This document shows positions 1-38,496 of a DNA stretch of 38,496 bases, in pieces; position 1 is the first letter of the stretch; every line of letters starts with the position of its first letter. The DNA comes from an uncultured Clostridia bacterium (GTDB taxonomy: Bacteria; Bacillota; Clostridia; Christensenellales; UBA3700). The notes beneath the pieces are model-generated. The model ran no database searches and had not been told where the DNA came from. It saw nothing but the letters and a program-made list of their open reading frames with translations. Made by a program: the position numbers and the translations under genes. Location: NCBI GenBank assembly GCA_944380395.1, contig CALWHM010000015.1, positions 1 to 38,496 on the forward strand, given 5' to 3'.

Positions 1-2
1 AA

Positions 3-107
3 GTTATAGAGAATGCTATGGGTAAGACCATTGCGGATAAATCGTCTGAACAAACCATTAAATTATATGGTTGCAGTCTTGATTCGGAAGATAGTGTGGT
101 TCAATGA
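3..107 (+). CDS. C-terminal end of an unidentified protein, cut by the window edge
   Basis: An open frame enters from the left edge and ends at TGA 105-107. It gives about 34 residues, ending SLDSEDSVVQ. I do not recognise the family. It lies just upstream of the decayed hsdR in the same direction, so it could be the tail of an HsdM/HsdS-type or accessory gene, but nothing visible proves that. It shares the AT-rich composition of the following 2 kb. Confidence 0.35.
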   Translation, partial: VIENAMGKTIADKSSEQTIKLYGCSLDSEDSVVQ

Positions 108-196
108 TGTAAAAAATTATATGAAATAGCTTTCTATAATTTTTTAATATTTATATTCCGATAATTAAGATTATTAAGAACAAGGAGCGTAAGGAA

Positions 197-1300
197 ATGC
201 AACCTGAAGAAAAGGCAAGATTAATAATAGATCAAAAATTAATTGAGTCAGGATATGTTATTCAAGATATTCGTGATTATGAATGTGCTTGCCGCAAAAG
301 GAGTAATTGTTAGGGAATATCCCACCGATACAGGTGAGGTCGACTATCTAATTTTCATAAATGCTCAGCCTGTAGGTATTATTGAAGCTAAAGAAATTAA
401 CAAAGGCGAAAAACTGGTTGTTGAAACTGAGAAGCAAACTGAGCGCTATAAAAATAGCAAGTTAAAGTATTTCCCAGAGAACGTACATATTAGATTTGCA
501 TATGAGTCGACAGGGGAAATTACTCGATTTACTGATTATAACGACATTAATTATCGCTCGAGAGAAGTTTTTTCTTTCCATAAGCCTGAAGAATTGGAAA
601 GATTGATGAAAGAATCGGATACCCTTCGCAACCGATTAAAATCATTTCCGAAGTTGAACGAACAAGGATTTCGTCGTTGCCAAATTACTGCTATAAACAA
701 TCTTGAGAAATCATTTGGTGAAAATCGTCTGCGTGCTTTAATATAGATGGCCACTGGTGCAGGAAAAACATATACTGCTATTACAGCTATATATCGTCTA
801 TTAAAATTTTTTCGGCAAAAAGGATTTTGTTTTTAGTTGACACAAAAAATCTCGGCAAACAAGCTATGGATGAATTCACGGCTTATAAGCCAAGTGACGA
901 CAATAGAACATTTGTCGAACTTTATCCAGTGCAACTTTTGAAATCGTCATACATTTCAGAGTCAACCAATGTTTGCATTAGTACAATTCAAAGGATGTAC
1001 TCTATTTTGCGTGGCGAAGAATTAGATGAAAGTCTTGAAGAATCGCCTATTTTTGACGCAGGTCTTCCTAAAGAAGTAGTTTATAATGCAAAATACCCTA
1101 TTGAGTTTTTTGATTTTATTATAATCGATGAATGCCATAGGTCTATTTATAATATTTGGAAGCAGGTATTAGATTATTTTGATGCTTTCCAAATCGGTTT
1201 AACTGCCACCCCGGACAAAAGGACTTTTGGGTACTTCAATGAGAATATTGTAAGTGAATATACTGGCGCACGCTCGCCTGTTATGCGTTGTCCACTTTAG
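197..1300 (+). pseudogene. hsdR: Decayed type I restriction enzyme R subunit (HsdR), N-terminal part only
   Basis: HsdR is the nuclease/translocase subunit of type I restriction systems. The reading begins at ATG 197 (MQPEEKARLIIDQKLIESG) after an AAGGA-like site. A frameshift near 281 moves it into the frame carrying GVIVREYPTDTG...VGIIEAKE, the conserved N-terminal nuclease region. A TAG at 744-746 then sits directly before MATGAGKT (Walker A), where the family usually has Gln, so CAG to TAG is likely. A second frameshift at about 800-822 restores LFLVDTKNLGKQAMDEF. The helicase motif IIIDECHRS and GLTATPDKRT follow. Homology stops at about 1262 inside ENIVSEYT, exactly where a 44-bp tandem repeat starts; the remaining residues to the stop at 1298-1300 are repeat-derived. 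The second helicase domain and the C-terminal half are missing, and no hsdM or hsdS is in the window. It cannot make a working enzyme. Confidence 0.9.
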
Positions 1301-1350
1301 TGGACACTGGTGCACGCTCGTTTGTTATGTGTTGTCCACTTTTGTGGACA
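1263..1350. repeat. Two tandem 44-bp repeats, each containing an 18-bp palindrome
   Basis: Copy A is 1263-1306 and copy B 1307-1350. They differ at five positions, four of them C/T. Each ends in a near-palindrome: TGTCCACTTTAGTGGACA (1289-1306) and the matching 1333-1350. The repeat begins where hsdR homology breaks off, so it marks the deletion or insertion scar that truncated that gene. Confidence 0.85.
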
Positions 1351-1472
1351 CCGCTGCTTTTGCTTAAATATGTGCAAGTAGTGGGGTGAAAAATATGTGC
1401 ACCGCAAATATTTTTCTATGCGAGCGGGGCGGGAGCGTCAGCTTGTTTGGAGAAAAATTCCGGTATTATGGA

Positions 1473-1585
1473 ATTTTATAACTAAAAGTAATTGAGATGT
1501 TGTGAAACCGTCCGTTACTATACAATTTAAAAAATTTAAAATTCTGTTGCAAGCAACGCATTTGTAAAACTTATAGTTATAAAAT
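1473..1585. repeat. Inverted repeat, 17-bp arms about 80 bp apart
   Basis: ATTTTATAACTAAAAGT (1473-1489) is matched on the other strand by ACTTATAGTTATAAAAT (1569-1585) with 16 of 17 positions complementary. The space between is AT-rich and has no gene. It could be a degenerate miniature inverted-repeat element; no flanking target duplication is obvious. Confidence 0.55.
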
Positions 1586-1674
1586 TTTAAATATTTAAAA
1601 TTTTGTGCGGTCGCATAACAAACGGTTATTAAATATGCCGTTTTGGTATAATTTCTGCAAAGAAAAATAGTCGT

Positions 1675-2098
1675 GTCAAGTACCACTTGACAAGGGTATT
1701 TCAGCCTAGAATTTTAAAACTGAAATCAATCTTAATCGCGGAAAATCAAAAATCACCAACATATAAGAAAGAAGTGCGCAACAACATATAATGCCGACTG
1801 ATAACGTCCACGCTTTAAGTTTCGCAATCCATTATATATACTCATGTCAAGTACTACTTGACACGGGTATTTTAGCTTGGAATTTTAAATATTTAAAACC
1901 TAAACATACCTTAATCTCGGAGATAGGAATATAACCTACAAAAGCATTGCGAAGATGGAGAGAGGCAAAACTTTTTCCATCACTGCAAGGCGGTTAAGGG
2001 GTGGAGCGTCCCACGCTCCCGGCTCGCTGCCGTCCCACGCTCCCGGCTCGCTGCCGCCACGCGCTCCCTTGTCAAGCAGCACTTGACATGGGTATTTT
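1675..2098. repeat. Three dispersed copies of a palindromic repeat with a conserved 3' tail
   Basis: The copies are GTCAAGTACCACTTGAC (1675-1691), GTCAAGTACTACTTGAC (1846-1862) and GTCAAGCAGCACTTGAC (2071-2087). Each is followed by A, a variable base, then GGGTATTT. The first two also share a looser downstream match (AGCCTAGAATTTTAAA against AGCTTGGAATTTTAAA, then CTTAATC). The spacings, 171 and 225 bp, are irregular, so this is not a CRISPR array. Confidence 0.8.
2007..2068. repeat. 24-bp GC-rich tandem repeat, two and a half copies
   Basis: CGTCCCACGCTCCCGGCTCG followed by CTGC occurs at 2007-2030 and identically at 2031-2054. A partial, altered third copy follows (2055-2068). It is much more GC-rich than its surroundings. 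Confidence 0.8.
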
Positions 2099-2299
2099 TT
2101 GAGTACAGTCCAAGACTTTGCGGAGAAGAAAAGCAGTAAAATGTTTTTGTTACATCAAAGAGTAATCAGCCCGCGGTGGCTCACCGCCGGGAATTTACCG
2201 ATATTTAACGGATAATTAACGGGTGTGTAACCGAGTTGTTACGGGCGGTTTACTTACGGGCGGTAAGATATAGGTACAAAACCGAAAGGAGAAAAAGCT

Positions 2300-3505
2300 A
2301 TGAAAGTTACGATAATAAGCGACATACCGCTTTCCAGGAAGAACGGAACGGCGGTGGCGGCTGCAAATTTGATAGAAGCACTTAAAGAAAGGGGGCACGA
2401 AGTGAACGTAGTGTGCCCCGATGAGGACAAGCGCGGGCAGAAGGGGTATTTTATTGCCAAGACCCGCAGTTTCGGCGTGTTCGACAAGTATGTGGCGAAA
2501 AACGGAGTGGCGCTTGCCAAGGCGGACGACAAGCTGTTGTATTCGGCGATAGACGGCGCGGACATCGTGCATTGTATGATGCCGTTTGCGCTCTCGCGCA
2601 GGGCGGCGGATATAGCGCGCGCTTTGGGCATACCCGTGTCCGCGGGCTTTCATTGTCAGGCGGAGAACGTGACCAATCATTTGGGGCTTATGAAGAGCAA
2701 GGCGCTCAACAAGGCGATATACCGCCGTTTTTACCGCGTGCTCTATTCCAAGTGCGACTGCATACATTATCCCACCGCGTTTATCAGGAACGAATTTGAA
2801 AAAAGCGTGAAGAAGAGCACTCCGGGATATGTGATCTCCAACGGCGTGGACGAAGAGTTTTTCCGCGTGGAAAGACAGCCGCGCGGGGATAAAAAGTTCG
2901 TCATATTGTGCACGGGCAGATATTCGCACGAAAAAAATCAGGGCGTGCTTATAGACGCCGTGAAAAAGAGCGCGCACGAAAAGGATATAAAGCTCGTTTT
3001 TGCGGGCGCGGGACCTATGGAAGACGCCTTGAAAAAGAGGGCGGAAGGGCTGACGAATCCGCCCGAATTTAAGTTTTTCACCAAGCAAGAGCTGATAGAG
3101 CGGATAGCCGAAGCGGACCTTTACGTGCACACGGCAAAGGTGGAGATAGAGGCTATCGCCTGCCTTGAAGCCATATGCGGCGGGATGGTCCCCGTGATAG
3201 CAAATTCGGAAAAAAGCGCTACTAGGGCGTTTGCCATTGGTAAAAACAACCTGTTCGACCCCGATGACGCGGCGCAGCTTGCGGCAAGGATAGACTACTT
3301 TTTCGAAAACGGTTACGAGAGGGAAAAATGCGCCCTGCTGTACAAGGGCTTTGCTTCAAGTCTTTCCAAAAGCCGTTGTATGGACGATATGGAGGAAATG
3401 CTTATGAACGCCGTTTTGGAAAACAGCCGCGCCGTTTACGGCGTGCCCGTCACTCAGGTTTACCGCCATGCGTACGGCTATACGGACGGGGAGAGCGGAC
3501 GGTAA
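2300..3505 (+). CDS. GT4-family glycosyltransferase
   Basis: This is a 401-residue GT-B fold glycosyltransferase, probably a cytosolic or membrane-associated enzyme that moves a sugar from a nucleotide donor to a lipid or glycan. The N-terminal acceptor domain opens KVTIISDIPLSRKNGTAVAAANL, a typical GT4 start resembling diacylglycerol glucosyltransferases. The donor half has FVILCTGRYSHEKNQG near 210 and the EX7E pair Glu282/Glu290 in VEIEAIACLEA. The final 25 residues are atypical. The start is set by AAAGGAG at 2285-2291. It stands alone upstream of two membrane-protein genes. The acceptor cannot be read from the sequence; diglucosyl-diacylglycerol synthesis is one possibility. Confidence 0.85.
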   Translation: MKVTIISDIPLSRKNGTAVAAANLIEALKERGHEVNVVCPDEDKRGQKGYFIAKTRSFGVFDKYVAKNGVALAKADDKLLYSAIDGADIVHCMMPFALSRRAADIARALGIPVSAGFHCQAENVTNHLGLMKSKALNKAIYRRFYRVLYSKCDCIHYPTAFIRNEFEKSVKKSTPGYVISNGVDEEFFRVERQPRGDKKFVILCTGRYSHEKNQGVLIDAVKKSAHEKDIKLVFAGAGPMEDALKKRAEGLTNPPEFKFFTKQELIERIAEADLYVHTAKVEIEAIACLEAICGGMVPVIANSEKSATRAFAIGKNNLFDPDDAAQLAARIDYFFENGYEREKCALLYKGFASSLSKSRCMDDMEEMLMNAVLENSRAVYGVPVTQVYRHAYGYTDGESGR

Positions 3506-3590
3506 AAAGCCGCTAAGGTTATACCGCGCCGTTGCGGGCAATAATAATAAACACGGAATGCGGCTCGCGTAAAGCGGGCGGGAGGATGAT

Positions 3591-3995
3591 ATGGAACAAG
3601 TGGTAAAGATGAGAAAAAATCCCAAGGGCACGGGCAGAGCCGTTTTGGCGTCCCCGCTCATTATATTGTATTATATGTTTTCGGGGTCGTGTATGGCGTG
3701 TTCGTGGCTGATGGCGGCGGGGGTAGCCTTTGCCGTGGTCGCGGAAGTGCTGGGCGGCGGACTGCTGATGGTAATGGCGTTTCTGCTGGGCAAGCAGGCG
3801 GGCTTTATGGTAGGGGCGTTTTTGTTCGGGCTGGCGCTGTGGCTGCTGGTCGCGCCCACTATTATGCTGACAAGAGAGGTATTTTTGGGAATGAAGACGA
3901 TAACGAAATACTATATTAAAAGCAGCGACAATATAAAAAACAGACTACTGGGCAGACCGCTCGGCAAAAATATGGCGGGGGCAAGTGCGATATGA
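3591..3995 (+). CDS. Small integral membrane protein, unknown function
   Basis: This 134-residue protein has a basic N-terminus (KMRKNPKGTGR) and about three hydrophobic segments: roughly 20-32, 38-66 and 70-92. A hydrophilic C-terminal tail of about 40 residues follows (KTITKYYIKSSDNIKNRLLGRPLG). GGGAGGATGAT precedes ATG 3591. Its stop overlaps the next start by four bases (ATGA), so the two genes are translationally coupled and their products may work together at the membrane. I recognise no family. Confidence 0.7.
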   Translation: MEQVVKMRKNPKGTGRAVLASPLIILYYMFSGSCMACSWLMAAGVAFAVVAEVLGGGLLMVMAFLLGKQAGFMVGAFLFGLALWLLVAPTIMLTREVFLGMKTITKYYIKSSDNIKNRLLGRPLGKNMAGASAI

Positions 3996-4510
3996 ACAGA
4001 AATTCCGTATTCAGCAAAAACGAGTACGCCAGGCGCGAAGTGAACAATGAAGAAAGTTTGCTTTTGGAGCAATGCTTTTGCGACTTCGGCTGGGAATGCC
4101 TTAAAAAAGAGAGTTTGGGCGGGGGCAAAACGCAGCTTTATTTCCGCCGCGAAAGGCAGGAAGGCGCGAAGAAAGCAAACAAGCTCAACGCTTTGCAAAA
4201 GGACTGCGAAAAACTCATAAGGGACGTGGAGCACAAGAGAAAATATCCGTCCGTGCCCATAGCGTTTATTACGCTTATCGGCGGTATAGCTGCGGTATAC
4301 TTCTTTATAACGGGCATAATAGCCGCCGTTTTGGGCAGTTTTGCCGCGGCGGGCGGCTTTGCGAGCGCGGGGTGCTTGCTGCTGCTCATCGCCTGTGCGT
4401 GCAACGTAGCCGCGCCCAGGCTGAACGGCAAGGCGCAGATGAAAATAAGCGGCATTACGGAAGATATTTCGCAAATGCGTAAAAAGGCAAGGCAGCTGCG
4501 CGGGGAATAA
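3992..4510 (+). CDS. Membrane protein with two hydrophobic segments, unknown function
   Basis: This 172-residue protein has a charged N-terminal 85 residues (SLLLEQCFCDFGWECLKKESLGGGK). A hydrophobic hairpin follows at about 89-107 (VPIAFITLIGGIAAVYFFI) and 112-140 (VLGSFAAAGGFASAGCLLLLIACA). The basic, probably helical C-terminus ends MRKKARQLRGE. It is coupled to the preceding membrane-protein gene by an ATGA overlap and is followed at once by a terminator, so the two form a small unit. No family is recognised. Confidence 0.7.
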   Translation: MNRNSVFSKNEYARREVNNEESLLLEQCFCDFGWECLKKESLGGGKTQLYFRRERQEGAKKANKLNALQKDCEKLIRDVEHKRKYPSVPIAFITLIGGIAAVYFFITGIIAAVLGSFAAAGGFASAGCLLLLIACACNVAAPRLNGKAQMKISGITEDISQMRKKARQLRGE

Positions 4511-4528
4511 GGCGCGCGGCAAAGGATT

Positions 4529-4557
4529 GCCCGAGGCTCAGGCTTCGGGCTTTTTTA
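4529..4557 (+). terminator. Intrinsic terminator
   Basis: GCCCGAGG pairs with CTTCGGGC across a 6-nt loop with one G-T pair. TTTTTTATT follows directly at 4551. It closes the two-gene membrane-protein unit. Confidence 0.85.
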
Positions 4558-4638
4558 TTGCAGAGGGGAAGATTTGCGCGTTTTTGCGGCGCGATTTGCG
4601 CGGCGGGGCAAAGCGGAGCGGTTTTAAGGCGTTAATTG

Positions 4639-4667
4639 TTGCATTAAATGCGTGCGTGTGCTATTAT
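4639..4667 (+). promoter_or_regulatory. Putative sigma-A promoter for the SIS-domain gene
   Basis: TTGCAT (4639-4644) and TATTAT (4662-4667) are 17 bp apart, between the terminator above and the ribosome site at 4698-4706. A second AT-rich box, TATAAT at 4665, overlaps the -10. Confidence 0.55.
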
Positions 4668-4711
4668 AATATTATAAATTCGCGCCGTTGAAGGCGAAAA
4701 GGAGGGTTTAT

Positions 4712-5743
4712 ATGACCACTTTAATGCAGCAGGAGATATTCTCCGAACCTCAAATGATAAAACGCACAATAGCAGCCTGCCGTCCCGTAGCGGCTCAAAT
4801 AGCCAAAGCGGTGAAGGAAAAGGGCATTGTGAAATTCGTCACGCTTGCGCGCGGCACTTCGGATAACGCCGCCACCGTGTTTTCTTTCCTCTGCCCCCTG
4901 ACCACGGGCATTCAGGTGGGGAAATTCCACCCCTCCCTTTACACCGTGTACAATAAGGCCGTGGATATGAAGGATACTTGCATGATAATAGTGTCGCAGT
5001 CGGGTATGTCCAAGGACACGATAGACGTGTTCAATAAGGCAAAAGCCGCGGGAGCCATGACCGTGGCTGTGACCAACAACAACGAAAGCCCCGTGGCTAA
5101 ACAGGCGGACTTCCACCTGTTTATGGACGTGGAAGAAGAAAAGTCCGTTGCCGCCACCAAGACTTATATCGGAGAGCTTACCGCGCTTGCGCTGCTTGCG
5201 GACGCGCTGGGCGGAAACATAGGCGCGGAGATAGACGAATATCCCGAAAAAATAGCGGATATTTTGCAAAAGTTCGATGAAATAGCCGTTGCCGCAAAGG
5301 GCATTTACAAGGAAAAGAGCAACATTATTTTGACGCGCGGCACTATGTTGGGCACGGGCGACGAGTGCGCTTTGAAGCTGACGGAATGCTGCTATATGTT
5401 CAACCGCGCTTTCTCCACCGCCAACTTTATGCACGGACCTTTCTCCTTGATAGACGAAACGGCGAACGTGATCCTGCTGGCGCCTTCCGGCGTGTTTGAA
5501 GAAGAATACAAAAATCTTGCCGCGCGCATAAAGAGTTTGGGCGGCAAGCTCACCGTGTTCAGCGATATTCCCGAAGTGCTGGAAGTTGCGGACAACAAGG
5601 TGGTAATGCCCAAGGCAAGCGATGTGACCGCGCCCGTTGTTTACGGCGTGGCGGTATCCCTGCTTGCGCTCAACGTGGGTCTTGCAAAGGGCTTGAAAGT
5701 GGATACGCCCCGCAACCTGAACAAGGTCACGGTAACGCTTTGA
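4712..5743 (+). CDS. SIS-domain sugar-phosphate isomerase/deaminase (GlmS isomerase-like, NagB-II type)
   Basis: This 343-residue cytosolic protein has two SIS domains like the isomerase half of GlmS, but no glutaminase domain. Visible GlmS-type motifs are ARGTS near 47, SQSGMSKDT near 97, EKSVAATKTYI near 145, ALKLTE near 220, HGPFSL near 240 and a C-terminal DTPRNLNKVTVTL. The layout fits stand-alone glucosamine-6-phosphate deaminases (NagB-II) or related ketose/aldose-phosphate amine enzymes, so it probably acts in amino-sugar use. ATG 4712 is chosen because AAAAGGAGGG ends five bases upstream; the in-frame TTG at 4688 has no such site. It overlaps the dehydrogenase gene downstream by one base (TGATG), so the two are co-translated. 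Confidence 0.85.
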   Translation: MTTLMQQEIFSEPQMIKRTIAACRPVAAQIAKAVKEKGIVKFVTLARGTSDNAATVFSFLCPLTTGIQVGKFHPSLYTVYNKAVDMKDTCMIIVSQSGMSKDTIDVFNKAKAAGAMTVAVTNNNESPVAKQADFHLFMDVEEEKSVAATKTYIGELTALALLADALGGNIGAEIDEYPEKIADILQKFDEIAVAAKGIYKEKSNIILTRGTMLGTGDECALKLTECCYMFNRAFSTANFMHGPFSLIDETANVILLAPSGVFEEEYKNLAARIKSLGGKLTVFSDIPEVLEVADNKVVMPKASDVTAPVVYGVAVSLLALNVGLAKGLKVDTPRNLNKVTVTL

Positions 5744-6687
5744 TGGACATCGCCGTTTTAGACAGGCACACTTTGACCTGCCGCGAGGACGTGGACTTTT
5801 CCCCTTTGGAAAAGCTGGGGAGAGTCCGCTATCTGCGCGTGGAGTGCGAAGAGGACATCATAAACGGCGCAAAGGGCTGTAAAGCCGTATTATGCAATAA
5901 AATACTCATCACGCGCAGGGTGCTGGAAGCTCTGCCCGAAGTAAAATACGTGGGCGTGTTCGCCACGGGCTATAACAACGTGGATCTTGCGGCGGCGCAC
6001 GCTTTGGGCGTGACGGTTACCAACGTTCCCGGCTATTCGGGCGCGGCGGTGGCGCAGCACGTCATCGCGCTTTTATTGCACTTTTACTCCAAAGTGGGGG
6101 AGTATGACAGGGCGGTGCGCGCGGGAGAGTGGGCGGCGCAGAAGTGTTTCAGCTACTTTCCCTATCCTATGTACGAAGTTGCCGGGAAAACGCTGGGAGT
6201 GTTCGGCTTCGGGGATATAGGCAAAAAGGTGGCGCGCGCGGCAAGCGCGCTGGGTATGCAGGTGCTCGTCCATACGCGCACGCAGCCGCAAAACTGCCCC
6301 TATGAACTTGCGGATAAAGAAAGTCTTTTTTCCCGCTCCGACGTTGTCACCCTGCATTGTCCGCTCACGGAGCAGACGGCGCGGCTTATAAATTCGGATA
6401 CGCTTGCGCTTATGAAAAAAAGCGCCGTTTTGATAAACACCGCCCGCGGCGGGCTGGTGGACGAGGACGCGCTGTATCGGGCGCTTACGGAGAAAAAAAT
6501 AGCGGCAGCCGCCCTAGATGTGCTTGAAACGGAGCCGCCGAAAGACAGCCGTCTGATAGGACTTGAAAATTGCGTGGTAACTCCGCACGTGGCGTGGGCG
6601 CCCGCGGAGACGAGAAACAGGCTTGTGCGTATGGCGGCGGATAACATTGCCGCTTTTGCGGAAGGAAAGCCCGTGAACACGGTTTAA
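5743..6687 (+). CDS. D-2-hydroxyacid dehydrogenase (NAD-dependent)
   Basis: This 314-residue enzyme belongs to the family of glycerate/hydroxypyruvate and phosphoglycerate dehydrogenases, which interconvert a D-2-hydroxyacid and its 2-oxoacid with NAD(P). The Rossmann motif GFGDIG lies at 155-160. The catalytic triad is visible as Arg235 in NTARGGLVDE, Glu264 in ETEPP and His282 in TPHVAW. FATGYNNVD and VPGYSGAAVAQH in the N-terminal part are typical. There is no C-terminal ACT domain, so it is less likely to be the biosynthetic SerA. ATG 5743 overlaps the preceding stop; a TTG codon sits three bases earlier. Coupling to a SIS enzyme suggests a sugar-acid or amino-sugar side pathway. The substrate is not determinable from sequence. 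Confidence 0.88.
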   Translation: MDIAVLDRHTLTCREDVDFSPLEKLGRVRYLRVECEEDIINGAKGCKAVLCNKILITRRVLEALPEVKYVGVFATGYNNVDLAAAHALGVTVTNVPGYSGAAVAQHVIALLLHFYSKVGEYDRAVRAGEWAAQKCFSYFPYPMYEVAGKTLGVFGFGDIGKKVARAASALGMQVLVHTRTQPQNCPYELADKESLFSRSDVVTLHCPLTEQTARLINSDTLALMKKSAVLINTARGGLVDEDALYRALTEKKIAAAALDVLETEPPKDSRLIGLENCVVTPHVAWAPAETRNRLVRMAADNIAAFAEGKPVNTV

Positions 6688-6749
6688 GTAAGTATACGAA
6701 ATTCGTTTTCCGCCAAGGGACATTCGGCGGAGAGGGATAGGAGGGAGAT

Positions 6750-7418
6750 ATGAAAAAGTTTTTTCAAAGGATAATACGTCAGCCCAAGCGTCAGCTCTTG
6801 CTCACGCTGGCGGCGGAGGTTTTGGCTGTGGTGGCGCTGGGCTTGTTCTTTGCCCAAGGCGTTACGGACGCGGGCGGGGACGGCATAGCCACCTTCCGCA
6901 TAACCTTTTACTCTATGGCAAGGTCGTTCTACTTCAACGCGCCCCTGTTCATCGGCTTTATAGCGCCCGTGTTTACGGTGCTTTTCACCTTTATACCCAA
7001 CAAAAATTCCAAAGTGTACTTGGCGCCCGCCGTCGTGCTGATAGCGTGCGGCGTTATGGTCGCGTGCACGTTTGAGTGCTATCTGCTCCCGTTTACGGAC
7101 GAGTATGCGGAAATGGTGAGGGAAAGCGGCACGCACCTTGCGGCGGAAGCCGCGCTTGCTTCTGCGCTGATATTCGCCTGCGCCGCGCTGGAAGTGGTGA
7201 AAGCGGTATCTCCCGCGCCCGAAGAAGAGGCAGAAGAAGAGGCAGAAGCCGCGCCTGCCGAAGAAGCGGCGGAAGAGAGCGCAGCGGTAGAAGCTCCCGC
7301 CCAAGAGGCAGCCGAAGAAGCGCCTGCGCAAGAGGCAGCCGAAGCAGCGCCCGCAGAAGAAGGCGAGGAAAAGAGCGCGGAGCAAGAAGGCAAGGACGGC
7401 GCGGAAGGCGCGGAATAA
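6750..7418 (+). CDS. Four-helix membrane protein with an Ala/Glu-rich tail
   Basis: This 222-residue protein begins with a basic stretch (MKKFFQRIIRQPKRQ) and has four hydrophobic segments near 16-36, 62-82, 88-107 and 129-150. The last 70 residues are low complexity, built from repeats such as EEAPAQEAAE, strongly acidic and predicted disordered. GGGAGG precedes ATG 6750 by six bases. The gene lies in an apparent run of same-strand genes with only a 4-base gap to cysK. No family is recognised. The tail could be a cytoplasmic tether, but that is a guess. Confidence 0.65.
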   Translation: MKKFFQRIIRQPKRQLLLTLAAEVLAVVALGLFFAQGVTDAGGDGIATFRITFYSMARSFYFNAPLFIGFIAPVFTVLFTFIPNKNSKVYLAPAVVLIACGVMVACTFECYLLPFTDEYAEMVRESGTHLAAEAALASALIFACAALEVVKAVSPAPEEEAEEEAEAAPAEEAAEESAAVEAPAQEAAEEAPAQEAAEAAPAEEGEEKSAEQEGKDGAEGAE

Positions 7419-7422
7419 GAAT

Positions 7423-8343
7423 ATGAAAATAGCAAAGGACATATCGCAGATAATAGGCAACACTCCGCTTTTGGAGCTTTCCCGCCTTTCAAAAAAGATG
7501 GGACTGCCCTGCGCGCTTATCGGCAAGGCGGAGGGAATGAATCCCGCGGGAAGCATAAAGGACAGGACGGCGCTTTCTATGCTGGACGACGCCGAAAGGC
7601 GCGGACTGTTGCGCAAGGGCGGCACGGTGATAGAGCCTACTTCCGGGAATACCGGGATAGGGCTTGCCGCGCTGTGTGCGGTCAGGGGATACAAACTCAT
7701 ACTCACCATGCCCGAAACGATGAGCGAAGAGCGCAGAAAACTGCTCAAAGCGTTGGGCGCGGAACTTGTGCTCACTCCCGGCAAAGAGGGAATGGCGGGC
7801 GCGGCGCGCGCGGCGGAGGAGATTTTCAAAAGCACTCCCGGTTCGATAATAGCCGGGCAGTTTGAAAACCCCGCCAATCCCGCGGCGCATAAGTCCACCG
7901 CGGACGAGATTTGGAAGGATACGGACGGGAGCGTGGACGCCGTGGTGTGCAGTGTGGGCACGGGCGGCACGATAACGGGACTTTCAAGGTATTTGCGCGA
8001 ATATAAAAAGGATATAGCCGTAATAGCGGTGGAGCCGGCTTCTTCCCCCGTGCTTTCGGGCGGAAAGGCGGGCGCGCATAAGATACAGGGCATAGGCGCG
8101 GGTTTTGTGCCCAAGGTGCTGGACACAAGCGCTTATGACGAAGTTATCCCCGTCACGGACAAGGACGCCTTTGAAACGGCGGATATGCTGGCAAAAACGG
8201 AAGGACTGCTTGCGGGCATTTCTTCGGGAGCCGCGCTTTTTGCCGCGGGAGAGTACTCAAAAAAGCGGGGCAGGGATGAAAAAATAGTGGTGATACTGCC
8301 CGATACGGGGGACAGATATTTGTCTTCCGGAGTGTTCACGTGA
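7423..8343 (+). CDS. cysK: Cysteine synthase (O-acetylserine sulfhydrylase)
   Basis: This PLP fold-type II enzyme makes L-cysteine from O-acetylserine and sulfide in the cytosol. At 306 residues it is a normal length. NTPLLELSRL opens the fold. The PLP lysine is Lys46 in GSIKDR. TSGNTGIGLA near 69 binds the substrate carboxylate. GTGGTITGLSRYL near 182 is the phosphate-binding loop, and GISSGAAL near 265 is conserved. ATG 7423 follows the previous stop by four bases with only a weak ribosome site, suggesting coupling. The end overlaps the ThiF-like gene by four bases. A cystathionine beta-synthase activity is an alternative, but no CBS domains are present. Confidence 0.92.
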   Translation: MKIAKDISQIIGNTPLLELSRLSKKMGLPCALIGKAEGMNPAGSIKDRTALSMLDDAERRGLLRKGGTVIEPTSGNTGIGLAALCAVRGYKLILTMPETMSEERRKLLKALGAELVLTPGKEGMAGAARAAEEIFKSTPGSIIAGQFENPANPAAHKSTADEIWKDTDGSVDAVVCSVGTGGTITGLSRYLREYKKDIAVIAVEPASSPVLSGGKAGAHKIQGIGAGFVPKVLDTSAYDEVIPVTDKDAFETADMLAKTEGLLAGISSGAALFAAGEYSKKRGRDEKIVVILPDTGDRYLSSGVFT

Positions 8344-9011
8344 ACCGCACGCGGCTGCTTTTGGGCGGCGGAGCGGATAAACTTGCTTCGGCTTGCGTAG
8401 CCGTGTTCGGCATAGGCGGCGTGGGCGGTTATTGCGCGGAGTTTTTAGCGCGCGCGGGAGTGGGGCGCATTGCGCTTGCGGACAACGATGTTATCTCCGA
8501 AAGCAACTTAAACAGGCAGATAATCGCGTTAAACTCCACGATAGGAGAAAAAAAGACAAAAGTCTGCGCCCGCCGCTTGAAGGATATTTCTCCCGATATA
8601 TGCGTGGAAGAATACGACTTTTTTTACACGGCTCAAACGCCGTTTGATTTTTCAAAATACGATTTGGTGCTGGATTGCATAGATACGGTAACGTCCAAAG
8701 TCGCGCTGATAAAGGCGTGTTCGGGCGTAACGCACATAATATCCTGTATGGGTACGGGCAATAAGGTGCGGGCGTCGTTTGAAACGGCGGACATATATTC
8801 CACGTCCGTGTGCCCGCTTGCGCGCGTTATGCGCCGCCTGCTCAAACAGGAGGGCATACCCTCTCTTACGGTGGTATATTCAAAAGAACAGCCGTCAGGC
8901 GGGGTGATGGAACAGAACGGCAGACACGCCCCCGCAAGCATTTCCTATGTTCCCGCCGCGGCGGCGGCAAAGATGGCGGAAGCCGCCGTAAGTTTTCTGC
9001 TTTCCCGATAA
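8340..9011 (+). CDS. tcdA: ThiF/E1-like protein, probably tRNA threonylcarbamoyladenosine dehydratase
   Basis: TcdA (CsdL) uses ATP to cyclise t6A at position 37 of tRNAs to ct6A. This 223-residue protein has the E1-like adenylation motifs: GIGGVG at 24-29, NLNRQIIA near 57, DCIDTVTSK near 106 and the family-typical opening RTRLLLGG. It lacks the extra domains of ubiquitin E1 and of the ThiF/MoeB partners. The start is GTG 8340, overlapping the cysK stop (GTGA). Coupling to cysK is intriguing because the related CsdA/CsdE sulfur relay acts with TcdA, but no csdA is present. A sulfur-carrier adenylyltransferase is the main alternative. Confidence 0.82.
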   Translation: MNRTRLLLGGGADKLASACVAVFGIGGVGGYCAEFLARAGVGRIALADNDVISESNLNRQIIALNSTIGEKKTKVCARRLKDISPDICVEEYDFFYTAQTPFDFSKYDLVLDCIDTVTSKVALIKACSGVTHIISCMGTGNKVRASFETADIYSTSVCPLARVMRRLLKQEGIPSLTVVYSKEQPSGGVMEQNGRHAPASISYVPAAAAAKMAEAAVSFLLSR

Positions 9012-9023
9012 TATTTTGCAAAA

Positions 9024-9077
9024 CGGGGACAAGACAATGCCTTGTCCCCGCAAAAGGGGGTGAGAGCAAACGCTCTC
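9024..9077 (-). terminator. Paired hairpins between convergent units
   Basis: The 10-bp perfect stem CGGGGACAAG (9024-9033) with CTTGTCCCCG (9041-9050) has a 7-nt loop. A second hairpin, GAGAGC/GCTCTC, spans 9062-9077. Read on the minus strand, the first stem is followed by GTTTTGC, so it best serves as the end of the minus-strand exported-protein operon. It may also stop the plus-strand cysK-tcdA transcript, although no U-tract follows in that direction. Confidence 0.65.
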
Positions 9078-9095
9078 GGGGTTAAAAGGGCTTAT

Positions 9096-11105
9096 TTATA
9101 AGGTCGCGGTATTTATCGTAACGGTGCCTTTGCCCGAATATACGGGCGTATCCGAACCATCGTAAGTGCCGTCTTCACGGTTTTTTGACCACGTAAGCTC
9201 AATATCTTCTTCAAGCAGGATCACTCCGCCCTCCTTCACGTCTGCAAGCGCGTTTTTGAAGGAAACAGAGCTGTCCGCACGCATAACCATGCCTTCTTTC
9301 ACCACGGTGTAAAGTATATCGTCGCCCTGTTTTGCGGGGGAGGAGTCAAGACCTTCCGCCAGATATGAAGCGTTGCCCGTTTCGGGAGCGTGCGCGGGGT
9401 CGAAGTTGAGGAACTTGCCGCCGTATACGGTCACGGCAGCCGTGCCGTTATTATAGTTTGCGTCTATGCAGTTGATAAGGTATTTAGCGTATTGCGGAGC
9501 TTGCGCTTTCACGGTTTCGGAAAGCTCAAAGTATCCGTCGTTTACGACAAGGGAGCCTTTCTCCACCTGCACGGCGGTTATGGCGCCGTAATAGCTGCCG
9601 CCGTTTATCGTAAGAGCACCGCCGTTTACTATATCAATGCCGTAGCTGTTATTCTCTCCCGCTTCGGGATCTATGCAGCCGTCCCCGTTGATGGTCATTT
9701 CCGCGCCGTCCACGGAGATAATGGCGGGGGTATAGGCGTAAGTTATGCCTTCATATCCGGTAAGGGCTATTTTATAGCCGTTCAGGTTGAGCACGGTATC
9801 ATTGGTCACGATGTTCAAGGGGATAATGCCGCCCGAGGACAAAGTTGTATCCGGGGTGAAGTATATATCGCCCGCAAGGTCTATCGTGCCGCCCAGCTGC
9901 AAAGCCGCCGAAAGTTCAGCCGCCGTATCTACGGGGGAAGAAAGCTCTACCGTACCGTTATTTTCTATTTTCACGTCGCCGCCGCCCGTAACGGAGAGTT
10001 CGGGCACAACCGCGTTTTCTTCAACGGTGAGGTTGGAAGAAGAGTTTGCCGCGGAAGTATCCACGCTCACTTTTTGCACGGAGGCTTTGAGCACGACTAT
10101 AGCGGCGCAATTTGCGGAAGGAATTGCGGCTACGTCGGAAACAACGGCGCTTTCTTCCACCACGGCGCGCCCGCTGTTCAGCGTGAGAGCGCCTATTTTT
10201 CCGTAGACGTGCAAGGACTCGTCCGCCACTGCGGCGCCCGTTATGCTGTTTGCGTCGTTAAACACGTGCATGGTGCCATAGGGTGCGTTCACGGTTATGC
10301 TGCCTGCCTTAAAGCCGCAAATATAGAGCGTCTTTTCGCCGGCAAAGGCTATTTCCACGTCGGAGCTTTCCCATGCGGCGGCGCTGCCGGCAAGCACTAT
10401 CTTATCCCCGTCCTTTACGGAAGAGAGAATGCCGTTCATCTCATCGTTACTTTCCGCAAAGTAGACGCTGCCCGCTTCGCCGTCGGTTACGTTTGCGTTG
10501 CCTTGGACGGCTTCAACGGCAAAACTCAAAGCGCACTGCTTGCCCTTGGCGGAATTGCCCGTGTATGCGGGGAGTTCCACCGTAACGTAAAGCGTTTCTT
10601 CTTCCGTGTTTGCGCTCTTGCTCTCCCAAGCGGTATAGCCGCCCGTATAGTAGTCGTACTCGCCGTCTTCTTGCGTCTTTATGCCCACCAAAAGCTGGTT
10701 GTAAAGCACCTCATCGCCGGAAGAGAGGGCAAAGCTTACGCGCTGTTTGTAGTTCACGTCGGAGTTGTTTGTTATCTTGATTTGAAACTCCGCTTTGTCG
10801 CCGGGCGTCAAGCCGCCCAAAGAAAGCGCGCCGTATTCGTCCACCTTCGCCGTGCCGCCGTTTGCAAAGGCGGTTTGAGAAGCCGCGTTTTCCGCGTTCA
10901 CCACTTCGCCGTTTTCATTGACGGAAGCGGGGGAATACAGGGTCATAGAGTTCGTATCCACAGCCGCGGAAACGCTCACTTTGCCCGAAGTGACGGCTAT
11001 ATCCACGCCGCCGTTATCCGTGAACAACGCGAACGTAGCGCCCGCTATCACCGCAACGCACAGCATAATGGTTATTATCGATATTGCCAATACTTTTTTC
11101 TTCAT
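9096..11105 (-). CDS. Large exported protein: TasA/camelysin-like N-terminus plus beta-solenoid-like repeats
   Basis: The 669 residues start MKKKVLAISIITIMLCV and carry a SipW-type signal with the hallmark AGATFALFTD near residues 21-30. A TasA-like domain follows to about 210 (TPGDKAEFQIKITNNSD; NSAKGKQCALSFAVE). From about 220 on, repeated short strands (AVQVEKGSLVVNDGYFE, LTINGGSYYG) suggest a right-handed beta-solenoid like those of Ig-poor adhesins and polysaccharide-binding proteins. No LPXTG motif or membrane anchor is seen. The protein stops abruptly after VTINTATL, just as a new repeat (FKNALADVKEGGVILLEEDI) begins, so it may be shortened. AAGGAG precedes the start. It is the last gene of the operon and is clearly paralogous to the gene before it. 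Confidence 0.75.
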   Translation of the reverse strand: MKKKVLAISIITIMLCVAVIAGATFALFTDNGGVDIAVTSGKVSVSAAVDTNSMTLYSPASVNENGEVVNAENAASQTAFANGGTAKVDEYGALSLGGLTPGDKAEFQIKITNNSDVNYKQRVSFALSSGDEVLYNQLLVGIKTQEDGEYDYYTGGYTAWESKSANTEEETLYVTVELPAYTGNSAKGKQCALSFAVEAVQGNANVTDGEAGSVYFAESNDEMNGILSSVKDGDKIVLAGSAAAWESSDVEIAFAGEKTLYICGFKAGSITVNAPYGTMHVFNDANSITGAAVADESLHVYGKIGALTLNSGRAVVEESAVVSDVAAIPSANCAAIVVLKASVQKVSVDTSAANSSSNLTVEENAVVPELSVTGGGDVKIENNGTVELSSPVDTAAELSAALQLGGTIDLAGDIYFTPDTTLSSGGIIPLNIVTNDTVLNLNGYKIALTGYEGITYAYTPAIISVDGAEMTINGDGCIDPEAGENNSYGIDIVNGGALTINGGSYYGAITAVQVEKGSLVVNDGYFELSETVKAQAPQYAKYLINCIDANYNNGTAAVTVYGGKFLNFDPAHAPETGNASYLAEGLDSSPAKQGDDILYTVVKEGMVMRADSSVSFKNALADVKEGGVILLEEDIELTWSKNREDGTYDGSDTPVYSGKGTVTINTATL

Positions 11106-11194
11106 AGTTTACTCCTTGGGACATCGTCCCGCGCCCGCAAAGTTTTGCGGGCTTAGATCAGGCTTGAGATCAATTGCTCTCTTTTTTTATAACC

Positions 11195-13018
11195 TTATTC
11201 GCTTATGGCTTTAACCGTGTACCAAATGACATCGTCATGATTTTCAGCCACAGATTTATAACCTTCGGCAAGGTAGCTGCCGCCGAGAGCATCGTCGCCG
11301 TCAGCGGGATCCTGTCCTATAAACGTGCCGCCGCTCACGGTAAAAAAGCCGTTTGCGCCGGTAGTTTGCTGAACGTTGAGGACAAAATATTTGCCGTTAT
11401 ACGGTTTTTCGCTGGCGAAGGTGCCGCCGGTTATCGTAACCTTTGCAGAACCGGAGTAAATGCTTATGCAGCTGTTGCCGGCGCCGTTCTTGTCGCCGCC
11501 GACGTTGTAATAACCGGCTTCGAACAGTACGATTGAGTTGTCGCCGATGTTGACCGCTTGGTTATCGCCGCCTTGTCCGCCGTATATGCCGCCGTCCTTG
11601 GCTTCGGACGAATCGGTAAAGGTAACGTTAGAGTTGCCGAGGACTTGCACGGCTATTTGCGAGCCTACGTTATTGAGCGTATAGCCGTTGAAGTCGATGA
11701 CGACTTTCTTGTCTTTTATAACCAAGCCGGAATCTTTCGAACCCGCAGTGCCGATATTTATATCCGCGCCGAGCGTTACTTTGCTGCTTATTGCGATAGC
11801 TGCAATAAGTTGTTCAGTCGTGGTAATATTGGCGGTCGTCATATCCACGGTAACGTCTTCGCCCGTGGTCATATCCGTAATTTCGCCCTTGTTTTCTATC
11901 ACCACTTCACCCGTGCCTTCCACGGAAAGGGAAGGGAGCACAACGTTTTCAGCCACGGTGAGATTGGTTGAGGAGTTTTGCGCAGAGGCGTCCACGGTAA
12001 CCGCTTCCACGGCGGCGTTTTCCGCAATGTCCACTTTAACGGAGCTGCTTTCGGAAGGAATTGCGGCAAGGCTTTCCACCTTGGCGCCCGCTTCCACGAC
12101 TATGCGCCCGGAGTTCACCTGCGCGGCGCCCACTTCGCCGTAGATGTGCAGGGAGTTGTCCGCAACGATAGCTTTGTCTATCTTCTGAGTATAGTTTATG
12201 TAGTAGTTTATCGTGCCGCCCCGAGCGTTCACGGTGAGCGTGCCCACGTCATAGCCGCAAACGGTGACGGTCTTTTCGCCCTCAAAGGCTATTTCCGCGG
12301 TAGTCCAAGCGGAAGTGCTGCCGTAGAGCACCACCGTTTCGCCGTCCTTGGCGTCCGCAAGGGCTTGGGTCAGAGCTTCCTGATTTTCGGCAAGATATAC
12401 CTTGCTTGCGGAGGCGTCGCCCGCAACGACTGCGTTGCCCTGGACCACTTCCACCGCCAAGTCAAAGCTGCAAGCCTTGCCCTGCGCCGTGCTGCCTGCG
12501 TATTCGGGCAGTTCCACGGTGATATAGCGCGTTTCGCCGTCCGCGGAACCTTCTTCCCAAGAGGAAGTGAAGTTTGAATAGTAGGTGAAGGAAGCCGCCT
12601 CATAGGATTCGGGGTTCTTGCCGCTCACGCCGAAGAGCATTTGGTCGAGCAGGGCGGGATCGGAAGCGCTGCCCGCGCTCATAATAAAGCGCTGTTTTAC
12701 GGCGATGTCGGAATTGTTTTCTATCTTCAATTCTATCACAGCCTTGTCGCCGGGCGTCATTCTGTCCAAAGACACTTTGCCGCCGTCAACGGTCAGCTTG
12801 CCGCCGTTTTCAAAAGCGCCGCCTTCCTGCTTCACACCCATAGAGTAGGTGGCGGTGCTTGTTATTTGCGCCGTAACGTCCAAATCGCCGGAAGTCACGG
12901 CTATGTTGAGATCGCTCTTGTCCGTGAACAAAGCGAACGTGGCGCCCGCTATCACCGCGGCGCACAGCACTATCGCAAGTACGGAAACGAGCAATGCCGA
13001 TTTTTTGGTACGCGTCAT
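11195..13018 (-). CDS. Large exported protein, paralog of the preceding type: TasA-like domain plus beta-solenoid-like repeats
   Basis: The 607 residues begin MTRTKKSALLVSVLAIVLC with the SipW-type signal GATFALFTD near 26-34. The TasA-like domain (TPGDKAVIELKIENNSDIAVKQR; STAQGKACSFDLAVEVVQGN) ends near 205. A middle section matches the 669-residue paralog nearly motif for motif (TVTVCGYDVGTLTVNA; LHIYGEVGAAQVNSGRIVVE). The C-terminal third has strand repeats such as KVTITGGTFASEKPYNG and FFTVSGGTFIGQDPADG. Unlike its paralog it ends smoothly. It likely sits on the cell surface or in an extracellular matrix. AGGAG precedes the start. Confidence 0.75.
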   Translation of the reverse strand: MTRTKKSALLVSVLAIVLCAAVIAGATFALFTDKSDLNIAVTSGDLDVTAQITSTATYSMGVKQEGGAFENGGKLTVDGGKVSLDRMTPGDKAVIELKIENNSDIAVKQRFIMSAGSASDPALLDQMLFGVSGKNPESYEAASFTYYSNFTSSWEEGSADGETRYITVELPEYAGSTAQGKACSFDLAVEVVQGNAVVAGDASASKVYLAENQEALTQALADAKDGETVVLYGSTSAWTTAEIAFEGEKTVTVCGYDVGTLTVNARGGTINYYINYTQKIDKAIVADNSLHIYGEVGAAQVNSGRIVVEAGAKVESLAAIPSESSSVKVDIAENAAVEAVTVDASAQNSSTNLTVAENVVLPSLSVEGTGEVVIENKGEITDMTTGEDVTVDMTTANITTTEQLIAAIAISSKVTLGADINIGTAGSKDSGLVIKDKKVVIDFNGYTLNNVGSQIAVQVLGNSNVTFTDSSEAKDGGIYGGQGGDNQAVNIGDNSIVLFEAGYYNVGGDKNGAGNSCISIYSGSAKVTITGGTFASEKPYNGKYFVLNVQQTTGANGFFTVSGGTFIGQDPADGDDALGGSYLAEGYKSVAENHDDVIWYTVKAISE

Positions 13019-13045
13019 ATCTGTTATCTCCTATAAAAAATTTTC

Positions 13046-13708
13046 TTAGTTGATTGAAAACGCCGCGTTCAGGTCGGAGTCGGACGCGTTGGTCTGACCC
13101 GCGTACACGGTTATCTTCACCGCCGCGCTTGAAGCAAGCGGCTTTACCGCGCCCGTTTCGTCTGCGGGCTGAGTTGCGCTCTTATCCAAAGCCACGGTAA
13201 CGGTAAGGGTGAGCGTTTCGTCGGAAGCAAGTATCAGCGCGCCGCCGCTTTCGCCGCACGCCCACGTGCCCAAAGCAAACTCGCTTTCGCCGTTTTTGAC
13301 GGTGGTTTTGATATACTTCTCCGCGCTCTTGTCGTCGTCTTCACCCAAAGTCAGCAGGGCGTCCACGCGCACTTTGGCGGCGTTTTTGCCCGTGTTCTTT
13401 ACGGTAAGGGTAAAGGTGGCGCTGTCACCGGGGACGATGTTCGTCAAGGTGAGTTTGTTGCCGTTTAATTCGGCTGTGCCGCCCGTGGCAAAGCTGCCTG
13501 CGGTTTCGTTGGGAACGTTATCCGCGTCGGGGCTGAGGCTTGCCGTTGCAAGGCCGCTCAGTTCGGCGGATATATCCACGCTGCCCGTGGTCACGGCAAC
13601 ATCGGAAGAGCGGGTCACCGCGAATAAAGCGAAGGTGGAACCCACTATCACCGCCGCGCACAGCAGGGCGATAAGTCCCGCGGATATAATGGCTTTTTTC
13701 TTACTCAT
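13046..13708 (-). CDS. Camelysin/TasA-like exported protein
   Basis: This 220-residue protein opens MSKKKAIISAGLIALLCAAV and contains GSTFALFAV near residues 22-30, the SipW-dependent signal pattern of the camelysin/TasA family (Peptidase_M73-type). The mature part is one beta-rich domain with VPGDSATFTLTVKNTGKNAAKV near 90-112. No protease motif is visible, so a structural role, as in TasA fibres, is more likely than proteolysis. GAGGAAAG precedes the start. It lies 23 bp after the previous camelysin-like gene and 27 bp before the next, which fits co-transcription. Confidence 0.8.
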   Translation of the reverse strand: MSKKKAIISAGLIALLCAAVIVGSTFALFAVTRSSDVAVTTGSVDISAELSGLATASLSPDADNVPNETAGSFATGGTAELNGNKLTLTNIVPGDSATFTLTVKNTGKNAAKVRVDALLTLGEDDDKSAEKYIKTTVKNGESEFALGTWACGESGGALILASDETLTLTVTVALDKSATQPADETGAVKPLASSAAVKITVYAGQTNASDSDLNAAFSIN

Positions 13709-13731
13709 TTTTCTTTCCTCTTTTTACTTTA

Positions 13732-14406
13732 TTATTGTGCCGTTGACTGCACCGCGTTTATCGTAAAGGTGAATTTCAGCGCCGCGTTCATAATGGTGCT
13801 GCCTGCGGTGCCGTCGTCTGTCACGTCCGCTTCATAGGGCAGTTCCACCTTTATTTTGAACACGTATTTTTCACCCGCAAGCTGAGCGGAATCAAGCTCG
13901 ATTTTGCCGGCGCTTACCACTTCCGCAAGGCTGTCCGTTTTAATGACCGTGCCTTCGGAAGAAGAAACCGTTATCTTCAATTTGCTTGCCAGCAGATATT
14001 CGGGCGTGCCTGCCTTGGGAGCCGTTCCCGTATAGGAAAACACAATGGAGCTGTCAAAAGCCACGTTGCCCGTGTTGGTCAGCTGCAGAGTGGCTTCTTC
14101 CCACACTCCCGGCACGTTGTATACGGGGGAAGACTCATCTCCGAACATAAACGCAGTACCGGAGGCGCTGTCCGTATTCGTGAGATCCACGTCCGCATCC
14201 ACCGTTTTTTCCTTGCCCAAAATGCCGTTTTCGTCCACGAACACGCCTTTAAGGTCGGTGCGAACGAGAGTGGCGTTCAGTTCGCCCGCGGAAAGGTAGG
14301 TTTCCACGTCCGACCGTTTGGAAAACAGCGCGAAGGAAGCCCCCACTACCACTGCCGCGCATACCACGGCTATCACCGCGGATATTAAAATCGCTTTTTT
14401 CTTCAT
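13732..14406 (-). CDS. Camelysin/TasA-like exported protein
   Basis: This 224-residue protein has a SipW-type signal (MKKKAILISAVIAVVCAAVVVGASFALFSKRSD). The mature beta-rich domain contains VEEATLQLTNTGN-like sequence (VWEEATLQLTNTGNVAF) near 100-118 and AEKYVFKIKVELPY-like sequence near 180-192. It is shorter than Bacillus TasA but has the same layout. AAGGAG precedes the start. Sequence drift from the neighbouring 220-residue paralog is large, so the two probably have distinct roles, for example major and minor subunits; that is inference. Confidence 0.78.
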   Translation of the reverse strand: MKKKAILISAVIAVVCAAVVVGASFALFSKRSDVETYLSAGELNATLVRTDLKGVFVDENGILGKEKTVDADVDLTNTDSASGTAFMFGDESSPVYNVPGVWEEATLQLTNTGNVAFDSSIVFSYTGTAPKAGTPEYLLASKLKITVSSSEGTVIKTDSLAEVVSAGKIELDSAQLAGEKYVFKIKVELPYEADVTDDGTAGSTIMNAALKFTFTINAVQSTAQ

Positions 14407-14445
14407 ACTTACTTATCTCCTTCGCCGCAGCTTGCGGCAATTGCT

Positions 14446-15177
14446 TTACGCGTTTTGGCTCAAACGCCTTTGCTGACGCTTTAAGCGGCGCTCTTCTTTC
14501 TTCTTGGCTTCTTTTATCTCACGCTCTTCTTTGAAAGTGGCGTAATTTATGTCCAGAATGCCCTTTATGTATCCCACGGAAGCGGCGTTTTCCACGCGTA
14601 CGTCCACGGGCTTTTCACGCAGGGAAAGGGAGTTTTCGTCCGCATATCCCGCAAGCGTGTTGTTCTGCACCTGCATACGCGCAACTATCTTTCCGCGGCG
14701 CAGCAGAATGCGCACCAACTGCTTTTTGCCGTAATATACGCACGCGGCGTGGCCGTTGGTCACGAGCTTTGCGCCCTCGAACTTCTGCGCGTAAGCCAAA
14801 ATGTCGTCCACGTACCGCTTTTCGTCGGGGGAAAGCGCGGCGTAAGCCTCGGGATAGGGGACGGCGGTGTTGCGGCGCAGCACCACTTCTCCTTCCTGCA
14901 CGGTAGTGGCGGCGGTTTCTGCTGCCGCAGGCTGCACGGCGGAAGCGGTTACCTGAGAAGCAGGCTCCTGAACGGGACGGGCGGCTGCCGCCTGCGCCAC
15001 GTATTTTGAAGAGCTTTCTCCCACGGGCACCAGCACATAATCCGTGTCGTCTATGGAAACCACTTTGCCTTTAACGTTCTTGGGTCTGCGCACGGCGGAT
15101 ACCGTAAACCAGATTATCAGCAGCACCGCTATGCCTATGACTATTGCCATACATGCGATAAACAAAGACTCAGTCAT
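14446..15177 (-). CDS. Single-pass membrane protein with a conserved C-terminal domain, unknown function
   Basis: The 243 residues comprise one N-terminal transmembrane helix (about 8-30), a short basic stretch, an Ala/Pro/Gln-rich linker (about 60-95), a compact domain at about 105-215 and a very basic helical end (KEEREIKEAKKKEERRLKRQQRR). The domain has LSPDEKRYVDDILAYAQKF, LVRILLRRGKIVARM and REKPVDVRVEN. I cannot name its family. The basic region after the helix argues that the domain faces the cytoplasm. Its start overlaps the end of sipW by eight bases, with AAGGAG inside sipW, so it is co-translated with the peptidase. A role in assembling or regulating SipW export is a reasonable guess. 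Confidence 0.75.
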   Translation of the reverse strand: MTESLFIACMAIVIGIAVLLIIWFTVSAVRRPKNVKGKVVSIDDTDYVLVPVGESSSKYVAQAAAARPVQEPASQVTASAVQPAAAETAATTVQEGEVVLRRNTAVPYPEAYAALSPDEKRYVDDILAYAQKFEGAKLVTNGHAACVYYGKKQLVRILLRRGKIVARMQVQNNTLAGYADENSLSLREKPVDVRVENAASVGYIKGILDINYATFKEEREIKEAKKKEERRLKRQQRRLSQNA

Positions 15178-15862
15178 TGTTTTCTTCTCTCCTTTTCAGT
15201 TCGTCCAATTCGCGGCGCAGGCGCTCTATTTCCCGCTCCCTGTCCTCGGCTTCGGACTGACTTTTTTGCTTTTTATCCTTGCTCACCAAAAAGGCGATGC
15301 GGAATATTTCGTATATCATTATCAGCGCGGCGGGCACTATCAGGCACACCACTATCCCCGTGGAGGAGGTGAGGAAGGTCAGGATCGCGCCCAGCGGATA
15401 ATTGGAACCCGTGACCGCGCCTATCACGTTCTCCGCCTTCACGGGCGAAGCGTCCGCGGAGTCGTTCGCGTCGCCCTTGGTGATAAAGGTTATCTCTCCG
15501 CCTTCTTCCCGCACCTCTATTATGCGGTGCGTTATCACCATTCCCGTTTCCCCGGGAGCTAAGGAGCGGAAAGTTATTATGTCGCCTTCTTTCAAAGAGC
15601 GGATAAATTCGTCCGCCTGCTCCTTATCTTCGGGGACAGTTTTAATCGCTATCACGGAGTGCGTGCGAATGGAGTCCTCCGCTTCTCCTTCCATTGAGCC
15701 TGTCAGCACCAGTCTTATCTGCGTGCCGCCCACGGTGAGCGTCTGCCCCTGCACGCGGTATCCCACCGCCACGCCCAGAGCGCATATCGCCGCGATAAGT
15801 ATTAAAGCCACAATTACCGCGGAAATGACGTTCCACGCCTTTTTTACCTTTGTCTTGTCCAT
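15170..15862 (-). CDS. sipW: Signal peptidase I of the SipW (ER/archaeal) type
   Basis: SipW removes the signal peptides of TasA/camelysin-type exported proteins at the outer face of the membrane. This 230-residue protein has an N-terminal membrane segment (about 13-34) and the catalytic Ser56 in LTGSMEG. Where bacterial SPases have a Lys it has His112 in MVITHRI, the hallmark of the ER-type class. Conserved Asp residues lie in GDANDSADAS (131-139). A second membrane segment (about 168-190) precedes a charged helical tail (DREREIERLRRELDELKRR). The ribosome site is weak (AAAGGG). Its position after a small TasA-like gene and before camelysin genes matches the tapA-sipW-tasA arrangement. Confidence 0.93.
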   Translation of the reverse strand: MDKTKVKKAWNVISAVIVALILIAAICALGVAVGYRVQGQTLTVGGTQIRLVLTGSMEGEAEDSIRTHSVIAIKTVPEDKEQADEFIRSLKEGDIITFRSLAPGETGMVITHRIIEVREEGGEITFITKGDANDSADASPVKAENVIGAVTGSNYPLGAILTFLTSSTGIVVCLIVPAALIMIYEIFRIAFLVSKDKKQKSQSEAEDREREIERLRRELDELKRREENND

Positions 15863-15900
15863 TGTCTTTTAACCCTTTGTCCCTTTTCCCTTTTGACTTC

Positions 15901-16368
15901 TCAGCTGTCTTTTTCCTGCAAGGTGCAGTGCGCGGTTATCGAGCAGCTCTTGCCCTGCGCGGAGTTGTCCGCGTCCTGCGGCAGGGTGTATGTAACGGAG
16001 AATGTAACGTCGCCGCTCACTTCCGCCGTGTATATCACGCCGCGGCAATACAGATAGTTCCCGTCGTACAGCTGCTTTCCGTCCGCAACTATCGTCACGT
16101 TCAGGTGCCCGCTCAAATCGGGGGAGTGCCCGCCCGTCAGAGATATTGTCAGCACCGCGGACTTGGGCGCCTTTGCCGTATATTCCTGAGTGTACGACTG
16201 ACCGGGGAGCAGTCCTTCTATGCGCGCGGGATCGGCAAACCCGTCGCCCGCGCCGTCCAAAGTGAGGTCGGAGCCTTCGTTCACCATAACGTACGCCACG
16301 CCCACGCAGGTTGCCGCTATCACCGCTATCAAAGCCGTTATCAAAACCGCCGTCGCTTTTTTACTCAT
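15901..16368 (-). CDS. Small TasA-like exported protein, first gene of the SipW operon
   Basis: This 155-residue product starts MSKKATAVLITALIAVIAATCVGVAYV, a short basic segment and hydrophobic core, but without the FALFTD box of its siblings. The mature part keeps their core motifs: LLPGQSYTQEYT near 70, and NSAQGKSCSITAHCTL at the end, the counterpart of NSAKGKQCALSF in the large proteins. It is therefore a single minimal TasA-like domain. The start at 16368 is preferred over 16434 because the signal begins there, although only a weak AAGAAG site precedes it. It sits where TapA sits in Bacillus, so a minor or anchoring subunit is plausible. Confidence 0.7.
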   Translation of the reverse strand: MSKKATAVLITALIAVIAATCVGVAYVMVNEGSDLTLDGAGDGFADPARIEGLLPGQSYTQEYTAKAPKSAVLTISLTGGHSPDLSGHLNVTIVADGKQLYDGNYLYCRGVIYTAEVSGDVTFSVTYTLPQDADNSAQGKSCSITAHCTLQEKDS

Positions 16369-16775
16369 CTTCTTGTTCAGTCCCCGCGCGCTTTGACAAA
16401 TATTTTTCAAGTGCGTTTTATGCCTCAAATGCAAAACGCATTTTTAATATTCGTTAAAGCCGCTTATATTGTTGCGCTGTTATTTCGCCTTGTTTGCAAT
16501 GTTAAGCTGAAAACTTTACATTTTGCTTACATTGTCCGCCGTTTTCCGTCCGTCCGTGTAAAAACACAAGGCTTTCGGCTCGGCTTTTTCTGCGGGAGCC
16601 GCCCGCTCCCTTCTTACTTGCCGCAGTCGGCGCCCATTTGAGGCGGCAGCCTGCGGTGAAACCCTGCTCTCAGCAACTTTTCTTCCCATATGCGCTTTAC
16701 GCGCGCAAACGGAAATGAAAAAAGGGAGAACGCACTCCTTGTTCCCACATTTCATAACGTCGTCCCCTTAATTTC
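16369..16775 (-). ncRNA. Long structured 5' leader (or separate small RNA) of the SipW operon
   Basis: The predicted transcript start near 16775 leaves about 400 nt before the first gene. Minus-strand structures seen: a terminator-like hairpin with U6 (arms 16741-16746 and 16724-16731, U-run 16718-16723); TGCGC/GCGCA hairpin near 16690-16706; a strong hairpin with CCGCAG/CTGCGG ends (16621-16656); GGGAGC/GCTCCC (16594-16610). A closing helix ACAAGG (16737-16742) with CCTTGT (16566-16571) bounds a 177-nt element. CTCCCTT of the early hairpin could pair instead with AAGGGAG at 16606-16612, giving two exclusive folds as in attenuators. I could not match it to TPP, c-di-GMP, T-box, cobalamin or SAM consensus; a 6S-like RNA is another possibility. 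Confidence 0.45.
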
Positions 16776-16781
16776 GCAACC

Positions 16782-16810
16782 ATATTAGCACAAAGGATAC
16801 GCGCCGTCAA
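16782..16810 (-). promoter_or_regulatory. Sigma-A promoter of the SipW/camelysin operon
   Basis: On the minus strand TTGACG (16810-16805) and TAATAT (16787-16782) are exactly 17 bp apart. This is the best consensus promoter in the window and places the start near 16775. Confidence 0.8.
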
Positions 16811-16891
16811 GCGTTTTTCAAACAAAGACCTAAAATTTTAGTTAAATTATATAATGTGTTATGGGTGGGGGTAAGACTTCACCCGGTTTTT

Positions 16892-16926
16892 GCGGAATTT
16901 CGGAAAAATTTTTTCTGAAATTCCGC
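16892..16926. repeat. 35-bp near-perfect palindrome in the divergent intergenic region
   Basis: Arms GCGGAATTTC (16892-16901) and GAAATTCCGC (16917-16926) are perfect. Pairing continues through the centre (GGAAAAA with TTTTTCT, one G-T) to give 17 consecutive pairs around a single base. It lies between the minus-strand SipW promoter and the plus-strand iol promoter region, so it could be a boundary hairpin or a regulator site. A small GCGC-AA-GCGC hairpin follows at 16924-16933. Confidence 0.75.
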
Positions 16927-17049
16927 GCAAGCGCGGGAGAATCGCCGCGCTTTAATCGACATTACTTTTCGCCGCCTGCGTTTAAGTAAAATTAAAGGCT
17001 CAAAAATTTTATGGACAAAACGGTTACGTGCGCCCATTATATAAGATTT

Positions 17050-17087
17050 TTGCCATTGCGCTTTTATATATAATAATGTATCATTAT
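17050..17087 (+). promoter_or_regulatory. Probable iol promoter with an overlapping palindromic operator
   Basis: TTGCCA (17050-17055) is followed at 16 bp by AATAAT (17072-17077); TTGCGC (17056) with TATCAT (17079) at 17 bp is an alternative. Across this lies the palindrome ATAATG-TAT-CATTAT (17073-17087), well placed to let a repressor block initiation. No iolR gene is in the window. Confidence 0.45.
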
Positions 17088-17141
17088 CTATATAAGGACC
17101 GCGGATAATTTGAGCGTTCGCGGACTTTTCGGAGGAAAATT

Positions 17142-18158
17142 ATGCAATATGTCACTTTCGCGTCGGGCAGGAAGCTCGACTTGATAGCGCTGGGAAGGGT
17201 GGCTATCGACTTTAATCCCATCGATTATTTCAAACCGCTCAGTGAGAGCAGGGAATTTCGCAAGTACTTGGGCGGCTCTCCCGCCAACGTGGCGGTCGGT
17301 CTTGCCCGCTTGGGCGGAAAAGTCGGCTTTATCGGCAAGGTGTCGGACGATCGGTTCGGGGACTACGTCACGGACTTTTTCAAAAAAGAGGGGATAGACG
17401 TGTCCCGTATCACCCGCGCAAGCGGCGGAGAAAAGCTGGGGCTTACTTTCACGGAAATACTTTCTCCCACGGAAAGCAGCATTCTTATGTACCGCGACGG
17501 CATTGCCGACCTTATGCTTGAGCCGCAGGAAGTGGACGAGGAGTACATCGCTTCGGCAAAGGCGCTGCTCATCTCCGGCACGGCGCTGGCGCAAAGCCCT
17601 TCAAGGGAGGCGGCTTTGAAAGCGGTGCTCATCGCCAAAAAGACGGGCACGCGCGTCATCTTCGATATAGACTACCGCCCTTACAATTGGAAGTGCGCGG
17701 ACGACATCTCCGTTTATTACACCGCCGTTGCGGAAAAAGCGGACATTATAATGGGTTCGCGTGAGGAGTACGACCTTACCGAAAGCATATATATGGCGGG
17801 CGCCACGGACGAACAGACCGCCGCCTATTGGACGGGCAAGGGCGCAAAGATAGTCATCATCAAGCACGGCAAGGAAGGTTCCACCGCCCACACCTGCGAC
17901 GGGAAGAAGTACGACATAAAGCCCTTCCCCGTCAAGGCGTTCAAATCCTTCGGCGGAGGGGACGGTTACGGCTCCGCGTTCTTGGCGGCGCTGTTTGCGG
18001 GCAAGGACATTATGGACTGCCTTGAAATGGGCAGCGCGTCCGCTTCTATGTTGGTGGCGGCGCACGGCTGTTCGGAGTTTATGCCCACAATGCAGGAGCT
18101 TGAAAAATTCATAGCGGACGAAAAAAAGACTTACGGCGATATGGTCGCACGCAAATAA
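17142..18158 (+). CDS. iolC: 5-dehydro-2-deoxygluconokinase
   Basis: IolC phosphorylates 2-deoxy-5-keto-D-gluconate, the fifth step of myo-inositol breakdown, in the cytosol. This 338-residue PfkB-family kinase shows the first family signature in GGSPANVAVGLARLGGKVGFIGKV (about 47-70) and the second in FGGGDGYGSAFLAAL (about 270-284). The usual GAGD anion-hole motif reads GGGD, a mild change. DYRPYNW near 180 is typical of IolC. CGGAGGAAAATT precedes ATG 17142. It opens a six-gene operon with short gaps. Confidence 0.92.
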   Translation: MQYVTFASGRKLDLIALGRVAIDFNPIDYFKPLSESREFRKYLGGSPANVAVGLARLGGKVGFIGKVSDDRFGDYVTDFFKKEGIDVSRITRASGGEKLGLTFTEILSPTESSILMYRDGIADLMLEPQEVDEEYIASAKALLISGTALAQSPSREAALKAVLIAKKTGTRVIFDIDYRPYNWKCADDISVYYTAVAEKADIIMGSREEYDLTESIYMAGATDEQTAAYWTGKGAKIVIIKHGKEGSTAHTCDGKKYDIKPFPVKAFKSFGGGDGYGSAFLAALFAGKDIMDCLEMGSASASMLVAAHGCSEFMPTMQELEKFIADEKKTYGDMVARK

Positions 18159-18168
18159 GGAGGGAAGT

Positions 18169-18936
18169 ATGGCTTTTTTGTATCCCGAATTTAACAAAAA
18201 CGGCGTAAAAACCTTATGTTCGATAGGCGGAAAGAACGCCGATATGATGATGGACATACGCGTTATAAAGATGAAGGCGGGCGCGCGCAGGCGCTTTGTC
18301 AAAGAGGATAAGGAGATCTGCGTGCTGCTCACGGAGGGCGAAGCCGTGTTTGAAAGCGGCGATATACGCGAAAGGGCGGCAAGGAAGGACGTGTTCACCG
18401 ACCTGCCCGTCACCCTGCACGTGTGCAAGGGTACTCAGATAAGCGTGAGCGCCGTCACGGACTGCGAGATATTGTATATCTCCACTCTCAACGCCCGGAC
18501 TTTCCCCGCCAAATTCTACAAAAAAGAGGACGTCATTCGCACCGTGTCTTGCGAAGGGCTGTGGGAAAACACCGCAGTCAGGGACGTGAACACAGTGTTC
18601 GATTACTCCAACGCCCCCTATTCCAATTTGGTGGTCGGGGAAGTCATCGCGCGCCAGGGCAGGTGGTGGAGCTATCTGCCGCACTCACACCCTCAGCCGG
18701 AAGTCTATTATTACAAGATGTCCGCGCCCGAGGCGTTCGGGGCGTGCTTTATCGGGGAGAAAGCGTACACCGTCAAGGACGGCAGCGCGGGCTGTTTCCC
18801 CGGCGGAAAAACGCACGTGCAGGTCACCGCGCCCGGCTATCCGATGTATTGCTGCTGGATGATAAGGCATTTGGACGGCAATCCGTGGGACAAGACGCGC
18901 ATTGTAGACCCGCGCTTTAAGCATTGGGAAGAATAG
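18169..18936 (+). CDS. iolB: 5-deoxy-glucuronate isomerase
   Basis: IolB isomerises 5-deoxy-D-glucuronate to 2-deoxy-5-keto-D-gluconate, the substrate of IolC. This 255-residue bicupin has the metal-binding cluster in SYLPHSHPQPEVYYYK (about 168-183), with the His, His and Glu ligands in place, and a second-cupin sequence HVQVTAPGYPMYCCWMIRHL near 222. The family insert between HxH and the EVYYY Glu is shorter here than in Bacillus IolB. GGAGGGAAGT precedes ATG 18169, ten bases after iolC. Confidence 0.9.
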   Translation: MAFLYPEFNKNGVKTLCSIGGKNADMMMDIRVIKMKAGARRRFVKEDKEICVLLTEGEAVFESGDIRERAARKDVFTDLPVTLHVCKGTQISVSAVTDCEILYISTLNARTFPAKFYKKEDVIRTVSCEGLWENTAVRDVNTVFDYSNAPYSNLVVGEVIARQGRWWSYLPHSHPQPEVYYYKMSAPEAFGACFIGEKAYTVKDGSAGCFPGGKTHVQVTAPGYPMYCCWMIRHLDGNPWDKTRIVDPRFKHWEE

Positions 18937-18944
18937 GAGGGAAT

Positions 18945-20861
18945 ATGTCTGTCAAAATGAGTTTGGGCGAGGCTATCGTCCGTTTTCTGGATAATCAATA
19001 CGTGAGTCTTGACGGCAGGGAAGAAAAATTCGCGGAGGGATTTTTCACCATATTCGGGCACGGGTGCGTGCTGGGCGTGGGAGAAGCGCTGTCTATGGCG
19101 AAACATTCGCTCAAAGTGTATCAGGGCAAGAACGAGCAGGGCATGGCGCACGTTGCCATAGCTTACGCAAAACAGCACAACAGGCGCAAGATATTGCCCT
19201 GCATCTCTTCAATAGGTCCGGGGGCTGCGAATATGGTCACCGCCGCGGGCACGGCTACCGCGAACAATATCCCGCTGCTTCTCTTTAGCGGAGATACGTT
19301 CGCCTCCCGTCAGCCCGATCCCGTGCTTCAGCAGATAGAGCAGCTCCATTCCCCGCTTGTCACCACCAACGACGCATACAAGGCGGTAACGCGATACTTT
19401 GACCGCATCACCCGTCCCGAACAGATTATGAGCGCCCTTATAAACGCAATGCGCGTGCTCACGGACCCCGCCCACACGGGCGCCGTGGCGATCGCGCTCC
19501 CGCAGGACGTGCAGGGCGAAACATACGATTACCCCGAAGAATTTTTTGCAAAGCGGGTGCACAAAATATTGCGCCCTCTGCCCGTAAAAGAGGAGCTTGA
19601 AGAGGGAATAAGCGTTATTAGGGCGGCTGCCAAACCGGTAATGATAGTGGGCGGCGGAGTCAGATATTCCGAAGCGGGAGAAGCCGCCGTAAAGTTTTGC
19701 AAGGAGTTCAACATTCCGTTTGCGGAAACGCAGGCGGGCAAGAGCGCCGCGCCTTCTTCCCACCCCCTCAACGTGGGAGGCTTGGGAGTGACGGGTAACT
19801 CTTCCGCCAATGAGATAGTGCGCGCAAGCGACCTTGTGATAGCCGTGGGCACGCGCTTTACAGACTTCACCACGGGCAGCAAGGAGCTTTTTGCGGATAA
19901 AAAAGTGCTCACTTTGAATATGTCGCCCTTCCACGGCGGAAAGCTGGACGCGGTAAAGATGACCTGCGACGCAAAGGCGGGCTTGGACATTCTGCGCATA
20001 GCTTTGGGCGATTACAAGAGCAAGTGGACGGGGGAGATTTCCGCCGCCAAACAGCGCTGGGAGAAGGAGTACGACCGCCTTGCGGGCATAACGCTCGATG
20101 AAAATTCCTTGGGAGAGATAGGCTGCAAAATGCCGGACGCGATAAGCGGCTTTATCAAGGCGCACGGCAGAGCCGTGGCTCAGACGGCGGCGGTGGCGGC
20201 GGTGAGGGAGTGCATTCCCGCAGACGCGATAATCGTGGGCAGCGCAGGCTCTCTGCCGGGCGATCTGCAGCGTATGTGGACTACGGATACAAAAGACGCC
20301 TATAATATGGAGTACGGCTATTCTTGTATGGGGTATGAGATAGCCGGTGCTTTGGGCAGCAAGCTTGCCGAACCCGGCCGCGAAGTTTACGCCATGGTGG
20401 GCGACGGCAGCTTCTTTATGCTGCATTCGGAGCTGATCACCGCCCTGCAAGAAGGGGTGAAGATAAACGTGCTGCTCTTTGACAACGCCTCTTTCGGCTG
20501 TATCAACAACTTGCAGATGGAGCAGGGCGTGGACGCGCTCTGCACGGAATTGCGCTATCGCGACGGGGACAAACCCATACGCGAAGGCGAATTTATGAAC
20601 ATAGACTTTGCCAAAGTGGCGGAGGGCTACGGCTGCAAGGCGTACACCGCGCGCAGCATAGAAGAATTGCGCGAAGCTATCGCGGACAGCCTCAAACAAA
20701 AGGTAAGCACGCTTATAGACATAAAAGTTGCGCCCAAGACTATGACGCACGGCTATGACGGCTGGTGGAACGTGGGCGTGACGCAGAATCCGCGCACGAA
20801 AAAGCAGGAAAGCGCGCGCAAGGACAGGGCGGAGCATTTGAGCCGCGCAAGAAAATATTGA
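18945..20861 (+). CDS. iolD: 3D-(3,5/4)-trihydroxycyclohexane-1,2-dione hydrolase
   Basis: IolD is a thiamine-diphosphate enzyme that opens the ring of the inosose dehydration product to give 5-deoxy-glucuronate. The 638 residues have the acetolactate-synthase fold: an N-terminal pyrimidine-binding domain (MAHVAIAYAKQ, SIGPGAANMVTAAGTATANNIP), a central domain (VMIVGGGVRYSEAG) and a C-terminal PP domain with VGDGSFFMLHSEL near 485, then LLFDNASFGCINN. ATG 18945 is chosen because AGGAGGGAAT precedes it. An upstream in-frame TTG (18924) lies inside iolB and lacks a site. Confidence 0.94.
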   Translation: MSVKMSLGEAIVRFLDNQYVSLDGREEKFAEGFFTIFGHGCVLGVGEALSMAKHSLKVYQGKNEQGMAHVAIAYAKQHNRRKILPCISSIGPGAANMVTAAGTATANNIPLLLFSGDTFASRQPDPVLQQIEQLHSPLVTTNDAYKAVTRYFDRITRPEQIMSALINAMRVLTDPAHTGAVAIALPQDVQGETYDYPEEFFAKRVHKILRPLPVKEELEEGISVIRAAAKPVMIVGGGVRYSEAGEAAVKFCKEFNIPFAETQAGKSAAPSSHPLNVGGLGVTGNSSANEIVRASDLVIAVGTRFTDFTTGSKELFADKKVLTLNMSPFHGGKLDAVKMTCDAKAGLDILRIALGDYKSKWTGEISAAKQRWEKEYDRLAGITLDENSLGEIGCKMPDAISGFIKAHGRAVAQTAAVAAVRECIPADAIIVGSAGSLPGDLQRMWTTDTKDAYNMEYGYSCMGYEIAGALGSKLAEPGREVYAMVGDGSFFMLHSELITALQEGVKINVLLFDNASFGCINNLQMEQGVDALCTELRYRDGDKPIREGEFMNIDFAKVAEGYGCKAYTARSIEELREAIADSLKQKVSTLIDIKVAPKTMTHGYDGWWNVGVTQNPRTKKQESARKDRAEHLSRARKY

Positions 20862-20898
20862 GGTTTTTCGCGCCGCGTGCGCGGACGAAGGAGAATAT

Positions 20899-21789
20899 AT
20901 GAATAAGGACAACATCAAATTGGGCATTGCGCCCATCGCCTGGACGAACGACGATATGCCGGACCTTGGCGCGGAAAACACGTTCAGACAATGCGTAAGC
21001 GAAATGGCGCTTGCCGGATTTTCCGGCTGTGAAGTGGGGAACAAGTATCCCAAGGACGTGAAGGAGCTGAAAAAACAACTGGATATGAGGGGGCTGAGCA
21101 TAGCCAATCAATGGTTTTCTTCCTTTATACTCACTCAGCCTATGGAAAAAGTGGAGCGCGACTTTGCCGCGCAGTGTGAATTTTTGCGCGCGATGGGGGC
21201 GAAGATAATAGGCGCTTCGGAGCAGAGTTACAGCATTCAGGGCACGGATATCCCCGTGTTTGAAGGCAAGTACGTGATGAATGCAAAGGAGTGGGAAAAG
21301 CTGGCTGCGGGGCTGAACAAGCTGGGAAAGATAGCGCAAAGTTACGGCATAAGTCTTACCTATCACCACCATATGGGCACCGTGGTGCAGACGGCGGAGG
21401 AGACGGACAGACTTATGGAGATGACCGACCCCGAGCTTTTTTCCCTGCTTTACGACACGGGTCACCTTGCCTATTGCGGAGAGGACGTAACAGAGGTGCT
21501 CAGAAAGCACGTGGGCAGGGTGAAGCACGTCCACTTGAAGGACATTCGCCCCGAGGTCGTGAATAAGGTGAGGGCGGAGCGCCTGTCCTTCCTGCAAGGC
21601 GTGCGCGCGGGCACTTTCACCGTTCCCGGGGACGGCGCGATAGACTTTGCGCCCGTGTTCGACATTTTGGACAGGGCGGGCTACAAGGGCTGGATGATAG
21701 TGGAGGCGGAGCAGGATCCCGCCGCCGCCGATCCGTTGGAATACGCGCTCAAAGCAAGAAAATACATCGCCGAAAAGGCGGGCATATAA
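20899..21789 (+). CDS. iolE: 2-keto-myo-inositol (inosose) dehydratase
   Basis: IolE removes water from scyllo-inosose to give the trihydroxycyclohexanedione used by IolD. The 296-residue TIM-barrel protein of the xylose-isomerase-like family starts LGIAPIAWTNDDMPDLG, the characteristic IolE opening. Metal-site segments are YHHHMGTVVQTAEE near 157, LYDTGHLAYCGED near 185 and HVHLKDIRPEV near 212. The end, GWMIVEAEQDP, carries the last acidic ligand. AAGGAGA precedes ATG 20899, 37 bp after iolD. Confidence 0.94.
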   Translation: MNKDNIKLGIAPIAWTNDDMPDLGAENTFRQCVSEMALAGFSGCEVGNKYPKDVKELKKQLDMRGLSIANQWFSSFILTQPMEKVERDFAAQCEFLRAMGAKIIGASEQSYSIQGTDIPVFEGKYVMNAKEWEKLAAGLNKLGKIAQSYGISLTYHHHMGTVVQTAEETDRLMEMTDPELFSLLYDTGHLAYCGEDVTEVLRKHVGRVKHVHLKDIRPEVVNKVRAERLSFLQGVRAGTFTVPGDGAIDFAPVFDILDRAGYKGWMIVEAEQDPAAADPLEYALKARKYIAEKAGI

Positions 21790-21806
21790 AACATAAGGAG
21801 AAGGTT

Positions 21807-23318
21807 ATGGCAATCAAAACGTTGAAATACTTTACGAACAACACGTTCGTGGAATCCAAAACGGATAAATATTATCCCGTATTCAACCCGTCCACGGGTG
21901 AACAAATAGCGCGCATGCCGCGCTGCACCACGGAAGAGGTGGCTCAGGTGATAGAAAACGCGCACGCCGCCTATGAAAAGTGGAGCCGCGTGCCCGTGCT
22001 CAAAAGGGTGCAGGTGCTGTATAAGCTGCGCGAACTGCTCATAGAGCATATGGATGAGCTGACCTTGCTGTGCGCCACCGAACACGGCAAGAATCGGGAA
22101 GAGAGCAAGGGCGACATTCTCAAAGCCAAAGAGGGCACGGAGCTTGCCTGCAATATGCCTTCGCTTTTGCAGGGGGAAAGCCTTATGGACGCGTCCACCG
22201 GTTACGATACCGTGCTCTACCGCGAATCTATGGGCGTGTTCGCGGGAATAGCCCCCTTCAACTTCCCCGCAATGATACCTATGGGCTGGATGGCGCCCGT
22301 ATGCATAGCCTGCGGCAACGCGATAGTGCTCAAAGTGGCGGGCGCAACGCCTATGACTTCCCTGCGCATAGCGGAACTTTATAAGGAAGCGGGGCTGCCC
22401 GACGGCGTGCTCAACATCGTCAGCTGCGACCGCAACGATACGCAGGAACTCATCTCCAATCCCAAGATAGTGGGCATATCTTTCGTAGGTTCCACCACCG
22501 TGGGCAGATACATCTATGAAACCGCGGCAAAGTACGGCAAGCGCGTGCAGTGCCTTTGCGAGGCTAAAAACCACGCGCTCGTGCTGGAGGACGCCGCCTT
22601 GGAGCGCACCGCCGCCGGCATAATCAACGCCGCATACGGCTGCGCGGGAGAGCGCTGCATGGCTCTGCCCGTCGTCGTGGCGCAGGAGAGCATTGCGGAC
22701 AAGCTGGTGGAGCGCCTTGTGACGCTTGCCAAGGAGAAAGTCAAGGTGGGACCCGCCTATGACAAGACCACCACTTTGGGACCCGTGTACAGCGCCGAAC
22801 ACAAAAAGAGCGTGGAAGCGTGGATACAAAAGGGCATAGATGAAGGCGCCACGCTCGTGCTGGACGGCAGAGGAGTAAAGGTGGAAGGGTATGAAAACGG
22901 CTTTTATCTGGGACCCACCATTTTGGACAACGTAACGCCCGAAATGACCGTGGGACAGAGGGAGATATTCGGACCCGTGCTCTGCATAAAGCGCGTTAAG
23001 ACCTTTGAAGAAGGACTTGCCGTTATGAACGCCAATCCCTTTGCCAACGGCTCCGTCATATATACGCAGAACGGCTATTACGCCCGCGAATTTACCCGCT
23101 ACACTCACGGCGGAATGGTGGGCGTGAACGTGGGCATACCCGTGCCCGTGGGCGTGTTCTCATTCACGGGGCACAAGTTCTCCTTCTTCGGAGATCTGCA
23201 CTGTCTGGGCAGGGACAGCTTCAAATTCTTCACGGACAGCAAGACCGTCACCACTCATTGGTTTGACGAACACGAGGCAAAGTCCACCAAGGTGTCCACC
23301 TGGGACGGAACCATTTAA
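21807..23318 (+). CDS. iolA: Methylmalonate-semialdehyde dehydrogenase (CoA-acylating)
   Basis: IolA oxidises malonate semialdehyde from the inositol pathway to acetyl-CoA and CO2 with NAD and CoA. The 503-residue aldehyde dehydrogenase has APFNFPAMIPMGW near 150, the cofactor loop FVGSTTVGRYIYE near 228 and the catalytic Cys284 in GERCMALPVV, the form typical of CoA-acylating MMSDH. PVPVGVFSFTGHKFSFFGDLH near 448 is a strong IolA/MmsA signature. Its presence means this operon takes inositol all the way to acetyl-CoA, given an aldolase (IolJ) elsewhere. AAGGAGAAGG precedes ATG 21807. Confidence 0.94.
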   Translation: MAIKTLKYFTNNTFVESKTDKYYPVFNPSTGEQIARMPRCTTEEVAQVIENAHAAYEKWSRVPVLKRVQVLYKLRELLIEHMDELTLLCATEHGKNREESKGDILKAKEGTELACNMPSLLQGESLMDASTGYDTVLYRESMGVFAGIAPFNFPAMIPMGWMAPVCIACGNAIVLKVAGATPMTSLRIAELYKEAGLPDGVLNIVSCDRNDTQELISNPKIVGISFVGSTTVGRYIYETAAKYGKRVQCLCEAKNHALVLEDAALERTAAGIINAAYGCAGERCMALPVVVAQESIADKLVERLVTLAKEKVKVGPAYDKTTTLGPVYSAEHKKSVEAWIQKGIDEGATLVLDGRGVKVEGYENGFYLGPTILDNVTPEMTVGQREIFGPVLCIKRVKTFEEGLAVMNANPFANGSVIYTQNGYYAREFTRYTHGGMVGVNVGIPVPVGVFSFTGHKFSFFGDLHCLGRDSFKFFTDSKTVTTHWFDEHEAKSTKVSTWDGTI

Positions 23319-23328
23319 GGAGGGAAGT

Positions 23329-24339
23329 ATGAAAGTCGGTATAATCGGCGCCGGGCGCATAGGAAAGGTGCATTTGGAGTCCATAACGCGCTATGTCAAG
23401 GGCGCGGAAGTCGCGGCAATGGCGGACCCGTTTATGAATGCGGAAACCGAGGCGTTCATAAAGAGTATGGGCGTTAAAAAGGCGGTTAAGGACTATCGTG
23501 AGATCTTGGCGGATAAGGATATAGACGCAGTGCTCATCTGTTCTTCCACGGACACGCACGCGCCCATATCTTTGGAAGCCATCGCCGCAGGCAAGCACGT
23601 GTTCTGCGAAAAGCCCGTGGATCACGACATAAGCAATATCCAAAAGGTCAAAAAAGCCCTTGAAGGGAGTAACGTAAAATATCAGGTGGGATTCAACCGC
23701 CGCTTCGACCACAACTTCGCCGCCGTAAAGCAGGCTGTGGAGGAGGGCAAAATAGGCGCGCTCAACGTGCTCAAGATCTGTTCGCGCGACCCCGCCGCGC
23801 CGCCCGTTTCCTATATCAAAGTCAGCGGCGGCATATTCCTTGATATGACCATTCACGACTTCGATATGGTGCGCTTCCTTTCGGGAGAAGAGGTGGAAAG
23901 CGTGTACGCCATGGGCGGAGTTATGGTGGACAAGGGCATAGGAGAAGCGGGGGACATAGATACCGCCGTCATCACAATGCGCTTGAAGAGCGGCGCGCTC
24001 GCGGTCATAGACAACTGCCGCAGAGCCGCTTACGGCTACGACCAGCGCGCGGAAGCGTTCGGTGAGCTGGGGCAGGTCGCAGTGGGCAACGATACGCTCT
24101 CCACGGCGGTTCTTTCCAACAAGGAAGGCGTCATTGCGGAAAAGCCGCTCTACTTCTTCTTGGAGCGCTATATGCAGGCTTACGTGAAGGAGATAACGGA
24201 CTTTATAGACTGCGTGCAAAACGACAAGCCCGTGCCCGTGGGCATAGAGGACGGCTTGCAGGCGGTGAGGATAGGCGTAGCCGCCAAAAAATCCCTGCTT
24301 GAAAAAAGAGAAGTCAAATTGAGCGAAATACAAGGGTAA
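23329..24339 (+). CDS. iolG: myo-Inositol 2-dehydrogenase
   Basis: IolG starts the pathway by oxidising myo-inositol to scyllo-inosose with NAD. The 336-residue GFO/IDH/MocA-family protein has the Rossmann motif GAGRIG near 7-12, the catalytic Lys95 in CEKPVDHD and His176 in DMTIHDFDMVRF. ATG 23329 is fixed by AAGGAGGGAAGT directly before it; the frame is open further upstream inside iolA but those codons are unlikely starts. It is the last gene of the operon, which is unusual because iolG is often elsewhere in the order. scyllo-Inositol or related polyols could also be substrates. Confidence 0.92.
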   Translation: MKVGIIGAGRIGKVHLESITRYVKGAEVAAMADPFMNAETEAFIKSMGVKKAVKDYREILADKDIDAVLICSSTDTHAPISLEAIAAGKHVFCEKPVDHDISNIQKVKKALEGSNVKYQVGFNRRFDHNFAAVKQAVEEGKIGALNVLKICSRDPAAPPVSYIKVSGGIFLDMTIHDFDMVRFLSGEEVESVYAMGGVMVDKGIGEAGDIDTAVITMRLKSGALAVIDNCRRAAYGYDQRAEAFGELGQVAVGNDTLSTAVLSNKEGVIAEKPLYFFLERYMQAYVKEITDFIDCVQNDKPVPVGIEDGLQAVRIGVAAKKSLLEKREVKLSEIQG

Positions 24340-24359
24340 GCCGCCTTACGATAAAAAGA

Positions 24360-24390
24360 CCCCCGAGGCTTTGCCGCTTCGGGGGGTTTA
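24360..24390. terminator. Bidirectional intrinsic terminator between iolG and the convergent HAD gene
   Basis: CCCCCGAGGC (24360-24369) pairs with GCTTCGGGGG (24376-24385) with one G-T pair. On the minus strand the stem is followed by TCTTTTTAT, a good U-tract. On the plus strand the tail is GTTTACG, weaker. Confidence 0.85.
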
Positions 24391-24426
24391 CGTTACAAGG
24401 TGCGGCGTTATAAAGCCGCAAAAATA

Positions 24427-25074
24427 TCACAGCAATTCTTTGAGGGAGTACACGTATTTATCGCAGGTTTTCTGCATTTGTTTGGCGAACTTTGCCGACT
24501 GTTTGTCATATACGCCCACCACTTGAAAGCCTCCGTCTTTTGCGCCCTGCGCGCCCATATGGCTGTCCTCGAACACAAGGCATTCCCCGGAAAAAAGTCC
24601 CAGGCGGCTTGCTTCTTCGCGGTAGATGTCCGGGAAGCCCTTGCCGCGCGGCACTTCGTCCACGCTGGTGGCGGACATAAAAAAGTCCGCTATGCCGTGC
24701 CTTTCCAGGCAAGGTTCGAATATCCCGCGCGGAGTGGCGGTGGCTATGCCCAAACGCTTGCCCATAGAGTGCAGTTTTTCCAAAAGTTCGTAGGCGCCCT
24801 CTTTGAGTTCTATGTCGTGGGCGTACGTCCAGCGCGCCGTCTTCACCCACTTTTCAGCCAGCTCGCGCGGAGTGAGCGGTATGCCCGTGTTTTCCACGGT
24901 GAACACGGCGGAATCGGAAAGGCTGAGGTGGTTTATCTTTTCCAACAGGTTTTTGGGCATGCTCATTCCCACGTCCTGAAAGGGACGCGCGTATATCTTC
25001 TGCCACACTTCCATTGAGTCCAAAAGCGTGCCGTCCAAATCGAAGATATACCCTTCAAAAGAATACAAGTTCAT
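24427..25074 (-). CDS. HAD-superfamily phosphatase, beta-phosphoglucomutase-like
   Basis: This 215-residue cytosolic protein of HAD subfamily I opens with FDLDGTLLDSM (motif I, nucleophile and acid Asp near 12-14). An alpha-helical cap follows, then motif II ATATPRG near 112, a lysine in RGKGFPD near 143 and motif IV VFEDSHMGAQGAKDGG near 168. It may dephosphorylate or isomerise a small sugar phosphate; the substrate is not readable. Its ATG overlaps the stop of the metallophosphoesterase gene (ATGA), so they are co-translated. Confidence 0.85.
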   Translation of the reverse strand: MNLYSFEGYIFDLDGTLLDSMEVWQKIYARPFQDVGMSMPKNLLEKINHLSLSDSAVFTVENTGIPLTPRELAEKWVKTARWTYAHDIELKEGAYELLEKLHSMGKRLGIATATPRGIFEPCLERHGIADFFMSATSVDEVPRGKGFPDIYREEASRLGLFSGECLVFEDSHMGAQGAKDGGFQVVGVYDKQSAKFAKQMQKTCDKYVYSLKELL

Positions 25075-26336
25075 AAATACCTCGCGTCGGGCGCAAATAC
25101 CAGCGGGTATCTGCGCTTTTTCAAAATTTTCACGTCGTCTATATGCACTGCGGTTTTGCTTATCTTTCCCGCGGAGTTCACCGCGTACACGTCCGCGGAG
25201 TACACGCCTTTGGGCATACGGAACAGCTCCAGGCGCACTTGCGGCGAAAGGCGCGACAAGCCGCGGTAGAAGTCCGAATAGTAATATTGCACCGCGCCCG
25301 TATCGTACACTACTTTATACGAGTGCACAAAGTCCGCGTCTTTGCCCCTGTCGAACACGAGATAGGTGCGCTTGTTTTTAACTTCGCACACGCCCGCTTC
25401 CGCTATCATTTCGGGCACGCCGTCCTGCTCGCGGGAGAGTTTGAGCGCTTGCAGCGCGGCTTTGTCCAAATGTGAAGGTATAAAAAGCCGCCTGTCCTTT
25501 TTCTCCTCATCACCCGTCACCATATTCATTCTCTTTACCGTTATCCCCGCGGGGGAGTACTCCAACAAGTAGCCCATCGCCGAATCGTGTGCCAGCGGTG
25601 GAACGGAGCCGTTCGCCATGCCGCCGTCCATCTCCGTATAAGAAGTGGACTGCGCTCCCAATGAGATAAAGTCGCCTATGTGTATGCTGCGCTCGTCCAG
25701 CATAGAGTAGTGCAGGTGTCCGCTTATGTGCACCACGGTGGGGTAGTCCTTCAAAAATTCCAGACTGTCATCGCCCCACTTCTGCGAACCGTACACGGTG
25801 TTTTTCATAGCGTTGTGCGTGACCAGCGTCACGGGACGGCAGCCGCTTGCCGCCACGGCTTTGTCCAGCTCGCAGCGCAGCGCGTCCCTTACCTTGTCGT
25901 AGCCGCGGAACAGGTCCCCGCAGTCGGGAGAAGCCCCCACAAAGCGGTATCCGCCCGCCGAGTAGTGCCAAAACGGCGGAAATGAGGTGCTCTTTGCAAA
26001 CTTTTTCCTGCGCAGCGCGGGTATCTCCGGGCGCGGGAAGTAGTCGTGGTTGCCCATTATCACCATAAAGTGCGGCGGCTTTTCTGCAAAAGCGTCTTCA
26101 AGCGCACGCATAAACCGCTTATAGGCGCACTTTGAACCTATGTTGCATATGTCGCCCGCGAATATCAGAATATCCGGTTTGAGCGCCGCCATTCTCATAC
26201 ACGCCCGCCGCAGATTGCGCTCGAACGTGTTCATCTTCTTCCAAAAGAAGGGCGAAAGCTGTGAGTCCGTCAGCACTCCCACTTTGAAAACGGGCGTTAC
26301 GTCCGTCAAAACCCTGCTGTCAAAATTAAATTCCAT
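25071..26336 (-). CDS. Calcineurin-like metallophosphoesterase with an added C-terminal domain
   Basis: The 421 residues contain the metal-site motifs in order: VGVLTDSQ near 20, FAGDICN near 60, MGNHDYF near 94, THNAMK near 175 and SGHLHYS near 205. The first motif is DxQ rather than the usual DxH, as in some cytosolic and purple-acid-type members. About 150 residues follow the catalytic core and end in a fibronectin-like strand set (YSADVYAVNSAGKIS). No signal peptide is present, so it acts in the cytosol. The start at 26336 is preferred because AAAAGGAG lies 10 bases upstream; the alternative ATG at 26357 would include that site in the coding region. Confidence 0.82.
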   Translation of the reverse strand: MEFNFDSRVLTDVTPVFKVGVLTDSQLSPFFWKKMNTFERNLRRACMRMAALKPDILIFAGDICNIGSKCAYKRFMRALEDAFAEKPPHFMVIMGNHDYFPRPEIPALRRKKFAKSTSFPPFWHYSAGGYRFVGASPDCGDLFRGYDKVRDALRCELDKAVAASGCRPVTLVTHNAMKNTVYGSQKWGDDSLEFLKDYPTVVHISGHLHYSMLDERSIHIGDFISLGAQSTSYTEMDGGMANGSVPPLAHDSAMGYLLEYSPAGITVKRMNMVTGDEEKKDRRLFIPSHLDKAALQALKLSREQDGVPEMIAEAGVCEVKNKRTYLVFDRGKDADFVHSYKVVYDTGAVQYYYSDFYRGLSRLSPQVRLELFRMPKGVYSADVYAVNSAGKISKTAVHIDDVKILKKRRYPLVFAPDARYL

Positions 26337-26410
26337 ACGGGCAGAACTCCTTTTCATCAGCGCGGCGATTTTGCCGCTAATTTCCTTTCCCGCATTTCTC
26401 CGTCCCTAAT

Positions 26411-26439
26411 ATGGTAGCATATACGGCGCCAAAAGGCAA
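26411..26439 (-). promoter_or_regulatory. Promoter of the metallophosphoesterase-HAD unit
   Basis: On the minus strand TTGCCT (26439-26434) and TACCAT (26416-26411) are 17 bp apart with an extended TGC before the -10. The predicted start near 26404 gives a leader of about 67 nt. Confidence 0.55.
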
Positions 26440-26492
26440 TTATTCTTATCCGTCCGAAAATGAAAGGGGCGGAATAAAATTTTAATAATACC

Positions 26493-26522
26493 TTGTATTT
26501 TGCGCTTATATAATGGTATAAT
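26493..26522 (+). promoter_or_regulatory. Promoter of the acetyltransferase/TIR unit
   Basis: TTGTAT (26493-26498) and TATAAT (26517-26522) are 18 bp apart. A second TATAAT at 26509 is too close to this -35. The start is predicted near 26529, about 22 nt before ATG 26551. Confidence 0.65.
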
Positions 26523-26550
26523 GTAAAAAACGGTTGTGCAGGTAGAAGAG

Positions 26551-27213
26551 ATGAAGGTTATAGATATACAACAATGGGACAGAAAAGTTCCGTTTGAGAA
26601 CTTTATAAAATACACGAACCCTATTTTTTCGCTCAGCACAAGACTTGACGTAACGCAGTTGTACGACTATTGCCGAAAGACAAAAACGTCTTTCTTTGCC
26701 AACTTTTTGTTTGCGGCAGTCAGCGTGCTCAATGAAATAGAGGAGTTCAGATTGAGGATAGCAGACGATAAGGTCGTCCTGTATGACAGCATCGATCCGA
26801 ATTATATCGTATTGACGAACAAAAACGTTATACAAACCTGCCGCAGCAAGATGACAAGCGATTATAAGAAGTTTTACGATGGCGTTCGGCGCGATATAGA
26901 AGCCGCAAAAAACGGACAAAACGCCGGAAAAACATTTAATGCCGCCAAAGAAAACGACTGCTATTATATTTCCTGTTTGCCGTGGGTCGATTTGCAGTCG
27001 ATGAGCAATCCATATGATTTGAAAGATAAGGAATCCAGCAGCATACCAAGGCTTACGTGGGGCAAATTCGTCGATGAGAACGGCAGAAAAAAGATGTTTA
27101 TGGATATAGCGGCTCATCACGCATTGATGGACGGGGAACCTGTTTGCAGGGCGTTTGTGAATTTGCAAAAAGAACTTGACGACATAGATATGTTTTTGAA
27201 AAAACACTCTTAA
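26551..27213 (+). CDS. Chloramphenicol-acetyltransferase-fold protein
   Basis: The 220 residues match the length of type A CATs, trimeric enzymes that acetylate an antibiotic hydroxyl with acetyl-CoA. The catalytic motif is HHALMDGEP, with His190 as the expected base and Asp194 as its partner. ISCLPWVDLQSMSNPY near 148 matches the family's ALPWISFTSFxHPY region, and WDRKVPFENFIKY near 9 the N-terminal signature. Family members exist that do not modify chloramphenicol. I chose ATG 26551, which gives MKVIDIQQWDR; a GTG at 26536 is possible, and neither has a strong ribosome site. It is followed after 11 bases by the TIR-like gene. Confidence 0.8.
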   Translation: MKVIDIQQWDRKVPFENFIKYTNPIFSLSTRLDVTQLYDYCRKTKTSFFANFLFAAVSVLNEIEEFRLRIADDKVVLYDSIDPNYIVLTNKNVIQTCRSKMTSDYKKFYDGVRRDIEAAKNGQNAGKTFNAAKENDCYYISCLPWVDLQSMSNPYDLKDKESSSIPRLTWGKFVDENGRKKMFMDIAAHHALMDGEPVCRAFVNLQKELDDIDMFLKKHS

Positions 27214-27224
27214 GGGGGAAACAA

Positions 27225-28568
27225 ATGAAAGACCAAATTTTCATCGGTTGGAGCGGAACCAACAATGTCGCGCTTGAAATAAAAAAGCGCTTGGAAGCAA
27301 AAAATTATCGGTGTTATATCGGAGGAAATGCGGATAACAGTTCGCAGTTTTCGTCTGTCGGAGATACGGTCATACAGCAAATCAAAAATTGCAATCAAGC
27401 CATAATGATCTTTCAAAACAGGAACGACGGGCAGGTAAGCGGGAATTTGTTTTTCGAACTCGGTTATGTGCTTGCAATGTACGGACAGCAAAAAGTGCAT
27501 TGCGTCAAGAAAAGACGGGAGACGGTCGTTCTGCCTTCCGATTTCGACAACTCTTTTGTGGAGCCGGTGGATTGCGACAATGACGGGATGTTTGCCGACG
27601 GCATAATCAAATATTTTGAGCAAAGACAAAAGATGTCCGTCAACACGAACAAAATGTTTCTTATCAACAACCGCTATAAAATGAGGGACTATCTGCAAAG
27701 CCATTTTTCGGAGCACGGCTCAAAATGTTCGGATTACGAATTGGCGCAATATGTATTGTTTTATATGCAGGCGGCGCATATGTTCGGCGATGAAAACAGC
27801 GTGTTGGCGGAAATAAGGGATTTCAAAAGAGATCATTCTTTGGCGTGTTCAGATGAACTGTGTCTTGCCGTGGACGTGGCGATCGCGTTCCTTGAAATGG
27901 TAACGCAAATCAAGGTGACGGACGGCGGAGAAATGTATATAGAAAGAAGCGTATTCAAGCAGCTGAGGGATAAATACAGGGAATATCGCAGCGCGCTAAA
28001 CGAAAAAGAAGCGGGAGCTTTTGAATATTGGTGCAAGGTTTTCATTTCGGAGCACGCGTCTTACGCTTACGGATTATATGCGATGCAGCCGACGCTCAAT
28101 GAAGAAAAACGCCGTGAAAATATGGAAAAAAGCAAAATATGGGCAGAACAGACCATACGCGATATCGAGGAGATAGAAGAGGTCTTGCCGATAAAAGAAT
28201 ATAACGATCAGAAGGGATTGCTTGCGCTTTTCAGAGCATACGTATATCGCAACATATATTTGAGCTGCAGATTTTTGCAAGACAGGAAACAAGAACTTGA
28301 ATATCTCGAAAAGACAAAACGCGTCAGAACCGCATTGAAAAACGCGTTCGAGCCGGGAAGCATAGACAGCAAGCTTTACGACAATTTTTCTATGGAATAC
28401 TATCTCACATTGGCGGAATATCTGCATCACGCAGAAGAGTTTTCAATGGACGAAGACGACGTGGAAGACTATAAAGAGGAGATCCGCACATATATAGAAG
28501 AGACAAAAAGAAAAAGCGAACACAGCAAATACGTCGAGAGAATAGCTTTGCTTGTGGAAAGCGTATAG
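27225..28568 (+). CDS. TIR-like (predicted NAD/nucleotide-binding) protein with a long helical C-terminal region
   Basis: Residues 1-120 form a TIR-like domain of the kind found in bacterial defence effectors: QIFIGWSGTNNVALEIKKRLE at the start, then NLFFELGYVLAMYG with Glu78 at the position of the catalytic glutamate, and VLPSDFDNSFVEPVD. The remaining 325 residues are mainly charged, amphipathic helices with no SAVED, STING or WD/TPR signature that I can recognise. They would be the expected sensing or oligomerising part. AAGGGGGAAAC gives a clear start. It shares a transcript with the acetyltransferase-fold gene. NADase-type abortive infection is a plausible role by family, but no cyclase gene for CBASS is present. 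Confidence 0.75.
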   Translation: MKDQIFIGWSGTNNVALEIKKRLEAKNYRCYIGGNADNSSQFSSVGDTVIQQIKNCNQAIMIFQNRNDGQVSGNLFFELGYVLAMYGQQKVHCVKKRRETVVLPSDFDNSFVEPVDCDNDGMFADGIIKYFEQRQKMSVNTNKMFLINNRYKMRDYLQSHFSEHGSKCSDYELAQYVLFYMQAAHMFGDENSVLAEIRDFKRDHSLACSDELCLAVDVAIAFLEMVTQIKVTDGGEMYIERSVFKQLRDKYREYRSALNEKEAGAFEYWCKVFISEHASYAYGLYAMQPTLNEEKRRENMEKSKIWAEQTIRDIEEIEEVLPIKEYNDQKGLLALFRAYVYRNIYLSCRFLQDRKQELEYLEKTKRVRTALKNAFEPGSIDSKLYDNFSMEYYLTLAEYLHHAEEFSMDEDDVEDYKEEIRTYIEETKRKSEHSKYVERIALLVESV

Positions 28569-28615
28569 GCAAAAACAACGGGGAGTTATCATTTGATAAC
28601 TTCCACGGCTTTTGC
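28569..28615 (+). terminator. Long imperfect inverted repeat after the TIR-like gene
   Basis: GGGAGTTATC (28581-28590) pairs with GATAACTTCC (28595-28604) around ATTT. Outer GCAAAA (28570-28575) and TTTTGC (28610-28615) extend it. It may terminate the transcript although no U-run follows. Confidence 0.5.
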
Positions 28616-28665
28616 AAGAGTCTCTTTTGCCGGTAAATTCATTTAACAAAATTGCCGTTTTTACG

Positions 28666-28788
28666 ATTTTTGTATTTCCCGAGGAATACAAAGTTGCCGA
28701 AAATCGGATTTTTGTATTTCCCGAGGAATACAAAATTGTTGACAATCGGGTTTTTGTATGTTACGATGAATACAAGACAGACAAGGAG
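28666..28788 (+). repeat. 42-bp tandem repeat, two good copies and a third degenerate one, each with an inverted repeat
   Basis: Copy 1 is 28666-28707, copy 2 28708-28749, and a decayed copy 3 runs to about 28788. Each good copy contains arms TTTGTATT and AATACAAA around CCCGAGG-like bases, so it can bind a dimeric protein or form a hairpin. The unit is 14 codons long and the frame of the next gene stays open through it (FVFPEEYK repeated), but the ATPase most likely begins at 28801, leaving this as upstream DNA. Confidence 0.75.
28739..28767 (+). promoter_or_regulatory. Promoter of the AAA/DUF4143 ATPase gene, embedded in the repeat
   Basis: TTGACA (28739-28744) and TACGAT (28762-28767) are 17 bp apart. 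The -35 falls at the end of repeat copy 2 and the -10 in degenerate copy 3, so whatever binds the repeats would directly affect initiation. Confidence 0.6.
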
Positions 28789-28800
28789 CCGAAGAGCCAT

Positions 28801-30000
28801 ATGATAATTCGTCAAGCATATTTGGATAAAATCATTCCCTTTATAGACAAGCAGCTTATAAAGGTTTTAACCGGCGTTCGCCGTTCGGGCAAGACCGTTC
28901 TTTTGTCACAGATACAAGACCTGTTGTCGGAGCGCGGAATAAATAAGGAACAAATCGTTTACATCAGTTTTGAGTCCGTGAAGAACGAGCACTTGCAAGA
29001 CTATCACGCGTTGTATGATTTTTTGGTTTCCGCAGCCAAAAGCGTGGGCGGCAGATTATATATTTTTCTCGATGAAATACAGACCGTTGCTTCTTGGGAA
29101 AAAGTCGTGGCGTCACTGCTTGTGGACATCGATTGCGACATCTATATCACGGGATCAAATTCCAAACTGCTTTCGGGTGAGCTTGCAACATTGATTGCGG
29201 GAAGATATGTGCAGATACACGTATATCCCTTTGTATTGTCCGAAGCAAAGCAGCTTCTTATTCAAAACGGAAAGAGCGTTTCGGACGAACAGCTCTTTCA
29301 GGACTATCTGCGCTACGGCGGACTGCCTATGCGCTTTACGCTGGATCCTCAGTCGACAGAAATATACTTGTCCGATACTTACGACGCAATAGTAATGAAA
29401 GACATTCTTTCCCGAAACAAAGTGGCGGATGAAAATTTACTTTCCGTCATTCTCGATTTTTTGATGGATAACATAGCCAATCCGTTTTCCGCGCGGGCGG
29501 TCGTTGCCGCCTTGCAGGCAAACGGCATAAAAACGACCGTCAACACCGTATTGATGTACATCGAATATATCAAAAAGGCGATGATAATGAACGCCGTGCA
29601 ACGCTACGACATTAAGGGTAAAAGACTGCTTTCTTCCGCCGAAAAATATTATTCGGTGGACTTGGGGCTGCGCAATATCCGCAAGACGAGCAATAGCGTA
29701 GACAACAGCAAACTCTATGAAAACATCGTCTATCTTGAATTGCTTTATCGCGGATACGACGTCAAGGTAGGCAAGACGGACGAATACGAAATAGACTTTG
29801 TCGCGTATAAGGGCAAAGAAGTCGTCTATATACAAGTGGCGTACCTTCTGTCTTCGGAAGAAGTCGTTGCCCGCGAATTCGGCAATCTTGAACGCATTAA
29901 GGATCATTATCCTAAGGTGGTCATCTCGGGCGATCTGCCCGATTTTTCGCAAAATGGGATAAGACATTACAATATTATCGATTTTCTGCTGAACAGGTAA
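28801..30000 (+). CDS. AAA-family ATPase with DUF4143 (archaeal-type ATPase group)
   Basis: This 399-residue protein starts MIIRQAYLDKIIPFIDKQLIKVLTGVRRSGKT, the usual opening of the AAA_14 family, with Walker A at 25-32. Walker B is RLYIFLDEIQ near 90, and YITGSNSKLLSGEL near 122 follows it. The C-terminal DUF4143 region contains DEYEIDFVAYKGKEVVYIQVAY, which resembles a degenerate PD-(D/E)XK nuclease core. ATG 28801 is chosen from family alignment memory, with AAGGAG 12 bases upstream. These ATPases are common, variable accessory genes in gut anaerobes; their role is unclear, and defence or regulation has been suggested. Its AT-richer style matches the TIR/acetyltransferase genes. Confidence 0.85.
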   Translation: MIIRQAYLDKIIPFIDKQLIKVLTGVRRSGKTVLLSQIQDLLSERGINKEQIVYISFESVKNEHLQDYHALYDFLVSAAKSVGGRLYIFLDEIQTVASWEKVVASLLVDIDCDIYITGSNSKLLSGELATLIAGRYVQIHVYPFVLSEAKQLLIQNGKSVSDEQLFQDYLRYGGLPMRFTLDPQSTEIYLSDTYDAIVMKDILSRNKVADENLLSVILDFLMDNIANPFSARAVVAALQANGIKTTVNTVLMYIEYIKKAMIMNAVQRYDIKGKRLLSSAEKYYSVDLGLRNIRKTSNSVDNSKLYENIVYLELLYRGYDVKVGKTDEYEIDFVAYKGKEVVYIQVAYLLSSEEVVAREFGNLERIKDHYPKVVISGDLPDFSQNGIRHYNIIDFLLNR

Positions 30001-30032
30001 CGGGCATATTTATTCTGTCTGCAAAACGGGGA

Positions 30033-30061
30033 TTGCAGAGTGATGGTTTTTATGGTACAAT
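30033..30061 (+). promoter_or_regulatory. Extended -10 promoter placing the start at the GH2 initiation codon
   Basis: TTGCAG (30033-30038) and TACAAT (30056-30061) are 17 bp apart, with TGG before the -10. Only six bases separate the -10 from ATG 30068, and no ribosome site is present. This predicts a leaderless transcript. Confidence 0.65.
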
Positions 30062-30067
30062 GGGTGT

Positions 30068-32107
30068 ATGAAAAGGGAAAATTTGAATGTGGGTTGGAAG
30101 TTTCGCCTTGAAGGCGACGCCGGAAGCGCCATTATGTCGCATATGCAGACGGTGACGCTGCCGCACACTTGGAACGACAAGGACGGCACAAGCGCGAATT
30201 ACAAGCGCGGCGTGGGCGTGTATACCCGCACGCTGACCGTGTATAAGTGCATCGGCGCGGCGTATTATTTGGAATTCGGGGCGGCGTTTTCCGTGGCGGA
30301 AGTGTATGTGAACAAGGCGCTTGCGGGCAGGCACGAGGGCGGTTTTTCGCTCTTCCGCGTGGACGTGACCAAGTTTTTGAAGAGCGGAGAAAACGAGCTG
30401 GAAGTGCGCGTGGACAGCAGGGACAGGGAAGGGATATATCCGCATAAGGCGGACTTCACCTTCTTCGGCGGGCTGTACCGCGACGTGTATCTGATAACTT
30501 CTTCGGAAACGCGTTTTGATTTGGACTACTTTGGTTCCGACGGCGTGAAGATAACGCCCGTATTGAAAAAGAACGGTGAGGCGGAGGTGGACGTCACCGC
30601 ATACATAACCAACCCGAGAAGCGATTTGAAAGTGGATATAGACATAACGTTCTTGGGTGAAGTCGTGGCGCACGCAAGCGTGCCGAGTGAGAGCGCTCAT
30701 ACCGTGTTCAGGCTGGAAGAGCCGCACCTTTGGCAGGGAAAGAAGTCTCCGCTGATGTATGAAGCGCGCCTGTGCATTACGGACGGCATACGCAAGTGGG
30801 ACGAGAGGAGAGTTAAATTCGGCATTCGTAGGGCGGCTGCGGACGCGGACGGATTTATTTTGAACGGGGAAAGACTGCCTCTAAGAGGGGTGGCTTTGCA
30901 CCAAGACAGCGGCGGCGTGGGCTGGGCGGTGGATGCGGCGCGCCGCAAAACGGATATGCAGCTTATAAAGGAGCTGGGCGCGAACACGCTGCGCCTTGCC
31001 CACTACCAGCACGGACGGGAAATTTACGACTTTGCGGACGAAGAAGGGCTGTGCGTGTGGACGGAGATCCCTTTTATAACCGGCTATGACGGCGGCGAGG
31101 AAAACGCGGCGCTGCAATTAAAGGAGCTGATAGTGCAAAACTACCACCACCCCTGCGTGGTGTGCTGGGGCGTGGGCAACGAAGTGAGTATGGAGGACGG
31201 CGACCCGCTTCCGCTCATCAAAAAGCTGAACGCGCTTGCGCATAAGGAGGACCCTTCCCGCTTCACCGTGCAGGCGTGTTTTTGCGCGGAAGATCCGGGC
31301 AGTGAGCTGAGCAAGGCGACGGACGCGGCTTCATTCAACCTGTATTTCGGCTGGTATACGGGGAAAACGGAGGATACTGCGGTTTGGCTGGACGAGTTCA
31401 GGGAGCGCTTCCCCAAGCGCGCGATGGGGCTTTCCGAATACGGGTGCGAGGGGATAACGGGCAGACACGCGCTCTTCCCCCGCCGCGGCGATTATTCACT
31501 TGAATATCAGGCGGAATACCACGAAAAAACGGCGGAGATAATAGCTGCCCGTCCGTGGCTGTGGGCGACGCACGTGTGGAATATGTTCGATTTTGCTTCC
31601 GCCGCGCGCGACGAAGGCGGCGTGAAGGGTATGAACAACAAAGGGCTTGTATCTTACGACCGCAAGGTGAAAAAAGACCCGTTTTATCTCTACAAAGCGT
31701 ATTGGAGCGGGGAGCCGTTCGTGCACATCGCGGGCGGAGAAAGGCAGCTGCGCGCGGGCGCCAAGGGGGATTGCTGCGTTATAAAGGTGTATTCCAATCT
31801 GCCCGAAGTCACGCTTTTTGCGGGGAAGGAGAAGATAGAAAGCAAGAAGGGAAGGTATGTGTTTGCATTTGAAGTTCCGCTGAAAAGGGCGTTCAAGGTG
31901 ACCGCCGTTGCGGGCGGGTGCCGCGCGGAAGTCAAAGTATACAGAGTAAAGGCGAAAAAGGATAAAGGAGAAGAAGATTTGAAGTACGCAAAGTATCCCG
32001 CCCCGAGGGCAGATTTTCCGTTCAAGACAAGCTTGGGGACGTTATGTCCAAGCCGGAAGGGGAAGTTTTGGTGCAAAAAGTGCTGCAAGAAGCGGAAAAA
32101 CAGCTGA
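30068..32107 (+). CDS. Glycoside hydrolase family 2 enzyme (beta-galactosidase/glucuronidase type)
   Basis: This 679-residue cytosolic hydrolase (no signal peptide) has the GH2 order. The sugar-binding jelly roll has LPHTWNDKDG and YKRGVGVYTRTL; an Ig-like domain ends near 255; the TIM barrel starts at LRGVALHQDSGG. Glu372 in VCWGVGNEVSME is the acid/base and Glu457 in GLSEYGCEG the nucleophile. WLWATHVWNMFDFASAARDEGG is typical. The last 35 or so residues (TLCPSRKGKFWCKKCCKKRKNS) look like out-of-frame translation, while the overlapping -1 frame encodes a sensible C-terminal tail, so a frameshift lies between 31966 and 32040. Substrate, beta-galactoside or beta-glucuronide, cannot be told. 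Confidence 0.85.
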   Translation: MKRENLNVGWKFRLEGDAGSAIMSHMQTVTLPHTWNDKDGTSANYKRGVGVYTRTLTVYKCIGAAYYLEFGAAFSVAEVYVNKALAGRHEGGFSLFRVDVTKFLKSGENELEVRVDSRDREGIYPHKADFTFFGGLYRDVYLITSSETRFDLDYFGSDGVKITPVLKKNGEAEVDVTAYITNPRSDLKVDIDITFLGEVVAHASVPSESAHTVFRLEEPHLWQGKKSPLMYEARLCITDGIRKWDERRVKFGIRRAAADADGFILNGERLPLRGVALHQDSGGVGWAVDAARRKTDMQLIKELGANTLRLAHYQHGREIYDFADEEGLCVWTEIPFITGYDGGEENAALQLKELIVQNYHHPCVVCWGVGNEVSMEDGDPLPLIKKLNALAHKEDPSRFTVQACFCAEDPGSELSKATDAASFNLYFGWYTGKTEDTAVWLDEFRERFPKRAMGLSEYGCEGITGRHALFPRRGDYSLEYQAEYHEKTAEIIAARPWLWATHVWNMFDFASAARDEGGVKGMNNKGLVSYDRKVKKDPFYLYKAYWSGEPFVHIAGGERQLRAGAKGDCCVIKVYSNLPEVTLFAGKEKIESKKGRYVFAFEVPLKRAFKVTAVAGGCRAEVKVYRVKAKKDKGEEDLKYAKYPAPRADFPFKTSLGTLCPSRKGKFWCKKCCKKRKNS

Positions 32108-32262
32108 AAGAGCAGGGAAAAACCATGCCCAAGATAAGCCCCGCAATGATGCGAATGGCAAGCGGTATGAGGATAAAAAACATAATATCGATGTTGGGAG
32201 CAGCCATTCCCGACGAGATGATAGCGCGCGTAAACGAAGAACTCAATAAGATAGAAAAGTAA
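32044..32262 (+). CDS. Helical C-terminal piece, probably the frameshifted end of the GH2 gene
   Basis: The frame is open from 31966 and reads RPEGRFSVQDKLGDVMSKPEGEVLVQKVL, continuing to NEELNKIEK. Helical tails with a similar D-x-LGD-[IV]M-x-x-PEG pattern follow the barrel in some clostridial GH2 proteins, so I think this belongs to the upstream enzyme. If it is instead a separate gene, ATG 32044 would give a 72-residue protein with a poor ribosome site (GGGG). A terminator follows at 32291. Confidence 0.5.
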   Translation: MSKPEGEVLVQKVLQEAEKQLKEQGKTMPKISPAMMRMASGMRIKNIISMLGAAIPDEMIARVNEELNKIEK

Positions 32263-32290
32263 TATTATATATCCGAAATAAAAGCAGGCG

Positions 32291-32316
32291 GCGGAGCGAA
32301 AAGCGCTCCGCTTTTT
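32291..32316 (+). terminator. Intrinsic terminator after the GH2 gene
   Basis: GCGGAGCG (32291-32298) pairs perfectly with CGCTCCGC (32304-32311) around AAAAG, followed by TTTTT. Confidence 0.9.
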
Positions 32317-32338
32317 GCATTATATAAAGTGAAGTTGC

Positions 32339-32403
32339 TGACAGAAAACTTACAATATGATTACTTTGCGTGATAGCAGGCGCGGAAGGGGAGAAGTTAC
32401 AAT
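32339..32403 (+). promoter_or_regulatory. Putative Pho box and -10 of the pst operon
   Basis: TGACAG (32339), TTACAA (32350) and TTACTT (32361) recur at 11-bp steps, the spacing of PhoP-type direct repeats (consensus TTAACA-like). TACAAT (32398-32403) is a candidate -10, with no good -35, as expected of an activated promoter. The adjoining genes include a PhoB/PhoP-type regulator. Confidence 0.5.
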
Positions 32404-32429
32404 AATGGTGGTCAATAAAGGAGGTTTGT

Positions 32430-33332
32430 ATGAAGACAACTAAAAAAACGATTTTGGTCATCATTGCGCTTATTGTGGCGCTTACCGCGATTTTGGCGGC
32501 GTGCGGCGGAGAAAAAGACATCGCCGTTATAGCTCGTACTTCGGGCAGCGGAACGCGCGACGCGTTTGAATCCATAGTTAAGTCGGAAGACGGCACGTCG
32601 TTGAAGGACGCGGGGCTTATGAAGGGTGCGATAGAACAGGATAAGACGTCCGCCGTAATTTCCCTTGTGTCTTCCACCAAGACGGGCATAGGATATGTGT
32701 CTTTGGGTTCGGTGGACGACAGCGTTAAAGTTTTGAAGGTGGAGGGCGTTCAAGCCAACGCGGAAAACGTGCTCAGCGGCGAATACAAAATGCAGCGCCC
32801 GTTCGTCATAATGACCAACAAGGCTCTTACGGAAGAAGGGCGCCTTACCCCCGCCACGCAAGACTTTGTCAAGTTTCTCAAAAGCACTCAGGCGCAGCAG
32901 ATAGTGGAAGAAGAAGGTTATGTCAAGCAGGAGGAGGGAGCTTCGGAATACACCGCGCCCGCAGAGAATTTGTCCGGGAACATAGCCGTCAGCGGCTCCA
33001 CGTCCGTAGATCCGCTTATGGACAAACTTATCGGCAAGTATAAGGAGATAGGCGGCGCGAAAGTTGCGGGAGTGGAGATAAGCAAGAACTGCCAGGGCAC
33101 TTCCCACGGCATATCCGCGGTGAAGGCGGATACTGCGGGCAACGCGATAGGACTTGGCTCTTCCGCCGTAAAGCAGGCGGATGAGGCGCAGATAGCCCAC
33201 TTTTCAATAGCGCTTGACGCAATAGCCGTGATAGTGCATCCGGAAAACACGCTTGAAGACATATCCGTGGCGCAGCTGTTCGATATCTACACGGGCAAGA
33301 TCGTCAAATTCAGCGCCCTTGCCGCAGCGTAA
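32430..33332 (+). CDS. pstS: Phosphate-binding lipoprotein PstS, circularly permuted
   Basis: PstS captures phosphate outside the membrane for the PstCAB transporter. The 300 residues begin with a lipoprotein signal (lipobox LAAC, Cys25). Mature sequence starts directly with ARTSGSGTRDAFES (about 36-48), the motif that usually lies in the second half of PstS, and runs to QQIVEEEGYVK near 170. A linker leads to NIAVSGSTSVDPLMDKLI (about 184-201), normally the N-terminal motif, and ends at LFDIYTGKIV. All parts of the fold are present but the order is swapped. TAAAGGAGG precedes ATG 32430. I believe this order occurs in other clostridial PstS proteins. Confidence 0.88.
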   Translation: MKTTKKTILVIIALIVALTAILAACGGEKDIAVIARTSGSGTRDAFESIVKSEDGTSLKDAGLMKGAIEQDKTSAVISLVSSTKTGIGYVSLGSVDDSVKVLKVEGVQANAENVLSGEYKMQRPFVIMTNKALTEEGRLTPATQDFVKFLKSTQAQQIVEEEGYVKQEEGASEYTAPAENLSGNIAVSGSTSVDPLMDKLIGKYKEIGGAKVAGVEISKNCQGTSHGISAVKADTAGNAIGLGSSAVKQADEAQIAHFSIALDAIAVIVHPENTLEDISVAQLFDIYTGKIVKFSALAAA

Positions 33333-33340
33333 AACTTATT

Positions 33341-35161
33341 ATGGAAAAAAATTCAATAAAGGAAAAATGCGGCAAACTGCTTTTTGCCGCGACCGCCGCG
33401 CTGTGCATAGCCGCAGCCGCGGCGATATTCGTATTTATAATTATAAAATCCGTCCCCGCGCTTGCGGAAACGGGCGTGGGAGAATTTTTGTTCGGAACGA
33501 CATGGGCGCCCGACGCGAACGACGTGTACGGTCAGCCGCTTGCGGGAAGTTACGGGATACTGCCTATGTTGGTAGGCACGCTTGTCGCCACGGTATGCGC
33601 GCTTGCGGTAGGGGGAACGCTGGGATTTTTCACGGCGGTGTTCCTCTCCTATTATTGCGGGGGAAAGGTCAAGGCGGTGTTTACGTCAGTGATAAATCTG
33701 CTTGCGGGCGTGCCGTCCGTCATATTCGGATTTTTCGGGATAAAGGTGATAATGCCGCTGTTCAATGCGCTTTCTCCCACGGGCAATTCCAGCGGGCTTT
33801 TGCTCACGTCCGTAATTTTGGGAATGATGATATTCCCCACGGTGGCGTCCCTTTCCAAAACCGCGCTGGAAGCGGTGCCCTCGGCTTACTTTGAAGGCGC
33901 GCTGGCGCTTGGAGCCACACGCGACCAGGCGGTGTTCCGCACGGTGGTGCCCGCGGCAAAGTCCGGCATTACTGCCGCTATGATATTGGGCGTGGGCAGG
34001 GCGCTGGGGGAAACCATGGCGGTGGTAATGGTGGCAGGCAACTCTCCGCAGTTCATCGGCGGGCTGTTCACTTCCTTCCGCACAATGACGGCAAACATCG
34101 TGCTGGAAATGGGCTACGCGGGAGAAGTGCAGATGGGCGCGCTTTTTGCCACGGGCGGCGTGCTTTTGGTATTTGTGGCGATAACGGTAGTGTTGCTTTC
34201 TTTGGTGACTTCGGATAAAAAAACCAAGGGCAGGGGCGGAAAAAGAAGGGGAAACTTTCTTCTCAACGGCAGAAGGGCGTGCTTTGCGGGCAAGGTGTGC
34301 GGCTTTGTCAGCGCGGCGTTTGCGCTTGCTTTTTTGGCGGCGCTTATAATATATCTGCTTGTAAAGGGTCTGCCGCACATCTCAACGCAGTTGTTGTTCG
34401 GCGCGTACGAATACGGCGGGGAGATAAGCATTTTGCCCTCTGTTGCGGCAACGCTGATGACGGTGGGCATATCCCTTGTAATAGCTCTGCCGCTGGGCAT
34501 ATGCGCCGCAATTTTTCTCAACGAGTACGCAGGCAGCAAAAACCCGTTCGTCAGGGTGATACGCGGCGCGATAGACGTGCTTTCCGGCGTGCCTTCCATA
34601 GTGTACGGATTGTTCGGAGCGGTCACGTTCGTGACGCTTTTGGGCGGAAATTATTCCATAGCGGCGGGAGCATTGACTATATCCGTAATGCTACTTCCAA
34701 CCGTGATAAGGGCTACGGAAGAAAGCCTGCGCGCCGTGCCGATGAGTCTGAGAGAGGGCGCGCTTGCGCTGGGCGCGGGCAAACTGCGCACGGTGTTCAC
34801 CGTGGTGCTTCCGTCCGCTCTGCCCGGCATAATAGCGGCTGCGATACTTTCCGTGGGCAGGGTGATGAGCGAATCCGCGCCGTTTATGTTCACAATGGGG
34901 TCGAGCATTCAGCCCATGCCGGAGGGTGCGATGAGCGGCGGCACGACGTTGGCGGTGCTTTTGTATTACCTTTCCGGTGAGAATTTATATACGGACGAAG
35001 CGTACGCCTGCGCGTGCGTGCTTATGTTCATAGTGCTGCTGCTCAACGCGGCGGCGGAAGTTATGGGCAGACTGCTGCAAAGAAAATTTCAAGGGGAAAA
35101 AAATGTCAATAAAAAAAGAGGGAGGAAAAGAGCGCTTGAAAGAGCAAAAGAAAACGCGTGA
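33341..35161 (+). CDS. pstCA: PstC-PstA fusion, phosphate ABC transporter permease
   Basis: The two membrane subunits of the phosphate importer, usually separate genes, form one 606-residue polypeptide. Residues 1-290 match PstC, with the ATPase-contact loop [26 protein letters not shown] near 187-212. After a basic linker ([11 protein letters not shown], about 296-306) the PstA half has [26 protein letters not shown] near 474-499. Each half has about six hydrophobic segments. The start, eight bases after pstS, lacks a clear ribosome site and may depend on coupling. The 3' end overlaps pstB by 59 bases. Confidence 0.93.
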
Positions 35162-35924
35162 AGAGAAGCTTTTTTCCAAAGACATAAGCGTGGAAAACGC
35201 GAATTTATATTACGGCGACTTTCACGCTCTGAAAGGTATAGATATGTATATCCCCGCAGAGCGCGTGACGGCGTTTATCGGACCTTCCGGGTGCGGCAAG
35301 ACCACCTTGCTCAAATGTTTCAACCGTATGAACGACCTTGTGCCCGGGTGCAGGGTGGAGGGCACGTTCACGGTGGGCGGAGAGGACATATACAAGAGCA
35401 AGGACGTCACTTCACTGAGAAAACGCGTGGGAATGGTGTTTCAAAAGCCCAACCCTTTCCCTATGAGCGTGTACGACAACGTGGCGTACGGACCGCGCAC
35501 TTTCGGCATAAAAAAGCGGGCGGAGCTGGACGAGATAGTGGAGCGTTCGCTCAAACAGGCGGCGATGTGGGAAGAACTCAAAGACAGGCTGGGCAAGTCC
35601 GCCCTCGGGCTTTCGGGCGGTCAGCAGCAAAGACTTTGCATTGCCCGCGCGCTTGCCACTTCTCCGGGCATAATTTTGATGGACGAGCCTACTTCCGCGC
35701 TGGACCCCATCTCCACTGCCAAAATAGAAGAGCTTATCGGGAGTATCAAAGAATATACCACAGTGGTGATAGTCACCCACAATATGCAGCAGGCGGCAAG
35801 GATATCGGACAAGACGGGCTTTTTCCTGATGGGAGAGCTTGTGGAGTATGCGGATACGAAAGACATATTTTCCGACCCGAAAAAAGAACAGACCAAAAGG
35901 TATATTGAAGGAAGGTTCGGCTGA
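35103..35924 (+). CDS. pstB: Phosphate import ATP-binding protein PstB
   Basis: PstB is the cytoplasmic ATPase of the phosphate importer. The 273 residues have Walker [10 protein letters not shown] near 60, a Q-loop in [19 protein letters not shown], the signature [15 protein letters not shown] near 178, Walker [12 protein letters not shown] near 200 and the switch His in IVTHNMQQA. An extra basic N-terminal 25 residues overlap the pstCA 3' end. AAGGGGAAAAA precedes ATG 35103. An internal start nearer [17 protein letters not shown] would remove the overlap but has no site. Confidence 0.94.
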
Positions 35925-35927
35925 CGC

Positions 35928-35957
35928 TTGTCAAATGCGGGGAATAAATGGTATACT
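35928..35957 (+). promoter_or_regulatory. Promoter of the response regulator/kinase pair
   Basis: TTGTCA (35928-35933) and TATACT (35952-35957) are 18 bp apart with a TGG extension. The predicted leader is only about ten bases, holding AGGTGG three bases from ATG 35973. It allows regulator expression apart from the pst genes. Confidence 0.6.
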
Positions 35958-35972
35958 CCGTATAGGTGGATT

Positions 35973-36635
35973 ATGGATAAGGCACTGATTTATATAGTTG
36001 AAGACGACGAAGGCATTCAGGAACTTTACGAAAGCGCGTTTGAGGACGTGTACGATATACGCATTTTCGGCGACGGCGAATCTTTTTTCAAGGCGTTTGA
36101 GGAAAAGCGCCCCTCTCTTGCGATAATCGACATCATGCTTCCCGACATAGACGGGTACACCATTTTGACGCGTTTGAGGGAAAAAGACGAAGTGCTGCCC
36201 GTGATAATAGTTTCCGCAAAGAGCGACGAGATGAGCTTTGTCAAGGGCTTGAACAAGGGGGCGGACGATTACGTGTCCAAACCTTTTTCCGTAATGGAAC
36301 TGATTGCAAGGGTGAAGGCGGGGCTGAGGCGCGCCAATCTGTACGTGCGCAGGCACAACGAATTTACCGTCAACGAAAAACTCTATGACATAGCTTTCCG
36401 CGGTCAAAAGCTGGGACTTACGATAAAGGAATTCAAGCTGCTCAAACTGCTCATAGAGCGCTCCGGCGAAACGCTCACGCGCGAAGAGATATTCAAAGCG
36501 GTTTGGGGCGACGACTTTATGGGCGAAACGCGCGCGCTGGATATGCACATCGCCCAGATCCGCGACAAGATAAGGGCGGCGGGCGGCGAAAACCCGATAG
36601 TCACGGTGCGCGGCGTGGGATACAGGGTGGACTGA
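35973..36635 (+). CDS. phoP: PhoB/PhoP-type response regulator
   Basis: This 220-residue OmpR-family regulator has a receiver domain with acidic pocket EDDE (10-13), phosphoacceptor Asp53 in IIDIMLPDIDG and Lys102 or so in DDYVSKPFS. A winged-helix DNA-binding domain runs from about 125 (ERSGETLTREEIFKAVWGDDF, VTVRGVGYRVD). It very probably binds Pho boxes such as that at 32339 when phosphate is scarce. ATG 35973 is preferred over an upstream in-frame TTG because residues before MDKALIYIVEDDE are not family-like. It overlaps the kinase gene by one base. Confidence 0.9.
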   Translation: MDKALIYIVEDDEGIQELYESAFEDVYDIRIFGDGESFFKAFEEKRPSLAIIDIMLPDIDGYTILTRLREKDEVLPVIIVSAKSDEMSFVKGLNKGADDYVSKPFSVMELIARVKAGLRRANLYVRRHNEFTVNEKLYDIAFRGQKLGLTIKEFKLLKLLIERSGETLTREEIFKAVWGDDFMGETRALDMHIAQIRDKIRAAGGENPIVTVRGVGYRVD

Positions 36636-38317
36636 TGAGAAAAAAACTTACTCTCCACTGTATGCTCATAGCACTTATAACGGCAATGATAGTGTTCATT
36701 GCCGCCCTAGGACTGCTCTTTTGGCTGTATGACGAAACGGAAGAGAAGGGGATAAAGGATAAAACGCGCCTGCTTGCGGCGGCGCTGACTTCCGCGCAAA
36801 AGCCTGAAAGCGTGCTTGCGGCGATAGACGGCACACGCGTGACGCTCACGGACGCGGAAGGATACGTTATCTATGACAGCGACGGCGCCGAGGGTCCGCA
36901 CGCGGACAGGGAGGAGATAGTAGCCGCGCTTAAAGGCTCTCCCGTGGTCGTGACGCGCTATTCGCAGACGTTGGGCGCGCGGGCTTACTATTATGCCGAA
37001 ACGTTTTCCGCCGGCGGAAAAGTCTACGTGCTGCGCGTGTGCGAAAAGATGAGCGACATCGCGCCCTATGTCGGCGCGGGCGTGGGCGCGCTCTTTTTGG
37101 CGGTGGCGGTGGGACTTGCCGTGTCCGCGGTGTTTGCCCGAAAGGTGTCCTCCGGCGTGTTCGGACGGCTGAAGGAGATAAACGGGCGGCTGCGCGCGCT
37201 CACGCAATTGAGCGAGGATTCCGCCTTTACCGGCAAGGACGAGTTTGCGCAGATAGCAGAAGAGATAGACGCGCTTGTGGCGGGGCTGGGCGGCTCCCTT
37301 GCCGACCTCAGGCGCGAACAGTCCAAGCTGGACTTTGTCATAAACAACATCTCTCAGGGAATGATGGCGTTTTCTTCACGCAACGAAATAGTGCTTTACA
37401 ACAAGCCCGTGTGCAAGATATTCAAAGTGAAAGACGACATAATGGGCAAACATTTTTCCCACCTGACCAAAGACGAGGAACTCAAAGCGCTTATGCACAA
37501 CGCGCTCACACGCGGGGAGGACGGGGAGTTTTCTTACCGTTTGCGCGGCAAGGATTTGAATTTCAAGGTGTACAGTTTTAAGACGGACGACGGCAGCGGA
37601 GAGATAGAGCACATAGTGCTGGTGGCGGACCTGACCAAGGAAAAAGCCGCAATGCGTCAAAAAAGCGAGTTTTTCGCAAACGCTTCGCACGAGCTGAAAA
37701 CGCCGTTGACCACAATGCAGGGGCTTACGGAGATATTGCTTGCGAAAACTTCGGACGAAGGGCAGAAAAAACAGCTTGAACGCATATACAAGGAGAGCAA
37801 GCGGCTCAGCTTTTTGGTGCAGGATATGCTCTACATCAGCGATCTGGAGAGCGGCAGAGCAGAGCGCAGGGAAGAGGACGTGGACCTCGGCGCGGTGCTG
37901 GCGGAGGTCAGGCAGGAGTATTCGCACCAGGCGGAGGAAAGGAACGTGCGAATAAACGTCTCCGGCAGCGGGAACGTGCGCGCGGATTACCGCAACATAT
38001 ACGAGATAGTGGGCAATCTGTGCAGCAACGCCGTGCATTACAACGTGCCCGGCGGCAGCGTGGATATGAGTATCCGCACGCAGGAGGGGAAGGTGGTGCT
38101 CACCGTGTCGGACACGGGCATAGGCATTCCCGAAGAACACCTGCCCAAAGTGTGCGAAAGGTTTTACCGCGTGGACAAGAGCCGCTCCAAAAAGACGGGC
38201 GGCACGGGTCTGGGGCTTGCGATAGTCAAGCACGTGTGCAACCTTTACGGCGCCAAGCTGGATATAAAGAGCAAGGTGGGGGAAGGCACCGCGGTGCAAG
38301 TCACGTTCGGAAGATGA
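36635..38317 (+). CDS. phoR: PhoR-type sensor histidine kinase
   Basis: The 560 residues comprise a first transmembrane helix (about 8-31), an extracytoplasmic sensor domain (about 35-140), a second helix (about 147-168), a HAMP-like segment, a PAS-like domain (LDFVINNISQGMMAFSSRNEIVLYN, near 225-330), the dimerisation helix with phospho-accepting His352 in FFANASHELKTPLT, and the catalytic ATPase domain. The N box is NLCSNAVHY, the G1 box DTGIGIPEEH and the G2 box GTGLGLAIVKHV. It pairs with the regulator just upstream and, by position, reports on PstSCAB activity. No phoU is seen before the window ends. Confidence 0.9.
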   Translation: MRKKLTLHCMLIALITAMIVFIAALGLLFWLYDETEEKGIKDKTRLLAAALTSAQKPESVLAAIDGTRVTLTDAEGYVIYDSDGAEGPHADREEIVAALKGSPVVVTRYSQTLGARAYYYAETFSAGGKVYVLRVCEKMSDIAPYVGAGVGALFLAVAVGLAVSAVFARKVSSGVFGRLKEINGRLRALTQLSEDSAFTGKDEFAQIAEEIDALVAGLGGSLADLRREQSKLDFVINNISQGMMAFSSRNEIVLYNKPVCKIFKVKDDIMGKHFSHLTKDEELKALMHNALTRGEDGEFSYRLRGKDLNFKVYSFKTDDGSGEIEHIVLVADLTKEKAAMRQKSEFFANASHELKTPLTTMQGLTEILLAKTSDEGQKKQLERIYKESKRLSFLVQDMLYISDLESGRAERREEDVDLGAVLAEVRQEYSHQAEERNVRINVSGSGNVRADYRNIYEIVGNLCSNAVHYNVPGGSVDMSIRTQEGKVVLTVSDTGIGIPEEHLPKVCERFYRVDKSRSKKTGGTGLGLAIVKHVCNLYGAKLDIKSKVGEGTAVQVTFGR

Positions 38318-38340
38318 ACGGCGGAAAATTTGCGCAAAGC

Positions 38341-38364
38341 GCGCCCATTGACGGGCGCTTTTTT
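38341..38364 (+). terminator. Intrinsic terminator after the kinase gene
   Basis: GCGCCC (38341-38346) pairs with GGGCGC (38353-38358) around ATTGAC, then TTTTTT. Confidence 0.9.
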
Positions 38365-38409
38365 CGTTTTACGCGGAGTTTTTTTATGAAAAAGCGGGCA
38401 GAGGAGGCT

Positions 38410-38439
38410 TTGAAAAGTTGTGTAGGTTTACAATACAAT
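38410..38439 (+). promoter_or_regulatory. Putative promoter at the right edge
   Basis: TTGAAA (38410-38415) and TACAAT (38434-38439) are 18 bp apart. TTACAA recurs at 38428 and 38442, and TTAACG lies at 38458, Pho-box-like but without 11-bp spacing. AAAAGGAGG at 38464-38472 has no start codon close behind it inside the window. The downstream gene is outside. Confidence 0.35.
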
Positions 38440-38496
38440 TGTTACAAAGTCATGGTGTTAACGAAAAGGAGGTAAAAGCGAAGCAAGGCAGCGTTT

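Follow-up and report, generated by a model that had tools for sequence, protein, structure and literature searches.

A conserved SipW operon in uncultured Christensenellales that most likely encodes a multi-subunit TasA-type surface fibre

That a single SipW signal peptidase can serve several filament proteins is already known from the parts available of studies in Bacillus and Clostridium (PMC13082335, PMC7395162). According to the accessible sections of PMC9674648 and PMC10151520, TasA subunits of B. subtilis are linked through an N-terminal donor strand, and TapA is the proposed starter. The B. cereus system comprises TasA, CalY and the exported helper CapP (bc1280) together with SipW (PMC13082335); CapP is an exported DUF4047 protein whose gene is, in the portions available, given as transcribed alone in one source (PMC13082335) and as part of one operon in another (PMC10151520). 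In C. perfringens, the sipW-bsaABCRSD locus encodes BsaA, which polymerises without sortase (PMC7395162, accessible part).

The window analysed here (the whole stretch of 38,496 nucleotides) is contig C15 of a draft genome of an uncultured Clostridia bacterium (1.78 Mb, 66 contigs, 88% complete). Seven genes, A, sipW, D, B, C, E and F, run along its minus strand from 16368, the ATG of gene A, to 9096 (Table 1). The first-pass annotation had described genes on one strand with small gaps, and this was borne out, with gaps of 38, −8, 39, 23, 27 and 89 nt in the order from A to F. D, which that annotation lacked, is the seventh operon gene and is not a SipW substrate; its 8-nt overlap with sipW recurs in all four operon-bearing genomes of the genus. 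A Shine-Dalgarno-like stretch, as judged by eye, precedes at least five of the seven genes. A 79-aa open reading frame at 16755-16516 matched no family in the profile libraries, and a tRNA search of the whole window found none.

Table 1. Features of the SipW operon and of the region upstream of it.
Feature	Position	Strand	Description
Upstream block	16831..16874	-	TTAC, C-rich run, CATAAC ... TTTAACTAAAATTTT; conserved in alignment of four genomes of the genus
Promoter-like site	16782..16810	-	sigma-70-type, extended -10; TTGACG-17-TAATAT with TG; 9/12 positions (pattern scan)
Leader before gene A	16369..16775	-	long; possible hairpin with U-run near 16770-16715, unproven
Gene A	15901..16368	-	155 aa; N-terminal membrane helix and small TasA-like domain; without SipW cleavage motif
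sipW	15170..15862	-	230 aa; ER-type signal peptidase, charged C-terminal tail
Gene D	14446..15177	-	243 aa; N-terminal membrane helix, low-confidence linker, alpha/beta domain, basic C-terminal helix
Gene B	13732..14406	-	224 aa; SipW-type signal, TasA-like; directly 3' of D in core operons read
Gene C	13046..13708	-	220 aa; SipW-type signal; minimal TasA-like subunit
Gene E	11195..13018	-	607 aa; SipW-type signal, TasA-like head, then parallel beta-helix
Gene F	9096..11105	-	669 aa; paralogue of E, same plan by homology

Like B. subtilis tapA-sipW-tasA, as described in the sections available (PMC9674648, PMC10151520), the operon has a dedicated SipW, TasA-like subunits and a small exported-side gene before sipW; it differs in that the front gene A has no cleavage motif, an extra gene D is present, four SipW-type substrates are encoded and TasA-like heads are fused to long beta-helices. 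With B. cereus sipW-tasA, capP and calY it shares the use of one SipW for several TasA-like proteins plus an assembly helper; CapP, however, is exported, whereas D is a membrane protein with its domain probably inside the cell, and no beta-helix subunits are described for B. cereus in the accessible parts of PMC13082335 and PMC10151520. The C. perfringens locus is likewise a clostridial, sortase-independent SipW operon of several genes, which encode a subunit that forms polymers and other secreted proteins, yet it carries a two-component system, and no A- or D-like gene is described in the available part of PMC7395162. A D-like gene, an uncut TasA-like anchor and TasA-like heads on beta-helices are absent from the descriptions in the sections available of these four papers (PMC9674648, PMC10151520, PMC13082335 and PMC7395162), and the operon goes beyond known systems in having D, beta-helix subunits and an A that lacks a cut site. 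Among the literature matches listed, no description of this gene set was found, in a coverage that leaves most subscription journals and bioRxiv outside; no paper was found for Christensenell- with SipW, and none of the matches listed for Christensenell- with TasA was, by title, about the tasA gene.

SipW-like peptidases have also been described, in relatives of the same family, as components of CoCoPALM loci, which carry McrBC-like genes and two peptidases with DUF2357 and AAA_5 genes (PMC11090510, part available). The present operon differs from these: no AAA_5 or DUF2357 Pfam match was found among the eight window ORFs scanned. Separately, loci with two SipW-like peptidases were seen in other genomes of the family and order (L037, L038, L039, L041, L043 and L044; for example, L038:9636-16110), with a DUF2357 gene in five of the six tested and an AAA_5-like gene in five of the six, one of these over the cut-off. 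Those loci fit the already described CoCoPALM systems, as far as the accessible part of PMC11090510 goes, and L040, L042 and L045, which belong to the set outside the Pfam test, look alike.

The sipW gene noted by the first-pass annotation was confirmed at 93.6 bits against TIGR02228 (cut-off 51.85), while it stays under the cut-off of the narrower Bacillus SipW model NF046067 (121.4 versus 190 bits). The residues S56, H112 and D131 do not vary among four genomes; such a serine/histidine/aspartate set instead of a serine-lysine pair marks an ER-type signal peptidase. One further, weaker TIGR02228 match in the genome, on C33, is below the cut-off.

Conservation was examined with SipW in 60 genomes, own included (E <= 0.001), and a match was found in 29 of them, mostly distant ones. 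Within the genus, G002 (69%), G005 (71%) and G003 (61%) were positive and G001, G004 and G006 gave no match; D showed the same split, being present in four of seven genus genomes including our own. In all four, the order A-sipW-D-B-C is identical, followed 3' of C by one short TasA-like gene in three and by one or two large ones in each of the four. The core, A-sipW-D-B-TasA-like, was also found in seven further genomes, which belong to two other families; three genomes have variants of it.

A wider search with D (E <= 1e-6) covered 397 of the order's genomes, sampled from a larger group, and matched 41. The surroundings of D were viewed in 36 of the 41 (leaving out G028, G031, G033, G035 and G069; G015, G022 and G065 viewed in part) and fell into several arrangements: (i) the core on one strand in ten (G000, G002, G003, G393, G285, G394, G378, G257, G297 and G186); (ii) variants in two, namely G349 with a second sipW and G008 with D-B-TasA-like-TasA-like-sipW and no A found; (iii) D with sipW and no TasA-like match in two (G223 and G369); (iv) D among pilin-like genes in three (G330, G239 and G381). 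The other 19 had none of these arrangements within the stretch read. Other searches added G005, which has the core, and G060, whose 4.6-kb contig reads D-B-TasA-like-TasA-like with no sipW in view. In samples of the class (391 genomes, partly from the order itself) and of the phylum (398 genomes), our own genome alone matched at these thresholds. Thus, at the thresholds and in the samples used, D was found only in this order. Gene order, which had been put forward as a check on the first-pass reading, is therefore kept in some relatives: four of seven genus genomes and seven elsewhere.

The signals of B, C, E and F end in the form G-[AS]-[ST]-F-A-L-F. Counted with a wider self-made pattern of this kind, the motif occurs in 14 of 14 B proteins, 30 of 33 TasA-like proteins, none of 12 A proteins and one of 144 other called genes of related loci; the scan ran over residues 1-130 of stop-to-stop frames in relatives and over residues 1-60 of control genes, the control set includes some wrong-strand calls from L106, and L083 and L084, being alike in N-termini and lengths, do not count as independent loci. 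The three TasA-like proteins without the motif lie in L106 (two), where gene strands were settled by six-frame profile search, and in L112 (one). The motif is present in B and in TasA-like proteins more often than chance. Of the five SipW substrates first claimed, four are thus clear (B, C, E and F) and A is not among them: the sequences do not support A as a substrate, though an unusual cut site may exist.

Family models placed these substrates with varying strength. On DNA, TIGR04088 scored E at 22.4, F at 19.0 (cut-off 19) and B at 14.1, with C and A not listed; on proteins, E (16.7) and F (12.2) were both below the cut-off, and B and C were not listed. Across the genome at E<=10, this model gave four matches, E, F, B and a weak one elsewhere, and a search with C as query returned C, E, F and B only. 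C matched the TasA model NF046066 (E 2.9e-4, 20.4 bits), and B the BsaA family model TIGR04090 weakly (E 0.027). Neither B nor A is a TapA by the TIGR04087 model, which gave B 14.8 bits (E 0.017) against a cut-off of 80 and listed no match for A. Searching PDB sequences, the D and B profiles found no match, C found 16 chance-like matches and the E/F profile four weak ones, and the interpretation draws on none of these.

That the substrates are camelysin-type metallopeptidases, secreted proteases instead of fibre parts, is highly improbable: Pfam M73 is the best match for E (0.0027) and F (0.0015), a weak one, and the four M73 matches are all below the cut-off (best PF12389, 18.9 versus 22.5 bits) and lie within residues 3-51, which is the signal region.

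In the structure model of E, a TasA-like head is followed by a parallel beta-helix. Ranked by Foldseek E-value, the TasA fibre heads the PDB matches of this model (1.2e-3); the mature domain is thus predicted to have the TasA-like fold of a fibre subunit, and a fold unrelated to TasA, which would have counted against the first-pass reading, was not what the model of E gave. The best structural match of the beta-helix is tapirin (6n2b), and the related entry 4wa0 is titled possible adhesin; from about residue 380 onward the model is mostly below pLDDT 60, and no fold is claimed for that part. Two beta-solenoid-like proteins had been proposed, which is supported for E by its structure model and for F only by its 38% identity to E. 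The C-terminus of F is shorter than that of its L034 relative (838 aa), which continues from about that point with a second beta-helix stretch that has a counterpart in E; for these paralogues, this suggests past exchange between them.

Profiles built on nine A proteins from three families connect A with the TasA-like proteins. The mature part of A matched the TasA-like profile (93.0%, E 3.5e-7) and B (96.0%, E 4.2e-9), whereas mature A and B against D and SipW did not exceed 0.5%, and the highest value among four full-length controls was 16.4%. Shorter profiles (A versus C, 9.3%; A versus E, 54%) gave no clear link, which came with longer alignments. Rough cut points place the start of the match at residue 24 of A, opposite position 63 of the profile of mature TasA-like proteins; A is therefore about 40 residues shorter before the shared part, which in TasA is the donor-strand region. 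Positive charge precedes the membrane helix and negative charge follows it in nine of nine A proteins. From its sequence we infer that A is an anchored, uncut TasA-like protein, and we propose that it forms the base of the fibre.

The proteins could instead be single secreted adhesins that share export through SipW and do not polymerise, the TasA-like head acting only as a folding or attachment domain; the large proteins do differ in length and tail across genus genomes (607 to 1180 aa), and in L107, L115 and L119 the single TasA-like protein after B is large. However, the short TasA-like C stays beside the large genes in all four operon-bearing genus genomes, the head resembles a known donor-strand fibre subunit, and a motif-free TasA-like A is present in 12 of 12 A-bearing loci viewed, and we regard such free adhesins as unlikely. 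The operon is real and conserved, and building a multi-subunit TasA-type surface fibre is its most likely role; that this fibre is a donor-strand one with a membrane-held base and adhesive subunits is a reading we favour with moderate confidence.

The fold model of D has one N-terminal membrane helix, an alpha/beta domain and a basic C-terminal helix, with residues 30-56, 58-104 and 173-187 below pLDDT 50; D is a one-pass membrane protein whose domain and C-terminal helix probably face the cytoplasm. No relative of D or SipW turned up when viral contigs were scanned twice, and a single weak PHROGs match concerned D (E 0.0081). Relatives of D were observed among type IV pilin-like genes with an FTITEL motif (L116:4783-12497, L118:6816-13651 and L120:9453-13280), and the D family is thereby linked to two kinds of surface filament. 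In L108:12420-13223 and L109:6032-6808, D and sipW lie by exported proteins whose signal is of the STT[FL]AKY type and among which no TasA-like match was found; this is a further type of SipW locus. Rather than an assembly or export helper, D might be a regulator tethered to the membrane, which would adjust the operon by sensing precursors that are still uncut or by binding nucleic acid, an option we consider doubtful. Equally tentative is a more specific form of the fibre reading for this order, in which A, keeping its anchor and lacking most of the donor-strand stretch, would only accept a strand and so be the fixed base of the fibre, and D would act from the cytoplasmic side as a membrane helper of general use, with a part also in the second, unrelated kind of filament at the pilin-like loci.

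Upstream of A, the one good promoter of the first-pass annotation was retained in part: a promoter-like site is present whose TTGAC does not change among four genus genomes, yet the -10 is variable and the pattern scan of the region gave nine sites versus 4.9 expected by chance. This one partly conserved site is consistent, at the sequence level, with a single transcript. The conserved block farther upstream may be a regulator or UP-element site. The leader, of about 400 bases, aligns poorly across genus genomes except in its first part. A hairpin followed by a U-run soon after the promoter (16715-16775) was noticed there and in some relatives, with weak folding statistics; as an attenuator it was rejected on leader fold z-scores of −0.41 in the window, −1.94 in L034 and −1.04 in L035. 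A riboswitch was also rejected: across the whole window no match to Rfam reached the gathering score, and the seven matches in 16360-17140 were all chance-level. In three genomes of another family, small XRE-like regulator genes (assigned by eye) are divergent before the operon (L110:6893-7207, L115:7640-7972 and L119:7203-7574), and SinR-like control is possible there.

In the proposed fibre, B, C, E and F would be exported via Sec, after which SipW would cleave them within the G-[AS]-[ST]-F-A-L-F motif, a cleavage deduced from the known family. The cut would free an N-terminal strand that inserts into the next subunit, as in TasA. C would be the plain fibre subunit, and the beta-helix of E and F would stand off the fibre and bind a surface or polysaccharide. 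A, retaining its membrane helix, would provide the base, B may start or cap growth as TapA does, and D, held in the membrane by its helix and with an intracellular domain, may help from the cytoplasmic side. The sequences themselves show the gene order, the signals, the folds predicted for E and D and the missing cleavage motif of A; that the subunits polymerise and adhere, and what A, B and D do, is what we infer from them.

How sortase-free TasA-type fibres are anchored to the cell is not settled in the accessible parts of the cited papers, and a conserved TasA-like A that seemingly keeps its membrane helix, directly before sipW, is a candidate for the fibre base. D is a partner without a named family, common to SipW loci and pilin-like loci. 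The long tails of E and F are possibly adhesive, and in its combination of TasA-like heads with a tapirin-like beta-helix, as modelled, the operon suggests what may be an adhesion system for an uncultured bacterial group.
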